This document shows positions 1 through 64,000 of a stretch of DNA of 64,000 nt, piece after piece (positions within the stretch are counted from its first letter, which is position 1; each line of letters opens with the position of its first letter). Position numbers and translations under genes: made by a program. The notes beneath the pieces were generated by a model, which ran no database searches, had not been told where the DNA came from, and saw only the letters and a program-made list of their open reading frames with translations. Source of the DNA: Bacteroidetes bacterium SW_9_63_38 (GTDB lineage Bacteria > Bacteroidota > Rhodothermia > Rhodothermales > Salinibacteraceae); NCBI GenBank assembly GCA_003022435.1, contig PXUA01000008.1, forward strand, positions 1-64,000. Reading direction: 5' to 3'.

Positions 1-65
1 AGTCCCACGGCATGGGCCGGATGCATGTAGCGCGCCTCCTGAAGGGCACCAAACCGGGAATGTGA
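1..65 (+). CDS. 3' end of an upstream gene (possibly rsmB-like), partial
   Basis: The third reading frame is open from the window edge to a TGA at 63-65. Its last residues read HGMGRMHVARLLKGTKPGM. The HG..GM..ARL ending resembles the C-terminus of RsmB-type rRNA cytosine methyltransferases, which often precede PASTA proteins in this phylum. Only about 20 codons are visible, so both the coding status and the identity are tentative. Confidence 0.3.
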   Translation, partial: SHGMGRMHVARLLKGTKPGM

Positions 66-304
66 AAAGCCGTCCGAGTTTTGTCATGTACTGAGGTCGG
101 AACCCCCTCGCTTTCACATCCATATTCTCTTGTCGACCTGGCACTGCCCCAGGTTTTTGGGTTTTGAAGAGCACTACTCCACAGATAACGATTCATCACA
201 CACTCTGCGTGACGACTGCCGCGCCTGACCTCGGCGGCCTGGCTCCCTTCCAGTTCGGAAAGCATCGTCTCCGCGGCGCTTTTTCTCCTCCCGGCATCTG
301 CCCT

Positions 305-1198
305 ATGCGTTCTCGTGGATTCTTCTCCCGCGCGCTCACGTGGCTCCGTGCGCTCGCAACAAATATGTACTTCTGGGGGGGACTGCTGGTGCTCTCCGGC
401 ATTAGCTTCGGCGCGTATCTTCTCGTAGATGCCGTCGTCATGCCCTCCTACACCCGCCACAATGTTTCGACCACGGTTCCAAACGTGGAAAACGTGCCGT
501 TTTTACGGGCCAAGAGACGCCTTCAGCAACAGGATCTGAAGGTGCAGCGTCAAATCGGCCGCTACAATCCAAACGTCGATACCGGCATCGTGGTGGACCA
601 GACGCCGCTCCCCTCAGCCCAGGTCAAGCCCGGCCGACGGGTGTACCTCACAGTGAACGCCGGTGAGGTACCCATCGTTCAGGTTCCAGACGTGCGGGGC
701 ATGTCGGTCCGAGAGGCCGAAAATCGGATCTCCTCGGCGGACCTAGAGGTCGACACAATACAGAAGGACTCCATTCCGTCTCCGTACGCCAATACTATCA
801 CGGAGCAGGAACCGGTGCCGGGCGACTCTCTGGAAGAGGGGAGCTCGATTGACCTCTGGTACAGTACGGGACTCGGCGACACTGAGGTGGCCGTCCCGAA
901 CGTCGTGGGCCTGTCCGTCGCAGAGGCCGAACGATTTCTGCTCCAGAACGAGCTTCGGGCCGTCCTCGTCGATACGACTGCGGCTGCGGAGGATGCCTCG
1001 GAGCCGTCTCCAGACGCTGCTGCCCGCGACTCCCTGAAGCAGCACCTTTATATTCGCCAGCAGGCCCGGACGCCCGGCGACAGTGTCCGCGCGGGGACCG
1101 AGGTACGCCTTTACACGACTCCGAATGCGGAGAAGGCCGCCCGCCTCCGGCGAAAAGCCAAACAGGCCGCGTCGTCCTCCGACAATCCCACTGAATGA
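305..1198 (+). CDS. Membrane-anchored PASTA-domain protein
   Basis: The protein is about 297 aa from the ATG at 305; an upstream TTG at 164 would add an unlikely, non-conserved leader. A basic N-terminus is followed by one transmembrane helix (residues about 20-45, rich in G, L, V and I) and then three PASTA repeats starting near PNVENVPFLRAKRRL, VPDVRGMSVREAENRI and VPNVVGLSVAEAERFL. PASTA domains bind peptidoglycan or muropeptides. No kinase or penicillin-binding domain is attached, so this is a stand-alone envelope protein with a periplasmic PASTA array. The C-terminus is Lys/Arg-rich. It ends 12 bp before the convergent pyrR. Confidence 0.85.
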   Translation: MRSRGFFSRALTWLRALATNMYFWGGLLVLSGISFGAYLLVDAVVMPSYTRHNVSTTVPNVENVPFLRAKRRLQQQDLKVQRQIGRYNPNVDTGIVVDQTPLPSAQVKPGRRVYLTVNAGEVPIVQVPDVRGMSVREAENRISSADLEVDTIQKDSIPSPYANTITEQEPVPGDSLEEGSSIDLWYSTGLGDTEVAVPNVVGLSVAEAERFLLQNELRAVLVDTTAAAEDASEPSPDAAARDSLKQHLYIRQQARTPGDSVRAGTEVRLYTTPNAEKAARLRRKAKQAASSSDNPTE

Positions 1199-1210
1199 GA
1201 GGAGCGTTCG

Positions 1211-1720
1211 TCAGTCCTCAACGGACACCGAGAAATCCCCGTCGGTCGCTACAATGACCTCCTCCCGGTGCTTCGTCTGCAGGAGCCGCCCGGTGTAGTC
1301 GGGCTGAATCGGGTACTCGCGATGGCCGCGGTCGATGAGCACGACAAGTTGGATGGACTGCGGGCGGCCATATTGGAGAACGGCGTCGAGTGCTGCCCGA
1401 GACGTGCGCCCTGTAAACAGGACGTCGTCCACGAGAATGACATCTCGCCCCGTTACGTCGACATCGTGCGACGGAGTAGACGACTCCTCACCCGTGTGAT
1501 CGTCCCGAAACGGCGTCACGTCCAGCCCATACGGCGTGAGAACTTCGTCCTCGATCTCGTTGATTTCATCGACTAGCGTCTCGACCAAAGGCACTCCGCT
1601 TTCGCGAATGCCAAACAATTCAAGGGTATCAGCCCCGCGATTTCGCTCCACAATTTCGTAGGCGAGACGGCGAAGCGTGCGACGCACGCGCGCCGGAGAC
1701 ATGATGAGTGTTCGACCCAT
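1211..1720 (-). CDS. pyrR: PyrR: pyrimidine operon regulator / uracil phosphoribosyltransferase
   Basis: This is a 169-aa type I phosphoribosyltransferase with the PRPP-binding loop VILVDDVLFTGRT at residues 94-106 and the typical PyrR N-terminus (RTLRRLAYEIVERN, GIRESGVPLV). Length matches the family (about 170-180 aa). In Firmicutes PyrR binds pyr mRNA and causes attenuation; in this phylum it may act mainly as uracil phosphoribosyltransferase. No pyr biosynthesis gene is adjacent and I see no obvious pyr attenuator in the window, so the regulatory role is inference. MSPARVRR (residue 7) is an alternative start. Confidence 0.9.
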   Translation of the reverse strand: MGRTLIMSPARVRRTLRRLAYEIVERNRGADTLELFGIRESGVPLVETLVDEINEIEDEVLTPYGLDVTPFRDDHTGEESSTPSHDVDVTGRDVILVDDVLFTGRTSRAALDAVLQYGRPQSIQLVVLIDRGHREYPIQPDYTGRLLQTKHREEVIVATDGDFSVSVED

Positions 1721-1807
1721 ATCGCCGTTCCTGCTGTCGAATCTGTGTGAGTGGGGGCCACCCAGCGTCTGTGATGAATCTACGGAACGGCAGCCCGAAA
1801 GTGAAGC

Positions 1808-2935
1808 TCAGTTCGCGGCCGGGTTCGATTCGGACCTCGGTGCCGTGGTCACACTGCCCGTCCCATTGGTCCGCCCCACGTCGTCCGGATCTTCAAGCTC
1901 GCCGGCAATGGCCTCGAAGGCATCGGTGCTCGTCACCAACCCCCGCACGTGGCCCTCCGTGCGTGTGAACGCAATTTCCTGCTGCTTTTCCTGAAGCCGA
2001 TCGATGAGGTCGCTGATGGGCAACTCCGGACCGACCCATACGACGGGCTCAGCGATGTCGGTGAGCCGGAGGACCCCCTTCCTGAGCTCCGGCAGGGCCT
2101 GAAACACGGTCGTTATGTAGAGGGTGCCGTGGACATTTTTCCAGTCGGTTTGGAGGAGCGGGTACCGATTGAAGGGCTGGGCTCGCATCCGGTTGAGGGT
2201 ATCGTCGAGCGCATCGTCGGTGCGGAGCGCCACGACCTCGGACCGCGGGACCATGATGGAGCGTACGGGCATCTGCTCAATGTCGACAGCGCGCAGAATC
2301 TCGGCTCGTCGCTCCTGCGATAGATTGGCACGACTAAGGACCTCCCCGATTTCTCGCCGCACCGCACTCACGCCAACCGGCTCCTCCGCATCGGCGGTTT
2401 CTTCGTCCGTCCACGACCGCTGCACCTCTACCCCGAACAGCCGGAGGGTTGCCTTTGTAAGACCGTCTCTGACCATCATAAACGGGTAGGCCACCGTCGT
2501 CCAGGCGTGAAGTGCCCACGCTGTACGCTGCGCCACCTGTCGCGGCCGCTCCACACCGAGGTACGTGGGCATCTGCTTCCCCCAGATCTTGTGGATTAGG
2601 TTGATCAGGACGATGCCCACAACGACCGAGATGCCGTGCCCTACGACCTCGGAGGTCCCAAACAGGGCAAACAGCGGACGAAGTAGCTCAGTGAAAGCCG
2701 GCTCCGCAACCACTCCAAGTAAGATGCTCGAGGTCGTAACCCCGAGCTGGCAACCCGTCAGGTAGATTTCGAGCTGGTCCGTAATCTCTCGCGCCCGCTC
2801 TATTCTCAGCGGGTCGTCGGCCGGGTCCAGCTGCGGTAGACGCGTGAGCGCAAACTCGGTGACGACGAAAAACGCGTCGGCACTGGTGAGAAGAATGCTC
2901 CCAATAATCCGAAGTCCGGTCTCGAAGAGACTCAT
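1808..2935 (-). CDS. CNNM/CorC-type (DUF21-CBS) membrane transporter
   Basis: The protein is about 375 aa from the ATG at 2935 (MSLFETGLRIIGSILL); a longer in-frame start at 3025 adds a low-complexity charged leader and is disfavoured. The N-terminal DUF21 region has three to four hydrophobic helices (LTSADAFFVVTEFALTRL, GCQLGVTTSSILLGVV, VVVGIVLINLIH). A CBS pair follows (VPRSEVVALRTDDALDDTLNRM and later ITTVFQALPELRK). The family exports or takes up Mg2+/Co2+ and was formerly called haemolysin C. It lacks the clear C-terminal CorC_HlyC domain and has an acidic tail. It lies just downstream of fur, co-directional. Confidence 0.85.
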   Translation of the reverse strand: MSLFETGLRIIGSILLTSADAFFVVTEFALTRLPQLDPADDPLRIERAREITDQLEIYLTGCQLGVTTSSILLGVVAEPAFTELLRPLFALFGTSEVVGHGISVVVGIVLINLIHKIWGKQMPTYLGVERPRQVAQRTAWALHAWTTVAYPFMMVRDGLTKATLRLFGVEVQRSWTDEETADAEEPVGVSAVRREIGEVLSRANLSQERRAEILRAVDIEQMPVRSIMVPRSEVVALRTDDALDDTLNRMRAQPFNRYPLLQTDWKNVHGTLYITTVFQALPELRKGVLRLTDIAEPVVWVGPELPISDLIDRLQEKQQEIAFTRTEGHVRGLVTSTDAFEAIAGELEDPDDVGRTNGTGSVTTAPRSESNPAAN

Positions 2936-3037
2936 CAAGGGGCTGACACCACACTCATTCAGCGAGTATGTGCCCTCTTTCCGACCCCCCCGAGAATCAG
3001 CAGGTCTCCTCCTCGTCTTTTCCATGCGCGTCGGCTG

Positions 3038-3538
3038 TCATGCCGTCGTTTCTTCCGGGTCTTCTTCTTCCTCATCTGCCCGATTCGGGCAGTCGTCGCG
3101 CATGCAGTGGCCGTACATGTTCAGCGAGTGGTGCTTGATGTCGAACTCGTAGATGTCGGCCACCATCTCCTGGATGCTCTGCAGCCTGGGATCGCAAAAC
3201 TCAAGGAGCTCGTTGCAATCCATGCAGATGAGGTGATCGTGCTGCCAGTAGCTGTAGGCCCGCTCGTACTTGGCCTGGTTTTTTCCAAACTGGTGACGCA
3301 CCACCAGATCGCACTCCAGTAGCAGTTCGAGCGTGTTGTAAACCGTGGCCCGACTGACGCGCGTCCCGTCCTGCTTGAGCCGTACGTAGAGCTCGTCGGC
3401 GTCGATGTGGTCATCGGTCTGGTAGATCTCCTCCAGCACGGCGAAGCGCTCCGGCGTTTGCCGCTTGTTGCGCTTCTTCAGAAACGCCTGAAAGATGGAC
3501 CGGACCTCGTCGATCTTCTGTTGGGGCAGCGTCGACAT
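3038..3538 (-). CDS. fur: Fur-family metalloregulator
   Basis: The protein is 166 aa from MSTLPQQKIDEVRSIF (ATG at 3538); an upstream in-frame start at 3571 would add 11 residues. It has an N-terminal winged helix (TPERFAVLEEIYQTDDHIDADELYVRL, SRATVYNTLELLLECDLV). The dimerisation domain contains HDHLICMDCNELLEF, the structural-zinc CxxC, and a second Cys pair in MYGHCMRDDC. This is the Fur/PerR/Zur fold. The metal cannot be decided from sequence; HHSLNMYGHC is Fur-like. It lies upstream of the CNNM transporter on the same strand, which fits a metal-homeostasis unit. The tail is acidic, as in halophiles. Confidence 0.9.
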   Translation of the reverse strand: MSTLPQQKIDEVRSIFQAFLKKRNKRQTPERFAVLEEIYQTDDHIDADELYVRLKQDGTRVSRATVYNTLELLLECDLVVRHQFGKNQAKYERAYSYWQHDHLICMDCNELLEFCDPRLQSIQEMVADIYEFDIKHHSLNMYGHCMRDDCPNRADEEEEDPEETTA

Positions 3539-3618
3539 GCAGGCCAGAGGAGGGATCGGTGACACGAACACGGAGACGGAGAGGCACGCGCCTCCACAAT
3601 CCAGGCGCGCTCTTCAAT

Positions 3619-3762
3619 TCAGATGAACCGGTGCTTGAAACGGGGGTTCCACATCTGCCGCTTGCTCCAAACAGCCCCCAGTGTCCAGTTGCGGACATCT
3701 GGATCTCCGGGTCCGTAGCGGGCCGTGAACGAGGAAGGCGTTCCGACCTCCCCCTCAGGCAT
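3619..3762 (-). CDS. Small 47-aa protein translationally coupled to tmk
   Basis: The ATG at 3762 overlaps the tmk stop by 8 bp (ATGCCTGA arrangement), the classic sign of translational coupling. The peptide runs from MPEGEVGTPSSF to WSKRQMWNPRFKHRFI. It is aromatic and basic at the end, unlike random out-of-frame translation in this acidic proteome. No known domain is recognised. Function is unknown, and it could also be a chance ORF. Confidence 0.5.
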   Translation of the reverse strand: MPEGEVGTPSSFTARYGPGDPDVRNWTLGAVWSKRQMWNPRFKHRFI

Positions 3763-4384
3763 CGGCGGCGTCGAGCAGGCCCTCCACGTCGGCCCGAATG
3801 GTCCGGTGCAGATCATCGATCGTGCGGGTCCCGTCCAGGCACCGGATCCGGTCGGGATACTGCTCGGCGAGCGCCTCGTACCCGTCTACGACCCGCTTGT
3901 AGAAGTCTGCCCCGGCCTCCTCCATTCGGTCCGGATCGGCCTCCTCGGCGGCCCGTCGGGCCCGGGCCGTCTCCGCGTCTACCTCCACCAGGAACGTCCG
4001 ATCCGGCACGAGGTGCCCCGTCACACGCTCATGGAAGGAGGCCAGCCAGTCCAGATCGGCCACGCCCCACCCTGCGCCCTGATACGCCGTCGTCGAGTCG
4101 TAAAAGCGATCACAAATAACAACCTGTCCCGCCTCCAACGCGGGACGAATCTGTTCGGTCACCAGCTGAGCCCGGGCGGCCGAGAAGAGAAGCAACTCGG
4201 CAAACGGGTCGACGTTCAATGAGGAGTCGAGCAGTAGGGATCGCACTCGTTCCGAAAACGTCGTGCTTCCCGGCTCATGGACGAGCACCGTCTCGCACCC
4301 CTGTTCCTGGAGGGCCTCCTCCAGGAGCTGTGCCTGTGTGCTCTTTCCACTGCCGTCGATGCCTTCGAAAGTAATCAGGACCAT
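3755..4384 (-). CDS. tmk: Thymidylate kinase
   Basis: The protein is 209 aa and phosphorylates dTMP to dTDP in the cytoplasm. The P-loop GIDGSGKST is at residues 8-16. The DRF(Y) motif lies in VICDRFYDSTTAYQGAG and the LID segment in ETARARRAAEEADPDRMEE. Length and N-terminus are typical. The stop overlaps a small downstream ORF. The gene is divergent from the TPR gene. Confidence 0.96.
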   Translation of the reverse strand: MVLITFEGIDGSGKSTQAQLLEEALQEQGCETVLVHEPGSTTFSERVRSLLLDSSLNVDPFAELLLFSAARAQLVTEQIRPALEAGQVVICDRFYDSTTAYQGAGWGVADLDWLASFHERVTGHLVPDRTFLVEVDAETARARRAAEEADPDRMEEAGADFYKRVVDGYEALAEQYPDRIRCLDGTRTIDDLHRTIRADVEGLLDAADA

Positions 4385-4567
4385 GTTGAAACGGGTCCGT
4401 CCGGGGACTGTGCAAGAAATAGACGCTTCGTTTCAAGAAAGAATCTCTCACACGGGGATAATTGTTGCAACTGCTTTCGTGATCGCCTTATAATGCACAA
4501 GGGTATCGTGGAGGTTTCCGCTCCTGTTCCACCCGCGCGTTCTGACGAACCAGGCTCTAGCGCGAAT

Positions 4568-5980
4568 ATGAGCACTTTTGATTTCGGCTTCGATGATTTT
4601 GAGGATTCTCCCCGCGAGGGTCACCTCAAAGAACTCGTGGCCGCCTATGAGGATGACCCGTCCTCGTACTTCGATTCCGGAGATCTGGAAGACATCGCGT
4701 CCTTCTATTTCGAAGACGGCCGCATGGAAAAGGCCCTGGACGTTATCGATCATCTGATTGAGTTGCATCCGCATCAGTCGGACGCGTGGATGCGCCGGGG
4801 CATCCTTCTCAACAACCTAGGCCGTCCCGAGGAAGCGCTGGAGGCGTACGACCGGGCGCTGGACCTCAGCCCCGCCGACGCCGAAACGCTCATCAACCGC
4901 GGCATTACGCTCGACAGCTTGGGCCGCACGCAGGAGGCCCTGGAGGCCTACGAAGAGGCCCTCTCCATCAACCCGTTCCACAGCGAGGCCCTATTTAACC
5001 GGGGGGTGACTCTGGAGCGGGCCGACCGCCTGGAGGACGCGGCAGAGGCGTTCGAACAGTGTGCCGAAGCCGACCCCGAGCATCCGGAGGTGTGGTACGA
5101 ACTCGGCTACTGCTACGACCGGCTCGGCCGCAACGAGGAAAGTGTCGAGGCCTACGACCGGCATATCGACATCGAGCCGTACTCCCAGGACGCGTGGTAC
5201 AACCGTGGGATCGTTCTCAACCGCATGGAGCGATTCGAGGACGCCGTCTCGAGCTACGACATGGCCATTGCCATCCAGGACGACTTCGCCTCCGCCTACT
5301 ACAACCGCGGCAACGCCCAGGCTAACATGGGCGCCCTCGACGACGCCATCGGGAGCTACGAGCGCGTGCTCGACCTCGAAGGTCCGGACGCCGCCACCTA
5401 TTACAATCTGGCGCTCGCGCACGAGGAAAAAGGCCGCTTCGACGCCGCCCGCCGCTACTACGAGAAGGCCCTGGACCAGGAGTCTACCTACCCGGAAGCC
5501 TGGTACGGGCTCGGTTGCTGCTTCGACGCGCAGGGGCAGTCCGAGGAAGCGCTCGAATGCTTTCGGTACGCCCTCACGTTGCGGAGCGAGGAGCCGAAAT
5601 TCTGGAAAGCCCGCGCCAACTGTGCCTACAAGGCACACCGGTTCGACGAGGCGCTCAGCGCGTACCGGCGGGCCGTAGACCTCGACGAGTCCGACGAGAA
5701 TGCCTGGGTTGGCTACGCGGAGACCCTGCTCGAAAAGCAGAAGCCCCAAGAAGCCCTGGAGGCGTACCGGCAGGCCCTGGAAATCGCCCCAAACCGTGCA
5801 GGAACGTACTTCCGGCAGGCGAAGGCGCTAATGGCCCTGGGTCGGCCCGAAGAGACGATTCGGACCCTCAAGACAGCCTTTCGCCTCGACCCGACGAAAA
5901 AGGACGATTTCCGCCGGGCCTATCCCGACCTCTACCAGAACGACCGCGTACGTCAGCTTCTCGACCTCGACCAGACGTAG
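4568..5980 (+). CDS. Tetratricopeptide-repeat (TPR) protein
   Basis: The protein is about 470 aa from the ATG at 4568 (MSTFDFGFDDFEDSPREGHL). An ATG at 4493 would add 25 residues and a TTG further upstream more. From residue about 50 to the end it is built of roughly twelve 34-residue TPR units with W..RG..L...GR.EEAL..YD.AL..P signatures (for example DAWMRRGILLNNLGRPEEAL and AYYNRGNAQANMGALDDAI). There is no signal peptide or membrane helix, so it is a cytoplasmic scaffold. Binding partners are unknown. It is strongly acidic. Confidence 0.9.
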   Translation: MSTFDFGFDDFEDSPREGHLKELVAAYEDDPSSYFDSGDLEDIASFYFEDGRMEKALDVIDHLIELHPHQSDAWMRRGILLNNLGRPEEALEAYDRALDLSPADAETLINRGITLDSLGRTQEALEAYEEALSINPFHSEALFNRGVTLERADRLEDAAEAFEQCAEADPEHPEVWYELGYCYDRLGRNEESVEAYDRHIDIEPYSQDAWYNRGIVLNRMERFEDAVSSYDMAIAIQDDFASAYYNRGNAQANMGALDDAIGSYERVLDLEGPDAATYYNLALAHEEKGRFDAARRYYEKALDQESTYPEAWYGLGCCFDAQGQSEEALECFRYALTLRSEEPKFWKARANCAYKAHRFDEALSAYRRAVDLDESDENAWVGYAETLLEKQKPQEALEAYRQALEIAPNRAGTYFRQAKALMALGRPEETIRTLKTAFRLDPTKKDDFRRAYPDLYQNDRVRQLLDLDQT

Positions 5981-6127
5981 TCTGCCGGGTGGCTCCCTGA
6001 GCACATCCTCCTGCGGTCGGCTGCTCTCACGAATGCGCGAAGCCCGGATCCGAGCGCGTGCACGTTCCGATTCCGCACTTTCCGACGGTCTGCAACTATT
6101 CCTACGTCCCAAACGGTCTCTCCTTGA

Positions 6128-7030
6128 ATGCCCTCGTCGCTCGCTGCCCTCGTCCGGAATCTGCTCTATGGACTCTTGATGGGCGGGGCCGACGTGATCC
6201 CCGGCGTGAGCGGCGGCACGATGGCCCTCATCGTGGGCATTTATAAACAACTGGTCGGGGCAATCAGCTCGGCGGTGTCGCTGGGGCTGGCGTGTCTTCG
6301 CCTGGACGCAGACGTCGTCCGCACCCACGGGGCCGCCGTTCCCTGGCGGCTCGTCCTTCCGCTGGCCACCGGCATTGGACTTGCCATTGCCGTCGGTGCT
6401 CACGTCATCCCCGCCCTGATGACGACCTACCCCGAGCAGATGCGCGGGCTGTTTCTGGGGCTGGTCGGGGCCTCCTTGCTCATCCCGGCCTTCCGCATGC
6501 AACGTATGACGGCTCTGCACGGGGTTCTCGGTGCGGGCGCGGCCGCACTCGCGTTCTTCCTCACCGGCCTGCCGGTGCTCGACGCCGCCGATCCAAGCCT
6601 CCTCCGTGTCTTTCTCTCGGCCGCCGTTGCAATCTGTGCGATGATTCTTCCCGGCGTGAGCGGGGCCTTTCTGCTGGAGGCACTGGGCATCTATACCCCC
6701 ACCCTCACCGCCCTAAAAGCCCTCGACGGGCCGTTTGTGATCACGTTCGTAGCGGGCGCGGCAGTGGGCTTGAGCGCGTTCGCCATGCTCCTCGACTGGC
6801 TTCTCACGCACCTGCACGACGCCACGATGGCCGTCCTCATCGGCCTCATCGCCGGAGCTCTCCGATCCCTATGGCCGTACGTGGGCGCTCATCGGACTCT
6901 TCAGTTCCCGACGGCTGGAGATCCGATCGGATCGGTGATCAGTCTCTGCATCGCGGGCTTCGCAACCGTCCTGCTCCTGCTTTGGTGGGAACGCACTCCT
7001 TCCGCAGACCCAGTTTCCTCCCGTCCTTAA
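6128..7030 (+). CDS. DUF368 membrane protein (PopT-type polyprenyl-phosphate transporter)
   Basis: The protein is 300 aa with the DUF368 hallmark GGADVIPGVSGGTMALIVGIY near the N-terminus and a second, related ICAMILPGVSGAFLLEALGIY about 160 residues later, plus about eight hydrophobic helices. DUF368 members were recently shown to help recycle undecaprenyl phosphate across the cytoplasmic membrane for cell-wall synthesis. The start at 6128 (MPSSLAALVRNLLYG) places the first motif as in homologues. It is followed after 34 bp by the OmpA-like gene on the same strand. Confidence 0.9.
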   Translation: MPSSLAALVRNLLYGLLMGGADVIPGVSGGTMALIVGIYKQLVGAISSAVSLGLACLRLDADVVRTHGAAVPWRLVLPLATGIGLAIAVGAHVIPALMTTYPEQMRGLFLGLVGASLLIPAFRMQRMTALHGVLGAGAAALAFFLTGLPVLDAADPSLLRVFLSAAVAICAMILPGVSGAFLLEALGIYTPTLTALKALDGPFVITFVAGAAVGLSAFAMLLDWLLTHLHDATMAVLIGLIAGALRSLWPYVGAHRTLQFPTAGDPIGSVISLCIAGFATVLLLLWWERTPSADPVSSRP

Positions 7031-7064
7031 CCGTCGCACTCGCACTCGTCGTCTTCGCTCCCGA

Positions 7065-7748
7065 ATGCGTCTCGTCCTCCTGTGCTGTGCGGCGACCCTC
7101 CTTGCCCTCCCGATGGGGTGTGGCCCCGCGCCTCGCGCGTCCGGTGGGAACGATGCCTTATCCGTCGACTCCCTCCGTGCCCAAAACGCCCGACTGCGCG
7201 ACCGAAACCAGGACCTCCGCGACTCGCTCCAGCTTCGTGAGGACATCGAGACCGGACAGTACTACCGGACTCTTCGCACACTGAAGGATCGTCTTGCACG
7301 ACTCACCTACGAGGTACAGCTTTTGCGGAAGGGCGGCTTGACCGTCACAGTCCTCCCCGTCGACTCGCTCTTTGCGTCTGCCGGTACCAACGTAGATTCC
7401 TCCGGTGCTGCGCAGCTGGAAGCGCTTGCTCAACAGCTCGAAAGCACCTATCCGAACCGCACCGTGCGGGTGGAAAGCCACGCCGACGCCGCAGGGCTGG
7501 GTGATGCCTTGAAGAAAGAATTCGATTCGAGCTGGGAGCTTTCGGCGGCCCGCGCCACGACAATCGTCCACCGACTGGTCGCCCTCACGTCGATGGACCG
7601 AAGCCAGTTCGAGGCGGTCGGTTATGGCGCCAGCCGTCCCCGCGCCTCCAACGATACGCCCACTGGACGCCGTCGCAACCGCCGGGTGCGCATCGCCGTG
7701 CTCCCCCACCCGCACGACTACACTCGTCCCTTCCAAACCACCTGGTAA
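7065..7748 (+). CDS. OmpA-family lipoprotein with coiled coil
   Basis: The protein is 227 aa. A signal peptide ends in a lipobox-like LPMGC (Cys19), suggesting an outer-membrane lipoprotein. A coiled coil follows (residues about 35-85, SLRAQNARLRDRNQDLRDSL), then an OmpA/MotB domain (residues about 95-220) with VRVESHADAAG, SAARATTIVHRLV and GYGASRPRASNDTPTGRRRNRRV. The last block is the peptidoglycan-binding NxxGRxxNRRV-like motif. It likely tethers the envelope to peptidoglycan. It is closely spaced between the DUF368 gene and the nuclease-like gene and probably co-transcribed with them. Confidence 0.9.
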   Translation: MRLVLLCCAATLLALPMGCGPAPRASGGNDALSVDSLRAQNARLRDRNQDLRDSLQLREDIETGQYYRTLRTLKDRLARLTYEVQLLRKGGLTVTVLPVDSLFASAGTNVDSSGAAQLEALAQQLESTYPNRTVRVESHADAAGLGDALKKEFDSSWELSAARATTIVHRLVALTSMDRSQFEAVGYGASRPRASNDTPTGRRRNRRVRIAVLPHPHDYTRPFQTTW

Positions 7749-7761
7749 CCCCTCTCGGCTC

Positions 7762-8838
7762 ATGAAACGGATCCTGACCCTCGGCGGCGTAACCGTCGGC
7801 GTCTTCCTTGCGGGCCTTGTCCTCTGGGTGGTCTGGGCGAGCACGGGCCGCCTCTCCGAGGACGCCCTCGTTCAAACCAAGCGCTACGACGCCGCTTCCC
7901 CGCAGTCTCCGCCGGACACCCTCGCGGTCACGACGTACAACGTCGGCTACCTCTCCGGCATGACCAATAACGAACCAGTGGTGCGGTCCGACTCGCTGTT
8001 GTCCACCAATCTAGAACAGGCCCTTGCGCTCCTTCGGACCGCCGACCCGGACATCAGCGCATTTCAGGAAATCGACTACGGGGCCGCCCGCTCCGGCTAC
8101 GTGCAGCAACTGGATACCATTGCCCGTCGGCTCGGCTACGCCGCGGCGGCCCAGACGGTCAACTGGGACGAGCGGTACATTCCGTTTCCCTATGGCCGCC
8201 CGGCCGTACACTTCGGGCGCACTGTCTCCGGCCAGGCCGTTCTCAGCCGCTATCCCGTTCAGGATCACGCCCGGAGAGTACTCGCGCGCCCACCGCAATG
8301 GATCGGGCGCGATGCCTTCTACCTTGACCGCCTTGCCCAAATCGCCCTTCTGGACCTCGGCGGGCACCCCCTCTTTGTCGTCAATGTCCACCTGGAGGCG
8401 TTCGATCAGGACACCCGTGAAAAGCACGCCCGCGAGGTCCGTGCCTACTACGACCGGCTCGCCCAGACGAACGTGCCCGTCCTCCTGCTCGGCGACTTCA
8501 ACAGTGAGGGAATCGGTTCGGCGACGACCCCCGCCTCGCCCGACAGCACTCTCCACACGCTCCTGCACGACACGGCATTACGGGCCGTCCTTTCCGATAG
8601 TGTGCGTGCCGCAGTGACGCCGTCGGCCACCTATCCAGCCAACGCCCCGGCCCGTACCATCGACCACATTTTCTACCCGCCGAGTTTCTTCCGAGTCGTG
8701 AATCAGGAAATCGAGTGCGGCGCGCCCGCGCCGCCGTCCGACCACTGCGCAGTGACAGCATCGCTGCGACTCGTGAGCGCGGCAACCTGGCCGTCGCCGG
8801 AGACACTTCCGCCCATCGACACGCTTCTCACCAAGTGA
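7762..8838 (+). CDS. Endonuclease/exonuclease/phosphatase-family protein, membrane-anchored
   Basis: The protein is 358 aa from the ATG at 7762, 13 bp after the OmpA-like gene. An N-terminal hydrophobic helix (LGGVTVGVFLAGLVLWVVW) suggests membrane anchoring or export. The EEP fold follows: TYNVGYLSG, FQEIDYG (metal-binding Glu), VVNVHLEAFDQ, LLLGDFNSEG (GDFN) and the terminal SDHCAVTASL (catalytic SDH). EEP members cleave phosphodiesters in nucleic acids, lipids or inositol phosphates; the substrate cannot be decided here. Confidence 0.88.
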   Translation: MKRILTLGGVTVGVFLAGLVLWVVWASTGRLSEDALVQTKRYDAASPQSPPDTLAVTTYNVGYLSGMTNNEPVVRSDSLLSTNLEQALALLRTADPDISAFQEIDYGAARSGYVQQLDTIARRLGYAAAAQTVNWDERYIPFPYGRPAVHFGRTVSGQAVLSRYPVQDHARRVLARPPQWIGRDAFYLDRLAQIALLDLGGHPLFVVNVHLEAFDQDTREKHAREVRAYYDRLAQTNVPVLLLGDFNSEGIGSATTPASPDSTLHTLLHDTALRAVLSDSVRAAVTPSATYPANAPARTIDHIFYPPSFFRVVNQEIECGAPAPPSDHCAVTASLRLVSAATWPSPETLPPIDTLLTK

Positions 8839-8878
8839 TTGTCCCCATCCCCCTTCTCCACTCACTCGAACTCAGCCA

Positions 8879-10165
8879 CTATGCTGCGGCGGGCGTCCGC
8901 TCCGGCTCCTCGGACTCTTTCTCCGACCAGTCGGTTGCCTCCGCGATGCGCTGGCACTGCTGACACCGAATGTCGCGCTCGCGGCTGTCGTAGCAGGGCC
9001 GCGCGCTCCAGGGCCGCATCGTGTGCGCGTCCGGCAGCTCCAACTGTGCCGCTGTCACGTCGGCCAGCGCCTCGATGAACTTGGGATGACTGTTGAGGCC
9101 CGGCATCACTTCATAGTGCTCCGGAATGGGTTCGCCTTCTTCCTCCAGATCCTCCGGAATTTCGATGGCCAGTTCGTAACTGGTCTCGATGTGGTCGGTC
9201 ACAAACGCCACCGGAATCACGAGCACGTCTTCGCCCTCCTCCGCCAACTCCGCCACCGTTTCATCCGTCGGGGGTTCCAGCCACTTCGACGGCCCCACCT
9301 TGCTCTGGAACGCGGTGCTGAACTCGTGGTCGTGCCCGCGGTGCTCCATCAGATGCTTCACCGTCGAGTGGACGAGGCAGCAGTACGGGTCGCGCCGGTC
9401 TTGCATTTCGTTGAGCGGCGTGCCGTGCGCGCTGAATAAAAAGTGCACGTCGTCGCGCACCTCCTCCGGAAAGCGTTCCAGGCCCTCGTCGATGCGCTCA
9501 CTGAGGGCCTTCAGGTACTTTGGGTACGTGGCGTACTCGAACACGAAGGATGTGGGCCACTCCGGCATCTCGCCCGCCTTCTCCATCTCGTACCACTCCA
9601 CGAGCGATGCCCCGGTGGTCGTCTTGGAGTACTGCGGGTACAGCGGCAGGAGCACGACCTTGTCCACACCGTCGTCCTGCATCTGGGCCACCGCATCCTC
9701 GCTGAACGGCTTCCAGTACCGCATGGCCATGTACGTCTTGAACGCCACGCCCATCTCGGCGGCGTACTGCTCGTTGAGCGTCTGCTCCAGATTCTCAGAC
9801 TGCTCGCGCGTCAGCGGATTGATAGGCGAGCCGCCGTCGTCACTGATCTCCTTGTAGTCCTCGGCCACCGACTTCGATCGGAAGTAGGAAATAATCTTGG
9901 AGAAGGCCTGCCGGACACGGCCGCGGGCCTGAAAGTAGACGACCTGCGAGAAGTCGATAATCGCCGGATCCATGAACAGATTGTAGAGGAACGGCTTGAC
10001 GGCTTCCTCCGAATCCGGCCCCCCGAGGTTAAGCAATACAACTCCCACAGTCTCCCCCTCTTTCACCTCCAGTGTTGAGGAGGGGAAGAACTGCCCGTTC
10101 ACCATTCTGTTGTCGCTATTGTACTGCTCCTCGTCGTACCGGCGCAGAAGTTCGTACGGCGTCAT
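8879..10165 (-). CDS. hemH: Ferrochelatase with Cys-rich C-terminal extension
   Basis: The protein is 428 aa, longer than the usual 310-370 aa. The core has VGVVLLNLGGPDS, LFMDPAIID, YPQYSKTTTGAS, FLFSAHGTPL (active-site His) and VAFVTDHIETSYEL (EL-DxE region). It inserts Fe2+ into a porphyrin at the last or penultimate step of haem synthesis. The extension after residue about 385 contains C-x9-C-x2-C (PCYDSRERDIRCQQC) plus an internal DPYCC. This suggests a [2Fe-2S] cluster as known in some bacterial ferrochelatases. Val-Asn-rich MVNGQFF (ATG at 10105) is a possible shorter start. Confidence 0.92.
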   Translation of the reverse strand: MTPYELLRRYDEEQYNSDNRMVNGQFFPSSTLEVKEGETVGVVLLNLGGPDSEEAVKPFLYNLFMDPAIIDFSQVVYFQARGRVRQAFSKIISYFRSKSVAEDYKEISDDGGSPINPLTREQSENLEQTLNEQYAAEMGVAFKTYMAMRYWKPFSEDAVAQMQDDGVDKVVLLPLYPQYSKTTTGASLVEWYEMEKAGEMPEWPTSFVFEYATYPKYLKALSERIDEGLERFPEEVRDDVHFLFSAHGTPLNEMQDRRDPYCCLVHSTVKHLMEHRGHDHEFSTAFQSKVGPSKWLEPPTDETVAELAEEGEDVLVIPVAFVTDHIETSYELAIEIPEDLEEEGEPIPEHYEVMPGLNSHPKFIEALADVTAAQLELPDAHTMRPWSARPCYDSRERDIRCQQCQRIAEATDWSEKESEEPERTPAAA

Positions 10166-10709
10166 CGGTCGTGCAGCGCGTTTCGTGTCGGAAGGAATGG
10201 AGCGAATATCCCTGGGTCAAACACACAAACCGGACTGAAGACTCGCACCTCCTCCGAATCGTTTCACGTGCGTTGCGGTTTCGGAAAAGACGGCCCATTC
10301 CGAGTGACGATTGAGAAGTCAGCCGTAAGGGGGGCCTCTGCATCCTCCCGGATGCCGACGTCCCCGCTCAGACGCTTTCTCCTCCCCCCTGAGACGATCT
10401 TTCACTAACACCACCGCACCCTAAGCTCGCATCGCGATCACGCCGGAGGCGGCAATCTGAAGGGCCGATCTTCGATGTTTTAACGCTCCCGATCGTTTTA
10501 GAACACGTTCGTTGCGGCCCCGCTCCCATTCGAGGTCAAACGAGTTCGGCGATCGCGAGCCCCATCTGCCGTGCCATCGGCGCCCCGTCCTCTCTTTTCG
10601 TTCGCCCGACTTCCAGGGAGACTCGATGTGGGGTTTCCCCTCATTTCTTCCTATACTCTTTCGCGGTCCCATTTGACGCTATCGACGTCCACCTCCGAAC
10701 CCATCCTTT
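10166..10709. other. 544-bp intergenic region without a recognisable gene
   Basis: It lies between the divergent hemH and MaoC genes and presumably holds both promoters. It contains a relatively AT-rich patch around 10480-10505. No ORF on either strand has protein-like composition, and I recognise no riboswitch or palindrome. Confidence 0.5.
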
Positions 10710-11159
10710 ATGGCTCACACCTACGAAAGCATCGAGGTCGGCGATTCCCACGAGTGGACGCGCGTGGTCACGAAAGAGCACGTGCAAAAGTTCGCTGAGA
10801 TTACCGGGGACGATAATCCTCTCCACGTTGATGAGGAGTACGCCGCCGAACATTCCCGCTTCGGGCGCCCCATTGCCCACGGTGTCCTGCTCCTCGGCCT
10901 CATCTCCAAAGTCCTCGGCCGCGACTTCCCCGGTCACGGCAGCATTGCCGTCGGCATTTCGTGCCGGTTCCTCCGCCCTGTTCCCATCGGGTCCGAGGTC
11001 CGCGTGCAAATCAAGGTCTCCGAGAAGATTGAAGACCAGAAGCACGTAAAGGTGCGCACCTACATCTACCGCGACGACCAGATGGTGGTCGGCGGCGAAG
11101 GCCGTGTCATTCCGCCGTCGGAGGAGGAAGGAGAACCAGTCATGCCGGGCAGCGAGTAG
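10710..11159 (+). CDS. MaoC-like (R)-specific enoyl-CoA hydratase
   Basis: The protein is 149 aa with a single hot-dog domain. The hydratase-2 motif is present as FAEITGDDNPLHVDEEYAAE, with the Asp and His catalytic residues of the D-x(4)-H pattern, followed by HGVLLLGLISKVLG. It probably hydrates trans-2-enoyl-CoA to (R)-3-hydroxyacyl-CoA, linking beta-oxidation to polyester or lipid synthesis. It is a single gene, convergent with the M48 protease. The acidic tail is typical of the proteome. Confidence 0.9.
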   Translation: MAHTYESIEVGDSHEWTRVVTKEHVQKFAEITGDDNPLHVDEEYAAEHSRFGRPIAHGVLLLGLISKVLGRDFPGHGSIAVGISCRFLRPVPIGSEVRVQIKVSEKIEDQKHVKVRTYIYRDDQMVVGGEGRVIPPSEEEGEPVMPGSE

Positions 11160-11186
11160 TCGAACGTTCGTCTCTGAACGGGCGCC

Positions 11187-12734
11187 CTATTTCGTCGGGA
11201 GTTTCAGCGGTCGTCCCTGCTCCACGGTCTCGCCCAGCTTCACCTGGTTGATGATGGCCAGGTCGTCGTCGCTGATCTCGTCCGGGAGCAGCGACCGGTC
11301 GATAAATGTGCGGAAGGGTGCCGACCGCGGCGCCGGACGGATCTCCAATCGCGCCGGCTTGACGTTGAGCTTCTCGGCGTCGCGCAGCGCGTCGAAGCCG
11401 TACATCGGGCGCTCCAGTTGCGACCGGTAGGCATTGTACTGCTTCGCAGTCGTGAGGCCCTGAAAGTTGTAGACCCGCCCGTCGTAGGCAACAAATGTCG
11501 CGAGGTCCCGGAGGGTCTGTCCCTGCTGCGTTTGCGCTTCCGCCAACACCCGCTGGGCGTCCCGTCCATTGATGGTTTCTCTACGCCGCTCGATGACCTT
11601 CAGGCCTTTCTGCCCGGCAAACTCTCCCGCGGCGGCCGCCGGAGTATCCTTGTTCGAAATCTTGAACAGCACGTAGGCCTCCTGATCGGGTTGAACCATC
11701 GCCACCTGACTGGTCTGGTTCTGCACCGTCCAGCCTCGGGGCACGGGAAACTGGAATTCGAGGTCGGGGTGGTAGAACACGTCGTTCTCCGTGAACCCCT
11801 GGCGCGGATTTTCGCCCAGCACGATGTTTTCGATGGCAGCGTAGTAGTCATCCTGGTCGCGCGTATCTGAGGTGCCAGCGACCCTCTTCTCCCACTTCTT
11901 CGCAAGTTGAAGGATGGTGTCTTCTCGGTTTCCGGGATCCGGGTGGGTAGACTTCCAGGTCGGAATCGACTGGCCGCTCTGCTCCTGTTTTCGCTTCAGC
12001 GACATGAAGAAGTCTGCCCCTTCCGCCGCGTCGTAGCCCGCCATCGTGGCATACTCCACCCCCAGCTGGTCCGACTCGCGCTCGTTGTCGCGGCTGTAAC
12101 TGAGGGAGAGCAACTGGGCCGCCGAACTTCCCAGCCCCAACACGTTTTTTCCCACATTTCCGCCGAGGGCGGCCTGTCCGGCAATTGCACCTCCGACCAG
12201 GATGCCTTTCATAAACCGCTTCTTGGCTGCCTGCTTGGAAGCGTGGCGTCCCGCCACGTGCCCGATTTCGTGGCCGAGCACCACGGCGAGTTGCACCTCA
12301 TTATTCAGGTGTGCCAGCAGGCTGCGCGTCACGTACACGTACCCGCCCGGCAGCGCAAACGCGTTGATGATGGGACTGTCGAGCACACGAAAGGTGAACT
12401 CGGTGTTGCGGAACTTGGGCGGTGTGCTCGGGCGTCGCATGTGGCTCTCGGCCAGCACCTGTTGGGCGACCCGGTCTACGTACTGCTGCAGTTTTTTGTC
12501 CTCGTAGATCCCGTACTGCTTCTGAATTTGCTTGTCCGTTTTCGTCCCGAGCTTGACCTCTTCCTTCCAAGAATAAGCATAGGCCCGCTGGTTTCCCGAG
12601 ATTGGGTTGGTACCGGTCGTCACGCACCCGGTGTTCGCCCCGGCAACAGCGACCAAAACCACTGGCACGAGCAGGCGAATGAGACGCACGCGCTGACGCG
12701 TCCAGAAGTGCTGCGGAGAAGCGAGGTCGTTCAT
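11187..12734 (-). CDS. M48-family zinc metalloprotease, secreted or lipoprotein
   Basis: The protein is 515 aa from the ATG at 12734 (MNDLASPQHFWTRQ). A hydrophobic signal (residues about 20-36) precedes Cys37, a loose lipobox (GANTGC). The M48 catalytic motif HEIGH is at residues 155-159, and the third zinc ligand Glu is in YSRDNERESDQLGVEYA. The C-terminal 200 residues (FYHPDLEFQFPVPRGW...) form an additional domain ending with an LPTK tail, reminiscent of LysM/M48C modules. It resembles BepA/LoiP-type proteases that survey outer-membrane protein assembly. Confidence 0.9.
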   Translation of the reverse strand: MNDLASPQHFWTRQRVRLIRLLVPVVLVAVAGANTGCVTTGTNPISGNQRAYAYSWKEEVKLGTKTDKQIQKQYGIYEDKKLQQYVDRVAQQVLAESHMRRPSTPPKFRNTEFTFRVLDSPIINAFALPGGYVYVTRSLLAHLNNEVQLAVVLGHEIGHVAGRHASKQAAKKRFMKGILVGGAIAGQAALGGNVGKNVLGLGSSAAQLLSLSYSRDNERESDQLGVEYATMAGYDAAEGADFFMSLKRKQEQSGQSIPTWKSTHPDPGNREDTILQLAKKWEKRVAGTSDTRDQDDYYAAIENIVLGENPRQGFTENDVFYHPDLEFQFPVPRGWTVQNQTSQVAMVQPDQEAYVLFKISNKDTPAAAAGEFAGQKGLKVIERRRETINGRDAQRVLAEAQTQQGQTLRDLATFVAYDGRVYNFQGLTTAKQYNAYRSQLERPMYGFDALRDAEKLNVKPARLEIRPAPRSAPFRTFIDRSLLPDEISDDDLAIINQVKLGETVEQGRPLKLPTK

Positions 12735-12872
12735 TGCTACGACAGAGTTGGGAATACGTGCAATGTTCAGTGAAGCCGGTCTCGTACGGAATACGGCCTC
12801 CTTCTCCGCACGAATCGCCCCCCGTCCCGTTCCAGAGACCGCTCCGTCTTCTTCACCCCCCTTCAACGATCC

Positions 12873-13310
12873 TTACGTCTCTCGAAGAGCTGCAGTAGAC
12901 CGGATCAGAACGGACTTTGCCTGTTCCAACTCCTCCTCCGTAACCTCCTCTGTCATTCCGTCCTCAATTTCAGTGACGATCTCGTGTCCTTGATCGAGCC
13001 GCGCCTGCCCCCCATCGGTGAGGTGTAGCTGCTGAATGCGCCCGTGGTCCGGGTGAGGTGTCCGCTGGAGCAGCCCCTCTTCCTCCAGGCGCGTCACAAT
13101 GCTGTGCATGGTCTGCGGCGTCACGAAGCAGCGGCGGGCCACCTCGGCGTTGGAGAGCCCGTCTTCCCGCTCCAGGGCCGTGAGGGCCGCGTACTGGGGC
13201 GTCGTAAGGTCCACCGCCTCAAGCCGGTCGTCCATGGCCTGCCGGAGGGCGTACTGCGCGTGCTTGAGCACGTACCCGAACCGGGCGTCCCGAGACTGTT
13301 CTACGTCCAT
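12873..13310 (-). CDS. MarR-family transcriptional regulator
   Basis: The protein is 145 aa with a winged-helix MarR fold: LTTPQYAALTALEREDGLSNAEVARR, then the recognition helix VTPQTMHSIVTRLEEEGLL and the wing TPHPDHGRIQQLHLTDGG. It is divergent from the monooxygenase-domain gene at 13397. The 86-bp gap contains two related 16-bp palindromes, so autoregulation together with control of the neighbour is likely. The ligand is unknown, but MarR proteins next to small monooxygenases often sense phenolic or quinone compounds. Confidence 0.92.
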   Translation of the reverse strand: MDVEQSRDARFGYVLKHAQYALRQAMDDRLEAVDLTTPQYAALTALEREDGLSNAEVARRCFVTPQTMHSIVTRLEEEGLLQRTPHPDHGRIQQLHLTDGGQARLDQGHEIVTEIEDGMTEEVTEEELEQAKSVLIRSTAALRET

Positions 13311-13322
13311 AGCTTGACTTTA

Positions 13323-13338
13323 TATTAGGGCCCTGATA
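13323..13338. promoter_or_regulatory. Operator-like palindrome 1 (marR intergenic)
   Basis: TATTAGGGCCCTGATA is a 16-bp inverted repeat with one mismatched pair. It shares the half-site CCTGATA with the second palindrome 31 bp downstream. It lies just upstream of the marR start on the minus strand and is a likely binding site of the MarR dimer. Confidence 0.7.
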
Positions 13339-13353
13339 CTATTAGAGCGACCA

Positions 13354-13369
13354 TATCAGTGTCCTGATA
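13354..13369. promoter_or_regulatory. Operator-like palindrome 2 (marR intergenic)
   Basis: TATCAGTGTCCTGATA has perfect 6-bp arms (TATCAG/CTGATA) and a 4-bp spacer. Its centre is 31 bp from that of palindrome 1, about three helical turns, so two dimers could sit on the same face of DNA. It is 27 bp upstream of the monooxygenase start. Confidence 0.75.
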
Positions 13370-13396
13370 ACATAGCCACTCCTTCCGAGAACATCC

Positions 13397-13690
13397 ATGC
13401 CTACGATTGGTCCGGACGACGATGTCTTTACCCTCGTCAACGTCTTCACGGTGCCAGAAGACCGCCGGCAGGCACTCGTCGACGTGCTGGTGGAGGCCAC
13501 CGAGCAGACCATGCAGCACCTCCCGGGCTTCGTCTCAGCCAACATTCACGTGAGCCACGACGGCACGCGGGTGGTGAACTACGCGCAGTGGGCGTCGTGG
13601 GGCCTGCATTCTCGCCGGGGCCTCTTCGAGATTCCGACGTCCGATTTTCGGCTGGTCCGAACGCGTATGGACTGTGCGTCGGTCGACTGA
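13397..13690 (+). CDS. Antibiotic-biosynthesis-monooxygenase (ABM) domain protein
   Basis: The protein is 97 aa: a ferredoxin-like ABM fold with FTLVNVFTVPEDRRQALVDVLVEATEQTMQ and GFVSANIHVSHDGTRVVNYAQWAS. These are small cofactor-free oxygenases acting on quinols or polyketides, or signal-degrading proteins. The product-binding Trp-Ala-Ser segment is intact. Divergent transcription from marR across a twin operator suggests it is the regulator's target. It ends 9 bp before the convergent recF. Confidence 0.85.
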   Translation: MPTIGPDDDVFTLVNVFTVPEDRRQALVDVLVEATEQTMQHLPGFVSANIHVSHDGTRVVNYAQWASWGLHSRRGLFEIPTSDFRLVRTRMDCASVD

Positions 13691-13699
13691 GGAGACGTC

Positions 13700-14896
13700 T
13701 CATCGCCGCGTGTCGGCCGGGTCTGGGGACAGCGTCTCTTCGGTCGGAACGGGCTCGACATGGGCGGCGCCGTCCCTACGTTCGACGGAGAGCGCCCGGT
13801 GGGCGTCCGTCTCAAAATCGAGGGCCGAATCAAAGACCGCACGCCCGGTCGCCGTGATGACGCTCTGCCCGACCGCGTCGGACCGAAGCAGCTCGAGGAA
13901 GACCTCGGTGCGGCGGGCGTCGAGTTCCGCGAAGGCATCGTCCAGCAGCAGAAGCGGCGTGGTGTCGCTCCGATCGTTCAGGTAAAAGTACTGCGCCAGC
14001 TTGAGGGCCATAGCGAAGGTGCGGTGCTGCCCCTGCGAGCCGTATCGGCGCACCTCCAGGTCGTCCAGGCGGAAGATCAATTCGTCGCGCTGCGGCCCCG
14101 CGAGCGTGGTCCCACGGTCCCACTCCTGCCCCTGCTTCCGGCCGAGTTCGGCTCGGAACTTCTCTTCCACCTCCTCCACCGTGCCGTCGGGATCGAGATC
14201 GGCAATCGTGTCGTACTCGATGCTCGGGCGCTCGGCGACGGCGTCGATCTTTTCGTACGCCGCCGTTAGGTATCCGTGGAATGTGGTCAAGAACTGACGC
14301 CGCCGGTGAATGACCTGGCTGCCGAGGCCGACGACTTCCTCCGTCCACGGGTCGATGAGCTCCGACGGGGGCGGGTCGGGACGTTTCTTGTAGCTCTTGA
14401 GCACCTCGTTGCGCTGGCGGCGGGCGCGGCGGTACTTCATCAAGTCGTCCATGTAGACGGGCCGCGCCTGGCTGAGGATGTTGTTCACGAAGCGGCGGCG
14501 CTCGCTGGGCCCTCCCGCCGTGAGATCGGCGTCTTCCGGCGAGAAAATCACCACCGGCAGCACCCCTACGACGTCGGCCAATCGGTCGAGCTCCGCCCCG
14601 TTGACGAACATCTTCTTTCCCTCCCCCGGCACGTACGCGATCCGCACCTCCATCGGCTTTTGTCGGACCTCCTCGACCGTGCCCTCCACCTCAAAGTACG
14701 GGGCCTCTTTGCGGACGGCGTACCGGTCGCGGGACGCCGTGAAACTCTTGGTGAGGCACAGGTAGTGGACCGCCTCCAGGACGTTGGTCTTGCCGACGCC
14801 GTTAGGCCCATAGAGCAGGTTGACCGAGGGGGCCAGCTCCAGCTCGGTCTCGGCGTGGGCGCGGAAAGACCGCAGGCGAAGGAAACGAAGGATCAT
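13700..14896 (-). CDS. recF: RecF recombination mediator ATPase
   Basis: The protein is 398 aa from the ATG at 14896 (MILRFLRLRSFRAHAETELE); a longer in-frame start adds an Arg-rich leader that is not RecF-like. Walker A is GPNGVGKT (residues 30-37), the signature region contains GPQRDELIF, and Walker B is LLLLDDAFAELD. RecF loads RecA at gaps with RecO/RecR. It is usually located next to dnaN or gyrB, but neither is present here and it stands alone. Confidence 0.95.
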   Translation of the reverse strand: MILRFLRLRSFRAHAETELELAPSVNLLYGPNGVGKTNVLEAVHYLCLTKSFTASRDRYAVRKEAPYFEVEGTVEEVRQKPMEVRIAYVPGEGKKMFVNGAELDRLADVVGVLPVVIFSPEDADLTAGGPSERRRFVNNILSQARPVYMDDLMKYRRARRQRNEVLKSYKKRPDPPPSELIDPWTEEVVGLGSQVIHRRRQFLTTFHGYLTAAYEKIDAVAERPSIEYDTIADLDPDGTVEEVEEKFRAELGRKQGQEWDRGTTLAGPQRDELIFRLDDLEVRRYGSQGQHRTFAMALKLAQYFYLNDRSDTTPLLLLDDAFAELDARRTEVFLELLRSDAVGQSVITATGRAVFDSALDFETDAHRALSVERRDGAAHVEPVPTEETLSPDPADTRR

Positions 14897-15567
14897 GCCG
14901 GTCCGGAAGCGAAGGTCGGAGAACAGGCGGAGGGGCGGGATCGCGCCGTCCCTCCTCAACGGACGTTCTGTACGCTCCTCCCCGCCCCGTCGTTCGACAT
15001 CGGGCCGTCTGTGCATCGCTCTCCCCACGGACGACGGAGGCGCTTTTGCTGTTGACCGACCGATGCAGCCTGAACTGAACGGACGCGTGGATGCATGGGG
15101 GAATGGACGTTGCGCTTTCAGCCCTCAATCGTGGACTTCACAGAGGGGATGCGGTTGCAGTCTCTTCTGTACCAGGATGCTTCACGTGACAGACGGTGTC
15201 TCAGCCATTTTCCTCTGCGACCATATGGACGATCCGTCTCTGTAGGAGCTATCGTTCCACGTTCGGGGCACATCCGCGACGGCAGTCGGGATACTTCCTC
15301 CTTCCAGTCGAGATGCGTATTTCGTATTCCGCGATTTCGTACTGCGTGAGACTGCTCTTATCTCGCTTCTCCCCTCCCCGCTACGAACTTCGCTTTGCCC
15401 CCTGCGTCCGGAAGGAGCTCTCTCCAATCGCCCCACTCATCACCCACACTCACAAACTCACACAGCCACACACGCATTGCCGGTCCTGAAACGCGCGAAC
15501 GAACGGAGGTCCTCCCGCATCGTTTGTGGGTCCTGTGCTCGCATTCTTCCCCTCCGATGTCTTGCCC
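14897..15567. other. 671-bp intergenic region between divergent recF and murQ
   Basis: It presumably contains both promoters. ORFs on either strand here have compositions typical of out-of-frame GC-rich DNA. A CA-rich stretch is visible around 15450-15480. No RNA gene is recognised. Confidence 0.5.
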
Positions 15568-16491
15568 ATGTCCGACCACTCCGACCTCTTTGAAGAGCTA
15601 CAGGCCCTCGCGACCGAGCAACGAAATCCGAACTCCACCCACATCGGCACCGCGTCCACGGAGGAAATCCTGCGCGTGATCAACACCGAGGATCACCTCG
15701 TGCCGATCGCGGTGCGGCGGGAGCTGCCGCAAATCGCAGAGGCCGTAGAGCATGTCGTGGAGGCCTTCGAGAACGGGGGGCGCCTCTTCTACGTGGGGGC
15801 CGGGACGAGCGGGCGATTGGGCGTTGTGGACGCCTCGGAGTGTCCCCCGACGTTCGGCACCGATCCGGAGCGCGTGCAGGGCATCATTGCCGGGGGGAAG
15901 GAGGCGGTCTTTCGGTCGCAGGAGGGCGCCGAGGACGTGTCGGCGGACGGGGCCCAGGCGCTCGCCGATCGCGGCGTCACCGACGACGACGTGGTGTGCG
16001 GCATCACGTCCAGCGGCCGCACGCCGTTCGTCGTGGGCGCCGTGGAGCACGCCCGCGACGTGATCGGGTGCCCCACTGTCTTCGTCACGACCGTGCCGCG
16101 GGACGAGCTCGATGTGGACCCCGGCGTGCCCATCTGCCCGGTGGTGGGGCCGGAGGTCGTGATGGGCTCTACGCGCATGAAAAGCGGCACCGCGCAGAAG
16201 CTGGTCCTCAACATGATCACCACCGCCGCGATGGTGCGCCGCGGGAAGGTCTACGAGAACATGATGGTGGACCTGCAGCGCACCAGCGAGAAGCTTGTGG
16301 AACGCAGCATCCGCACGGTGATGATGGTGACGGGCGTGGACTACGACGAGGCCGATGCCGTCCTCGACCGGTGCGACGGGCACGTCAAAACCGCCATCGT
16401 CATGATCCTCGCGGACGTGGACGCGACGGAGGCACAACGGCGGCTGGACGCAACGGATGGCTTCGTGCGGCCGGCGATTGAGGAGGAGTGA
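15568..16491 (+). CDS. murQ: N-acetylmuramic acid 6-phosphate etherase
   Basis: The protein is 307 aa from the ATG at 15568 (MSDHSDLFEELQALATEQRN). Hallmarks are TEQRNPNSTHIGTAS, the SIS-domain GAGTSGRLGVVDASECPPTFG, the catalytic Glu of that segment, and GSTRMKSGTAQKLVLNMITTAAM. It cleaves the lactyl ether of MurNAc-6-P to GlcNAc-6-P and D-lactate during peptidoglycan recycling. No other recycling gene is adjacent. It ends 17 bp before the convergent HEPN gene. Confidence 0.96.
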   Translation: MSDHSDLFEELQALATEQRNPNSTHIGTASTEEILRVINTEDHLVPIAVRRELPQIAEAVEHVVEAFENGGRLFYVGAGTSGRLGVVDASECPPTFGTDPERVQGIIAGGKEAVFRSQEGAEDVSADGAQALADRGVTDDDVVCGITSSGRTPFVVGAVEHARDVIGCPTVFVTTVPRDELDVDPGVPICPVVGPEVVMGSTRMKSGTAQKLVLNMITTAAMVRRGKVYENMMVDLQRTSEKLVERSIRTVMMVTGVDYDEADAVLDRCDGHVKTAIVMILADVDATEAQRRLDATDGFVRPAIEEE

Positions 16492-16508
16492 TTCTGGATT
16501 TCGGTCCG

Positions 16509-16904
16509 TTATCGGGCCGGTTCGACGAGCTGCTCCGCCTGCTTTATGAACGCCCGTGCATCGTCGAGATGAGCCGATACTCGGGACGGGTCGGGCCGAT
16601 CCAACTCATAATCACACCGCTGTCGATCCGTGCGAAGACGGGAAAAGATCTGGAGATCAATCGGCGCGCCCCGAAATCGATGCCCCAGTTGGTTTTCAAT
16701 CCCTTTGTGAGTTGCAGGCCGCACGTCCTCCGAAGCCAGCAGTACACGGGCTGCCTCGTACACCCCGTAGTACGCTCGGCTTGCAGCGTCGGCCGGGAAT
16801 CCCTCCCCCAGTAGAAGTGCCGACGCTTCCAGGCGTTCTCGGGCAACCTTGAATCGGGCCTCGAATCGTTTGCTCACAGTTCGATCCCACTCTTTTTTGC
16901 CCAT
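16509..16904 (-). CDS. HEPN-domain protein
   Basis: The protein is 131 aa. A four-helix HEPN fold is suggested by ARFKVARERLEASALLL, ASRAYYGVYEAARVLLASE and the late motif RQRCDYELDRP, which corresponds to the R-x(n)-DY form of COG1895 proteins. Proteins of this type pair with minimal nucleotidyltransferases as toxin-antitoxin or substrate-modifying modules. The start overlaps the upstream MNT-like gene by 31 bp. The canonical RNase R-x4-6-H motif is not seen. Confidence 0.75.
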   Translation of the reverse strand: MGKKEWDRTVSKRFEARFKVARERLEASALLLGEGFPADAASRAYYGVYEAARVLLASEDVRPATHKGIENQLGHRFRGAPIDLQIFSRLRTDRQRCDYELDRPDPSRVSAHLDDARAFIKQAEQLVEPAR

Positions 16905-17203
16905 TCAGCTCGATGTCCCGCTTCCGAATCGTGGTGCGGAATGATGTGGAGGTCCCAGTCCGTTTCCTCCATCACCTCGTAGGCGATGCGCGTCACGTCG
17001 TCGGTCTCTTCGAAGGGCTCGTACGGCTCCCGCAGAATCACGAAGACCTCTACGGCCCCATCGAGCTCCCCCTCTTTCGGCGCTCTCTCCTCGTACGGAT
17101 CTTCCGGCACGGCGTAGACGCCCGCGAGGCGCTCGCCGTAGTGCTCGCGGTATCGACGCGAGAGGGCCGCTAGAATGTCGGCGGGGGTCCGAGTGACCTG
17201 CAT
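16874..17203 (-). CDS. Degenerate minimal nucleotidyltransferase-like (MNT) partner
   Basis: The protein is 109 aa. The position directly upstream of the HEPN gene, the size and the layout (helix RRYREHYGERLAGVYAV, strand GAVEVFVILREPY, strand WDLHIIP) match MNT proteins of HEPN-MNT pairs. The active-site GSxAxGxxxxxSDID signature is replaced by GVYAVPEDPY and ELDGAVEV, so catalysis may be lost or altered. Assignment rests largely on context. Upstream lies the parS cluster. Confidence 0.65.
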   Translation of the reverse strand: MQVTRTPADILAALSRRYREHYGERLAGVYAVPEDPYEERAPKEGELDGAVEVFVILREPYEPFEETDDVTRIAYEVMEETDWDLHIIPHHDSEAGHRAEWAKKSGIEL

Positions 17204-17275
17204 GGAACTGGTGCTCGCTGTTGCCGAAGAGCCTGCCTGATAAACGCGTGTGGACGTCGATGTGTCCCTGCTCTC

Positions 17276-17289
17276 GTTTCACGTGAAAC
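17276..17289. other. parS site 1
   Basis: GTTTCACGTGAAAC is a perfect 14-bp palindrome identical to the core of the near-universal bacterial ParB-binding site. It is flanked by C and G. Confidence 0.93.
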
Positions 17290-17354
17290 GGGCCCGGGCC
17301 GTTTGCTCAGCAATTCCTGCCCACAGACGGGATGCGAACGCTCTCGCGAATGAT

Positions 17355-17368
17355 GTTTCACGTGGAAC
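17355..17368. other. parS site 2
   Basis: With flanks it reads TGTTTCACGTGGAACA, which on the other strand is the classical B. subtilis-type parS sequence TGTTCCACGTGAAACA. Confidence 0.95.
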
Positions 17369-17412
17369 AGCGCGCACCGCCTCGCCTCCCTTCCAGGGCG
17401 GCAATCCTCGAC

Positions 17413-17426
17413 GTTTCACGTGAAAC
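17413..17426. other. parS site 3
   Basis: GTTTCACGTGAAAC, a perfect palindrome, is the third member of the cluster and lies 58 bp from site 2. Confidence 0.93.
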
Positions 17427-17520
17427 GCCCCCCACGCCAGACGATTTCGGCATCCCGAAGAAGTAGAAGCGGGAGAACTTTTCCCCTCTTCGAGAACGCA
17501 ACACCGCCAACAGCCGCCGC

Positions 17521-17534
17521 GTTTCACGTGAAAC
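17521..17534. other. parS site 4
   Basis: GTTTCACGTGAAAC, a perfect palindrome, is the last of four copies within 259 bp. The cluster sits in the non-coding gap between the MNT/HEPN pair and mfd. Confidence 0.93.
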
Positions 17535-17897
17535 GTCTGCGACTCTTTGCACTCGCTCAGGCGAGACCTCGCCCCAATCGAATCTTCCGGCTCAACGGCG
17601 TCGTAGGGCTTTTCAGTAACGGCGACAGAGCCTCCCGTACGGCTCGATTCCGCGCCGCCCATCCGCCTCGTGCGGAGGTCGGCCTTTCGGTGTTTGAGCG
17701 GGGCAAGCGTGGGGGCGTGGGGGAACGGGAGTGAAGAGGAAAAAACGCCGAACGTTCGAGTCTGCACATGCTCCCTCTCTCCCGCGCTCCCATTCTCCCG
17801 TTTCCGCACACCTACAACACGATACAAAAGCACTCCCGAGCGAGAATGCACTCTCGGGAATGACCGGTTTTCCGACTCACGAACGCCAACCCTGCCT
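17535..17897. other. Non-coding stretch upstream of mfd
   Basis: It contains no protein-like ORF. Two imperfect inverted repeats are visible: G/C-skewed GCGTGGGGG-type arms at about 17700-17725 against 17770-17800, and a 7-bp stem TCCCGAG/CTCGGGA at 17834-17840 and 17853-17859 shortly before mfd. The second could be a leader hairpin. Confidence 0.5.
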
Positions 17898-20800
17898 GTG
17901 TCCCTTTCTTCCATTGCCCAGCGCATTGAGACGACCGCGGCCGTGAGCCGGCTGCGCTCGTGGGTCGAGGATGCGCACGATACCGACGACGCCCAGGCGC
18001 GCCCCGCTCCCCAGCTGCACGTGACGGGCACCACCGGTTCGCTCCCGTCGTTTCTTCTCTACCACCTCCACACGGACCCCGGAGCGACCCTCTGCTGCCT
18101 GGTACCCGACGAGGACGAGGCCGCCTACCTGCAGAGTGATCTGGAGCAGCTCGTGGCCGACCCGGAGGCGGACGTTCTCCGCGTACCGGCCACCCAGCGC
18201 ACGCCGTACGACGACGGGCAAATCAACGACTCTACCCCCCTCATCGAACGGGCCGACGCGCTCCAGCGATTGGCAGAGGGATTCGACGGAATTCTGGTCA
18301 CGAGCATAGAGGCCGCGGGGGAGCTCGTGCCCCCGCCGGAGGCCGTGCAGCGGGAAACTCTGACCGTCAAAACGGGCGAGGAAATCTCAATGGACGGGCT
18401 CGTGGAACGGCTCCGGGACCAGGGGTTTTCGATCGTCGAGTTCGTAGAGGAACCCGGGCAAATGGCCCGGCGCGGGGGGATTCTCGACGTCTTTCCCTAC
18501 GCCGGAAGCTACCCGGTGCGCGTAGACTTTTTCGGAGACGAGATCGACAGCCTGCGCGAATTTGACCCGCAGACGCAGCGCTCGGTGAGCCGCCTCACCA
18601 CCGCTCGCCTAGTGCCGAATCTGGAGCGCGAAGAGTCCCGACAGCTGTCGGGATCCATTCCGGTCTTCGAGTACCTGCCGTCGGACACGGTCCTCGCGAC
18701 GATCGATGAATCCCGGACCCGGGAGGCTGTACGGGAGCAGTACGACACCGCGGTTGATGCCTACGAGGACCGCCTCGCGGAGCTCGAAGAGGCGGACGAC
18801 GACGCGGAGGAGCCGCCTCCACCGGACCAGTGCTTCCTGGATCAGCCAGCCCTGAAGCAGCTGCTGGCCCGCCACCCGCGCCTGCTCTTCGGGGCCTTCG
18901 CGGACAGCACCCGGACCAATGGTATCCCCTCCGACACGCTGGAAATCGGCGCCGATCCGCAGCCGTCCTTCAACAGCCAAATGGACCTGGTGCGGGAGCG
19001 GCTCGACGAGAACGGCGATAGAGACCTCGACACGTTCATCCTCTGCGACAGCCACGGGCAGAGCTCGCGTTTGCGCGACCTGCTGGAGTCGGAGATCGAC
19101 CACGGCCTCGCGCGCCTCGTCGTGGAGTCGCTGCACGAAGGCTTCGAGTGGCCCGACGCGAAGCTCGCCGTCTACACCGACCACCAGATCTTTAACCGCT
19201 ATCACCGCCCCTCCACCAAGAAGAAGGAGAAGAAATCGGGCGGCCTGAGCCTGCGTGACATCAAGAATCTGACGCCGGGCGACTACGTGGTGCACGTCGA
19301 TCACGGCATCGGCAAGTTTGCGGGCCTCAAGAAAATTACGGTCCGCGACAAAAAGCAGGAGGCCGTCCGCCTCAACTTTGCCGACGGCGACGTGCTCTAC
19401 GTCAACGTCAACGCCCTGCACAAGCTCAACAAGTACACCGGCAAGGAAGGCCATCAGCCGACCCTTACGGCCCTCGGGTCCGGACAGTGGGAGAAAACGA
19501 AGGAGCGGACGAAGAGCAAGGTCAAGGACATTGCGCGGGACCTCATCAAGCTGTATGCGAAGCGGAAGGCGTCGGACGGCTACGCCTTCTCCAGCGACAC
19601 CACGTGGCAGCGCGAGATGGAGGCGAGCTTCGAGTTCGAGGACACGCCGGACCAGGCCGAGGCCGCTGAGGCCGTAAAACGCGACATGGAGGACCCGGTG
19701 CCGATGGATCGGCTCGTCTGCGGCGACGTCGGCTTCGGGAAGACGGAGGTGGCCGTGCGGGCGGCGTTCAAAGCCGTGCAGGACGGCAAGCAGGTCGCCA
19801 TGCTCGTGCCCACGACCATTCTTGCCCAGCAGCATCACGAGACGTTCAGCAAGCGCTTAGAGCGCTTTCCGATGCAGGTGGAGGTATTGTCCCGTTTCCG
19901 CTCGCAGGCGGAGCAGACGGAGGTCTTGGAACGCTTAGAAAAGGGCCAGGTCGACATTCTGATCGGGACCCATCGCATCACGAGCGACGACATCGAATTC
20001 AACGATCTCGGCCTGCTCATCATCGACGAGGAGCAGCGCTTCGGGGTCAAGACGAAGGAGACCCTGCGCAAGATGCGGGAGGACATCGACACGCTCACGC
20101 TCACCGCCACGCCGATCCCCCGCACGCTGCAGTTCTCGCTCCTCGGGGCGCGAGACCTGTCGCTCATCGAAACGCCGCCCCCGAACCGGCAGCCCATCAA
20201 CACGGAGATCCACACCTTCGACGAGGACCTGATTCGGGACGCCATCCGGTACGAAACGAGCCGCGGCGGGCAGGTCTTCTTCATCCACAACCGCGTCAAG
20301 ACGATTAACGAGATCGCGGAGATGGTGCGGGCGATGGTGCCGGACGTGCGGGTGGGCGTGGGGCACGGTCAGATGAGCGCGACCGAGCTGGAGGACGTGA
20401 TGGTCGACTTTCTCGACAAGAAGCTCGATGTGCTGGTCTCGACCTCGATCATCGAGAACGGCGTGGACATTTCGAACGCCAATACGATGATCATCAACCA
20501 CGCGGGTGAGCACTTTGGGCTCTCGGAGCTCCACCAGCTCCGGGGCCGCGTGGGCCGGTCGCAGCGGAAGGCGTTCTGCTACCTGCTGGTGCCCTCCATC
20601 CACAGCCTGACCGACGACGCCCGCGAGCGCCTGAAGGCCGTGGAGCAATTCTCGGACCTCGGCAGCGGCTTCGACATCGCGATGCGCGACCTCGACATCC
20701 GTGGGGCCGGGGCGCTGCTGGGCGCGGAGCAGAGCGGCTTCATTGAGGACGTGGGCTACGAGACCTACCACAAGATTCTGGACGAGGCGATTAAGGAGCT

Positions 20801-21341
20801 GCGGGAGGAGGAGTTCGAGGACGTGTTCGACGGCGAGGCCGTGCCGCCGGGGCCGGAGACCTCGGTGGACGTGGAGGAGGACGCCTTCATCCCCGACGGC
20901 TACGTGCGGGACAACACCGGGCGCCTCAATCTCTACCGCCGCATCAGCGACGCGCCGGACGAGACGACGCTCGTGGATCTGCTGGACGAGATGGAGGACC
21001 GCTTCGGCGACGTACCGCCCCCGGTCCACAACCTCCTCAACGGCGCCCGGCTGCGGCTCCTCGGCGAGCAGTTGCGCCTGCCGAAGGTGGTGTACAAGAA
21101 CGAGCGGCTCTTCCTCTACATCCCCAGCGAAGACGCCGACCCGTACTTCTACGAAGAGGTCTTCCACCCGCTGCTGGAGAAGCTGTCTGTCATCGACCAC
21201 GAGTACGTGATGAAGGACGACGTGGAGGGCGGCCTCATGCGGGCCATCGTGCAGGACGTACCCACGCTCGACGACGCGCTTCACGTGACGGAGTCCCTGC
21301 TTCTCGGAGAGACCGAGACCGTAGCGACCGTTGAGGCGTGA
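17898..21341 (+). CDS. mfd: Mfd transcription-repair coupling factor
   Basis: The protein is about 1147 aa from a GTG at 17898 (VSLSSIAQRIETTAAVSRL), which fits Mfd length; the longer ORF back to 17670 has a non-Mfd, low-complexity N-terminus. It has a UvrB-homology module (residues about 30-330), a CarD-like RNA-polymerase interaction domain (LTPGDYVVHVDHGIGKFAGL) and the RecG-like motor: GDVGFGKTEVAVRAAF (Walker A), IIDEEQRFG (DEEQ box), TATPIPRT, and ENGVDISNANTMIINHA to GRVGRSQRKAFCY. A TRCF C-terminal domain follows. It displaces stalled RNA polymerase and recruits UvrA. Confidence 0.96.
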   Translation: MSLSSIAQRIETTAAVSRLRSWVEDAHDTDDAQARPAPQLHVTGTTGSLPSFLLYHLHTDPGATLCCLVPDEDEAAYLQSDLEQLVADPEADVLRVPATQRTPYDDGQINDSTPLIERADALQRLAEGFDGILVTSIEAAGELVPPPEAVQRETLTVKTGEEISMDGLVERLRDQGFSIVEFVEEPGQMARRGGILDVFPYAGSYPVRVDFFGDEIDSLREFDPQTQRSVSRLTTARLVPNLEREESRQLSGSIPVFEYLPSDTVLATIDESRTREAVREQYDTAVDAYEDRLAELEEADDDAEEPPPPDQCFLDQPALKQLLARHPRLLFGAFADSTRTNGIPSDTLEIGADPQPSFNSQMDLVRERLDENGDRDLDTFILCDSHGQSSRLRDLLESEIDHGLARLVVESLHEGFEWPDAKLAVYTDHQIFNRYHRPSTKKKEKKSGGLSLRDIKNLTPGDYVVHVDHGIGKFAGLKKITVRDKKQEAVRLNFADGDVLYVNVNALHKLNKYTGKEGHQPTLTALGSGQWEKTKERTKSKVKDIARDLIKLYAKRKASDGYAFSSDTTWQREMEASFEFEDTPDQAEAAEAVKRDMEDPVPMDRLVCGDVGFGKTEVAVRAAFKAVQDGKQVAMLVPTTILAQQHHETFSKRLERFPMQVEVLSRFRSQAEQTEVLERLEKGQVDILIGTHRITSDDIEFNDLGLLIIDEEQRFGVKTKETLRKMREDIDTLTLTATPIPRTLQFSLLGARDLSLIETPPPNRQPINTEIHTFDEDLIRDAIRYETSRGGQVFFIHNRVKTINEIAEMVRAMVPDVRVGVGHGQMSATELEDVMVDFLDKKLDVLVSTSIIENGVDISNANTMIINHAGEHFGLSELHQLRGRVGRSQRKAFCYLLVPSIHSLTDDARERLKAVEQFSDLGSGFDIAMRDLDIRGAGALLGAEQSGFIEDVGYETYHKILDEAIKELREEEFEDVFDGEAVPPGPETSVDVEEDAFIPDGYVRDNTGRLNLYRRISDAPDETTLVDLLDEMEDRFGDVPPPVHNLLNGARLRLLGEQLRLPKVVYKNERLFLYIPSEDADPYFYEEVFHPLLEKLSVIDHEYVMKDDVEGGLMRAIVQDVPTLDDALHVTESLLLGETETVATVEA

Positions 21342-21348
21342 TCCGCCA

Positions 21349-21421
21349 GGAGGCATGGACGCCTGGAAGCATGGAGGCAGAACCGTATGTGCTTCCACGC
21401 CTCCAGAGCATCCATGCCTCC
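21349..21421. repeat. Long GU-tolerant hairpin between convergent genes
   Basis: The left arm starting GGAGGCATGGA at 21349 pairs with the right arm ending at 21421 over about 30 positions. The differences between one arm and the reverse complement of the other are mostly transitions, so they would form G-U pairs in RNA. It sits between the converging mfd and hydrolase genes, 7 bp after the mfd stop. It may act as a bidirectional terminator or a REP-like repeat; related sequences occur near 23.1, 37.05 and 48.56 kb. Confidence 0.75.
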
Positions 21422-21436
21422 AAACACTACACCCGC

Positions 21437-22342
21437 TCAGGAATGGGGCATGTGCTGCGACAAGAAGTCCTCAATCGTCCGAAGGTAGGCGTCCTCCGAC
21501 ACCAGAAAGCCGTCGTTGTGGCCGCCCTCGATCTCTAAGAACTGCTTCGGTTCGGCGGCGGCCTCGTAGACCTGCCGCCCAAGCGCAAACGGCACCACGC
21601 GGTCGTCCCGGCTGTGAATGTGCAGCTTCGGCGCGTCGATTTCGGCCACCCGCGCTTCGTTGTCGAATTGATTTGTGGCCATTGCGCGCACCGGGAGAAA
21701 CGAGTAGTGATGCGCGCCGACGTCCGGTACGTTCGTGAACACCGATTCCAGAATCAGAGCGCCCGGGCGGTGCTGCGTCGCAAGCCACGTGGCGGGGCCG
21801 CCGCCCATGGAGCGACCGAAGACCACGATGTCCTCCGCCGCAATGCCGCGCGTCTCCGTAAGGTGGCGCCAGCAGGTCGCCGCGTCCGTGTATAGTCCCT
21901 CTTCTGACGGCGTGCCCGTGCTCTGCCCGTAGCCCCGATAGTCCACAATCAAAACGTTGAGGCCGAGGCGGTGGAACTGCTGCACGCTCTCCAGCCGGCC
22001 GGAGATGTTGCCGGCATTGCCGTGGAGGAAGAGCAGGGTTTTTTCCCCGGGCACGCCGGGACTTGTCTCACGTGAAACGTCGATAGCGGGGATCCACCAG
22101 CCGTGCAGCGTTTGGCCGTCGCTACCAATCCGCGAAGACGGATTGGTTGTGTTCAGGCGGACGGTGTCGTACTCCATTCCCGCGTCGTCGGGCGTGGCGA
22201 GGAGACGGCTGCTGGGCTGGAAGAGGAGTTGATCCTGAAACGCAAAGGCAAGGCCCACAATCGCCCCGTAGCCAAGGGCAAGGCCGACAACGGTGGTAAT
22301 CATGGTTCGACGCACAACCGAAACGTGATTGGACCCGAACAA
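21437..22342 (-). CDS. Alpha/beta hydrolase, membrane-anchored (BEM46/ABHD-like)
   Basis: The protein is 301 aa (or 288 from MITTVVGLALGYG, ATG at 22303). One N-terminal hydrophobic helix is followed by an alpha/beta hydrolase fold: LLFLHGNAGNISGR (oxyanion HG), IVDYRGYGQS, the nucleophile elbow VFGRSMGGGPA (Ser in GxSxG), the Asp of HSRDDRVVPF and the His of EGGHNDGF. This is a serine esterase or thioesterase of unknown substrate. A parS-like site lies inside the coding sequence and encodes DVSRET. It converges on mfd. Confidence 0.88.
   Translation of the reverse strand: MFGSNHVSVVRRTMITTVVGLALGYGAIVGLAFAFQDQLLFQPSSRLLATPDDAGMEYDTVRLNTTNPSSRIGSDGQTLHGWWIPAIDVSRETSPGVPGEKTLLFLHGNAGNISGRLESVQQFHRLGLNVLIVDYRGYGQSTGTPSEEGLYTDAATCWRHLTETRGIAAEDIVVFGRSMGGGPATWLATQHRPGALILESVFTNVPDVGAHHYSFLPVRAMATNQFDNEARVAEIDAPKLHIHSRDDRVVPFALGRQVYEAAAEPKQFLEIEGGHNDGFLVSEDAYLRTIEDFLSQHMPHS
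22065..22078. other. parS-like site inside the hydrolase gene
   Basis: GTCTCACGTGAAAC differs from the parS core at one position in the left arm. It lies 4.5 kb from the four-site cluster. Coding constraint has been tolerated at this position, so a weak fifth ParB site is plausible. Confidence 0.55.
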
Positions 22343-22411
22343 AGTGAGGGCGGATACGAGGCAAGCGGCCCGAGATCGGCCCGGAGGCCGGTCTCGGAGA
22401 GGAAAGACGCA

Positions 22412-23065
22412 TCATTCCCCCCGCACGGTCACCAACTTCTTCTCCCCGAAAAACCCGTTGCGCCCGAGCAGCAATTGCAGTGATCCGCGCTCGACCGCTG
22501 CCTCCGAATCAACGTCTTCCAGCGCCGCAATTTCATCGCTGAGGTCGCCGCCCTTGAGCACCAGCAGGCCCTGCGGCCACGCCTCCTCGGTCGGCGGCTC
22601 GTCCAGATCCACGACCACGCGCCGGTGCCACTGCCAGAGCTGATCGAGCGGCGCCGTGGCCCGCGATACCGAGTAGTGCGCCTCCCCCTCCCAGTCCTCC
22701 GCCCGTCCCGCCCAGGCATAGCAGTTGTCCAGTCCCAACCGCCGCGCCATCGTGCGCACGGCCCGCGCCTTCTTGCCCACCGAGTCCACACCGACCACCG
22801 TCACTTCCGGATAGCGAATGGCCAAAGGAATGGCAGGCAACCCACCGCCGGTCCCCCAATCCACAATGATGCAGCCGTCGGGGACATCGTGCAACGTTAG
22901 GGTTAGACAGTGCAGCAGGTGTTGCGACCGAAAGTGCCGCTCGGTATCCGGAGAAATGAGGTTGACCCGGTCGTTGAAGCGGCAGAGCATTTCTTCGAAG
23001 GCATTGACCTGCTGCCGCTGGCTGTCGGACAGATGCTCGAACGGATTCCAGGTGCGCGTCTCCAT
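22412..23065 (-). CDS. rsmG: 16S rRNA (guanine-N7) methyltransferase RsmG
   Basis: The protein is 217 aa from the ATG at 23065 (METRTWNPFEHLSDSQRQQ); longer in-frame starts run into a repeat and are rejected. It has the GidB fold with FNDRVNLISPDT near the N-terminus, the SAM loop IIVDWGTGGGLPAIPLAIRYP, VVGVDSVGKKARAV and SRATAPLDQL. It methylates G527 of 16S rRNA. It lies 190 bp downstream of mnmG on the same strand, the conserved gidA-gidB pair often seen near replication origins. Confidence 0.93.
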   Translation of the reverse strand: METRTWNPFEHLSDSQRQQVNAFEEMLCRFNDRVNLISPDTERHFRSQHLLHCLTLTLHDVPDGCIIVDWGTGGGLPAIPLAIRYPEVTVVGVDSVGKKARAVRTMARRLGLDNCYAWAGRAEDWEGEAHYSVSRATAPLDQLWQWHRRVVVDLDEPPTEEAWPQGLLVLKGGDLSDEIAALEDVDSEAAVERGSLQLLLGRNGFFGEKKLVTVRGE

Positions 23066-23106
23066 AATCGGCTGCTGCGGGTCGATTAAACGAGATGGAT
23101 TCGGAC

Positions 23107-23193
23107 GGAGGCGTGGATGCGTGGAGGCTTCGGAAGCATGGAAGCACAAACGGTTCTTCGTCCATACATCCAGAGCGTCCAGGCCTCCACGCC
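23107..23193. repeat. Imperfect palindromic repeat between mnmG and rsmG
   Basis: The GGAGGCGTGGATGC arm at 23107 pairs imperfectly with the region ending CCTCCACGCC at 23193. It uses the same motif vocabulary as the hairpin at 21349-21421. It is located within the mnmG-rsmG transcription unit, so it may be an mRNA processing or stability element rather than a terminator. Confidence 0.6.
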
Positions 23194-23255
23194 GGAGTGT
23201 CATATACCCGGCAGATCGTTCGCTCCGAACGAATGACGCACGAGGAAAACATTCA

Positions 23256-25253
23256 TCAATCGGCAATCTCGACCGCCTGTTCACGGGACACGCCGAACGA
23301 CTGCCCATCGCCGCCCATGGCGTCGAGGTCCCACTCCCGCTCCTTCGGCAGCGGCTCCACGCCCTCGTTCTTGAGGAGCACCATAAGCACCGAGATGTCC
23401 GATGCCCGGACGCCCGGCACGCGGGACGCCTGGCCCAGATTGTCCGGCTCCACCTTGCTCAGCTTCTCGCGGGCCTCGATCGAAATGTTGTCCAGTCCCT
23501 CGTAGTCGAAGTCCTCGGGAATCGGCCAGCGCTCCTTCTCTTCCATCTCCTCAACCATGTCCTGCTGCCGATCGATGTAGCCCTCGTACTTGAGGTCAAT
23601 TTCGATGAGACGGGGGGCACTGAGCATGCCGGGCGCCTCGGTCACGACCTCGTCGTAAACGCCAGCGTGACGCAACAGGTCTTCAGAATCGACCTCGGGC
23701 CGCTTGCAGAGCTGAATCACTGGCCGCGGCTGGTCGAGCGTCGAGGTGTCCACCGACCGCAGATAGTCGTCCACCTGGTCGGGGGAGACGCTGGTATCGT
23801 TCAGGGCATCACGCGTCTCCTCGATGGCCTGCTTCTTCTGGGTCATGCGCTCGTAGCGCTGCTGCGACGCGAGGCCCAACTTTCGCCCGAGTTCCGTGAG
23901 GCGCAGGTCGGCGTTGTCCTGCCGCAGCAGAATCCGGTGCTCCGCGCGGCTGGTGAACATGCGATACGGCTCGTCGGTCCCCTTTGCGACGAGGTCGTCG
24001 ATGAGCACGCCGATGTAGGCCTCCGACCGCTTCAGCACGATCGGGTCGGCCTTCCGCAGCTTCTGCACCGCGTTGATGCCGGCCATGAGCCCTTGCGCCG
24101 CCGCCTCCTCGTAGCCGGTCGTGCCGTTGATCTGCCCGGCAAAGAAAAGCCCGTCCACGTACTTCGTCTCCAGGCTGTACTGGATCTGGTACGGCGGGAA
24201 GAAGTCGTACTCGATGGCGTAACCAGGCCGAAGCATGTGCACGTCTTCCATCCCCGGCACCTTGCGCAGCGCCTCGAACTGCACCTCCTCCGGCAGGCTC
24301 GTCGAGAAGCCGTTCACGTACACTTCGCGGACACGATGCCCTTCGGGCTCCAGGAAAATCTGGTGGTGGTCCTTCTCCGAAAACCGGTCGATCTTATCCT
24401 CGATCGACGGACAGTAGCGCGGCCCCGTTGCCTCGATTCGCCCGCTGAACATGGGACTGCGGTCAAAGCCGGTGCGTAGCGTCTCGTGCACCTCCGGCGT
24501 CGTGTCCGTGAGCCAGCAGCAGAGCTGCTGGTCCACCGGCGGCAGTTCATCGGTCATGAACGAGAAGGCCGTGGCGTCCGGATCGGCGGGCTGCTTCTCC
24601 ATCCCACTGTAGTCGATCGACCGCCCGTCCACCCGCGGCGGGGTGCCCGTCTTGAGGCGTCCGCTCTCAAATCCGAGATCATGCAAGCATCCGGTGATGC
24701 CGTGCGACGCATTCTCGCCCATCCGGCCGCCGCCAAAGTTTTTCTCCCCAACGTGAATCACGCCGTTGGAGAACGTGCCCGTCGTGAGTACGACGCATGG
24801 CGCGTGAAACGCCTGCCCCAGATTCGTACGGACGCCAGTCACGCGCTCCCCGCCGTCGGTGGTGATGATCTCCGTCACCATGTCCGCCCGCATCTTGAGG
24901 TTGTCGGTGGCCTCGAGCTCTTCCCGCATACAGTTGGCATACTCGGCCCGTCCGCACTGGGCCCGCGGCCCCCACACGGCCGGCCCCTTGCTCTTATTCA
25001 GCATCCGAAACTGGAGCCCGGCCCGGTCGGTGACTTTCCCCATCAGTCCCCCTATCGCATCAATCTCGCGGGCAATGTGGCCCTTGCCGATCCCCCCAAT
25101 GGCGGGATTGCAGGACATCTGCCCGATCTGGTTCAACTTCAGGGTAATCAAAAGCGTATCGGCGCCCATGTTGGCCGCCGCGGCCGCCGCCTCGCTGCCG
25201 CTGTGGCCCCCACCGACGACGATGACGTCGTACTCAAAGTAGTCGCTGTGCAT
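23256..25253 (-). CDS. mnmG: MnmG tRNA uridine-34 modification enzyme
   Basis: The protein is 665 aa. The FAD dinucleotide motif DVIVVGGGHSGSEAA is at residues 9-23, followed by MSCNPAIGGIGKGH, LNKSKGPAVWGPRAQCGR and the C-terminal RVPGVRASDISVLMV. With MnmE it installs the carboxymethylaminomethyl group at U34 of certain tRNAs. The partner mnmE lies 7 kb away on the same strand. The length is slightly longer than the usual 620-630 aa. Confidence 0.96.
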   Translation of the reverse strand: MHSDYFEYDVIVVGGGHSGSEAAAAAANMGADTLLITLKLNQIGQMSCNPAIGGIGKGHIAREIDAIGGLMGKVTDRAGLQFRMLNKSKGPAVWGPRAQCGRAEYANCMREELEATDNLKMRADMVTEIITTDGGERVTGVRTNLGQAFHAPCVVLTTGTFSNGVIHVGEKNFGGGRMGENASHGITGCLHDLGFESGRLKTGTPPRVDGRSIDYSGMEKQPADPDATAFSFMTDELPPVDQQLCCWLTDTTPEVHETLRTGFDRSPMFSGRIEATGPRYCPSIEDKIDRFSEKDHHQIFLEPEGHRVREVYVNGFSTSLPEEVQFEALRKVPGMEDVHMLRPGYAIEYDFFPPYQIQYSLETKYVDGLFFAGQINGTTGYEEAAAQGLMAGINAVQKLRKADPIVLKRSEAYIGVLIDDLVAKGTDEPYRMFTSRAEHRILLRQDNADLRLTELGRKLGLASQQRYERMTQKKQAIEETRDALNDTSVSPDQVDDYLRSVDTSTLDQPRPVIQLCKRPEVDSEDLLRHAGVYDEVVTEAPGMLSAPRLIEIDLKYEGYIDRQQDMVEEMEEKERWPIPEDFDYEGLDNISIEAREKLSKVEPDNLGQASRVPGVRASDISVLMVLLKNEGVEPLPKEREWDLDAMGGDGQSFGVSREQAVEIAD

Positions 25254-25482
25254 AAACCGGTCTGGTCTCGTGAAAGATGCGCGGGACGGTGTGCCCGATC
25301 AAGAAGCATGCAGGAATAGACACGAAACGGACCGAGCAAACAGAGGATTCGTGTATCCGCTTCCCAGGGCGTCCTCGACGGAGTACCAAACGCATCCGAA
25401 AGGACTCACCACGCCCCTCCCCGTGTCTTTTTTTTCGTCTCTAAACATTTGACATTATTGGACCTGCAGGAATCGGTAGTCC

Positions 25483-25833
25483 TTACGGGGCGAGCCACAA
25501 CTCAAAGTGATTGGGAATCGTGTCGTAGCCGGTACTACCGATTCGTGAGAACGTGTGTAAATTATTTCCACCCTGGCTGAGGACCGTGTACAGCCCCAAG
25601 CAGAAACAGTGCTTAGAAACGTATTCACGTATCGGTACGATCACGCAGTACGACGTTGGAGGCGGATCGCAAATCTGCGTGGCGTTGCGGATGCGATCGG
25701 TATTGCGGGCCTCCTGCCGGCCCAGACGATACTGCCACCCGAAGTAGCCGAGTAGGAGCGCAATCGCGATGCTCGACACGACGCTCACCGACAACTCCGC
25801 CCAGCTCCAAAGGTCTCGTTTCGTATCACTCAT
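25483..25833 (-). CDS. Small membrane protein with element-derived C-terminus
   Basis: The protein is 116 aa from MSDTKRDLWSWAELSV. Residues about 10-33 form one hydrophobic helix (SVSVVSSIAIALLLGYFGW) followed by a charged segment RLGRQEARNTDRIRNATQ. Codons downstream of position 25637 are read through a MITE-like element (25536-25637), so the last 50 residues are probably not original. No family is recognised. It may be a truncated gene that still has a reading frame. Confidence 0.45.
   Translation of the reverse strand: MSDTKRDLWSWAELSVSVVSSIAIALLLGYFGWQYRLGRQEARNTDRIRNATQICDPPPTSYCVIVPIREYVSKHCFCLGLYTVLSQGGNNLHTFSRIGSTGYDTIPNHFELWLAP
25536..25637. mobile_element. MITE-like element, copy A (102 bp)
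   Basis: It begins with TACCGATTCGTGAGAACGT and ends with the inverted ACGTATTCACGTATCGGTA (16 of 19 positions match). The interior shares the GGACCGTGTRCAGCC..CAAGCA block with copy B. No transposase is encoded and no target-site duplication is obvious. Confidence 0.75.
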
Positions 25834-25872
25834 CGTGAACAACCGGAGCACAGATCGGGAGGCCGAACAATT

Positions 25873-25901
25873 TTGACATTTGTGAAAAGGTACACTATCT
25901 A
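25873..25901 (+). promoter_or_regulatory. Sigma70-like promoter for the GMC operon
   Basis: TTGACA at 25873-25878 is separated by 17 bp from TATCTA at 25896-25901. The match and spacing are near consensus. It lies 90 bp upstream of the GMC oxidoreductase start with no intervening gene. Confidence 0.55.
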
Positions 25902-25990
25902 AGTTTCATGAACGAGAAAGATATGCGGTTCCGCCTCCCTTTTCGCAGCGGTGTATACGCACATTTTTCTGCTAAAAGCAGTCCGCCACC

Positions 25991-28816
25991 ATGGCCTCCG
26001 AGCACTTCGATGTCGTGATCGTCGGCTCCGGGTTCGGCGGGTCGGTGACGAGTTACCGGCTGGCGGAGGCCGGGCTCGACGTGTGCGTGTTGGAGCGCGG
26101 CAAGGCCTACCCGCCCGGGGCCTTTCCCCGAGCGCCCCACGAGATGAAGGAAAACTTCTGGGACCCGAGCGACGGGCTCTACGGGATGTTCGACCTGTGG
26201 TCGTTCGAGCACTTTGAGGCACTGGTGTCGAGCGGGCTGGGCGGCGGCAGTCTCATCTACGCCAACGTGCTGTTGCGCAAGGACCCCGAGTGGTTCGTGC
26301 GAGAGGACCGTGCGGGGAACGGCCACGAGCCGTGGCCGGTGAGCCGGGAAGACCTGGATCCCCACTACGACCGGGTCGAGGACATGATGAACGCCCAGCG
26401 GTACCCGGCGGACGCGGAGCCGTACCGGAGCACGCCGAAGACGAACGCTTTCCGCGAGGCCGCCGCGGAGCTCGACCTGGACTGGGAGCGCCCCCCGCTC
26501 GCGATCACGTTTCACAACGATGACGAACCGCCGGAACCGGGGGCCCCTATCGATGAGCCGACGGGCAACCTGCACGGACGGCCCCGACAAACCTGCCGCC
26601 TCTGCGGAGAATGCGACATCGGCTGCAACTACGGCAGCAAGAACACGCTCGACTACAACTACCTCTCGGCCGCCGAGCGGAAGGGAGCCGACCTCCGCAC
26701 GCTCCACGAGGTCAGATCCTTCCGCCCACTGGGCGACGGCTCCGGCTACGAGGTTTTTTACGTCGAGCACGATCCGAACCGACCGGATCCGACTCCGGAC
26801 GACCGACACCACTACGGCGATAGGATGACGGCCGACCGACTCATCCTGAGTGCAGGGACGCTCGGGAGTACGCACCTGATGCTCAAGAACCGCAAGCACC
26901 TGAGCGGCGTCTCGCCGGCCCTCGGGTCGCGCTTCTGCGGAAATGGCGACCTGCTGGGATTTGCCGTGGACGCCGAGGAGCCGGACCCGGTGCACGGCGG
27001 TGCGCGCGCCCGAGCGCTCAACCCGAATGAAGGGCCGGTCATCACGAGCACGATTCGCGTCGGCGACATTCTCGACGAAAACGGAGACGGATCGTCGGGG
27101 CGCGGCTTCTACCTGCAGGATGCCGGGTACCCGAGCTTCCTAAGCTGGATCGTGGAGACCGGCGACGTGGCCTCCGGCTTGAATCGGCTCCTGAAATTTG
27201 GCCGTCAACTCTTCTCGGCCCGGACCCACGGGGACACGAATCTCAGCGACGAGTTGGAGACCCTGCTGGGCGGGGAGTTTTCAAAATCCACCATGCCGCT
27301 GCTGGGCATGGGGCGCGACGTGCCCAACGGACAGATGTCTCTGGGCGAGGACGGACGGCTGCACAACGACTGGCGCCAGCGTGCCTCCCACGACTACTTC
27401 GAGCGGCTCAAGCAGACGATGGAAAACGTGGCCCACGCCATGGGGGCCGAGTTTCTGATCAATCCGACATGGTTCTGGAAGCGGGTCATCACGGTGCACG
27501 CCCTGGGCGGCAACCCGATGGGACGCACGGACGAGCAGGGGGTCGTCAACGAGTACGGAGAGGTCTACAACAACCCGAATCTATACATTGCCGACGGGTC
27601 CATCATGCCCGGCCCGGTGGGCCCGAACCCCTCTCTTACCATTGCCGCGATGGCCGATCGGATTGCCACCCACATTCTCCACGACGATAGCAATGCTCCG
27701 GCCGCGCCGTCAACGGGCCAATCGACGACGGACGACGCGCAGGACGCTGAGGCATCAGACGCGCCGCCGCGCCGCCCCTCTGAGATGAGTCTTCGGGAAG
27801 AAGTGGTCTCTTTCACGGCTGAGGACGGATACGAATGCAATCTCATCCACCTGCGCGGCGAGGCCCCACCCACAAAGGGTCCGGTCATTGTCGTGCATGG
27901 TGCCGGCGTGCGGGCCAACATCTTCCGCGCCCCCGTGGGAATCGACTTCGCGGAGTACCTGGTGCGCGAGGGGTACGACGTATGGCTCGAAAACTGGCGG
28001 GCCAGCATCGACCTCGAACCCAACGAATGGACCATCGACCAGGCCGCCCGCTACGACCATCCGAAGGCCGTGGAAACCGTCGTTGACGAAACGGGCGCCG
28101 ACAGCGTCCAGGCCGTCATTCATTGCCAGGGATCCACCAGCTTTGCACTCTCGGCCGTCGCGGGGCTGGTGCCGGAGGTACGCACCATCGTCAGCAACGC
28201 CGTCTCCCTGCACACCGTGGTGCCGGGCTGGTCGAACATCAAAATCAAATACGTCGTTCCGGCCGTCGGCCACCTCACGCGCTACCTCAACCCGCAGTGG
28301 AACGACGATACGGACGGCCTCATCGGACGAGCCCTGTACGGCCTCACCGAACTCACGCACCATGAGTGCGACAACCCCGTCTGCAAGCAGGTCAGCTTCT
28401 ACTACGGCAGCGGCTTTCCGGCCCTCTGGAGCCACAAAAACCTGAATGATCGAACCCACGACGAGTGGCTGCGGCACGAATTTGCCAACGTGCCCCTCAG
28501 CTTCTACGACCAGATGAAGGACTGCGTGAAGGCGGGGCACCTCAGGAGCACCGGCAAGGTCGAGGACGTCCCGGCCGACGTGACAGCCCAGCCGCCCGAG
28601 ACCGACGCCCGGTTTGCCCTCTTCGCAGGCGAGGACAACCAGTGCTTTCTGCCCGAAAGCCAGGTCCACACCTACGAGTTTCTGGATCGGCACCGTCCCG
28701 GCCTCGACTCGCTCCACCTCGTCCCCGACTACGGACACCTCGACATGTTCATGGGAAAACACGCCCACCGGGATGTGTACCCGAAAATGATCGAGGAGCT
28801 GGATCAGGACAACTGA
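25991..28816 (+). CDS. GMC oxidoreductase fused to an alpha/beta hydrolase
   Basis: The protein is 941 aa. Residues 1-565 form a cholesterol-oxidase/choline-dehydrogenase-like GMC flavoenzyme: FAD motif VIVGSGFGGSVTSYRLAEAG, SSGLGGGSLIYANV, a Cys cluster CRLCGECDIGCNYG, and the C-terminal HALGGNPMG and GPVGPNPSLTIAAMADR. After an acidic linker, residues about 605-941 are an alpha/beta hydrolase: VIVVHGAGVRANIF, an elbow VIHCQGSTS with Cys712 in place of Ser, and a catalytic His in DYGHLDMFMGKH. A Cys nucleophile is known in PHA synthases and dienelactone hydrolases. An oxidised steroid- or lipid-like alcohol could be passed to the hydrolase; this is inference. It heads a three-gene operon. 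Confidence 0.9.
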   Translation: MASEHFDVVIVGSGFGGSVTSYRLAEAGLDVCVLERGKAYPPGAFPRAPHEMKENFWDPSDGLYGMFDLWSFEHFEALVSSGLGGGSLIYANVLLRKDPEWFVREDRAGNGHEPWPVSREDLDPHYDRVEDMMNAQRYPADAEPYRSTPKTNAFREAAAELDLDWERPPLAITFHNDDEPPEPGAPIDEPTGNLHGRPRQTCRLCGECDIGCNYGSKNTLDYNYLSAAERKGADLRTLHEVRSFRPLGDGSGYEVFYVEHDPNRPDPTPDDRHHYGDRMTADRLILSAGTLGSTHLMLKNRKHLSGVSPALGSRFCGNGDLLGFAVDAEEPDPVHGGARARALNPNEGPVITSTIRVGDILDENGDGSSGRGFYLQDAGYPSFLSWIVETGDVASGLNRLLKFGRQLFSARTHGDTNLSDELETLLGGEFSKSTMPLLGMGRDVPNGQMSLGEDGRLHNDWRQRASHDYFERLKQTMENVAHAMGAEFLINPTWFWKRVITVHALGGNPMGRTDEQGVVNEYGEVYNNPNLYIADGSIMPGPVGPNPSLTIAAMADRIATHILHDDSNAPAAPSTGQSTTDDAQDAEASDAPPRRPSEMSLREEVVSFTAEDGYECNLIHLRGEAPPTKGPVIVVHGAGVRANIFRAPVGIDFAEYLVREGYDVWLENWRASIDLEPNEWTIDQAARYDHPKAVETVVDETGADSVQAVIHCQGSTSFALSAVAGLVPEVRTIVSNAVSLHTVVPGWSNIKIKYVVPAVGHLTRYLNPQWNDDTDGLIGRALYGLTELTHHECDNPVCKQVSFYYGSGFPALWSHKNLNDRTHDEWLRHEFANVPLSFYDQMKDCVKAGHLRSTGKVEDVPADVTAQPPETDARFALFAGEDNQCFLPESQVHTYEFLDRHRPGLDSLHLVPDYGHLDMFMGKHAHRDVYPKMIEELDQDN

Positions 28817-28867
28817 AGACGACCTCACCACCGATTCCACGGTCTACCCACTATTCTTCTCCGTCAC

Positions 28868-29485
28868 ATGCCCGGCCTTGCCTTCGAGGAAACGATGACG
28901 GGCGGCTTTGCCCTCGGCGAAACGGATCCGGAACGCGGCCAGGAAATTGGAGAGGCCCGCAACCCTCCGCTGGCGCTGCACGCGTCCGTGCAGATCGACG
29001 ACGTGGACCGTTTCGCAGAGCACCCCGATCATCCCGGCGACCTCCGCGGCTCCATCGAGTTTCCGCCCCTCGGGGACGAACTTAAGGCCCGGGACGGCGT
29101 GTTCAAACTCTTTTCTCCGGGCCCCACCGCGGATGAGAAACGCATGGTCTACGAACTGGCCGTCGACCACGCCGGGGAGCCCTGCTACCTCGCGGGCCAG
29201 AAAAAGATACACGACGATCCCGGGTTCGATCTGTGGTCGGACACCACGACGCTCTACACTCGACTGCACGAAGGCACCGATACGTCCGGACCGGTCGTCG
29301 GAGCCGGCATTCTCTCCCTCGGGGCCGACGACCTCGTCGATCTGGTCTCGACCATGCGGGTGCCCGACGCCCACGCGGCCGAGGCGAAGGCGGAAGCCCT
29401 GACGACGTTCGGCACCCTGTTCCTAGGCGAGCTCTGGGACACCTACGCCGAGCACGCCTCCGCCGAGACTGCAAACGGCTCCTGA
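28868..29485 (+). CDS. Companion domain protein of GMC oxidoreductases
   Basis: The protein is 205 aa. Repeated motifs are LAFEETMTGGFALGETDPERG, DDVDRFAEHPDHPGDLRGSI, FKLFSPGP and KIHDDPGFDLWSDTTTLYTRL. From memory of the family, this module also occurs fused to GMC or hydrolase proteins in actinobacteria; here it is a separate gene 51 bp downstream of the fusion. It has no signal peptide, membrane helix or catalytic motif that I can name. It is probably an accessory or substrate-binding subunit of the oxidoreductase. Confidence 0.7.
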   Translation: MPGLAFEETMTGGFALGETDPERGQEIGEARNPPLALHASVQIDDVDRFAEHPDHPGDLRGSIEFPPLGDELKARDGVFKLFSPGPTADEKRMVYELAVDHAGEPCYLAGQKKIHDDPGFDLWSDTTTLYTRLHEGTDTSGPVVGAGILSLGADDLVDLVSTMRVPDAHAAEAKAEALTTFGTLFLGELWDTYAEHASAETANGS

Positions 29486-29542
29486 CATCTCCCAAGGCCC
29501 GGGCGGACGACGCCCTTCTGGATCGATTTCCCCATTCCCGTC

Positions 29543-31432
29543 ATGCCCTCCCCCGACCCCTGCCCCGAGCGTCCCCACTCCGAAGACGACCTCGACTTCA
29601 CCCCACAGAAGATGGTGCGCTGGTTCAGCCCCAAGGAGCTGGTGCGCACCGGCACCGAAGCCGTGCTGTCGGGGCTGTTCGGCTCCTACGCGGACTGGCG
29701 CGAGGTGCAGGCCCTTCGCGCCGAACACAGCCGCACCCACGCCGACGCGTCGGAGACCAACTCGGCCCTCCGGAAGGCGAACGAAGACGAGGGCATCGGC
29801 GAATGGTACGATCTCTCGGACGAGGGCACCCTCTGGCTCGACTACGCCGCCGACCTGGGCGACGGCTTCAACTCGACGTACAGTGTCGCCCGGCTGCTCG
29901 CGGAACCGGAACTGTCGCTCGACGGCCACGGCACCGAGCGGGGACGCGCCCTCATTTTCGGCGGCGACCAGGTCTATCCCACCGCCTCCCGCAGGGTGTA
30001 TAAGAACCGTCTCGCCGGCCCGTATCGGGCTGCCCTCCCCTGCGTGACCGACGACACGCCGCCGCTCCTCTTCGCTGTCCCCGGCAACCACGACTGGTAT
30101 GACGGCCTCACCAGCTTCCTCCGCCTCTTCACCCAGCGGCGCTGGATCGGCGGGTGGAAGACTCAGCAGCGGCGCAGCTACTTCGCCATCAAGCTCCCGC
30201 ACGACTGGTGGCTCTGGGGCATCGACGTGCAGCTGGAATCCGACATCGACGAGCCGCAGCTCAACTACTTCCAGGCCATCGCCTCCGACGCGGACATCAT
30301 GCCACCGGGGTCGAAGGTGATCCTGTGCACGCCCGAGCCGACCTGGGTCTACAGCGAGACCAAGGGCGCGAAGGCCTTCCGGAACCTTGGCTACTTCGAG
30401 GACACGGTCATCACCGCCAACGGGCACACCATGCCGGTGGGCCTCGCGGGCGACCTGCACACCTACGCCCGGTACGAGGACCCCGATACCGACGACAACA
30501 CGAACAAGCAACGGTTTATCGCCGGTGGGGGCGGCGCCTACCTGTACCCCACGCACGACCTCCCGGACACGCTCGACCTCGAAACGCCGAAGGGCCACGA
30601 GTCGCGCTATACGCTGCAAAACGATCGCAACACGACGCCCGACGACAGCCTCTTTCCGGCGCCCGACCGCTCCCGCTCCATGTCATGGAGGGCGCTGCTC
30701 CTGCCGTTCAAAAACTGGACCTTCGGCCTCTTCGTCGCGGCCCTCTATCTCGTGTTCGCGTGGCTATTGGAGAGCGCGACGATCCTCACGCTGGTGGCCC
30801 CGGCGGAGGCGCCAACGGCGGTGCAGAACCTCCCGACCCTGTTTGAAAGTCTAGCCGACCGCGCAAACCCCATTGGTGCCGTCGGCGCCGTGCTCAGCGC
30901 CATCAAACACGTTCCCAGTGCCGCGCTGCTGGCGGTCGGGCTGGTCGGCGGGCTGTCGGCATTTGCGGACCGGGAGGGGTGGGAAGGCAAACTCGCAGCC
31001 GGCGGGATCCACGCTGCTGCCCACCTCCTGCTCGCCGTCGCCCTCATGTGGGGCTTTGCGCAATTCAATCTCAACCTCCTTGGGCTCAGCCCAACGGACT
31101 ACGGGCACGTCGGCCTCTTCACCCTCGAAATGTTTACGGTGGGCAGCCTGCTCGGCGGCGTGCTGATGGGCGGGTACCTCGCAGTTTCGAACCGCCTCCT
31201 CGGCATGCATACCAACGAGGTGTTCTCCTGTCAGCACATTCCGGACTACAAGAACGTCCTGCGCCTCCGGCTCGACGAAGAGGGCGACCTCACGATCTAC
31301 CCGGTGGGCATCGAGACCGTGGAAACGAAGTGGTCGCTCCAGCCGGACGGGACGCCTGAGGATCCGTGGTTCGAAGGGGAGAAACCAATCTCAACGCGGG
31401 CCGAACTCATTGAGCCACCGGTAAACGTGTAG
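29543..31432 (+). CDS. Calcineurin-like phosphoesterase with C-terminal membrane domain
   Basis: The protein is 629 aa. The metallophosphoesterase half (residues about 80-340) contains AADLGDGFNSTY, FGGDQVYP, VPGNHDWYDG (GNHD) and VGLAGDLHTYARYE (late His motif). About four transmembrane helices follow in residues 390-560 (FGLFVAALYLVFAWLL, AALLAVGLVGGLSAF, AAAHLLLAVALMWGF, GSLLGGVLMGGYLAV), then an acidic cytosolic tail. It starts 57 bp after the previous gene and is very likely co-transcribed. A membrane phosphoesterase with a GMC/hydrolase pair suggests metabolism of a lipid phosphate; the substrate is unknown. Confidence 0.85.
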   Translation: MPSPDPCPERPHSEDDLDFTPQKMVRWFSPKELVRTGTEAVLSGLFGSYADWREVQALRAEHSRTHADASETNSALRKANEDEGIGEWYDLSDEGTLWLDYAADLGDGFNSTYSVARLLAEPELSLDGHGTERGRALIFGGDQVYPTASRRVYKNRLAGPYRAALPCVTDDTPPLLFAVPGNHDWYDGLTSFLRLFTQRRWIGGWKTQQRRSYFAIKLPHDWWLWGIDVQLESDIDEPQLNYFQAIASDADIMPPGSKVILCTPEPTWVYSETKGAKAFRNLGYFEDTVITANGHTMPVGLAGDLHTYARYEDPDTDDNTNKQRFIAGGGGAYLYPTHDLPDTLDLETPKGHESRYTLQNDRNTTPDDSLFPAPDRSRSMSWRALLLPFKNWTFGLFVAALYLVFAWLLESATILTLVAPAEAPTAVQNLPTLFESLADRANPIGAVGAVLSAIKHVPSAALLAVGLVGGLSAFADREGWEGKLAAGGIHAAAHLLLAVALMWGFAQFNLNLLGLSPTDYGHVGLFTLEMFTVGSLLGGVLMGGYLAVSNRLLGMHTNEVFSCQHIPDYKNVLRLRLDEEGDLTIYPVGIETVETKWSLQPDGTPEDPWFEGEKPISTRAELIEPPVNV

Positions 31433-31531
31433 AAGGCACACTTTACGAAAACACCCCGAGAGGTCGCTTCACGCAGGGCTTTTCGGCTTTCGAGTCCGAT
31501 GCTCCGGAAGGGGAGAATCGCTTGCTTGTCC

Positions 31532-31690
31532 CTACTCCCACGTCGTCACGGCCAGGGCCAGCGTCTCGTCCGTCTCGGCGTGGGCGAGTCGGTGGTGCAC
31601 CCGCACCGTGCCGCCGTCGTGCTTCAGTTCGGCCGTAGCGCGGATGGGAGTACCGTCGCCGCGTATCTCTTCCCACGTGCTTCTCCTCCG
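31532..31690 (-). pseudogene. Possible hot-dog thioesterase fragment
   Basis: A short minus-strand reading frame gives PIRATAELKHDGGTVRVHHR and then ETDETLALAVTTWE, resembling the end of the beta-sheet of acyl-CoA thioesterases. No N-terminal half is present and the surrounding DNA carries no start. It is either a remnant or chance similarity. Confidence 0.3.
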
Positions 31691-31719
31691 ACATCTTTCA
31701 CGGAAACGAAGGGACTGCA

Positions 31720-32226
31720 CTAAACGTCGAGCTGATCGGGGAAGTCGGGCACGCGGTTCGACGCAGACCGCTCTTCTTCGGCGTCGAAGAAGCGAAGGTG
31801 CCCCTCGGAATCACAGATCCATACCTCCTCTGCCCCAGCCTCGAAGTAGAGCGCTCGTTTCTCCGCCATCTCAACATCGGTATTGGTCGGCGAACGTACC
31901 TCCACACAGATTTCAGGAGCTACGGGTGCGTCGTACGCGTCTTTAATCTGTGCCCACCGGTCGGCCGTACACCACACGGCATCGGCGACCTTTGTGCCCT
32001 TCGCAGTGCGAATGGCCAACTCGATAGACGACTCCCCCTCCGGATGTATCTCTTCCAGCCGCTGCGCAATCCGAAAGGCAAACTTGCCGTGCCAGGCATA
32101 CGTCGGGCTCATAACAATCTGGCCGCGCTCATTCGTCTCGATCTTGTAGGGAAGGTCGCGAAGATGTGGATCCTCACACACCTCCTTCCACGACAGGCCG
32201 GACACGGGTGTGGTCTGCGTGCTCAT
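31720..32226 (-). CDS. Uma2-family (DUF820) putative restriction-like nuclease
   Basis: The protein is about 168 aa from MSTQTTPVSG. It has the PD-(D/E)xK arrangement of DUF820: GKFAFRIAQRLEE, KVADAVWCT (Asp), PEICVEVRSPTNT (E-x-K-like with Arg in place of Lys), and AEKRALYFEAGAEEVWICDSEG. These proteins are abundant in cyanobacteria and Salinibacter, and their role is unknown. The Lys-to-Arg or Ser change in the core may reduce catalysis. Single gene. Confidence 0.8.
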   Translation of the reverse strand: MSTQTTPVSGLSWKEVCEDPHLRDLPYKIETNERGQIVMSPTYAWHGKFAFRIAQRLEEIHPEGESSIELAIRTAKGTKVADAVWCTADRWAQIKDAYDAPVAPEICVEVRSPTNTDVEMAEKRALYFEAGAEEVWICDSEGHLRFFDAEEERSASNRVPDFPDQLDV

Positions 32227-32359
32227 GGGCAATCACCAATGGTGCAAGAAGACGCCGGTCCCGACAATCGTCGGGAGAGTGCGTAAACGCCCCCCCAACC
32301 AAAGCGGTCCGAACACTCTCCCTATGCTCCCACGCTTCCTCTCTCCCACGCTCCCAAGC

Positions 32360-33745
32360 TCATTTCCCGATGCAGAAGCGGGAGAAGATCTGATCGAGCA
32401 CATCCTCGTTGGTGATCTCACCCGTGATGGCCCCCAGTTCTTGGAGGGCGGCGCGCAGGTCGAGGGTGAGCATGTCGCCGGAGACGCCCATGTCGAGCGC
32501 CTCGCGGGCCTGCCGAACGGCGTCGAGGGCGTCCTGGAGGTGCTGGCGGTGGCGCTGGTTCATCACCACCGGAGACGATTCCGCGCGGCTCAGGTGCTCG
32601 GCCACCGTGTCGGTCAGACGGTCGAGAAGCGACTGCAGCTCGTCGGCATCTTCCCGGGCGTTGAGGGCTGAGAGCTTGAGCGCGGACACACCGTCGAGGT
32701 CGGCCACGGGGTGGTCAGGGGCCGCGTCGGCCTTGTTGCCGATCAGGAAGGGCTGGACGGTTTGATCCTCGCCCGAGAGGTCGTCGAGGAAGTCGATTTC
32801 GTCGGAGTCAAGACCGACCGTCAGATCGTAGAGATAGAGGAGCACGTCGGCCTCCTGAATGGATTCCGTAGCGCGACGCACGCCTTCGGCCTCAATCTCG
32901 TCGGCGGTGTCGCGGAGGCCGGCGGTGTCGACAAAGCGGAACAGGACACCCTCGATCTCAGCCTCTGCCTCAATTTCATCGCGCGTCGTGCCGGGCGTTT
33001 CGCTCACAATGGCCCGGTCGTGCCCGACGAGCGCGTTCAACAGTGTGGACTTGCCCGCGTTGGGCCGCCCGCCGATGACGACGCGCACGCCGTCCTTCAA
33101 TTTTTCGCCGGTGGGATAGGTGTCGAGCAGATCGCCCAGAATCGCCTCGGTCTCATCCAGTAGCTCCTCCAGGCGCTCGCGGTCGGCAAACTCCACGTCC
33201 TCGTCCGAGAAGTCAATCTCCAACTCGACCAGCGAGCACAGGTTGAGCAGTTCCTCGCGCAGGTCCTCCAATAGTTCAGAGTAGCGACCCTTGAGGTGGG
33301 TGAGGGACGCCTCGTGCGCCTTCGTGGAGGAGGCGTGGATCAGATCGGCCACCGCTTCGGCCTGCGTGAGATCGAGCTTCCCGTTCAGGAAGGCGCGCTC
33401 GGTAAACTCGCCGGGCTCGGCCATCCGGGCGCCATGGTCGAGCAGGCTCTCCAGCACCATCTGCGGCGCCAGGTCGCCCCCGTGACAGGACACCTCGACA
33501 ACGTGCTCACCGGTAGCCGAGTTGGGGGCACAGAAGACCGTGCACACCACCTGGTCGACATCGTTGCCGTCCTCATCCACAATAAAGCCGACGTGGGCCG
33601 TGTGGCTGTCGGCCTCCGCCAGGTCGTCGCCTCGAAAGGAGTCGTTCACGACCGAAATCGCCGCCGGCCCGGACGTGCGCACGATGGCGAGGGCCGCCCG
33701 CCCCCGGGCCGTGGCGATCGCCGCAATCGTATCGCTGTTTGGCAT
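32360..33745 (-). CDS. mnmE: MnmE tRNA-modifying GTPase
   Basis: The protein is 461 aa. The N-terminal domain begins DTIAAIATARGRAALAIVR. The G domain holds VVIGGRPNAGKSTLLNAL (P-loop), ETPGTTRDEIE (G2), DTAGLRDTADEIE (G3) and GNKAD (G4). The invariant C-terminal CIGK is intact, with Cys needed for modification. It forms a heterotetramer with MnmG. It is 57 bp downstream of yidC on the same strand. Confidence 0.97.
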   Translation of the reverse strand: MPNSDTIAAIATARGRAALAIVRTSGPAAISVVNDSFRGDDLAEADSHTAHVGFIVDEDGNDVDQVVCTVFCAPNSATGEHVVEVSCHGGDLAPQMVLESLLDHGARMAEPGEFTERAFLNGKLDLTQAEAVADLIHASSTKAHEASLTHLKGRYSELLEDLREELLNLCSLVELEIDFSDEDVEFADRERLEELLDETEAILGDLLDTYPTGEKLKDGVRVVIGGRPNAGKSTLLNALVGHDRAIVSETPGTTRDEIEAEAEIEGVLFRFVDTAGLRDTADEIEAEGVRRATESIQEADVLLYLYDLTVGLDSDEIDFLDDLSGEDQTVQPFLIGNKADAAPDHPVADLDGVSALKLSALNAREDADELQSLLDRLTDTVAEHLSRAESSPVVMNQRHRQHLQDALDAVRQAREALDMGVSGDMLTLDLRAALQELGAITGEITNEDVLDQIFSRFCIGK

Positions 33746-33802
33746 CGTTGAACGTTAGATCGTTGAACGTGAGGACGTTCCAACGGGAAACGTCCCAACG
33801 AT

Positions 33803-35746
33803 TTACGAGCTCTTCTGCTGCTCTTGCGCCTTCCGCGCCCGTTCCATGACCCGCGCAAAGAAGCCGTCGGACTCGTCATCGTCGGATTGCCCGTTCATGA
33901 GCGTGCCGTCGTCATCCTTCTCCTTTTCCAGCTGCATGTTGATCCACTTCTGCTGGGCCGCCGTGACAATGTTGTAGAAGAGGTAGTAGAGGCTCAGCGC
34001 CGAGGCGAAGCGGTTAAAGATGAAGAAGATGACCGCCGGCATCGCGTACATGAGGGCCTTCATCTGTCCCCCGCCCCCGGCCGACGCCGTCGACTGCACG
34101 CGCATGGTTACGATCATGGCGAGGCCCATCAGCAGCGTAAAGCCCGCCACGTAGTCGCCGTAGAACGGAATTTCGAAGGGGAGCTGCAGGATCTTGTCGG
34201 GGGCCGAGAGGTCACTGGCCCACAGAAAGCTCTTCTGCCGAAGCTGGACGGACTTCGGGATAAACTGATAGAGCGAGATCAGAATCGGGTACTGCAAGAA
34301 CATCGGCAGGCAGCCGCCGAGCGGGTTGACCCCCGTCTCGCGGTACATCTCCATCATCTTCTCCTGCTGCTTCTGCTGGTCGTCATCGTACTTCTCGCGG
34401 ATCTCCTCCATCTTTGGCTGCAACTCGCGCATCTGCGCCATGCTGCGGTAGGAGGACTTCGTGAGCGGGTAGACCAGCGTCTTGATGAAGATGGCCATCA
34501 GGATCACGATGACGCCGTACGGGAGGCCGCCGCCCATCCAGTCGGGCATCCCCTCGCCCAGGTACGTCAGCATGGGAATGTAGAGGTACTTGGCGAGCGG
34601 CTTGGTGATAAATTCGAACCAGTCCCACCCGTAGTCGACCATGCCGTACAGGTTGCGCTCGTACGAGACCAGGTTGTAGTAATCCACCGGGCCGGCGTAG
34701 AGGTGAAACTCGTCGACGTGATCGGTGGTCTGACCCCGAGGCATCCGGAGCGATCCGTTGAGCTGCTTATAGGCGGCCTCGGTGGACGCCTGGTCCACCT
34801 TGTCGCCCACGAGGTTGGCCCCGCGCACCCCGTTGGGGTTATCCGGCATCAGGGCCGCGGTGAAGTACTTGTTTTTCACCGCCATCCACGAAATGGAGCC
34901 GTTGAGCCGCTTTTCGCCGTGCTTTCCGCCCGAAAGGGTAACGCTCTCCACCTCGCCGCCGCTGGATGCGTACAGGCCCGTAAACGTAAGCTCCTGTTCC
35001 TCTCCGCCCTCCGAGTACGGCATGCCGCCGTGCCAGGACAGTTCGTAGCCGCTGGCCGTAACGAAACTCGCCGGGTTCTTCTGGCGGATCGAAAGGCCGA
35101 GGTCGTAATCATCCGGGTGGAAGGTGTACGTCTGCCGAAGCTCGCCGTCGCCCAGCGCGGTGGCAAACGTGATCGAGCGCGGTTCTTCCTCGACCCGAAT
35201 CGTGTCGTCCTCGATTTCACTCGTGAAGAAGAGCGAGCGGGTGTCAACGCGTTTGCCACTCGGGGTGCGGAAGGACAGGGAGAGCGTCCCACCCGCCGTC
35301 GTGTCGACGATCTGGATAGGATCCACCTGGTTGAATTGATCGAACTTCTTGAGCGTGAAGCGCTGGAGCGTCGCCCCCTTCGACGAGAGCACTGCCGTGT
35401 ATAGATCCGTCTCCACGACAATCTCGCGGGCGTTGCCCTCCAGGGCCGCCGCCGTGATCGAATCGGACGCCGGAGCCTCCGGCATCGCTGCCTGCGCGGA
35501 CGCCGGGGCCGGCTCCGCGCTCGCCGGCGGTTCCTCACTCGTAGAGGGCGTATCCGCCGGGGCCGCGGCGGAATCGGTCGTCGCGGTCGTCTGTACGGTG
35601 TCGCTGGAGGATCCCGCCTGCTGCTGGGACGCCTGAGGACTGAACCAGAACGTCCAGCCGAACAGAATCACCGCCACCAGAACGGTCGCAATGATGACGT
35701 TGCGCTGATCTTCGGGCTCGGGTTGGTTGCGAAGCGGAGAAGCCAC
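33803..35746 (-). CDS. yidC: YidC membrane protein insertase
   Basis: The protein is 647 aa. An N-terminal helix (NVIIATVLVAVILFGWTFWF) is followed by an Ala/Ser/Pro/Glu-rich linker, the periplasmic beta-supersandwich domain (residues about 110-380), and a five-helix insertase core with the Arg-containing groove and NPLGGCLPMFLQYPILISLYQF. The tail is charged (DDDESDGFFARVMERARKAQEQQ). It inserts proteins alone or with SecYEG. Unlike most genomes, the rnpA-yidC gap (534 bp) holds a MITE-like element rather than yidD. Confidence 0.96.
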   Translation of the reverse strand: MASPLRNQPEPEDQRNVIIATVLVAVILFGWTFWFSPQASQQQAGSSSDTVQTTATTDSAAAPADTPSTSEEPPASAEPAPASAQAAMPEAPASDSITAAALEGNAREIVVETDLYTAVLSSKGATLQRFTLKKFDQFNQVDPIQIVDTTAGGTLSLSFRTPSGKRVDTRSLFFTSEIEDDTIRVEEEPRSITFATALGDGELRQTYTFHPDDYDLGLSIRQKNPASFVTASGYELSWHGGMPYSEGGEEQELTFTGLYASSGGEVESVTLSGGKHGEKRLNGSISWMAVKNKYFTAALMPDNPNGVRGANLVGDKVDQASTEAAYKQLNGSLRMPRGQTTDHVDEFHLYAGPVDYYNLVSYERNLYGMVDYGWDWFEFITKPLAKYLYIPMLTYLGEGMPDWMGGGLPYGVIVILMAIFIKTLVYPLTKSSYRSMAQMRELQPKMEEIREKYDDDQQKQQEKMMEMYRETGVNPLGGCLPMFLQYPILISLYQFIPKSVQLRQKSFLWASDLSAPDKILQLPFEIPFYGDYVAGFTLLMGLAMIVTMRVQSTASAGGGGQMKALMYAMPAVIFFIFNRFASALSLYYLFYNIVTAAQQKWINMQLEKEKDDDGTLMNGQSDDDESDGFFARVMERARKAQEQQKSS

Positions 35747-35902
35747 GGGGAAAAGGAATTAATGAGGGCTAGCGACGGACCCGGCAGGACGACGGCCAGG
35801 GCCGTACGCCTTCCGTATACATGGGCTCAACCAGAAGGTACGCGCGCCCCTGACCAGCGTGCCCCGCCGCATTTCAAAAAGATGTGGGAATCCCAGCGGT
35901 CT

Positions 35903-36006
35903 TACCGATCCGTGAGAAAGTACGTAACCCATTTTCTCCAAGAGATGCGGACCGTGTGCAGCCGCAAGCAAGAAGCAAAGTTTGCAAACTTATTCACGTA
36001 TCGGTA
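35903..36006. mobile_element. MITE-like element, copy B (104 bp)
   Basis: The left end TACCGATCCGTGAGAAAGT and inverted right end ACTTATTCACGTATCGGTA match at 16 of 19 positions, with the same three mismatched positions as copy A. The interior is similar to copies A and D (CCGTG..CAGCCGCAAGCA). It is the best-preserved copy. Confidence 0.8.
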
Positions 36007-36280
36007 CGTTCACAATTCACTACACGCGGAGAAGCACAGCTGCTTTCTCTCCCAGTCGTGCAGAAATCGCATATGTGCGTGCAGTGTCCCGACTCCTATC
36101 GGGGTGGGGGTATGTGGGTGGGCGATATTGCTCCTACCGAACGCCTACCTCGCCGGATCGAAAAGGGTTCGGCTGTGCGAATCGACAAGTCTTTAGTCGG
36201 TTACGCCCAGAGCCGGCCCACAGGATTCTATTCCCTGACGATTCCTGAGAGCGCGAATGTTCTCTCGTGGAACATCCTTC
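36007..36280. other. Non-coding remainder of the rnpA-yidC gap
   Basis: No gene is recognised in this stretch on either strand. I looked for a yidD-like CxxxPTCSxY pattern, usually found here, and did not see it. Confidence 0.5.
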
Positions 36281-36745
36281 CTACGGATTGTCGGTGTTCG
36301 GGCTCGTGTCGTCGAGCGCGGACTGGAGGATGGTCGCCATCTGGGTCATCGCGTCCGGCAGATCGTCGTGGATGTCGTCGGCCCGGGCCGGATTCCCGCG
36401 GAAGAGAATCATCAGAATGAGGGCGTCGGGCCGAGACACGAAAAGGTCTACCAGGGTGTGCTGATGCACCCGGTAGACCTCTCGCAACAGGCGCCGCACG
36501 CGGTTGCGTTCAACGCCACTGTCCACACGGCGGCCCGGCGCAAAGCCGACCTGGAGGGGCACGTCGTGCCCAATCTGTTCCCGATCCACGACGCGGGCGA
36601 GGAGACGGATCGTTCCGTCCGCAACCGTCCGCACATCGTCCCGCGACCGGTCAAACAGCGAGCGGATGAGCCGCCGCCGCTTAAGCCGATGCGACTTCGG
36701 GAACGTGTGGCGCCGGTCCGGATCGGTCGGGTCGGGGCGAACCAC
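36281..36745 (-). CDS. rnpA: Ribonuclease P protein component
   Basis: The protein is 154 aa from a GTG start 9 bp after rpmH. It has an N-terminal FPKSHRLKRRRLIRSLFDR and the RNR motif RRVDSGVERNRVRRLLREVYR that contacts RNase P RNA. The C-terminal half is longer and more acidic than usual (DALILMILFRG then a charged tail). It processes the 5' ends of pre-tRNAs. The order rpmH-rnpA is the conserved ribosomal-origin arrangement. Confidence 0.92.
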   Translation of the reverse strand: MVRPDPTDPDRRHTFPKSHRLKRRRLIRSLFDRSRDDVRTVADGTIRLLARVVDREQIGHDVPLQVGFAPGRRVDSGVERNRVRRLLREVYRVHQHTLVDLFVSRPDALILMILFRGNPARADDIHDDLPDAMTQMATILQSALDDTSPNTDNP

Positions 36746-36754
36746 GAGCGGGCG

Positions 36755-36919
36755 TTACACAGGCTTGCCGGAGTCTTCGTCGCTCACGGAGAGCTTCTCG
36801 CGGCCCTTCTTGCGACGCCGCTTGATGACCTCCTGGCCCTCCTTCGTCTTCATGCGCTCCAGAAAGCCGTGCTTCTTCTTGCGCTTTTTGTTGCTGGGCT
36901 GGTAGGTGCGCTTTGGCAT
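36755..36919 (-). CDS. rpmH: Ribosomal protein bL34
   Basis: The protein is 54 aa. [20 protein letters not shown], then [20 protein letters not shown] matches L34 throughout (PSxxKRKRxHGFRxRM, then GRxVLxxRRxKGR). A short acidic tail [11 protein letters not shown] is added. It is the first gene of the rpmH-rnpA unit. Confidence 0.97.
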
Positions 36920-37047
36920 GGCGACAAGATTGGATTGATATAAATCAGATCACGCGGCCGATTGTAACGAGGGGTCTGCGCCGTTGTTTTGTGTTTTGCC
37001 CCTCTTCTACGAAGACACGGTCAATTTGAAAGTACGCGTGGAGGCGT

Positions 37048-37110
37048 GGATGCTGCGGAGGCATGGAGACAGCGCACACGTGCGTCCATGTATCCGCGGC
37101 CTCCGCATCC
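37048..37110. repeat. Imperfect palindromic repeat upstream of tRNA-Gly
   Basis: Arms GGATGC..GCGGAGGCATGGA (from 37048) and the complementary segment ending GCATCC at 37110 form a bulged hairpin. It is the same motif family as the elements near 21.4 and 23.1 kb. It lies between the divergent rpmH and tRNA-Gly. Confidence 0.55.
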
Positions 37111-37178
37111 TGCCGGGCGTAGACGTACCTGGAACTGGCGCCGCCGTTTCGCATAGGGGAGTGGTGTGAAAACGATAA

Positions 37179-37250
37179 GCGGGAGTAGCTCAGTGGCAGA
37201 GCATCAGCTTCCCAAGCTGAAGGTCGCGGGTTCGATCCCCGTCTCCCGCT
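37179..37250 (+). tRNA. tRNA-Gly (CCC)
   Basis: The cloverleaf runs from acceptor GCGGGAG to CTCCCGC. The D-arm is AGCTCAGTGGCAGAGC, the anticodon stem TCAGC/GCTGA encloses loop TTCCCAA (anticodon CCC), and the T-arm is GCGGGTTCGATCCCCGT. The CCA end is not encoded. Confidence 0.95.
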
Positions 37251-37356
37251 CTCTTCTCAGTGTCGGTTTTCGGGTGGCGAATGGGGAATGCCGCCAGGGT
37301 TTTTGATACTGCACCTCCCAATTCGACATTCGCAATTCGACACTCACTACTGTTTC

Positions 37357-37430
37357 GGGCGGTTAGCTCAGCGGTTTAGAGCACCTGCCTTACAAGCAGG
37401 ACGTCGCTGGTTCAAATCCAGCACCGCCCA
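37357..37430 (+). tRNA. tRNA-Val (TAC)
   Basis: Acceptor arms are GGGCGGT and ACCGCCC. The D-arm is AGCTCAGCGGTTTAGAGC, the anticodon stem CCTGC/GCAGG encloses loop CTTACAA (anticodon TAC), and the T-arm is GCTGGTTCAAATCCAGC. It lies 106 bp after tRNA-Gly and is possibly co-transcribed with it. Confidence 0.95.
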
Positions 37431-37529
37431 CCTTTCTCTCTTCAACCAAGTCGTCCGCCTGGACTCCCCCCCGTCCACGGCACGTCGTCCCGTGAATGCA
37501 CGCACATCGTACCGGTCCCTCCCGATTTT

Positions 37530-37667
37530 GTGGAGCGGTCGCGGGATGCACTCGAGGGCACCATTGACGTGGAAAGTGCCCCCGATCAGGGAAGCCGCTT
37601 TACCGTCCGCCTGCCGAAAACCCCGTCGTCGGACCCCGCGGACGCCCCTTCGGATCCCAGGGCGACC
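37530..37667 (+). pseudogene. C-terminal fragment of a histidine kinase ATPase domain
   Basis: The frame reads LEGTIDVESAPDQGSRFTVR followed by LPKTPSSDPADAPSD. This is the last strand block (G-x-I-x-V-x-S-x-x-x-x-G-x-x-F-x-V-x-LP) of a HATPase domain. Nothing resembling the N, G1 or G2 boxes precedes it, and the transposase remnant begins directly after it. It is probably a gene truncated by the insertion. Confidence 0.5.
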
Positions 37668-38549
37668 TCATCTAAATCCGAGGATCTTTTCGGGGTGGCG
37701 CTCATCCCATCCGGCTTTCTTGCGTCGCGCTTTCAAGCTCTTTCGGTCTTCCATCTGACGAGGAGCGTTTAGCGCAATCCGTCGGAGAAGCCCGACGTTT
37801 TCCGGAGCGCTTTCTTTCCGGATGCGACTGCTGTCTTCCTGGAAGCTCACATCGAGCGTCCAGTAGACCCGGTTTTCGATTCCCCAGTGTGAACGGACTG
37901 CCGTTCCAATCCGCTCGGCCGACGGGGCAAGACTGCTGATATAGTAGCGCCGCTCGGTTGTCTCCTCCCATTCCCACTGCTCGGTCTCCTCGTCCCATCA
38001 CCATCAGGGTCTAGACTCGCTGCGGGTGGCCTCTACCATCGCAAGGCTGCCGACGAGGACCGATTAGGCCCGGCCACTTGTCCCGGTCGGTCGATCCCCG
38101 AAGGATTCCCGAAGGGTCTTTCCATCGAGGGCGATTATCGCCTCTGAAGAAGAGTCTGAATCGTTGTTCTTCACGTCCGATTGCTTCACGTCCGATTGCT
38201 TCACGTCCGATTGCTTCTCATTTTCTTGCTCCATCCAGCGCTTGACCGCAGCAGTCCACCGGCGAAAGCGGTTCTCGAAGGCAGTCGGATCCAATCGCGA
38301 GATCACCCGGCGAAAGGTGTCGTCCGATGGAGTTCCGTTCGACAAATCGAGAAATTGGCCCAGCCACTCCCGCTTCGACTCCCCGAAGGTCTCCATATCG
38401 GACCCTCCTTCAGCCCCGGAAATCACTGCACGTATCGCAATAAACAGCACGTTGATAAGCGGATGCTCCTTCGTTCGATCGACTCGTGGATCATCCAAAT
38501 CGGCAAAATGGTCGATCAGAGGAGGCTTGCAGGCGGTTGACATTGGCAT
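37668..38549 (-). pseudogene. Decayed ISAs1-family transposase
   Basis: The N-terminal part (from MPMSTACKPPLIDHFADLDD, ATG at 38549) reads DPRVDRTKEHPLINVLFIAI, GESKREWLGQFLDLSNGTPSDDTFRRV and ALDGKTLRESFGD before a stop at 38064. In another frame further on, the family's C-terminus appears: RYYISSL, RSHWGIENRVYWTLDVSFQE and SAPENVGLLRRIALN. The central DDE section is deleted and frames are shifted, so it cannot be active. A 15-bp unit is repeated three times inside (SDVKQ). Confidence 0.85.
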
Positions 38550-38759
38550 TTTACCGGTCAGAGAAAGAAAGCGCTGGAGACATTTTGCCAATATACAACT
38601 CCCACCGAAAAATTAGAGGAGGTAGCCCCGCGGTCATCGCCCACGCAACGAAGGATGGGTCTCCTGCTCGTCTCCAACGCGTCCGGAGGTCTTCACGTGC
38701 GTGTGAACTGTACTGCCGGTCTCAGGCGTGGGGAGGACATCCTCAGTCACCGGTTTTCA

Positions 38760-38927
38760 TCACCCCTCGCCGTTCTCTTTGCGAATGCTCACTTCATCCC
38801 CACAGTAATCGAACACCTTTCCTCCATAGTGGGTGCGGAATTCATCTTCGGTGCCCGCTTCGGAGGGGACCCATTTGCCTGTCCGGGCAGTGCTTCCCCC
38901 GACTATGCAGTGGGCCTGATCGGTTCG
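38760..38927 (-). pseudogene. Unrecognised protein-like fragment
   Basis: The minus-strand frame ends with TGKWVPSEAGTEDEFRTHYG, then GKVFDYCGDEVSIRKENGEG and a stop. The composition is protein-like, but no start codon or known domain precedes it. It lies next to the IS remnant and may be the tail of a disrupted gene. I cannot name a family. Confidence 0.3.
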
Positions 38928-38971
38928 TCCAAAAGCAGCGTGGGGAGGGACGGCTGCGCGAATCGGGAGGG

Positions 38972-39553
38972 CTATCGTCCCGAGTCGTCGGCGGAGGCCA
39001 ACAGGACCGCGCGGCGAAGGACCGCCCACTGGCCGTCGGAGGCATCGGGGTGATGAGGATTTTCGTCGCGCAGCCACCGCTCTACGGTCGTGAGGTGGAC
39101 ATCTTCTTCAGCCCGCTCGGCCACAGCCCGGTACACGTCGTCAGGCGTCTCCACATCCGGCTTCCCCATCACCGTCCAGGCCAGCCGGGCGTATCGCCGC
39201 GTCGGCTCGGGCACCGCGACGGCATTGCCCCCCTCGGCAGGCCCCAGCGCTCGGCGGCGGAGCTCGTGCTGCACCGCCTGTCGGCGGACCTGGAGCGCGT
39301 TGTAGCGAAGGGCCGCCTCCACGTAAGCGGCCTGCTTCTCGGCGGTCACCGGGCCCTGGGCCTCCACGGGGCCCGGCGCCGGCAACTCATCGTCGAGCCG
39401 CGCCAGCGCTTCGTCAATCGTATCGCGGAGGGCACGCAGGTCGGCCAGTCCCAGGTCTCGGGCCTGCGTCGTCGCATCGTCGCAGGCACTGCGCAGGCGC
39501 TCTCGCCACTCAGCACGGAGCTGCTGCAGCGAAGCGGAAGAGGCATCACTCAT
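38972..39553 (-). CDS. Hypothetical protein with coiled-coil N-terminus
   Basis: The protein is about 193 aa from MSDASSASLQQLRAEWRERL. The first 100 residues are Ala/Leu/Arg/Glu-rich helices with heptad-like spacing (LADLRALRDTIDEALARLDD, KQAAYVEAALRYNALQVRR). The second half (WTVMGKPDVETPDDVYRAV, TTVERWLRDENPHH) looks like a small helical, perhaps helix-turn-helix, domain. No family is recognised. It is divergent from the first EF-hand gene. Confidence 0.6.
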   Translation of the reverse strand: MSDASSASLQQLRAEWRERLRSACDDATTQARDLGLADLRALRDTIDEALARLDDELPAPGPVEAQGPVTAEKQAAYVEAALRYNALQVRRQAVQHELRRRALGPAEGGNAVAVPEPTRRYARLAWTVMGKPDVETPDDVYRAVAERAEEDVHLTTVERWLRDENPHHPDASDGQWAVLRRAVLLASADDSGR

Positions 39554-39793
39554 GACCACTCATAGAACGAATGCGGATTGACGCGGCACCCTGAACGGGA
39601 TTTCGGGCGATCCAAAGGGCGGCGATCGGTCGCGGTTCCGCACTTCGACGACACGCCCCCGGCTTGAATCACGACCGGCACGGCACCGGCTCTTGTAATT
39701 ATGCCCGCAGCTCGTTTGTATCCACGCACGGACTTCGTCGAAAAAGAGCGAGGTCCATTGCTCCCATCCACTCGTAGACGGTTCACCTCCATC

Positions 39794-40357
39794 ATGATCG
39801 GGGATCTTCAGCGCCGCAAGGCCTCGCACTACTTCGACCTCATCGACGAAGATGACAACGGCCTCGTAGAAGCGGCCGACTTCGAACTCCGGGCCGACCG
39901 CCTGGCGGAGACGCGCAACGTCACCGACCCGGAAGCCCAGGCAGAACTTCAGAAACGCGTCCTGAGCTGGTGGGAGCACCTCTGCGCCCTGGCCGACACG
40001 GATGACGACGACCGGATCACACGCGAGGAATGGCAAACCTACTGGGAGGCCCTTCAAGTCAGCATCGAGGAAGGGGGGGAAACCGAGAAGCGGACCCTTG
40101 AGAGCCTCGAACGGGCCGCCCGCGGCACCTTCGAGGCGATACGGAGGACGGAGGACGGCACCGTCACGGAGGCGGAGTATCTGGACTGGCTGCACGCCTG
40201 GAACGTCGAGGCGGACCGTGCCGACTTCGACCGCCTCGACCGCGACGGCACCGGCAATCTTTCCGAGGACGATCTCATCCAGGCCGTGCGCGAATTCTAC
40301 CTCTCTAACGACCCGAATGCCCCCGGCAACGTCCTGTACGGCGAACTGCCTGGGTAA
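39794..40357 (+). CDS. EF-hand calcium-binding protein (calerythrin-like), paralogue 1
   Basis: The protein is 187 aa from the ATG at 39794 (MIGDLQRRKASHYFDLI). EF-hand loops are visible at DEDDNGLVEAADF, DTDDDDRITREEW and DRDGTGNLSEDDL; a fourth (RTEDGTVTEAEY) is degenerate. The layout is that of sarcoplasmic calcium-binding protein or calerythrin. It has no signal peptide, so it is probably a cytoplasmic Ca2+ buffer or sensor. The next gene is a same-length paralogue. Both end DPxAPGNxLYGELP. Confidence 0.88.
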   Translation: MIGDLQRRKASHYFDLIDEDDNGLVEAADFELRADRLAETRNVTDPEAQAELQKRVLSWWEHLCALADTDDDDRITREEWQTYWEALQVSIEEGGETEKRTLESLERAARGTFEAIRRTEDGTVTEAEYLDWLHAWNVEADRADFDRLDRDGTGNLSEDDLIQAVREFYLSNDPNAPGNVLYGELPG

Positions 40358-40726
40358 CGACGGTCCCCGTACGGCCATCGCATTAACAGTTGCCGGCATC
40401 TACAGCCCCAGGTCCCTATTGTCCGCAGCGGCCCCCGTACACGTGTTACGTGACGGCAATCTCGGGATTGGGTATTGCTCTACGCAGCATCGACTCTGAA
40501 AGCCGTTGCGAGCCGCTTTTCTGGACGCGTCTTCAGGTTTTCGATAGCGGCCGCTTATTGCTGCTGCCCCCGTGACTGGACCTCTGGGATCTTCCTCCTC
40601 TGCCGGACAGAGCCTTCCCTCTCCTGAAAGACGCTGAACATGCGCGTGCCGTACTCGGCCGACGCAACCTGTTCCGGCACGCCGTGTACACGTGTTCCCC
40701 TTTCTTTTCAACGTTTTCCTATACCT
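40358..40726. other. 369-bp spacer between EF-hand paralogues
   Basis: No ORF with protein-like composition is present. The 11-bp string GTACACGTGTT occurs at about 40437 and again at about 40684, which could be a shared regulatory motif. Otherwise featureless. Confidence 0.4.
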
Positions 40727-41290
40727 ATGACCGGTGAACTCCAGCGGGAGAAGGCCGCGTACTACTTCTCGCTCATTGACGAGGACGATAACAAATATAT
40801 CGAAGCCTACGACTTCGAGAGCCGGGCGGAGCGACTGGTAGAGGCCCGCGGCGTCACGGACCCGGACGCCGAAGCAGCCCTCCGTGATCAGGTGATGAAC
40901 TGGTGGCATCACCTCTGCAACGTGGCGGACCTGGACGGCGATGAACAGGTGACGCGGCACGAATGGCAGCGCTACTGGCAGGGCCTCCAGGCCGCCGTTG
41001 AGAAGGGCGGCGACGCCAACGAGGCCGTGCTGGAAGGTCTGGAGCATGCCGCGCGCGCGACCTTTCGCTCCATGAAGGTGAACGACGGCGACCAGGTCAC
41101 CCTGGAAGAGTACGCCGACTGGCTCGCCGCCTGGGGCGTCGACGACGCCGAGACGCCGTTCGAACGGCTCGACCGCGACGACACCGGCGGCCTCACCGAG
41201 GACAACCTCGTCCAGGCCGTGCGCGAATTTTACCTCTCCAACGATCCGGATGCCCCCGGCAACGCGCTCTACGGCGAGCTGCCGGAGTAG
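40727..41290 (+). CDS. EF-hand calcium-binding protein (calerythrin-like), paralogue 2
   Basis: The protein is 187 aa from the ATG at 40727 (MTGELQREKAAYYFSLI) and aligns with the upstream gene without gaps. Loops are DEDDNKYIEAYDF, DLDGDEQVTRHEW and DRDDTGGLTEDNL, with the third degenerate (KVNDGDQVTLEEY). A tandem duplication is clear. Charge and loop residues differ, suggesting different Ca2+ affinity. The substrate or partner is unknown. Confidence 0.88.
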   Translation: MTGELQREKAAYYFSLIDEDDNKYIEAYDFESRAERLVEARGVTDPDAEAALRDQVMNWWHHLCNVADLDGDEQVTRHEWQRYWQGLQAAVEKGGDANEAVLEGLEHAARATFRSMKVNDGDQVTLEEYADWLAAWGVDDAETPFERLDRDDTGGLTEDNLVQAVREFYLSNDPDAPGNALYGELPE

Positions 41291-41499
41291 CACCCGGCCT
41301 TCGTGCCCGACATTCGTGCTCGCGATAACGTCACCCCCCAGCCACCGTGGAGGCAATGAGCGCCTTTCTGTCGGCCGGCGCTCCCGCCGAGTAAAGACGT
41401 CCCTCGTCCAACGGGTCGGGATGCAGCGGATGTCCCTACGGGCAGAGTCGCCCGCACCGCGCACGACGACCCCGCAGTTCGTACAACCTCGTTCTCCGG

Positions 41500-42322
41500 A
41501 TGGCCTCCCTTTTCGACACGGCTCCGTGCGGATTTCTGTCGTTTACCGACGACGGGTACGTCCAGACGGCTAATCGGACGCTGCTCGACCTGCTGGGCCG
41601 GAGCCGGGACGACGTTGAAAGGCACCCCATCGAAACGCTTCTGCCCCGGGCGCCCGGCTGTTCTACCACGCCCACCTCTTCCCCCTCCTCCGCATGCGGG
41701 GGCACGTCAACGAAGTGTACCTGTCCTTCCGCCCGAGCGAGGGAGAGGACGTGCGCTGCCTCCTCAACGCAACCCGCACGGGGCGCGACGGCCGCCCCGT
41801 TAACGACGCCGTGCTCATGCCGTTCGAGGAGCGCACCCAGTACGAGGACGAGATTCTGCAGGCCGAGCAGGCCGCCGAGCAGGCCAACCGGGCCAAGGAC
41901 GAATTCCTGTCCACCGTCTCCCACGAGCTGCGCACGCCCATCAGCACCATCAAGAGCCTGTCGCAGTACCTCTCGATGGGCGTGCGGGGACCGGTCTCCG
42001 ACGAGCAAACGGACTACCTCAACCGCATCGAGGCGGCCGCCGGCTACCTCGACACGCTCATCAACGACATCCTCGACTTCGCCCGCCTGGAGGCCGGCTC
42101 CGTCCCGACCACGAGCAAGCTCACATCTTCGATCCGTTCGTGCAAGGCAAGCGCCCCGAGCCCCCGAACTCTGAGGGCGGGGTGGGGTTCGGACTGGCTA
42201 TCAGCCGCGATCTGGCACGGGCCGTGGACGGCGCACTGTCCGTCGACAGCACGGAGGGCGAAGGCACCACGTGTACCCTGTCTCTGCCCGTGAGCGAGGC
42301 CCCGCTCGGCGAGTCGTCCTAA
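41500..42322 (+). pseudogene. Broken PAS histidine kinase
   Basis: The PAS part starts at 41500 (FDTAPCGFLSFTDDGYVQTA). Near 41650 the frame shifts by one base within a C/G-rich run. It continues as LFYHAHLFPLLRMRGHVNEV, then the HisKA box KDEFLSTVSHELRTPISTIK. After VPTTSKL the whole N and G1 part of the ATPase is missing. A third frame then gives FDPFVQGKRPEPP and GGVGFGLAISRDLARAVDGA, the end of the ATPase. One indel plus an internal deletion make it non-functional. Confidence 0.82.
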
Positions 42323-42533
42323 GCGTCCCGTCACCCCGACACGAAGGAACCGCTTTCATCCGCTATATCACACGATTTTCATTACTCAACTCACGAATGC
42401 GTAAGAACCCGTACACCGAAATGCGTATGGTGAAGGCGGAAGAATGATGTATCGAACGCTACTGCGGATTCCATATCTCTGCTGGACCGACGTAGTCTTC
42501 TTTGACCAGCGACGAACAATCCGGTCTTCTGCC

Positions 42534-42878
42534 ATGAGCCTGAGTGCGCCAAACTCGACCCTTTTTAATCCCGACACACTCACGACGCCGGACGTCCTCG
42601 ACCCAACCCAAATCCGAGTGGTCGAGCTCGAAAGCGAAGGCCGAGGCATCACCCGTCGCTTCGACTGCTACGAGTTGGAGTCTGAAGAGAAAATGTTTCG
42701 CCTCGCCGGCGACGAAGTTCAGGTGTGTGCGGTTCGCTGGGCAACGACTCCTGGCCTTGACCCCGAAATGGACGTGGACTGGACTGCGACGAGGCTCTCC
42801 TACTGGGAGGTCGACCAGATCCGGGTGTTTTCCTGGCCGACGCTGGAACTGATCCGGGTCTACCGCGACGTGGAGTAG
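42534..42878 (+). CDS. Hypothetical protein
   Basis: The protein is 114 aa from the ATG at 42534 (MSLSAPNSTLFNPDTLTTPD); an upstream start at 42444 is possible. It contains RVVELESEGRGITRRFDCYE, FRLAGDEVQVCAVRWATTPG and YWEVDQIRVFSWPTLELIRV, a mostly beta-strand pattern. No family is recognised. The composition is typical of the genome. Confidence 0.55.
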   Translation: MSLSAPNSTLFNPDTLTTPDVLDPTQIRVVELESEGRGITRRFDCYELESEEKMFRLAGDEVQVCAVRWATTPGLDPEMDVDWTATRLSYWEVDQIRVFSWPTLELIRVYRDVE

Positions 42879-43170
42879 TTCCGTCGGCCCCGATCAACGC
42901 GGCACCGGGCATTGTTCGGCACAGAAGCGGGACGATCCCTCAGAACCGTAGCCAACGGGACCGCTATCAACGGGTGTCGTAAGTTGTACAGCAGACGCGG
43001 CAATTGACGCCGAAAGAGCGTCCAGGTCTCGATCTAACGCGTGATCGCCTCGTGGATCGACCGGCCTTCTGAATCGTTGCGATTGTGTGTAGGCGTTTTT
43101 CACGCTCGCGCACGCAGGCACGGGATGCCTCAGAGACTTCTTCCGCTGGCTGGGTGGCCACCGCCACGTC

Positions 43171-43734
43171 GTGCTCGACGCCATTCGGGTCTACCTCGGG
43201 GCCGGGCTGTTCTTTCGGGGTTTGGTGCTCATGCTCACCGATACGGGGCTTCAACAGTTCACGGGCGGAGCCGCCGCGTCGCTCATGCCGTCTGGTATCG
43301 CTCTTTCTGGTATTGCTCTTTACGTGACAGCGGCCCATCTCGTCGGCGGCGCTCTTCTCGTGGTCGGCCTCTACGCACGGCTGGCCGCGCTCGTGCAACT
43401 TCCCATCCTGGCGGGAGCCGTGCTCCTCGTGCACTGGCAGGACGGCCTTCTGTCGGCCAACCAGTCGCTCGAATTTTCGGCCCTGGTGCTCTTCCTGCTC
43501 GCGCTGGTGGCCTTCTTCGGCGGCGGTCGCTGGTCGCCGGACGACCGCCGTAGCGCGCCCGACGAGTGGCGACAGGTCGCGTGGGTCCGAGTCCCTCTGT
43601 CCTCCCGCCGCGACGACGTAGGCAGAGGCCGAGCCGACCAGTGCCCGATGGATGTCGTATTAGGTGCGGAGCGGGGGCAACTCCTCATCCTTCGGGACGA
43701 AGCTGAGCGCCAGGCCGTTGTTGCAGTACCGTAG
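43171..43734 (+). CDS. DoxX-family membrane protein with questionable C-terminus
   Basis: A GTG start at 43171 gives VLDAIRVYLGAGLFFRGLVL, then three further helices (ALYVTAAHLVGGALLVVGLY, LPILAGAVLLVHW, FSALVLFLLALVAFF). This is the four-helix DoxX fold, a family linked to quinone or redox metabolism. After GGGRWSPDD the residues become Arg-rich and out of character, and the last 75 bp overlap the convergent msrB. The real protein probably ends near 43550, with a frameshift or readthrough beyond it. No ATG is available upstream. Confidence 0.7.
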   Translation: MLDAIRVYLGAGLFFRGLVLMLTDTGLQQFTGGAAASLMPSGIALSGIALYVTAAHLVGGALLVVGLYARLAALVQLPILAGAVLLVHWQDGLLSANQSLEFSALVLFLLALVAFFGGGRWSPDDRRSAPDEWRQVAWVRVPLSSRRDDVGRGRADQCPMDVVLGAERGQLLILRDEAERQAVVAVP

Positions 43735-44220
43735 CCCTGTCGGCTTCGGCCCATCTTTGAAAATATGCCCCTGGTGCCCCCCACAGCGGACGCAGTGGTA
43801 CTCGGTGCGGGGATATCCGAGCTTCATGTCTTTCATGGTCTCTACCCGTTCCTTCAGCGGCGCCCAGAAGCTGGGCCAGCCCGTCCCGCTCTTGTACTTC
43901 GTTTTCGAGGAGAAGAGGGGCAGTCGGCAACCGGTACAGATATAAGTACCTGTCCGCGTTTCCGTCAACAGCGGACTCGATCGACGCGGCTCTGTGCCCG
44001 CCTCGAAGAGAATGCGGTACACATCGGGCGCGAGGACCGACTTCCACGCCTCCTTGGACTTCTCCAGGGGCGAAAAGTCGTCCCGCAAGGAGTGGACATC
44101 CAGGGTATCGGACGCGACGGCGTCGGGCGCCGGTCGGGAACGAGAGCGGCCACAGGCCGACAGCACCGTCGGCACCGCGGCGGCCCAGGCAAGATGCTTC
44201 AGGAAAGCGGCTCGGTCCAT
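43660..44220 (-). CDS. msrB: Methionine-(R)-sulfoxide reductase, lipoprotein-like
   Basis: The protein is 186 aa. The N-terminal signal has the lipobox VLSACG (Cys23). The SelR domain follows with YICTGC and YHCVRC (zinc Cys pairs), SGTGWPSFW and GLRYCNNGLALSF, with the catalytic Cys in RYCNNG. It reduces methionine-R-sulfoxide; the signal places it in the periplasm or outer membrane. It converges with DoxX, with overlapping ends. Confidence 0.92.
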   Translation of the reverse strand: MDRAAFLKHLAWAAAVPTVLSACGRSRSRPAPDAVASDTLDVHSLRDDFSPLEKSKEAWKSVLAPDVYRILFEAGTEPRRSSPLLTETRTGTYICTGCRLPLFSSKTKYKSGTGWPSFWAPLKERVETMKDMKLGYPRTEYHCVRCGGHQGHIFKDGPKPTGLRYCNNGLALSFVPKDEELPPLRT

Positions 44221-44435
44221 CGTGAGTCAGGCATCAGAATTCAAAGGACGAAAGCTGTGTACCATCCTTTAGTGTCCCAATGGACCGAAGCGTTTCACAA
44301 CTGATGCAACGATTCCGGGAGGCAGGTTGACCTGGGAGACGGGTTGACCTGGGAGAAGAATCGACACGAGAGAGGCCTCCCTGGAGTACTCGTCCTGCGC
44401 AGGCGGGCGGAAGAGATGACGATCCTGCACAGAAT

Positions 44436-44465
44436 AAAAAAGACCCCCTCGGGTCAGTACCGAGG
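44436..44465 (-). terminator. Intrinsic terminator (minus strand)
   Basis: The perfect 6-bp stem CCTCGG/CCGAGG (44447-44465, 7-nt loop) is extended by C/G pairs. On the minus strand it is followed by a run of six T. It would stop transcription coming from the 44.5-44.8 kb island. Confidence 0.7.
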
Positions 44466-44792
44466 TGGCAAATTGCTGCTTCTGTTACTACGTGATACTA
44501 TCAGTATAACAAAGCACCCCCTGAGGGACGGTTAAAATTAGGGGGACGATGCAGTAACGGATACAAGAGTGCTCATTGTATCCGAACCAGACGAGGAAAC
44601 TCCCTGCCCCGAAAGCAAACGGAGGCGAGTCGAACCTTGCCGGTAGCGAACGGGGTTTCGGCGGGAAGTGGAAGCTTCGGATGATGACTCCCACCTCGTC
44701 CCAACCTCCGCAATCAGTATCCAGCTGTGCACTCACGTGGATTCCGTCGGGTCCCTTCGGTTCCGTCTCAACGACAACGGACAAAAAGAAAA
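44466..44792. ncRNA. Candidate RNA or small-ORF island between terminators
   Basis: No recognised gene is present. A 98-codon minus-strand ORF (44488-44784) has no family resemblance. The sequence holds self-complementary blocks such as CCGAAA near 44612 and TTTCGG near 44660, and an ATACT/AGTAT palindrome near 44497-44512. Intrinsic terminators border both sides. A non-coding RNA is possible, and the orientation is unclear. It does not match RNase P RNA, tmRNA or SRP RNA by eye. Confidence 0.3.
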
Positions 44793-44832
44793 AGCGCCCT
44801 CCCGACGCGGGATCGGGACGGCGCTACTTTTT
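44793..44832. terminator. Strong bidirectional intrinsic terminator
   Basis: The stem AGCGCC..TCCCGA / TCGGGA..GGCGCT spans 44793-44825 with one internal mismatch. It is preceded by an A-rich stretch and followed by ACTTTTT, so it can terminate in both directions. Confidence 0.8.
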
Positions 44833-45101
44833 CGCGTTCGCACGTACCACAGTGTAGTAAATCAGGGCCCTGGGTTCCGATAAATAAAACGTAACGGTCC
44901 TGGAAAGCACCGGGCTGTTCATCACCTGAATCATTCCGCCCCGTTAGGATCGGGGTCGTGTGTCTCCCTACCCCCTCCGGGTCGCCAGAGAACGCCCGAA
45001 CGAATGGGGGCCACGGCGCATTCGGATGTATGGACCGAATCTCTTCGCGGACCCACATGTTGGTGGGCGTAGAAACAGCCACTCAACGACGCTGGTCTCT
45101 C
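44833..45101. other. Non-coding stretch before the small membrane protein
   Basis: No protein-like ORF in either direction. It probably carries the promoter of the gene at 45102. Confidence 0.4.
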
Positions 45102-45326
45102 ATGTCTGAGTCGAACTCACTGTCCGTTGGGCAGGCCCTGAGACGATGGGTGCTGTACGTACTCGTCTTCATTCTGGGCGGGGGAATCGCCGCCGTGGCC
45201 TCCGCCCTGACCCACGAGTCCATCGCAGGTGCGGAAAATCCCGTCGGACTGTACGCAGTCGTCTTTGCAGCGAGCGGATTCATCGCCTACCGGCTCGCGG
45301 AGCAGGTGCTCGGCGGCACCGCATAA
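45102..45326 (+). CDS. Small two-helix membrane protein
   Basis: The protein is 74 aa from the ATG at 45102 (MSESNSLSVGQALRRWVLYV). Helix 1 is WVLYVLVFILGGGIAAVASAL and helix 2 is GLYAVVFAASGFIAYRLAEQ, joined by a short periplasmic or cytoplasmic loop. No family is recognised. The positive residues before helix 1 suggest the N-terminus is inside. Confidence 0.65.
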   Translation: MSESNSLSVGQALRRWVLYVLVFILGGGIAAVASALTHESIAGAENPVGLYAVVFAASGFIAYRLAEQVLGGTA

Positions 45327-45462
45327 GTCACAGAAGCGGACGGCCGTTCCTCTCCTGACGCTCGACGGAACGTCCGCCAGCATCCAAAGGCAAGAAGCGG
45401 TCGCGGGATCAGACGGGCCCCGCCTTCTGTCGCGGAATGAGCAACACATTCCGCACCGGTGG

Positions 45463-47202
45463 CTACCCCCCTCCCTCCGGCTCCACCGATCCGTTGGACG
45501 AGACCATGCAGTCGTGCGTGAGGTGAACAGTGAAACAGGTGCCGCTGTCCAGCTCCGAGTCGACCTCAATGTCCCCGTCCATGCCCTCCACAAGCCGCTT
45601 CGTGATGGCCAGCCCCAGGCCGCTGCCGTCACTCCGCCGCTCGTCCTCCGCTGCCTGCACGAACGGCTCGAACAGGTCCGGCATCAACTCCGGATCAATG
45701 CCGTCCCCAGTGTCGTCGACCTGAAGCCGGATGTGGTCCTCATCGCGCTGGAGCCGGATTTGAACCGTCCCTCCGTGCGGCGTGTACCTAATGGCATTGC
45801 CCACAAGGTTGTCGAGAATGCGTCCCGTGGCCCCCGGATCAAGATAGATGGGAAGCGTCTCCGGGATGTCGACGCGAAGGGCGAGATCCTTCTCCTCAGC
45901 CTGCGGCTGCAACAAATCCACCGTCCGCTCGACCTCTGCGGCCAGGTCGATCTCTTCGGGGTCGAACTCCACAACGCCCACCTCCAGCTTCGACAGCCGA
46001 AGCACAGAGTCCAACACCCCTTTCAACCGAGTACTGCTTTGCCGAATTAGGCGCGCAAACCGCAGATGATCCTCCTCCAGCTCCTCCTCCAGCACCTCTG
46101 AGAACCCGATCACACTGGTAAGGGGCGTCCGGATTTCGTGGCTCATATTGGCAAGAAAGGCAGACTTGAGGCGGTTGGCCTTCTCAGCGTCCTGCCGGGC
46201 GCGCTCGGCCTCCTTGCGAGCATCTTCGGCCGCGTCGCGGGCCTGCATAAGGTCGGCCTCGCGGGCCTTCCGGGTCGAGATGTCGCGGGTCGTGATGATC
46301 AGGTCGTCCCGCCCATTCTCTCGGGGAAGAAACTTCCCCACCGACTCGACCCAGAGGTAGCCCTCGTTTTTGGTCCGCACCCGGAATTCCGGGCGGGGAC
46401 GCCGTCCCTCCTCGTGGGCCGCCCGGACGGCCTGCACACAGTCGGCGCGATCGTCGGGATGGACAAGATCCAGGGCCCGCCGGCCGGTCAACTCCTCCGG
46501 GGCGTATCCGAGCAGCGGTTCGACCGAGGGCGACACATACCGTAGGTTCGTCGCCGGATCGAGGTGGGTCACCACGTCGGTGACATTTTCGGCCAGCAGC
46601 CGATATTTCTCTTCTTGCTCCCGAAGCTGGGCCTCCGCCTCCTTGCGGGCCGAAATGTCCTGCCCTACGCCCACGAGACGATACGTGCCCCCCAGGTTGA
46701 CTCGGATGCCGGTGAGGAGCATCGGAATTTGTCGCCCGTCTTCGATGGCAAGTCGGGCCTCGACGGTCGAACTCCCGCGAGTGAGCGCGCGTGTGACGGC
46801 GACCACGACCGTCTGCCGATCCGCGTCGGCGAAGAAGTTGTAGAGACGTTGCCCGTAAAACTGGAAGGAATCGATGTCGGACAGTTCAGCAAACCGAGTA
46901 TTCCAGTATTGAATGCTTCCGCTCTGGTCGAGTACGAAGAAGAGGGCCGGCACCGAATCCAGTGCGGCATTGGCAAGCTCGGGCGAGAGCAGTCCCTTCA
47001 CGCGTCGGCGTGCCCACCAGAGGCCTATATCCACCGCCACGGCGAACAGCACGATGCCCCCTCCCCACCAGGACGACAATCCACTCGCGATGCCAACTCC
47101 TCCCAGCACGAGGGCAACCAAGGTTGCACGCCCCCATCCCAGGTAGCGAGCAACAATCCTGGATTGCGCGACCGCGTGGCCGGATTCGTCGGAGTGAAAC
47201 AT
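45463..47202 (-). CDS. Membrane PAS sensor histidine kinase
   Basis: The protein is 579 aa. Two N-terminal helices (ATLVALVLGGVGIASGL, GGGIVLFAVAVDIGLWW) are followed by PAS 1 (ALFFVLDQSGSIQYWNTRFAE), PAS 2 (VVTHLDPATNLRYVSPSVEP) and a coiled linker. HisKA has FLANMSHEIRTPLTSVIGFS (phospho-His). HATPase has the N box LDNLVGNAIRYTPHG, G1 VDDTGDGID and G2 GSGLGLAITKRLV. No response regulator is adjacent, so this is an orphan kinase. The signal is unknown. Confidence 0.93.
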   Translation of the reverse strand: MFHSDESGHAVAQSRIVARYLGWGRATLVALVLGGVGIASGLSSWWGGGIVLFAVAVDIGLWWARRRVKGLLSPELANAALDSVPALFFVLDQSGSIQYWNTRFAELSDIDSFQFYGQRLYNFFADADRQTVVVAVTRALTRGSSTVEARLAIEDGRQIPMLLTGIRVNLGGTYRLVGVGQDISARKEAEAQLREQEEKYRLLAENVTDVVTHLDPATNLRYVSPSVEPLLGYAPEELTGRRALDLVHPDDRADCVQAVRAAHEEGRRPRPEFRVRTKNEGYLWVESVGKFLPRENGRDDLIITTRDISTRKAREADLMQARDAAEDARKEAERARQDAEKANRLKSAFLANMSHEIRTPLTSVIGFSEVLEEELEEDHLRFARLIRQSSTRLKGVLDSVLRLSKLEVGVVEFDPEEIDLAAEVERTVDLLQPQAEEKDLALRVDIPETLPIYLDPGATGRILDNLVGNAIRYTPHGGTVQIRLQRDEDHIRLQVDDTGDGIDPELMPDLFEPFVQAAEDERRSDGSGLGLAITKRLVEGMDGDIEVDSELDSGTCFTVHLTHDCMVSSNGSVEPEGGG

Positions 47203-47265
47203 GAGTCAGAACGATGCCGAGGCAGGTGCGTCGGTCGAAGAAGGGAGAGTGGGGCATCATCCGAC

Positions 47266-47370
47266 CTAATGCAGCTTCAAACGATCTTTCGGGGAAAGCA
47301 GTTTGCTATTGCTCCACGCTCCAGCTTGAGGTATCTCGATTGCACAACGGACCAGTTGAAGCTGCACTAA
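47266..47370. repeat. 105-bp stretch with terminal inverted repeats
   Basis: The left end CTAATGCAGCTTCAA and the inverted right end TTGAAGCTGCACTAA match at 13 of 15 positions. No coding capacity and no second copy were seen in the window. It could be another small mobile element or a large regulatory hairpin upstream of the kinase gene. Confidence 0.45.
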
Positions 47371-47409
47371 GAAAAAGCACGATTTTGTACCGTAGAAGAT
47401 TCGTAAAGG

Positions 47410-47510
47410 TTCAGAACCTGTTTGGCGGATTGTCTGAGGCCACTCCGGCGAGTACTCGGTCGCGGCCATTTAGATGGCCTTGCTCCCAGCGCTGCGACTT
47501 CGTGGATCTC
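47410..47510 (+). repeat. 101-bp perfect inverted repeat, left copy
   Basis: It is identical over all 101 bp to the reverse complement of 48633-48733. It contains a small internal palindrome GGCCATTTAGATGGCC. Together the copies bracket the DUF1223 gene. Confidence 0.95.
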
Positions 47511-47666
47511 CACGAAACAGGCTCTCACTCCTATCATTCCCCGGACGCTGGTCCTGTAAGCGGTTCTGCCCATGCGCAAGGATCAGCTGTACGCTTGCTC
47601 TCCTGTAACGGATGCTCCATGATCACAACATAAGGCTGTGCCCCTCTGCAAAACACCCGCGTGGTC

Positions 47667-48476
47667 ATGGCCCGATATGCCCTGTCCTTGATCGTTGGCG
47701 TACTCATCAGCGGAGTCCTTCTCGCGGTCGGCTGTGCGACTGCGGACGACGTCGCCATCATTCCGTCGTCCACCTCTCCCCCTCCCGACACGGGCGCCGT
47801 CGCCGTCGTGGAGCTGTTCACGTCGGAGGGCTGTTCCAGCTGTCCGCCTGCCGACCGCCTGCTACGGACCATCGTAGACGAGTCCCGCACCCAGGACCAG
47901 CCCGTCTACGCGCTGTCGTTCCACGTCGACTATTGGAACCGGCTGGGCTGGACGGACCCGTACAGCGACGACAGGTACTCGCAGCGACAGCGGCAGTACA
48001 GCCACGCGCTGGGGGTGGACACCTACACGCCGCAGGTCGTCGTGAACGGCCGAGACGCCATGGTCGGCTCCCGCTCCCAGGAAGTGCGCACGGCCATTAC
48101 GTCGGCCCTGGAGGACCCGGCCCGTGTGCAGGTCGCGATTGCCGTGGACTCCACGACGGCGCCCCTCCGAATCGGCTACCGGCTGGACAGGCCGGTGCCG
48201 GACGATGCGGACCTGCGACTGGCAGTGGTGGAGCGCGGCCTCTCTCAGGACGTGAAACGAGGCGAGAACGCCGGACGCACCCTCCGCCACGCTAACGTCG
48301 TCCGGTCGTTTACAACCGTGACGGCTACGCGCAGCGGCACGGCCGAGGTTCCACTCCCCGACACCGTGGACCGCACAGAGGCGTCCGTGATGGCGTACGT
48401 TCAGAACCCCTCCGGACCAATTCTCGGCGCCGACCGGGTCGACTTGAAAGATGTGCCGTCGATGGCAACCCGATAA
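47667..48476 (+). CDS. DUF1223 thioredoxin-like lipoprotein
   Basis: The protein is 269 aa from the ATG at 47667 (a GTG two codons earlier is possible). The signal peptide ends in LLAVGC (Cys about 23). The DUF1223 hallmark VELFTSEGCSSCPPADRLL carries the CxxC redox pair, followed by SFHVDYWNRLGWTDPYSDDR, YTPQVVVNGRDAMVGS and a C-terminal beta-sandwich. The family is annotated as secreted or periplasmic, and its function is unknown. It is enclosed by 101-bp perfect inverted repeats, as if carried as a cassette. Confidence 0.88.
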   Translation: MARYALSLIVGVLISGVLLAVGCATADDVAIIPSSTSPPPDTGAVAVVELFTSEGCSSCPPADRLLRTIVDESRTQDQPVYALSFHVDYWNRLGWTDPYSDDRYSQRQRQYSHALGVDTYTPQVVVNGRDAMVGSRSQEVRTAITSALEDPARVQVAIAVDSTTAPLRIGYRLDRPVPDDADLRLAVVERGLSQDVKRGENAGRTLRHANVVRSFTTVTATRSGTAEVPLPDTVDRTEASVMAYVQNPSGPILGADRVDLKDVPSMATR

Positions 48477-48632
48477 CCCCGTGCCAAGGCAATCGTGTGT
48501 GGGAACGCGTTCGGAAAAGCAGGAGGCACTGTTGCCGTTCCTTGATCCATCTGCCCGAAATGAATGGACGCCTGTGGGCACGGAGGCAAGAACGCTGTGC
48601 GATACCGGGTGAGTGTAGAAGCCGTTCTGCGC

Positions 48633-48733
48633 GAGATCCACGAAGTCGCAGCGCTGGGAGCAAGGCCATCTAAATGGCCGCGACCGAGTACTCGCCGGAG
48701 TGGCCTCAGACAATCCGCCAAACAGGTTCTGAA
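48633..48733 (-). repeat. 101-bp perfect inverted repeat, right copy
   Basis: It is the reverse complement of 47410-47510 without a mismatch. It starts with GAGATCCACGAAGTCGCAGC and ends with GCCAAACAGGTTCTGAA. The identity ends abruptly on both sides. Confidence 0.95.
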
Positions 48734-48817
48734 ACGTTCAACGTAGAAACGGCGGATCGGGAGAAGCATTTCCGAAGAGGCACCCTACCCCCCGCCTGCA
48801 CGTACCAACGCCCGAAG

Positions 48818-50254
48818 TTATACAGAGTCCGCCTCCCCGTTTTCCTCTTCGTTCGACTGCGCGTACAACTCGGTGACGAGGGAGGCAAGCAGTTCGGGCC
48901 GTTCCTCCGACAACTCCTGCACAAGCGGGACGAACTCGTCAATGTCGTCGAGATCGGCCTTCACATCCTCGTACCGCTCCTCCAGAAGCTCAGTAGCTAT
49001 CCGGTGCGGATCCTCGGGCAGCTCGGCCTTCTCGATGTCGATGTCGTAGGTGTTGGCCATCCGCTTGAGTTCAAACTCGTCCTCATGGGTGGCCAGCACG
49101 ATGGTCGTGCCCGACTTCCCGGCCCGCGCCGTGCGTCCGGAGCGGTGGATGATGTACTCGTGGTCCTGCGGCACGTCGTAGATAAACACGTGGCTGAGGT
49201 CCGACACGTCGATCCCACGGGCCGCTACGTCCGTCGCCACCAGCAGGCGCAGGTCCCCGTCGCGGAGTCGGTCGAGGGCCTTCTCGCGCTTCGGCTGTGA
49301 GAGGTCGCCCGACATCTGATCGACATCGTACCCCTTATTGGAGAGGAAACGATCCAGGTAGCGCACCTCCCGCTTCGTGTTCGCGAAAATGAGGGCCGAC
49401 TCCGGCTCCTCCAGCTCCATCAACCGCTCCAACGTCCGATCCTTGTCCATCGGATTCACCAGGTAGTAGCGGTACTTCATCTCCTCCACGCTCACCTTGT
49501 CGCTGCTGAGCGAGAGGTACCCGGGATCGTCCAAAAACTCGCGGGCGACCGACCGCACCTTCGGCGGCATCGTGGCGCTGAACATGTGCGACTCCCGCTT
49601 CTGGGGCAGGTAGTCCACAATCTCTTTCATGTCCGGGTAGAAGCCCATGGACAGCATCTCATCAGCCTCATCCAGGATGAGCATCCGGACCGATCCAGTC
49701 TTGAAGTTGCCCTTTTCGAGGTGGTCAAGCACGCGCCCCGGCGTGCCGATGACCACCTGCGCGCCCCCGTCGAGCGCCTCAATCTGCGGGTTGTAACTCA
49801 CCCCGCCGTAGATGAGCGCCGCATCGAGCTTATTCGTCTTCGGCGTGGCGATCTTCATCTTCTCAAACTCCTCGTGGATCTGCCGCGCCAGCTCCCGCGT
49901 GGGGGTGAGGATGAGCACCTGCTGCGCCTGCTCGTCGGGGTACAGGAGTTCAAAGAGGGGGAGCAGAAACGCCCCCGTCTTTCCCGAGCCCGTCTGCGAC
50001 TGCACGATCAGGTCTCGGTGGGCCAGCATGTACGGCAGCGCCTTGCGCTGTACCGGCATGAGGTCGTTCCAGCCCGCCGCACGCATGGCCTGCTCAATGT
50101 CGCCGGGAAGCTCCTCGGTCACAATTTCGTCGAGAGGTGGATCCGGCTCGCGCAGCCCGCTGTCCACTTCCTCGCGACGCTTTTTCTCCTGCGCCTTCGA
50201 GGTGAGATCGATGACGTTCGTGTAGGAACTTTTCTTCTCGGTGTCTTCTGCCAT
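48818..50254 (-). CDS. DEAD-box RNA helicase
   Basis: The protein is 478 aa from the ATG at 50254 (MAEDTEKKSSYTNVIDLTSK). Motifs are the Q-motif region MPVQRKALPYML, I SQTGSGKTGA, Ia PTRELARQI, II LILDEADEML, III FSATMPP, IV-V LIFANTKR and ATDVAARGIDV, and VI HRSGRTARAG. The C-terminus is short and acidic, without an RNA-binding DbpA domain. It is probably involved in ribosome assembly or mRNA remodelling. It is the last minus-strand gene before the fab cluster. Confidence 0.93.
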   Translation of the reverse strand: MAEDTEKKSSYTNVIDLTSKAQEKKRREEVDSGLREPDPPLDEIVTEELPGDIEQAMRAAGWNDLMPVQRKALPYMLAHRDLIVQSQTGSGKTGAFLLPLFELLYPDEQAQQVLILTPTRELARQIHEEFEKMKIATPKTNKLDAALIYGGVSYNPQIEALDGGAQVVIGTPGRVLDHLEKGNFKTGSVRMLILDEADEMLSMGFYPDMKEIVDYLPQKRESHMFSATMPPKVRSVAREFLDDPGYLSLSSDKVSVEEMKYRYYLVNPMDKDRTLERLMELEEPESALIFANTKREVRYLDRFLSNKGYDVDQMSGDLSQPKREKALDRLRDGDLRLLVATDVAARGIDVSDLSHVFIYDVPQDHEYIIHRSGRTARAGKSGTTIVLATHEDEFELKRMANTYDIDIEKAELPEDPHRIATELLEERYEDVKADLDDIDEFVPLVQELSEERPELLASLVTELYAQSNEEENGEADSV

Positions 50255-50416
50255 CTGCCAAACGTCTAGGATTCGAGATCGACACGAGAGACGGCGGATC
50301 ACGCGGGGCCTCTGGGCCTCGCTTGCCCGTCGTTTTCCACATACTGGTACGCGGGGACGGAGGTCAACGATCCTGTCTGGACGCCCAGGGTCGGGGGTTG
50401 CCCTTCTATTCGCCTG

Positions 50417-51166
50417 CTACATCGAAAGCCCCCCGTTCACGTGCAGGACGTGGCCGGTAATGTAGTCGGAGACCGGCGCGGCCAGAAAGAGCACCGACTC
50501 GGCAATGTCGGCGGGATCGGCCAGCCGGTCGAGTGGCACAGCTTCGAGGATCGCGTCGCGCGCCTCCTCGTCGAGCTCGTCGGTCATGTCGGTCTGCACG
50601 TAGCCGGGCGCCACCACGTTGACGGTGACGTTGCGGCTGCCCAGCTCCTTGGCCAGGCTCTTCGAGAAGCCCACAATGCCCGCCTTCGACGCCGCGTAGT
50701 TGGTCTGCCCGGCGTTGCCGGTGGTGCCGACCACCGACGAGATGTTTATGATCGAGCCGCTCTGCTGGCGCATCATGGGGCGGTAGGCCGCCTTCGAGAA
50801 GTTGAAGACGCCCTTGAGGTTGATGTCGAGCACCGAATCCCAGTCCTCCTCCTGAAGCCGCAGGAGCAGGCCGTCGCGCGTGATGCCGGCGTTGTTAACC
50901 AGTACGTCGAGCGAGTCCCAGCGGTTAGTCACAGCCTCTACGTGGGACTGCGCAATGTCGAAGTCGGCCACGTCGCCCTGCAGGGAGAAGGCCTCGGTGC
51001 CCTGTTCGTCCAGCGTCTCGACGAGTTCGTCGGCCGCGTCGGTTGAGGACCGGTAGGTGAAGGCCACCTTCGCTCCGGCCTGCGCAAAGTGTTCGACGAT
51101 GGAACGGCCGATGCCGCGCGTTCCTCCCGTCACGAGCACCGAAGCACCATCAAGATCAACGTCCAT
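50417..51166 (-). CDS. fabG: 3-oxoacyl-[ACP] reductase
   Basis: The protein is 249 aa from the ATG at 51166 (MDVDLDGASVLVTGGTRGIG). The NADP-binding TGGTRGIGRSI, NNAGITRDGLLLRL (NNAG), the Ser in NISSVVGTTGNAGQTNYAASKAG (Y-x3-K active site) and VAPGYVQTDMT are all present. It reduces 3-oxoacyl-ACP in fatty acid elongation. It is last in the plsX-fabH-fabD-fabG run; acpP does not follow, unlike in many genomes. Confidence 0.95.
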   Translation of the reverse strand: MDVDLDGASVLVTGGTRGIGRSIVEHFAQAGAKVAFTYRSSTDAADELVETLDEQGTEAFSLQGDVADFDIAQSHVEAVTNRWDSLDVLVNNAGITRDGLLLRLQEEDWDSVLDINLKGVFNFSKAAYRPMMRQQSGSIINISSVVGTTGNAGQTNYAASKAGIVGFSKSLAKELGSRNVTVNVVAPGYVQTDMTDELDEEARDAILEAVPLDRLADPADIAESVLFLAAPVSDYITGHVLHVNGGLSM

Positions 51167-51260
51167 TGGGTCGTTCTGTCGAGGAAAAGAAATGCGTGTA
51201 GGGGGCGACAGCACCGACGGTCAGTGAGGAATGGGCGATCGGGCGTTGTCCCCGGCCGGA

Positions 51261-52190
51261 TCACGCGGTGAGCGCCTCAATCCCGTCGGGCGTGCCCGCC
51301 CCGGCCGTCTCTACGTCGTCGAGCGTGCGCCCCACGAGGCCGCGGAGCACGTCGCCCGCCCCGACCTCAATGAAGCGGTTGGCCCCGTTCTCGTACATGC
51401 GACGAAGGGACTGCGCCCACCGCACTGGCGAAAGCAACTGTTCGATAAGCCGATCCCGGATTTCGGCGGGGTTGGTGGACGGTTCGCCCGTCACATTGAG
51501 ATAGACCGGACACTGCGGCTCCCGGATCGTCACCGCCTCCAGCACCTCGCCCAGGCCCTCACGGGCGTACTCCATAAGGGGCGAATGGAAAGCCCCGCTC
51601 ACCGGAAGCGGAATGGCGCGCCCCTTAATGCGGGCCGTGGCGCGCTCCACCGCCTCCTCGTCCCCGGAAATGACGACCTGACCGGGCGCGTTGTAGTTGG
51701 CCGTCCGGACGACCCCGTCCCCGTTGGACGACGCTTCTTCACAGGCCACTTCTACTTCAGTGTCGTCGGCCCCCATCACAGCGGCCATGGCGCCGGGCCG
51801 TCGCTGGCCCGCCTCCGCCATCAGCTCCCCGCGCCGCCGCACCACGCGCAGCCCATCCTCGAACGAGAGCGCCCCCACCGCCGCCAAGGCACTGTACTCG
51901 CCCAGGCTGTGGCCCGCCGCCACGTCCGGCTCCAGCCCCTCTGCCTCCAGCACCGCCATCGCGGCCAGGCTGTGCGTGTAAAGGGCCGGCTGTGTGATCT
52001 CGGTCTGCTTCAACTGCTCCTCCGCATCGTCCGGCCCCGAGTCGAGCCCGAACATGATGGAGAGCAGATCCACATCGAGCAGGTCGTTGGCTGCCTCGAA
52101 ACGGACCCGAGCGTCCTCATTCTGCTCGTAGAGCTCGTAGCCCATGCCCACGGATTGCGATCCCTGTCCGGGGAAAAGAAATGCATCCAT
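51261..52190 (-). CDS. fabD: Malonyl-CoA:ACP transacylase
   Basis: The protein is 309 aa from the ATG at 52190 (MDAFLFPGQGSQSVGMGYEL). It has the GQGSQ motif, the catalytic Ser in AAGHSLGEYSAL (GHSLG), Arg in VRRRGELMAEAG, the catalytic His in SGAFHSPLM, and EVGAGDVLRGL near the end. It loads malonyl onto ACP. The upstream in-frame extension to 52283 is not family-like. Confidence 0.95.
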   Translation of the reverse strand: MDAFLFPGQGSQSVGMGYELYEQNEDARVRFEAANDLLDVDLLSIMFGLDSGPDDAEEQLKQTEITQPALYTHSLAAMAVLEAEGLEPDVAAGHSLGEYSALAAVGALSFEDGLRVVRRRGELMAEAGQRRPGAMAAVMGADDTEVEVACEEASSNGDGVVRTANYNAPGQVVISGDEEAVERATARIKGRAIPLPVSGAFHSPLMEYAREGLGEVLEAVTIREPQCPVYLNVTGEPSTNPAEIRDRLIEQLLSPVRWAQSLRRMYENGANRFIEVGAGDVLRGLVGRTLDDVETAGAGTPDGIEALTA

Positions 52191-52286
52191 GACACTGTCG
52201 AGTTGTGAATTGCGAGGTTCGAATGGGCGGGACAGACGGACGAGCAGCGGCTGAGCCGTCATTCGACAATCGACATTCGGCACTCG

Positions 52287-53294
52287 TCACTGTCCGTCGT
52301 AGGCCCAGGTGAGGTAGCTGGCGCCCCAGGTAAAGCCGCCGCCGAAGGCCGTGAGCACAAGCTGATCCCCACGCTCCAACTGGTCCTCCCAGTCAAACAG
52401 ACAGAGGGGAATGGTCGCCGCAGTGGTGTTGCCGTAGCGGTCGATGTTGACCATCACCTTCTCGGACGGAAGGCTCATGCGCTCGGCCGTGGCGTCGATA
52501 ATACGCTTGTTGGCCTGGTGTGGGACGAGATAATCGATGTCATCCGGCGTCAGGTCGTTGCGCTCCATCACCTCCACACACACGTCGGCCATGCGGGTGA
52601 CGGCATACTTGAACACCTGTCGGCCGTCCTGGTGGATGTAGTGAAGGTGCTGATCCACCGTTTCGTGGGTGGAGGGATGGCGGCTCCCCCCGCCCTTCAT
52701 GCACAGCAGGTCGCCGTGCTCCCCGTCGGTGTGGTGCACCGTGTCGACGAGCCCCTCCTCCTCGTCGGCCTCCAGCACCGCCGCGGCCGCCGCGTCGCCG
52801 AAGAGAATGCAGGTGGTCCGATCCGTGTAATCGGTAATGGCACTCATCTTGTCGGCCCCAATCACGAGCACCGTCTCCGCCCGACCCGACTCAATGAACT
52901 GAGCCCCGGTGGTGAGCCCGTACAAAAAGCCGCTGCAGGCAGCCGACAGGTCGAACCCCCAGGCGTTGGCCGCCCCGAGATTGTCCTGGACCAGACACGC
53001 CGTCGCCGGAAAAAACATGTCGGGCGTGACCGTAGCGACGACGATGACATCTACCGCGTCGGGGTCGAGGTCGCGCTTGTCGAGGGCCTCGCGGGCGGCC
53101 TCAGTGGCCATGTAGGAGGTGGCCTTGCCGTCGTCCCCCAGAATGCGACGCTCCCGGATGCCGGTTCGCGTCCGAATCCACTCGTCGTTGGTCTCCACCA
53201 TCTCCTCCAGGTCACTGTTCGTAAGCCGCTCCTCCGGGAGGTAGTGCCCCACGGACGTAACGGCAGCGTGGCGGGAAACGGGAGACGGAGGCAT
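52287..53294 (-). CDS. fabH: 3-oxoacyl-[ACP] synthase III
   Basis: The protein is 335 aa from the ATG at 53294 ([20 protein letters not shown]). It has [16 protein letters not shown], the catalytic Cys in [24 protein letters not shown] (His) and [12 protein letters not shown] (Asn). It condenses acetyl- or branched-acyl-CoA with malonyl-ACP to start fatty acid synthesis. It lies 63 bp downstream of plsX. Confidence 0.96.
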
Positions 53295-53357
53295 GGGAGA
53301 AAGGAGTGAATGCAACGAGTGGGTCGTCTGCCGGGAACGCGACGCCGCCTCAAAGCA

Positions 53358-54371
53358 TCAGGCCGCCTCCGATTGAAAGGCAGCCTCAATGGCGGAGACA
53401 ATATCGGTGTCGGCGATCGAGGACGCGGTGTGGATCATTTGCTCAATCACGGCCGGGGATGAGCTTCCGTGTCCGACCAGCACATTGCCGTCCACACCGA
53501 GCAACGGGACGCCGCCGAGGGACTCCGCGTCGAAGTGCTTCCGCACGTCCGAAAGCACCCTCGTCACAAGAGCCTTCTCCTCCTCGTTGAGCGACTGGCG
53601 CTCCATTTCCTGCTCCGCCATCTTGTCGATCACGGGCGACATGCTCTCCCCGAACTTCAGAAGCGCATTGCCGACGAAGCCGTCGCAGATGATGATGTCC
53701 GCTGCGTAAAACAAGAGGTCCCCTCCTTCAACGTTGCCCTTGAAGTGGATCTCAGGAAGCTCCTGGAGCCGGTCGTAGGCCGTTTTTACCAACCCGTTGC
53801 CCTTGCCCGGCTCCTCGCCGATGTTGAGCAGCCCCACCGTCGGATCGTCGTTGCCGAGAGCCTTTCGGGCGTAGATGGTCCCCATCCGGGCAAACTGAAC
53901 GAGATGCTCAGGCTTGCAGTCGACGTTGGACCCGATGTCCATCACGACCGACGACCCTTTCAGATTGGGAAAAAATCCCGCAATCGAGGGACGCTTGACG
54001 CCGGAGATGCGGCCGAGGATAAACATGGCCGCCCCCATGATGGCACCCGTATTGCCGGCGCTCACAAACGCGTCGGCCAACTCGTCGTGGTGGGCCGCCA
54101 GGCCCTTGTGGATCGACGACGCCGGTTTCTGCTTCACGGCGGTGGAGGGAGACTCTCCCATTCCAATCACATCGGGTGCATCCACGATCTCAAATCGTTC
54201 CGTCGGGGCCTCCGGATGATCGTCGAGGACGCCCTGGATCGCGTCTTCCGGACCCACGAGGAGGATGTTGACCTCCCGCTCGGTGTGCCGGACAGCCTGG
54301 ATGGCCCCCGCCACGACCGCGTCCGGCGCGTCGTCGCCGCCCATCGCGTCGACTGCAATACACGAAGCCAT
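53358..54371 (-). CDS. plsX: Phosphate acyltransferase PlsX
   Basis: The protein is 337 aa from the ATG at 54371 (MASCIAVDAMGGDDAPDAVV); a longer ORF to 54896 is antisense noise. Family motifs are DAMGGDDAP, SAGNTGAIMG, LNIGEEPGKGN and CDGFVGNALLK. It makes acyl-phosphate from acyl-ACP for phospholipid synthesis. It is the first gene of the fab run and follows rpmF after 310 bp. Confidence 0.95.
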   Translation of the reverse strand: MASCIAVDAMGGDDAPDAVVAGAIQAVRHTEREVNILLVGPEDAIQGVLDDHPEAPTERFEIVDAPDVIGMGESPSTAVKQKPASSIHKGLAAHHDELADAFVSAGNTGAIMGAAMFILGRISGVKRPSIAGFFPNLKGSSVVMDIGSNVDCKPEHLVQFARMGTIYARKALGNDDPTVGLLNIGEEPGKGNGLVKTAYDRLQELPEIHFKGNVEGGDLLFYAADIIICDGFVGNALLKFGESMSPVIDKMAEQEMERQSLNEEEKALVTRVLSDVRKHFDAESLGGVPLLGVDGNVLVGHGSSSPAVIEQMIHTASSIADTDIVSAIEAAFQSEAA

Positions 54372-54681
54372 ACGAGCCGTCAAAGTGTGTGGCGAAAACG
54401 TGGACACGAGCGCGGAGGCATCGCCCGTCGGCCTCCACGAGCCCCCTCGCTCAGCAAGGAAAGGGGACCGCCGCAAACATAGCTGTGCGCAGAGACAATC
54501 GCCGATTGTGGAGCGAACTTCGGGACGAAGACCCGACAAAGAAATGAAACACCCCCGTCTCGCGGACGATTCCCCCTGCGGGAACGTGCACTGGTGAATG
54601 GACTCACCCAGGTGGGGTCTGTGAGACCCGACCTGATGGGTGCCCCCCAAGCGCGATCGTCTCAGCAGTCGTCCAAAGCGG
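54372..54681. other. 310-bp rpmF-plsX intergenic region with a hairpin
   Basis: A 38-nt imperfect hairpin lies at 54605-54642 (arms CACCCA..GGT..GGGTCT and the complementary AGACCC..ACC..TGGGTG). No T-run follows it on the minus strand, so it is not a standard terminator. It may be an attenuator, a processing site or an operator that separates ribosomal from lipid genes. Otherwise no gene is seen. Confidence 0.6.
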
Positions 54682-54879
54682 CTACACCATGTAATCGTCG
54701 GAGGGCTCAATAACTTGCCGTCCTCGATAGTGTCCACAGTGCTTGCAGGCCCGGTGCATGACCTTCGGGCTGCCGCAATTGTTGCACTCCATGAGCTGCG
54801 GCGGCTCCAGTTCGTTGTAGTAGGTCGAGCGCCGCTTTCGAGTCCGCGACTTCGAGTGTCGTCTCTTCGGTACAGCCAT
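54682..54879 (-). CDS. rpmF: Ribosomal protein bL32
   Basis: The protein is 65 aa. MAVPKRRHSKSRTRKRRSTY is the typical L32 N-terminus. Two zinc CxxC pairs follow in ECNNCGSPKVMHRACKHCGH, so this is the zinc-binding (C+) form. It lies between yceD and plsX, the widely conserved order. Confidence 0.97.
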   Translation of the reverse strand: MAVPKRRHSKSRTRKRRSTYYNELEPPQLMECNNCGSPKVMHRACKHCGHYRGRQVIEPSDDYMV

Positions 54880-55087
54880 AGCGCAATCCCAATCAATGGA
54901 AAAACAAAGCGTGCAACCCTCCTCTCATCCGGAGCACACGGCGAGAAACAAGATCCGTTTGTTTAATTACGACGGACCTACGTAAGATGCGGGCCGCAAA
55001 CCGGTTGTTCAGCCCCTCTCACGTCATCCGAACCATTTCGCGCAGAATTTATCCCACCTGGCGTCTTTTCTTTAGAAACAGCTCTGC

Positions 55088-55597
55088 CTAGTCGGACGAG
55101 TTCCCGTCTCGCAGCTTACGGAGTTCCTCCCAGCGGGGATCGATGTCGTCCTCGGCGGCGTCTTCGTCGTCCGGGGCCCCGAACTCGCGGGCAATCGGCT
55201 CATCCTCAGCCCCCGGCGCAATTTGCCGCTGCGGAAGAGCCAGGAGCAGCGTATCCCGCACCACGTCGGTGAGGTCGATTTCCTTGTCGGACGGCCGGAA
55301 GGGACGCACCTCCTCAAACTCCTCGCCCTCCTGCCCCACCATAGACGGCGGGCCGAAAAGCAAATTGTACTGCCCCTCCACCGGCTGGTCGTACTCCCTG
55401 AGCGTTCGGTCGCACGTCAGGTGCACCGTCGCCGTGGCGTGGAGCTTCACGAGAATGCGGTCTCGGTGCACCTGCAGTTCGGCGTCGACATGGAGGTCTT
55501 CAAACGTCGTGGGATCGAGCTCGGCCTCGTCCACCGTGGGATCCATCTCCAGTTGGTGGATCCCGTCGGAAAGCTCGGTGATGTCGACCGTCAGCAT
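55088..55597 (-). CDS. yceD: YceD/DUF177 large-subunit rRNA accumulation protein
   Basis: The protein is 169 aa. The central DUF177 pattern is present: HATATVHLTCDRTLREYDQP and then DLTDVVRDTLLLALPQ. The very acidic C-terminus (DDEDAAEDDIDPRWEELRKL) carries the family's DPRWxxL motif. The single Cys of TCDR replaces the CxRC pair. It is needed for normal 23S rRNA levels in other bacteria. First gene of the yceD-rpmF-plsX-fabHDG cluster. Confidence 0.9.
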   Translation of the reverse strand: MLTVDITELSDGIHQLEMDPTVDEAELDPTTFEDLHVDAELQVHRDRILVKLHATATVHLTCDRTLREYDQPVEGQYNLLFGPPSMVGQEGEEFEEVRPFRPSDKEIDLTDVVRDTLLLALPQRQIAPGAEDEPIAREFGAPDDEDAAEDDIDPRWEELRKLRDGNSSD

Positions 55598-55743
55598 ACC
55601 GGTACGGAAAGCAAATGAAAGAAACAGTTCCAGCGGCGACGGGAGGCCCTCAGGATCCGCTCGGACCGTCCGGCAGAGGAGTCGGAGGACATGTCAATTA
55701 TGGCACGGGCCCATCGGGGTTCCGGTCTGCGCCCCCGAAGGTC

Positions 55744-56748
55744 CTACACAATCAAGGCCGTCACCTCCGCCGTCTCCAATCCCACGAGCACGAGAAAAGT
55801 CCCGTAGATCCCGAGCAGGACGATCGCCTCCTCCGGTTCGAGAGACTCGTTGGTGCGCAGCACCACAAACAGCACAATCGTCGCCGCGGCCAGGATGCCC
55901 ATCATGGGTACTGCCGCCGCGAAATTGACTGTCGACGCTCCCGCAATCATAATCCCCACTGGCACCGCCACGAGAAGATCAAAGACGTTGCTGCCCAGCA
56001 CGTTGGCGAGACTCACCGTGCCCCGCCCGCTGTGGGCGGCCCGCACACTCACGAACATGTCCGGCAGGCTGGTTCCAGCCGCTACCACCGTAAGCCCCCA
56101 CAGGAAGGACGGCGTCCCAAACCAGTCGCCGAACCCGATTGCGGCCTTTACAAGCCCCTCGGTGCCCAGAAGAATGAGAACGAGACTGCCGGCGAGCCGC
56201 AGCCACTCCCATCCCGGCCGCAGATGATCCGGCGGCTCTTCGCCCGAATGATCTTGAACGGCAAGCAACTGCAGGTACAGGTACAGCCCATAGAACAGCA
56301 TCGGCATCAGAGCCAACGGGCGCGTGACCGTGCCCATCAAGGCGTCACCGGGCACCGGGTAGTAGAGGGCGGCCAAAGCAAAGGTGAGCATGAGCACCGC
56401 CACCGACGTAACGTAGAACTGCACGTCCTTGAACACCAGCAGCCGCCCGGACTCGATGCGCCCCCCCACCAGCCCGGACACCCCGGGAATCACGAGAATG
56501 TTGAAGAGCGCCGACCCGATGACCGACGCCACGCCGAGATCAAACGTCCCGTGTAGCAGCGTGGCAAGCACCGTGCTCGATAACTCCGGAAAGCTGGACC
56601 CCACCGCCGTAATAACGGCGCCCTGCACGACGGCCGGCATCTGATAGTAGGTAGAGAGCCGACTGGAGGAGCGCTCCAGCATGCCGCTGCCAACCCAACA
56701 GATGGCAGTCCCCGCCACCACGTACCCGACGTACAGGAGCAGTTCCAT
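55744..56748 (-). CDS. Calcium/sodium antiporter (CaCA family)
   Basis: The protein is about 334 aa from MELLLYVGYVVAGTAICWVG. About ten transmembrane helices contain two inverted alpha-repeats: VGSSFPELSSTVLATLLHG with GSALFNILVIPG, and AGTSLPDMFVSVRAAHSGRG with GSNVFDLLVAVPVG. It probably exports Ca2+ (or another cation) in exchange for Na+, relevant for a halophile with EF-hand proteins in the same region. A GTP-like start two codons upstream at 56754 is also possible. Confidence 0.9.
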   Translation of the reverse strand: MELLLYVGYVVAGTAICWVGSGMLERSSSRLSTYYQMPAVVQGAVITAVGSSFPELSSTVLATLLHGTFDLGVASVIGSALFNILVIPGVSGLVGGRIESGRLLVFKDVQFYVTSVAVLMLTFALAALYYPVPGDALMGTVTRPLALMPMLFYGLYLYLQLLAVQDHSGEEPPDHLRPGWEWLRLAGSLVLILLGTEGLVKAAIGFGDWFGTPSFLWGLTVVAAGTSLPDMFVSVRAAHSGRGTVSLANVLGSNVFDLLVAVPVGIMIAGASTVNFAAAVPMMGILAAATIVLFVVLRTNESLEPEEAIVLLGIYGTFLVLVGLETAEVTALIV

Positions 56749-57293
56749 AGGCAACGGCTCCGTTGTTCAGAAAAAGAAAAATCCCCCCGGACGGCCAAAG
56801 CCGACCGCGGAGAAGTGTGCCGTCAGCACGCTTAGGCGACGATACGGCGTGCGTGCAAGCTCTTTGCGCCTACAACCGAGAGCACGAATGGGTGCTTCCA
56901 GAGTTTGTTTTCGAGGAGGAGAAATCCACCGGTGTCGGCGACCGTTACCGACCTCGGGACCGTTAGAAGCCGAGTTTCACGGAAGGGCCGTTCGTTTTGT
57001 ACATTGCGAACGTCGGAGGAAAAGCATACCGGACATCGAAGCAGGATGGTCACACCGATCTCTGAGGAAGCACGTGAACGCGCCCCCCGGCATATTGTGG
57101 AAATCTCAGGCTCTGGAAATCTCAAATTCCCTCAACCATGTGCAGCTATGAGCACAACGGCGCGTAAACACTTATTCCCGTATCGGTAGCTACCGGTCTC
57201 CGACCGCTCGTCGGGACGGGACACAGATTCCCCCTTCCGACGCTCGCCCAATCCACTCCCCCTGTATCACCCACTCCACAGCACCACCGAATC
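56749..57293. other. 545-bp gap between divergent antiporter and pgi genes
   Basis: It contains MITE-like copy C (57053-57188). The rest (56749-57052) has no protein-like ORF. Both promoters must lie here. Confidence 0.5.
57053..57188. mobile_element. MITE-like element, copy C (136 bp, degenerate)
   Basis: The right end ACTTATTCCCGTATCGGTA is well conserved. The left end CACCGATCTCTGAGGAAGC is degenerate, and about 12 of 19 terminal positions match. The interior is expanded relative to copies A and B, though CCATGTGCAGC remains. Confidence 0.6.
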
Positions 57294-58577
57294 ATGGTTC
57301 AGCTCAACGACACGAACGCTCGCTCCTTTCTCGACGACGGAGCCCTCGACACCCTGCAGCCGGAAGTCGACGCGGCCCACCGGGCCGTCCTCGACAAGAG
57401 CGGTGCCGGCAGCGAAATGCTGGGCTGGCGCGACCTCCTCCTCGACCCCGACCACGACCTGCTCGACGACATCGAGGCAACGGCCGAGCACCTCAAGGAC
57501 GAGGCCGACGTACTGCTTTGCCTCGGCATCGGCGGCTCCTACCTCGGCGCCCGCGCCGTCATCAACGCCCTCACGCCTTACCTCGGGGCGAGCGCGAGCG
57601 CCGACGCGCCTGAGGTACGGTTTGCAGGCTACCAGACGAGCGGGGCCTACCTGAACGAGCTCCTTGAGGACCTGGAGGGCGAATCGGTCTACGTCAACGT
57701 CATCTCAAAGAGCGGCACCACCCTCGAAACCGCCCTCTCTTTCCGCGTCGTGCGGAACTGGCTGGAGGACCAGTATGAAAACCCCGCCGGCCGCATCCTC
57801 ATCACGACCGACAAGGACCAGGGCGCCCTCAACGCCCTCAACGACGCGCACGGCTTCCACAAAAAGTACGTCATCCCCGACGATGTGGGCGGCCGCTTCT
57901 CCGTGCTCACCCCGGTGGGTCTACTCCCCATCGCCGCGGCGGGCATCGACATCAGGGCCTTCTTTAACGGGGCCGCCGCCGCGTGCGAGGAACTCGACGA
58001 TGCCGACGTCAACCACGATGCCCTCCGGTACGCCGCCCTCCGCTACCTGCTCCTGCAAAACGGCTACGACGTCGAAACCCTCGCCGTCTTCGAACCGAAG
58101 CTCCGGAACGTCGGCCGCTGGTGGCAGCAACTCTTCGGCGAGAGCGAAGGCAAGGAGGACAAGGGGCTCTTTCCCACCGTCGCCCAGTACACCACCGATC
58201 TCCACTCGATCGGCCAGTACATGCAGCAGGGCCAGCGCACAATCATAGAAACGTTCCTGCTGCCGGAAGAGGATCCCGGCGACCTCCGCATCCCCGAAAC
58301 CGACCACAACGTCGACGACCTCAACTACGTGGCCGGAAAGAGCATGGCCGACGTGACGCAGGCGGCCTACGACGGCACCGCCCAGGCCCACGCCGACGGC
58401 GGCGTGCCCAACGTCACCATCACCTTCGACGAAATCGCTCCCGGCCCCCTCGGCGAACTGCTCCACTTCTTCGAGCACGCCGTGGCCGTGGGCGGCTACC
58501 TGCTCGACGTAAACCCCTTCAACCAGCCGGGCGTCGAGGACTACAAGCGCGAGATGTACGACCGCCTCGGTCGGTAG
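57294..58577 (+). CDS. pgi: Glucose-6-phosphate isomerase (short bacterial type)
   Basis: The protein is 427 aa from MVQLNDTNARSFLDDGALDT. It has LLCLGIGGSYLGARAVINAL (GIGGS), VISKSGTTLETALSFRV (sugar-phosphate SIS loop), DDVGGRFSVLTPVGLLP and HFFEHAVAVGGYLLDVNPFN (His). It interconverts glucose-6-P and fructose-6-P. The length matches the short, Bacillus-type enzymes. It is followed by a strong terminator and then by the DnaA-box region. Confidence 0.96.
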   Translation: MVQLNDTNARSFLDDGALDTLQPEVDAAHRAVLDKSGAGSEMLGWRDLLLDPDHDLLDDIEATAEHLKDEADVLLCLGIGGSYLGARAVINALTPYLGASASADAPEVRFAGYQTSGAYLNELLEDLEGESVYVNVISKSGTTLETALSFRVVRNWLEDQYENPAGRILITTDKDQGALNALNDAHGFHKKYVIPDDVGGRFSVLTPVGLLPIAAAGIDIRAFFNGAAAACEELDDADVNHDALRYAALRYLLLQNGYDVETLAVFEPKLRNVGRWWQQLFGESEGKEDKGLFPTVAQYTTDLHSIGQYMQQGQRTIIETFLLPEEDPGDLRIPETDHNVDDLNYVAGKSMADVTQAAYDGTAQAHADGGVPNVTITFDEIAPGPLGELLHFFEHAVAVGGYLLDVNPFNQPGVEDYKREMYDRLGR

Positions 58578-58620
58578 GAAATCCCGCCTGAGCGCACACA
58601 TCCCGTATTCGCCACCCATA

Positions 58621-58657
58621 ATGGCCGTGTCCGGATTTCGCCGGGCACGGCCATTTT
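58621..58657 (+). terminator. Intrinsic terminator of pgi
   Basis: A 14-bp stem with one G-U pair (ATGGCCGTGTCCGG / CCGGGCACGGCCAT), a 6-nt loop and a TTTT run at 58654-58657. It isolates pgi transcription from the origin candidate 70 bp further on. Confidence 0.92.
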
Positions 58658-58715
58658 CTATTCGAAGTGCCCGTCTGTATATCGCCGCCTGTACGCAACG
58701 TCTCCTCGTGAAAGG

Positions 58716-59145
58716 GGTGTGGACTTTATCCACGATTTTGTGGATAACGCGTGGAAAAGTGGTCCATAACACCTGGATAACCTGAACGCCGATTGTTCAC
58801 CGTCAGCGTCCGTGCATAACTCACGGGTCTGTCCACAGCCGTCCTCGTCTTCTCAACACTGTGGATGAGTGTGCACAACTGTGCCCAAAAATTCCACATT
58901 TTCCTGTGGATAGCTGTGGATACGTGGAAAACACCCCCAAAATCGGCGTTTTTGGCCGTAGACCAGCTTCTGAACACCGACAGATGTGCATAATTCTGTG
59001 AATGACCCCTCGAACTGTCCACAGGAGGACCGCACCGTTGTGGGTTGTCTGCTTGTCCACATTTCCACACGACCAATAACAACAACCACATATTTCTAAA
59101 AATCCCAGAGTGCTTTATTCGTACCAGGGCGTGTGGATAACCTTA
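58716..59145. other. Candidate chromosomal origin oriC (DnaA-box array)
   Basis: This 430-bp non-coding stretch is crowded with matches to TTWTNCACA. Perfect: 58739-58747, 58985-58993 and 59132-59140 (minus orientation). One mismatch: 58726, 58811, 58860, 58870, 58905, 58915, 58997, 59053 and 59061. Two mismatches: 58772, 58829 and 59015. The first two, at 58726-58747, face each other as a palindrome. An AT-rich stretch at 59074-59105 and 59112-59120 could be the unwinding element. No ORF in the region is protein-like. Confidence 0.85.
59074..59120. other. AT-rich stretch, possible DNA unwinding element
   Basis: AATAACAACAACCACATATT and the following TCTAAAAA form the most AT-rich run in the array, bracketed by DnaA boxes at 59053-59069 and 59132-59140. 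Position and composition suggest a DUE. Confidence 0.5.
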
Positions 59146-59295
59146 CCGGACAGTGATACGGCCTCTGCGGAATCGATATATGCCTGTAGGAACGATCCGT
59201 ACTGGTACAATATGGTATATCGGTCTTCGGCTTGGGGATATTCCCGCACGGGAATACGCACGCGCAAGAGGATCAAGAACACTTTTCGGGCAGGG

Positions 59296-61788
59296 CTACT
59301 TCCACGACACCGGCCAGACTTTTCGACCGTCTGTGCGAATCCAAACCGCTCCCCGAGACGCTGTGCTCCGCACAGTGTCGCTCACCGACGCCCACCTCGA
59401 CACTACACGGGGCGACGGCATACCAAACCGGTTGGAGCGTCCCACACTCACGACGGCTTTCGTATCCTCCATCGCAGAAGCCTGGACGAACACTGGCGTG
59501 CTGCTCGTCGAGGATCCGTGATGGGGAATCTTCACCACGCGGCTTTCGAGCCGACGACCGTACGTGCGAACGAGATCTGCCTCGGCAGCCGTCTCAATAT
59601 CTCCGGGAAGAAGAACGCTCACACACCCGTACGAGAGGCGAAGCACCACAGACGCTCCATTTTCCGACCCAATACCTTGTTGAGAGGGCTGCGCCGGCGG
59701 TCCCAGTACCGCTCCGTGAACAGCATCTCCCAGCGGAATCTTATCCCCACGATCCAAAGCCGTGGACGGCACATCGAACCTTCGAAGGAGCCGGCGCGTC
59801 TCGCGGTACAACTCCGTGTCGGACGACTGTCCGCTGTGGTAGACCCGACCCACCGATACCTCGTGCAGAATCTGGGGGAGCCCACCGAGATGATCAGCAT
59901 CGGGATGCGTGATAACAACCGCGTCGAGGTGTTTCACACCGCGCCGTTCCAGATACGGAAGCACGGAATGCGATGCCGCCGGATCCCCGGAAAACGAGCG
60001 CGGGCCGGTGTCAATTAGCACGCGTTGGTCCGACGGCGTCCTGACGAGTGCGGCGTCTCCCTGCCCCACATCGAAGAACAGGAGGTCGAGTGTCGGCGCC
60101 CCCAACCGGGAAACGGCGCCGGTCCACACGCTGACGGTGGCGAGAAGAAGTGCAGCGAGCAGGCACCGCCATCGCCTCCGCGGCCGCGACCACTGTGCCA
60201 GAGCAACGACTCCCAACACCACAGCCCCGAGGGTCCACCCCCCCAGATCGAACGCCCGAATGCCGAGCCACCCCAGCCAAGCAGCCCCTTCCCGAGACGC
60301 CAGGAGCAGTCCATCGACGAACAGGTCCGCGCTGCTCCCGAACGCCGTTCCCGCCATCGGCCACAGTTCCCCGGTGCAGACGAGCGCAAGGGCCGACGAC
60401 AAGGCCAGAGCCGTACAGGGAATGCCCAACACATTCAGGAGAAGCCCCGCGGCGGACACCCATCCGAAGTGAGCGAGCAGTACGGGGGCCGTGGCGACGG
60501 TGGCCGCCACCGATACTGTGACGGTAGAGCGGAGCCCGTCGCCAACCGCGGAGTCCGTCCACAGTGCCGGGAGGTTGTCCACAATCTGTGGATGGATCGT
60601 GACGATTCCGGCCACGGCCGCCATGGAGAGCTGAAAGCCCACGTCAAACAGAGCGGGCGGCCGAAGCGCAAGGAGAAGAAGAGCAGCCACCCCCAGCGTA
60701 TTCAGCGGACGCGCAGACCGCTGAACGAGAAGACCGCCGATGAGAAGCGTCGACATAACGACGGCTCGCACCACCGACGGTCGTGCCCCCGTGAGGAGCA
60801 TGTAGCCAGCGAGGGCGCACACCGTGAGGGCCGACCGGCCTCCCTCCACCGCCGTCCAGCCCAGCCGAAGACGAGTGAGCACCGGCCGGAGCAGAACATA
60901 CAGCACCATGCCAACCAGGAACACGTGAAGCCCGGACACTGCGAGGAGATGCATGAGCCCCGTTTGCGCAAACCACCCGCGCTGCGTGTCCGAGATGCCG
61001 CTCCGATCACCAAGCAGGAGCGCCTGAAGCACAGCACGGCCGTCGGCACTCGGCACGTAGCGGGCAATGTGATGGCGCACGTGCTGTCGCACCGCTACCA
61101 CGGCCCGGGTGAACACCGACGGGGACGGAGAAAGACGACGTACCGCCTGTGGTGCATCCATGTACATCGTACAGCAGATGCCCCGCCGTGCGAGGTAAGC
61201 AGCGTAGTCGAACCCACCGGGATTGCGGAGGCCAGACGGCGACCGCAGCCCTCCTCGGAGCCGGATGCGATCGCCCTCAAAGAGCGTCGGAAAGTCGGCC
61301 TCGGATTCGTCGGACCAGGGGGATGGGCGCATGGTAACCCGAATTCGTCCATCGGCCGCTCGTGCAGCATCGGCCCCGTGGATCGAGTCCGCGCGGAGAG
61401 TGAATCGCGTCGCGTTCCCAGATCGCTCCGGTGCATCCGCAACGATGCCCGTAAGAGTGACCGACGGGGGCGACGCAGCAGACGCCGCAGGCGCCACGGA
61501 GCGGGGAGAAGGCGCGGTGTAGACGGCATGGCAGGCACTGCCGGTGAACGCACTCACGAGGAGGACTCCGACCATCCGAACGAGTGGAGCCAGTGACACG
61601 AGGCGAGATCGTTTCCACCACTCGGCCGCCGCAAAGACGAGCAGTCCGACCCCGACTCCACCGAGCCACCACACCGGATCGCCCCCAGTCGCGGAGGCGC
61701 GCACCGCCACTCCGCTCCCAAACGCCGCCGCCAGCAGAAGCGCTGGGGAGGAGGATCCGTCGAGTGTGATCCGGCTGTTTGGGGGCAT
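59296..61788 (-). CDS. comEC: ComEC/Rec2 DNA-uptake channel with MBL domain
   Basis: The protein is about 830 aa from MPPNSRITLDGSSSPALLLA (ATG at 61788; an in-frame start at 61821 is possible). It has N-terminal helices and a ComEC N-terminal domain. The competence domain has GDRSGISDTQRGWFAQTGLM and HLLAVSGLHVFLVGMVLY, then multiple transmembrane helices, then a metallo-beta-lactamase domain (LDLLFFDVGQGDAALVRTP, VVITHPDADHLGGLPQIL). It moves single-stranded DNA into the cytoplasm in natural transformation. Other com genes are not in the window. Convergent to the origin side. Confidence 0.92.
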   Translation of the reverse strand: MPPNSRITLDGSSSPALLLAAAFGSGVAVRASATGGDPVWWLGGVGVGLLVFAAAEWWKRSRLVSLAPLVRMVGVLLVSAFTGSACHAVYTAPSPRSVAPAASAASPPSVTLTGIVADAPERSGNATRFTLRADSIHGADAARAADGRIRVTMRPSPWSDESEADFPTLFEGDRIRLRGGLRSPSGLRNPGGFDYAAYLARRGICCTMYMDAPQAVRRLSPSPSVFTRAVVAVRQHVRHHIARYVPSADGRAVLQALLLGDRSGISDTQRGWFAQTGLMHLLAVSGLHVFLVGMVLYVLLRPVLTRLRLGWTAVEGGRSALTVCALAGYMLLTGARPSVVRAVVMSTLLIGGLLVQRSARPLNTLGVAALLLLALRPPALFDVGFQLSMAAVAGIVTIHPQIVDNLPALWTDSAVGDGLRSTVTVSVAATVATAPVLLAHFGWVSAAGLLLNVLGIPCTALALSSALALVCTGELWPMAGTAFGSSADLFVDGLLLASREGAAWLGWLGIRAFDLGGWTLGAVVLGVVALAQWSRPRRRWRCLLAALLLATVSVWTGAVSRLGAPTLDLLFFDVGQGDAALVRTPSDQRVLIDTGPRSFSGDPAASHSVLPYLERRGVKHLDAVVITHPDADHLGGLPQILHEVSVGRVYHSGQSSDTELYRETRRLLRRFDVPSTALDRGDKIPLGDAVHGAVLGPPAQPSQQGIGSENGASVVLRLSYGCVSVLLPGDIETAAEADLVRTYGRRLESRVVKIPHHGSSTSSTPVFVQASAMEDTKAVVSVGRSNRFGMPSPRVVSRWASVSDTVRSTASRGAVWIRTDGRKVWPVSWK

Positions 61789-62018
61789 TGCGCCGCGACA
61801 GGCCCGGTTTTGACGGGACAACCACTCGATGGTGTAGACACACTGAAGTGGTAGAGTCTAACCCGTTTCAGAATGACCGAACCCACGATCCAAGATTGAG
61901 GGAATCCGACCCGGAGCGCGAACCTCCGTCTTCCTCGCAAATACGAACAAAGCTTCTCACGCGCAGAGCCCCCCAACGGACCGCTGCGTCTCGATCCTCA
62001 AGCCGACCCAACGGTCTC

Positions 62019-62501
62019 ATGAGTACCCGACGCGAAGCGCGCGAACATGTGATGCAGGCGCTCTATGCGCACGAGCAGTCCGGGGGAGACGCGAACCACA
62101 TCGTCCACACGCTTCTCAATCCCGAGCTCGACGATGATCCTAAGACGCGGACGTTCGCGGAAGAACTGTTTCGGACGACGCTGGAGACGAAAGAGACGGT
62201 AAACGAGATTATCCGCGACCACGCCGCGAACTGGGATTTGGAACGAATCACCGCGGTTGATCGCGCACTGCTTCGGATGGCGACGACCGAACTGCTGAAG
62301 TTCGAAGAGATTCCCCCAAAGGTGTCCATCGACGAGGCCATCGAGATCGGCAAGCGGTACAGCACCAACGACAGCGGGCCGTTCATCAACGGCGTGCTCG
62401 ACTCCGTACTGATGGACCTTCACCGTCAGGGACGGCTTGACAAATCCGGACGCGGCCTCGTAGGCATGGACACGATCCGGGAGCGTGCCCAGTCAGAGTA
62501 A
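62019..62501 (+). CDS. nusB: Transcription antitermination factor NusB
   Basis: The protein is 160 aa from the ATG at 62019 (MSTRREAREHVMQALYAHEQ). It is all-helical with RREAREHVMQALYA near the start, WDLERITAVDRALLRMATTE, and PPKVSIDEAIEIGKRYSTND followed by FINGVLD. It binds boxA with NusE during rRNA transcription. The C-terminus is slightly extended and acidic. Confidence 0.95.
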   Translation: MSTRREAREHVMQALYAHEQSGGDANHIVHTLLNPELDDDPKTRTFAEELFRTTLETKETVNEIIRDHAANWDLERITAVDRALLRMATTELLKFEEIPPKVSIDEAIEIGKRYSTNDSGPFINGVLDSVLMDLHRQGRLDKSGRGLVGMDTIRERAQSE

Positions 62502-62638
62502 TCGATTCGTTCGGTTGGAGAGATTGAGTTGCCTTTCTCTCCACAAATTTGCAACATTGTCGGAAGGGTGAGATCCCCTTCTCCTCGAATATTTGCTTCA
62601 CGAAGGTACCCCACCGCCGAGAGGCGGGGCATAATGCG

Positions 62639-63301
62639 ATGGGCCTCATAGCAATAGGTGACATACACGGATGCGCAAAGTCGTTCGAAGCACTTCTGGA
62701 CGAGATTGATCCTTCGCCCGACGATCACCTCGTTTTCGTCGGCGACTATATCGACCGGGGCCCCGATTCGAAAGGGGTGATTGACCGCCTCCTCGAACTG
62801 CGTGAGGAGGTCGAGTGCACGTTTCTGCGGGGCAATCACGAGTCGTTAATGCTCGGCTATCTTGACAGCGGGGCGTTTAATCTCTGGCGTGTCAACGGCG
62901 GCGTGTCGACCCTCCAGAGCTACCTCGAAAATGAACGGTCCGAAGACATCGAAATCCCCGAGCACCACGCTGAATTCGTCCGCGAGACGAAGCTCTACTA
63001 CGAAACAGACGACTTCTTCCTCGTCCACGCCGGGTTAAGGCCGGACCTGACGATTGAGGAAAACCTGGAGCAGAGCGACGATAAAGTGTTCATGTGGGAG
63101 CGGGATCACCTGGACTCCGAGTCGCTTGCGTGGGAAAAGACCGTCGTTTGCGGACACACCCCCCAGCCCGAACCGATTGATCGGGAGAAGCTCATCCTCA
63201 TCGACACGGGATGTTGCTACCACATGCAGCCGGGCATGGGCCGGTTGACCGCCGTGCGGCTTCCGGAGCGAGAGTTCATGGACGTGGAGTACATGGACTG
63301 A
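62639..63301 (+). CDS. PPP-family serine/threonine protein phosphatase
   Basis: The protein is 220 aa from the ATG at 62639 (MGLIAIGDIHGCAKSFEALL). Metal and active-site motifs are GDIHG, GDYIDRGPDSKG, LRGNHES and VCGHTPQPEP (HxP). This is the bacterial PrpA/Ap4A-hydrolase-like class. Size and motifs fit a protein phosphatase or diadenosine tetraphosphatase; the two are not separable by eye. It follows nusB after 137 bp. Confidence 0.9.
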   Translation: MGLIAIGDIHGCAKSFEALLDEIDPSPDDHLVFVGDYIDRGPDSKGVIDRLLELREEVECTFLRGNHESLMLGYLDSGAFNLWRVNGGVSTLQSYLENERSEDIEIPEHHAEFVRETKLYYETDDFFLVHAGLRPDLTIEENLEQSDDKVFMWERDHLDSESLAWEKTVVCGHTPQPEPIDREKLILIDTGCCYHMQPGMGRLTAVRLPEREFMDVEYMD

Positions 63302-63706
63302 GGTGGGTCCGTGAGTGCATCACCAATACGAGAATAAGTCTCTGAAGACTCTGCTTTGCTTGCGGCTGTCCACGGTCCCGGGAATCCAGGATTCCCAGGA
63401 TTTAGAATCTCCAGCAATCTGGGATCCCCGAGCCATAGCGGAGAATTGGTGGCGTACTTTCTTACGGATCGGTGGTCTCGACTACTGTCGAGGTGAGGCG
63501 TGTGTGAGTACGGCCGCATCATCAACCCATAGATGAACGCACCGGTGGCATCGGTGTGGAGGGCGAGACGGGAAGACATCATTCACAGATACGAGCGGCC
63601 TTACGCAACACGCATCCCGAGGGCCGTCGGATCCCACTCACATGTATTGTAGGTAGGGCCGCCCTCCTTCGTTTTTATCCGCATCCATCCAGCATGCACG
63701 ATCTCT
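63302..63706. other. 405-bp gap holding MITE-like copy D
   Basis: Apart from the element at 63321-63474, the stretch has no protein-like ORF. The last 200 bp presumably carry the ychF promoter. Confidence 0.5.
63321..63474. mobile_element. MITE-like element, copy D (154 bp, inverted)
   Basis: The ends are CACCAATACGAGAATAAGT (left) and ACTTTCTTACGGATCGGTG (right), so the element is inverted relative to copies A-C. The interior contains CTTGCGGCTGTCCACGGTCC, the reverse complement of the block in copy B. An extra palindromic GGGAATCC..GGATTCCC section makes it longer. Confidence 0.7.
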
Positions 63707-64000
63707 ATGTCTCTGCAGTGCGGTCTCGTTGGGCTTCCCAACGTAGGCAAGTCCACCATCTTCAACGCGCTGAGCAATGCCGGCGCGGAGTCTGGGAACT
63801 ATCCCTTTTGCACCATCGAGCCGAACGTGGGCGTCGTGCCGGTCCCGGACGACCGCCTCGACCGTCTCGCAGAATTGGCCGATGCCGATGACACCACGCC
63901 GGCGACCATTGAGTTCGTGGACATCGCGGGGCTTGTCGAAGGCGCGTCGGAAGGAGAGGGACTGGGCAACCAGTTTCTCGGCAATATCCGCGAGGTGGAT
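63707..64000 (+). CDS. ychF: YchF/OLA1 redox-responsive P-loop ATPase, 5' part
   Basis: The gene starts at the ATG at 63707 and runs off the window after 98 codons. [20 protein letters not shown] carries the P-loop. [20 protein letters not shown] and [19 protein letters not shown] (G3 DIAGL) are typical of YchF, which prefers ATP to GTP and associates with ribosomes. About 270 further residues are expected outside the window. Confidence 0.95.

Follow-up and report, generated by a model that had tools for sequence, protein, structure and literature searches.

A predicted chromosomal replication origin between pgi and comEC in the Rhodothermales

Bacterial chromosomal replication origins (oriC) frequently lie beside dnaA, dnaN, gidA or rpmH, although this is not obligatory, and origins away from dnaA are known from E. 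coli and Caulobacter. At the E. coli oriC, between gidA and mioC, the array of DnaA boxes is found on one side of the DNA-unwinding element (DUE). This origin lies apart from dnaA according to passages of PMC8287927, in which its score for a basal unwinding system (BUS) is termed relatively weak. The BUS of B. subtilis, as available passages describe it, consists of TTATNCACA boxes that end in a co-oriented pair (DnaA-boxes 6/7), followed by a GC spacer, DnaA-trios and an AT-rich element. The canonical polarity of the trios is CTA on the box strand after the boxes, as given in parts of PMC8235120, PMC10316083 and PMC7561715. The T. maritima oriC (extended trio, several DUE modules) offers a precedent for more than one functional triplet element in a DUE. 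It differs from the locus described here in its box motif, and the available text of PMC10316083 describes no mirrored box past the DUE. A Streptomyces origin also reportedly has two putative unwinding elements, as announced in the title of Plachetka 2019.

Here we describe an array of DnaA boxes between pgi and comEC in a member of the Rhodothermales, which on the strength of its sequence is very probably the chromosomal replication origin. It resembles the B. subtilis BUS in ending in a co-oriented box pair, a spacer, triplets and an AT-rich element. Unlike in B. subtilis, the array is not beside dnaA, the triplets on its left side (CAA and TAA) are T-centred on the trio strand, and a second, mirrored box-and-triplet module is found on the far side. 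Compared with E. coli, the neighbouring genes are pgi and comEC, and boxes flank the DUE on both sides. The properties that we computed are the density of the boxes, the GC-skew switch, the instability of the DNA, the conservation of boxes and spacing despite changing flanks, and the conserved position. From these we infer initiation at the array, the DnaA that acts there and the side that opens first.

The pgi-comEC locus and its DnaA boxes

The window, i.e. the whole stretch of DNA that was analysed, corresponds to the initial 64 kb of contig C8 (247,116 bp), from an assembly of 19 contigs and 2.84 Mb that is 84% complete. Its pgi is 74-75% identical to that of Salinivenus, the nearest named relatives (Salinibacter group, Rhodothermales). 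The genes for glucose-6-phosphate isomerase (pgi, 57294-58577, forward strand; an ORF matching Pfam PF00342, E 3.3e-26) and for a DNA-uptake channel (comEC, 59296-61821, reverse strand; PF03772, E 4.3e-58, and PF00753) are both directed toward the predicted origin. Because of this convergence, the array is downstream of each and upstream of neither. The strong pgi terminator that the initial annotation had placed ahead of the array is borne out, with a 15-bp stem, a 6-nt loop and a T-rich tail (58620-58655, forward strand). None of the typical oriC neighbours dnaA, dnaN, gidA and rpmH adjoins the array, and dnaN and dnaA are 26-29 kb off.

This arrangement bears on the idea that the array is a DnaA-controlled promoter region of pgi or comEC. 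DnaA can regulate genes via upstream boxes, and in family f15 comEC is directed away from the array, which therefore lies upstream of it there. In this genome, however, both genes end at the array, one promoter-like match was found against 0.6 expected, and elsewhere the array survives the loss of pgi. We consider the promoter explanation almost certainly wrong.

When both strands of 58716-59145 are compared with TTATNCACA, 11 boxes with at most one mismatch are found between 58726 and 59140, and the 13-species alignment described below also displays the array. Three of these are perfect (at 58739, 58985 and 59132) and eight have one mismatch; with up to two mismatches the number rises to 24. 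The initial annotation had listed about fifteen boxes, three of them perfect and nine with one mismatch. Its perfect boxes and the crowding hold, while its other counts were slightly off. The cluster is far denser than chance: across 2000 shuffles of these 430 bp that preserved dinucleotides, the mean was 0.5 boxes and the maximum 5. Of the perfect boxes, TTATCCACA lies close to the left edge (58739-58747, reverse strand), where TGTGGATAAC is invariant in the 13-species alignment, and TTATGCACA is found in the middle (58985-58993, reverse strand).

The window as a whole has 30 box matches, against 11.4 expected, and 11 of them are inside the array. No equal density was found elsewhere on C8:1-224000, a point on which the initial annotation had let its reading depend; the next densest places have 4, 4 and 3 boxes per 430 bp. 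We also searched 109 pieces of twenty kb each (2.18 Mb, with some stretches masked), taken from this genome and five relatives. Six clusters with at least 5 boxes in 500 bp were found, five of which are orthologous arrays and one of which is upstream of a dnaA gene. For perfect boxes, which were the only kind scanned for on the other contigs, the genome-wide count is 20 in 2.84 Mb. Three of these are in the array, and the next closest group has two (C8 110588-110738). The latter is part of a group of four boxes at C8 110588-110998, 51 kb right of the predicted origin, which is possibly a regulatory or titration site.

To the right of the DUE, between it and the end of comEC, short inverted repeats (ATCGATATA/TATATCGGT and TATTCCC/GGGAATA, 59172-59256) were recognized by eye in the 13-species alignment, being shorter than our repeat search could pick up. 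They are partly conserved, and similar ones are visible in several relatives. Folded as RNA they are not more stable than shuffles (z -0.99), and RNA folding is no explanation for them. An Rfam scan of the window at gathering scores returned two tRNAs only, and a search at distant sensitivity returned no plasmid match to the array.

GC skew and the dnaA genes

The initial annotation predicted a skew minimum near 59 kb. In 1-kb bins over the whole of contig C8, GC skew turns from negative to positive at 63 kb (bootstrap 60-67), and over the first 124 kb it does so at 62 kb (bootstrap 59-66). Cumulated over 1-224 kb, the skew reaches its minimum at position 62,123. The prediction is thus upheld to within a few kb, with the array (58.7-59.1 kb) at the edge of the 59-66 interval and 1 kb outside the 60-67 interval, and the estimate 3 kb to its right. 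The dnaA gene (87.0-88.6 kb), 28 kb from the array, lies well beyond both intervals. Skew averages -0.052 over 0-59 kb, +0.026 over 64-88 kb and +0.083 over 88-124 kb.

These values bear on a rival proposal, in which replication truly starts at the dnaA-dnaN locus (C8 85.6-89 kb) and the array is an accessory site. A dnaA-dnaN locus is the commonest bacterial origin site, the two genes are adjacent on C8, and three boxes with at most one mismatch (88778, 88840 and 88982) are found just upstream of dnaA. On the other hand, skew has already turned positive in the 64-88 kb segment (0.0255 +- 0.0099), 85-89 kb falls outside both intervals, and three boxes are what dnaA autoregulation leads one to expect. 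The switch, moreover, follows the array in relatives where array and dnaA are approximately 150 kb (G064), 170 kb (G106; a further dnaA is found about 25-26 kb from its array) and 30 kb (G038) apart. An origin at dnaA-dnaN therefore appears very improbable.

The relatives are described here in further detail; the intervals for G064, G106 and G035 refer to the 260-320 kb surrounding both loci rather than to entire chromosomes. For G064, of the same genus, the change point is 2542 kb (2537-2546), with the array from 2544.6 kb and dnaA near 2392 kb. In G106 it is 586 kb (561-608), the array starting at 586.0 kb and the dnaA copies lying at 416 and 612 kb, and in G038 it is 30 kb (23-43), with the array from 31.3 kb and dnaA near 0.5-1.4 kb. 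The G063 interval (change point 17 kb, -5 to 35) spans both the array (12.7 kb) and dnaA and does not discriminate. G035 is the counter-example: its change point of 1027 kb (987-1068) excludes both the array (1154 kb) and dnaA (924 kb), and this counts against the array as origin. The switch thus marks the array in three of the five relatives (G064, G106 and G038), is compatible with it in G063 and contrary to it in G035. Along with the conservation of array and module at pgi/comEC, the skew switch supports the reading of 58716-59145 as a replication origin that the initial annotation proposed.

Two side observations concern the same genomes. In G035 (C1, 880-1200 kb) the switch sits between dnaA and the array, perhaps as the result of a recent inversion. 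In G106 (C1, approximately 612.2-612.5 kb) seven boxes lie beside a dnaA copy, about 25-26 kb from the array, and perhaps serve autoregulation.

A DnaA with a box-binding domain is present in all 108 genomes, and two dnaA genes are found in 11 of the 12 genus members. Two copies are also seen in several other Rhodothermales families. In this genome one dnaA (approximately 87.0-88.6 kb) adjoins dnaN (85.6-86.7 kb) on C8, and the other is on contig C15. The two full-length proteins share 230 of 514 aligned residues (45% identity), and both keep GGRDHSTVIHA, a motif of the DnaA domain that binds the boxes. Residues 175-513 of DnaA1 align with PDB chain 8btg (B. subtilis DnaA). In a tree of 28 of the 29 DnaA copies (L240 was left out, and dnaN linkage was checked in this genome), the clade of the dnaN-linked copy has 18 rows (98/100), and several second copies are on long branches.

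The predicted unwinding site and its mirrored module

On the left side of the DUE, the tandem co-oriented boxes TTGTCCACA and TTTCCACA (59053-59069, forward strand) contain the core TCCACATWTCCACA (59056-59069), the sole copy in this genome. A 4-nt spacer, CGAC (59070-59073, forward strand), separates them from the triplets CAA TAA CAA CAA at the position of DnaA-trios (59074-59085, forward strand). The tandem boxes and short GC-rich spacer of a BUS are therefore present at 59053-59073. Three or more trios with a central A on the trio strand (3'-NAN-5') are not present in this left module, as the central base there is T; the triplets are deviant, A-centred on the box strand where CTA is canonical. 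Reading them as ordinary trios on the box strand was considered and dropped, since the published polarity has the central A on the other strand.

The likely DUE (59075-59124) includes the window's least stable 30-mer: by nearest-neighbour energies, 59075-59104 ranks as the least stable of all 63,971. The AT-rich stretch that the initial annotation had remarked near the right end is thus real, and predicted unstable DNA lies directly beside the boxes. This weighs on the suggestion that the array is a datA- or DARS-like site for titration or nucleotide exchange, near the origin and not the origin itself. Boxes are numerous in this non-coding DNA, and small secondary clusters do occur, e.g. at C8 110588-110998. 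Titration sites, however, need no unwinding element, and this array terminates in tandem boxes, a spacer and triplets together with the window's least stable DNA. In three of five relatives the skew switch also falls at the array. We regard such a site as extremely improbable, and return to the array as the predicted origin.

The register against CTA-bearing relatives shows that the left trio is deviant in this genome. In Longimonas, for example, the left module reads TTATCCACATATCCACA-GTCC-CTA CTA CTA CAA CAA, which is canonical, as in most relatives. We hand-picked 60 left modules, mostly from a list of patterns, with five added by their own letters. The first triplet is T-centred in 44 of these, with CTA (3'-GAT-5' on the complement) matching the consensus in available passages on B. 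subtilis, and the first three triplets are A-centred in 16, this genome included, a split that is partly by construction because the list admits CTA- or YAA-type triplets. All 16 genomes with YAA-like, deviant trios belong to four genera within the family of this genome. Automatic module scoring of the whole locus was rejected as too noisy, with 53 of 82 over threshold and many of the hits off the left module. We instead anchored the scoring on the left module; the score of the right module is independent of how the left modules were picked.

The mirrored module (59122-59140, reverse strand) has the perfect box TTATCCACA (59140-59132), the spacer CGCC and the triplets CTG GTA. After CGCC it reads CTG GTA CGA ATA, i.e. 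a perfect single box with two consecutive trios, and not a box, GC spacer and at least three consecutive trios as in a BUS. In 33 of the 60 genomes, where 3 are expected, a mirrored box with triplets beyond the DUE reaches p <= 0.05 against 200 shuffles per genome (p <= 0.01 in 23). Measured from where the left triplets begin, the near edges of these 33 boxes lie at 39-62 bp, and with a single exception at 48-62 bp. The right module is not significant in the other 27, including G102, G105 and G106, where it looks mirrored by eye. In 14 of the 16 deviant-trio genomes, versus none of the 44 CTA genomes, a perfect mirrored box precedes two triplets with the canonical centre. This contrast was spotted during scoring and counted afterwards, and it may reflect one event, as the 16 are close relatives and the counts are phylogenetically nested.

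The predicted opening site is accordingly a variant of a known unwinding system that has a second, mirrored module and whose trios are altered in this branch. The active unwinding side may have switched in the deviant-trio branch. A more far-reaching proposal is that each Rhodothermales origin has two facing DnaA-loading modules, placed on opposite strands at the two sides of one shared unwinding element, and that in Salinibacter-like genomes the ancestral left trios were deprived of the base captured by DnaA, the right box was perfected and DnaA assembly switched strand. We put this forward tentatively and consider it rather unlikely.

The mechanism that we envisage is as follows. DnaA, probably mainly the dnaN-linked copy, would load on the approximately 400-bp array. 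An oligomer would then spread from the boxes on the DUE side onto one strand and melt 59075-59124, where helicases would be loaded. Where relatives have CTA trios, the left side presumably opens first, which would agree with the known system. In this genome the better trio match appears to lie in the right module, yet that module has only two consecutive trios; passages of PMC8287927 use a minimum of three. It may also be that the two sides both act, each serving one helicase.

The DnaA proteins were compared with the trio types. In B. subtilis, Asn187 of DnaA contacts the middle base of the trio, and T at the trio centre slowed strand separation in vitro and, in vivo, gave fewer initiations than C (PMC10721633, section 10). 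In G000, G054, G063 and G064 the first DnaA type has Thr at the aligned position, and the second has Ser. Strict covariation of this residue with trio type was not found, as Longimonas (G056) and G019 combine Thr with CTA; Thr may thus permit the change of trios, and does not by itself explain it. A pairing of two DnaA copies with deviant trios was also rejected. Most of family f1 fits, whereas f13 and f15 have two copies and CTA, and G065 (one copy found, 83% complete) and G071 (two copies found, CTA) are further exceptions.

Conservation across the Rhodothermales

The position of the predicted origin by pgi and comEC is conserved in much of the Rhodothermales. The array or the unwinding module is found there in 69 of 84 genomes, these being the genomes among the 108 searched with pgi- or comEC-side DNA examined. 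At least 5 boxes in 500 bp occur in 49 and the tandem-box-and-triplet module in 60, while the DNA examined has neither in 15. With G106, which was tallied separately, set aside, the other 83 genomes give 48 clusters, 59 left modules, 68 with either and 15 with neither. One of the 15 negatives, G030, has a module motif about 1 kb from comEC, outside the stretch examined. On named contigs, which are mostly from the same species as these genomes, at least 5 boxes in 500 bp are found at 21 of 37 loci, nearly all just past pgi; no cluster is found at the three Aliifodinibius loci. The initial annotation called the location unusual. This is right for the gene neighbours, with dnaA, rpmH and gidA all absent, but not for the site, which is widely conserved, and origins distant from dnaA are known.

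In the alignment of 13 species the boxes provide most of the invariant columns, and the flanks scarcely align. The distance from the first to the last box is 406-408 bp in nine of the 12 genus members and in G052, 329 bp in G060 and G061, and 426 bp in G068. This pgi has been lost from seven of the 12 members, where just a 31-33% match inside a frame of approximately 950-1060 aa is found, and in all seven the array is still at the comEC end. The tandem-box core TCCACATWTCCACA occurs at 44 sites, which are spread over 42 of 108 genomes, against 3 sites for a reversed-pattern control. It has a single copy in each of the 12 genus members, always within the array; the G068 copy is made up of array boxes other than the pair at the unwinding site. 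In families f9 and f14, all five genomes that yielded the module motifs have them away from pgi and comEC (G032:C23:168131, G033:C1:23981, G099:C111:19406, G100:C21:18129 and G101:C2:33832). The origin neighbourhood may have been rearranged in these.

Among the matches listed in our literature searches there was no study of a Rhodothermales origin and no mention of the pgi-comEC junction as one, although DoriC may already hold predictions for S. ruber or R. marinus. A search for terms within the available text of PMC3035238 and PMC6060240 did not find an origin location. Numbering that is based on dnaA, as in G063 and G038, starts 12-31 kb from the array, and in G064 and G106 the distance is approximately 150-170 kb.

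According to passages of PMC10201434, it is unclear how a second helicase comes to be loaded onto the opposite strand, and deviant trios without a central adenine are suspected in passages of PMC8287927. The mirrored module and the series from canonical to deviant trios make both questions directly testable with purified DnaA and short DNA. The prediction locates the origin in many representatives of an order to which model halophiles and thermophiles belong. If two facing modules are indeed present, the Rhodothermales would be a natural series for studying how an origin puts one helicase on each strand.
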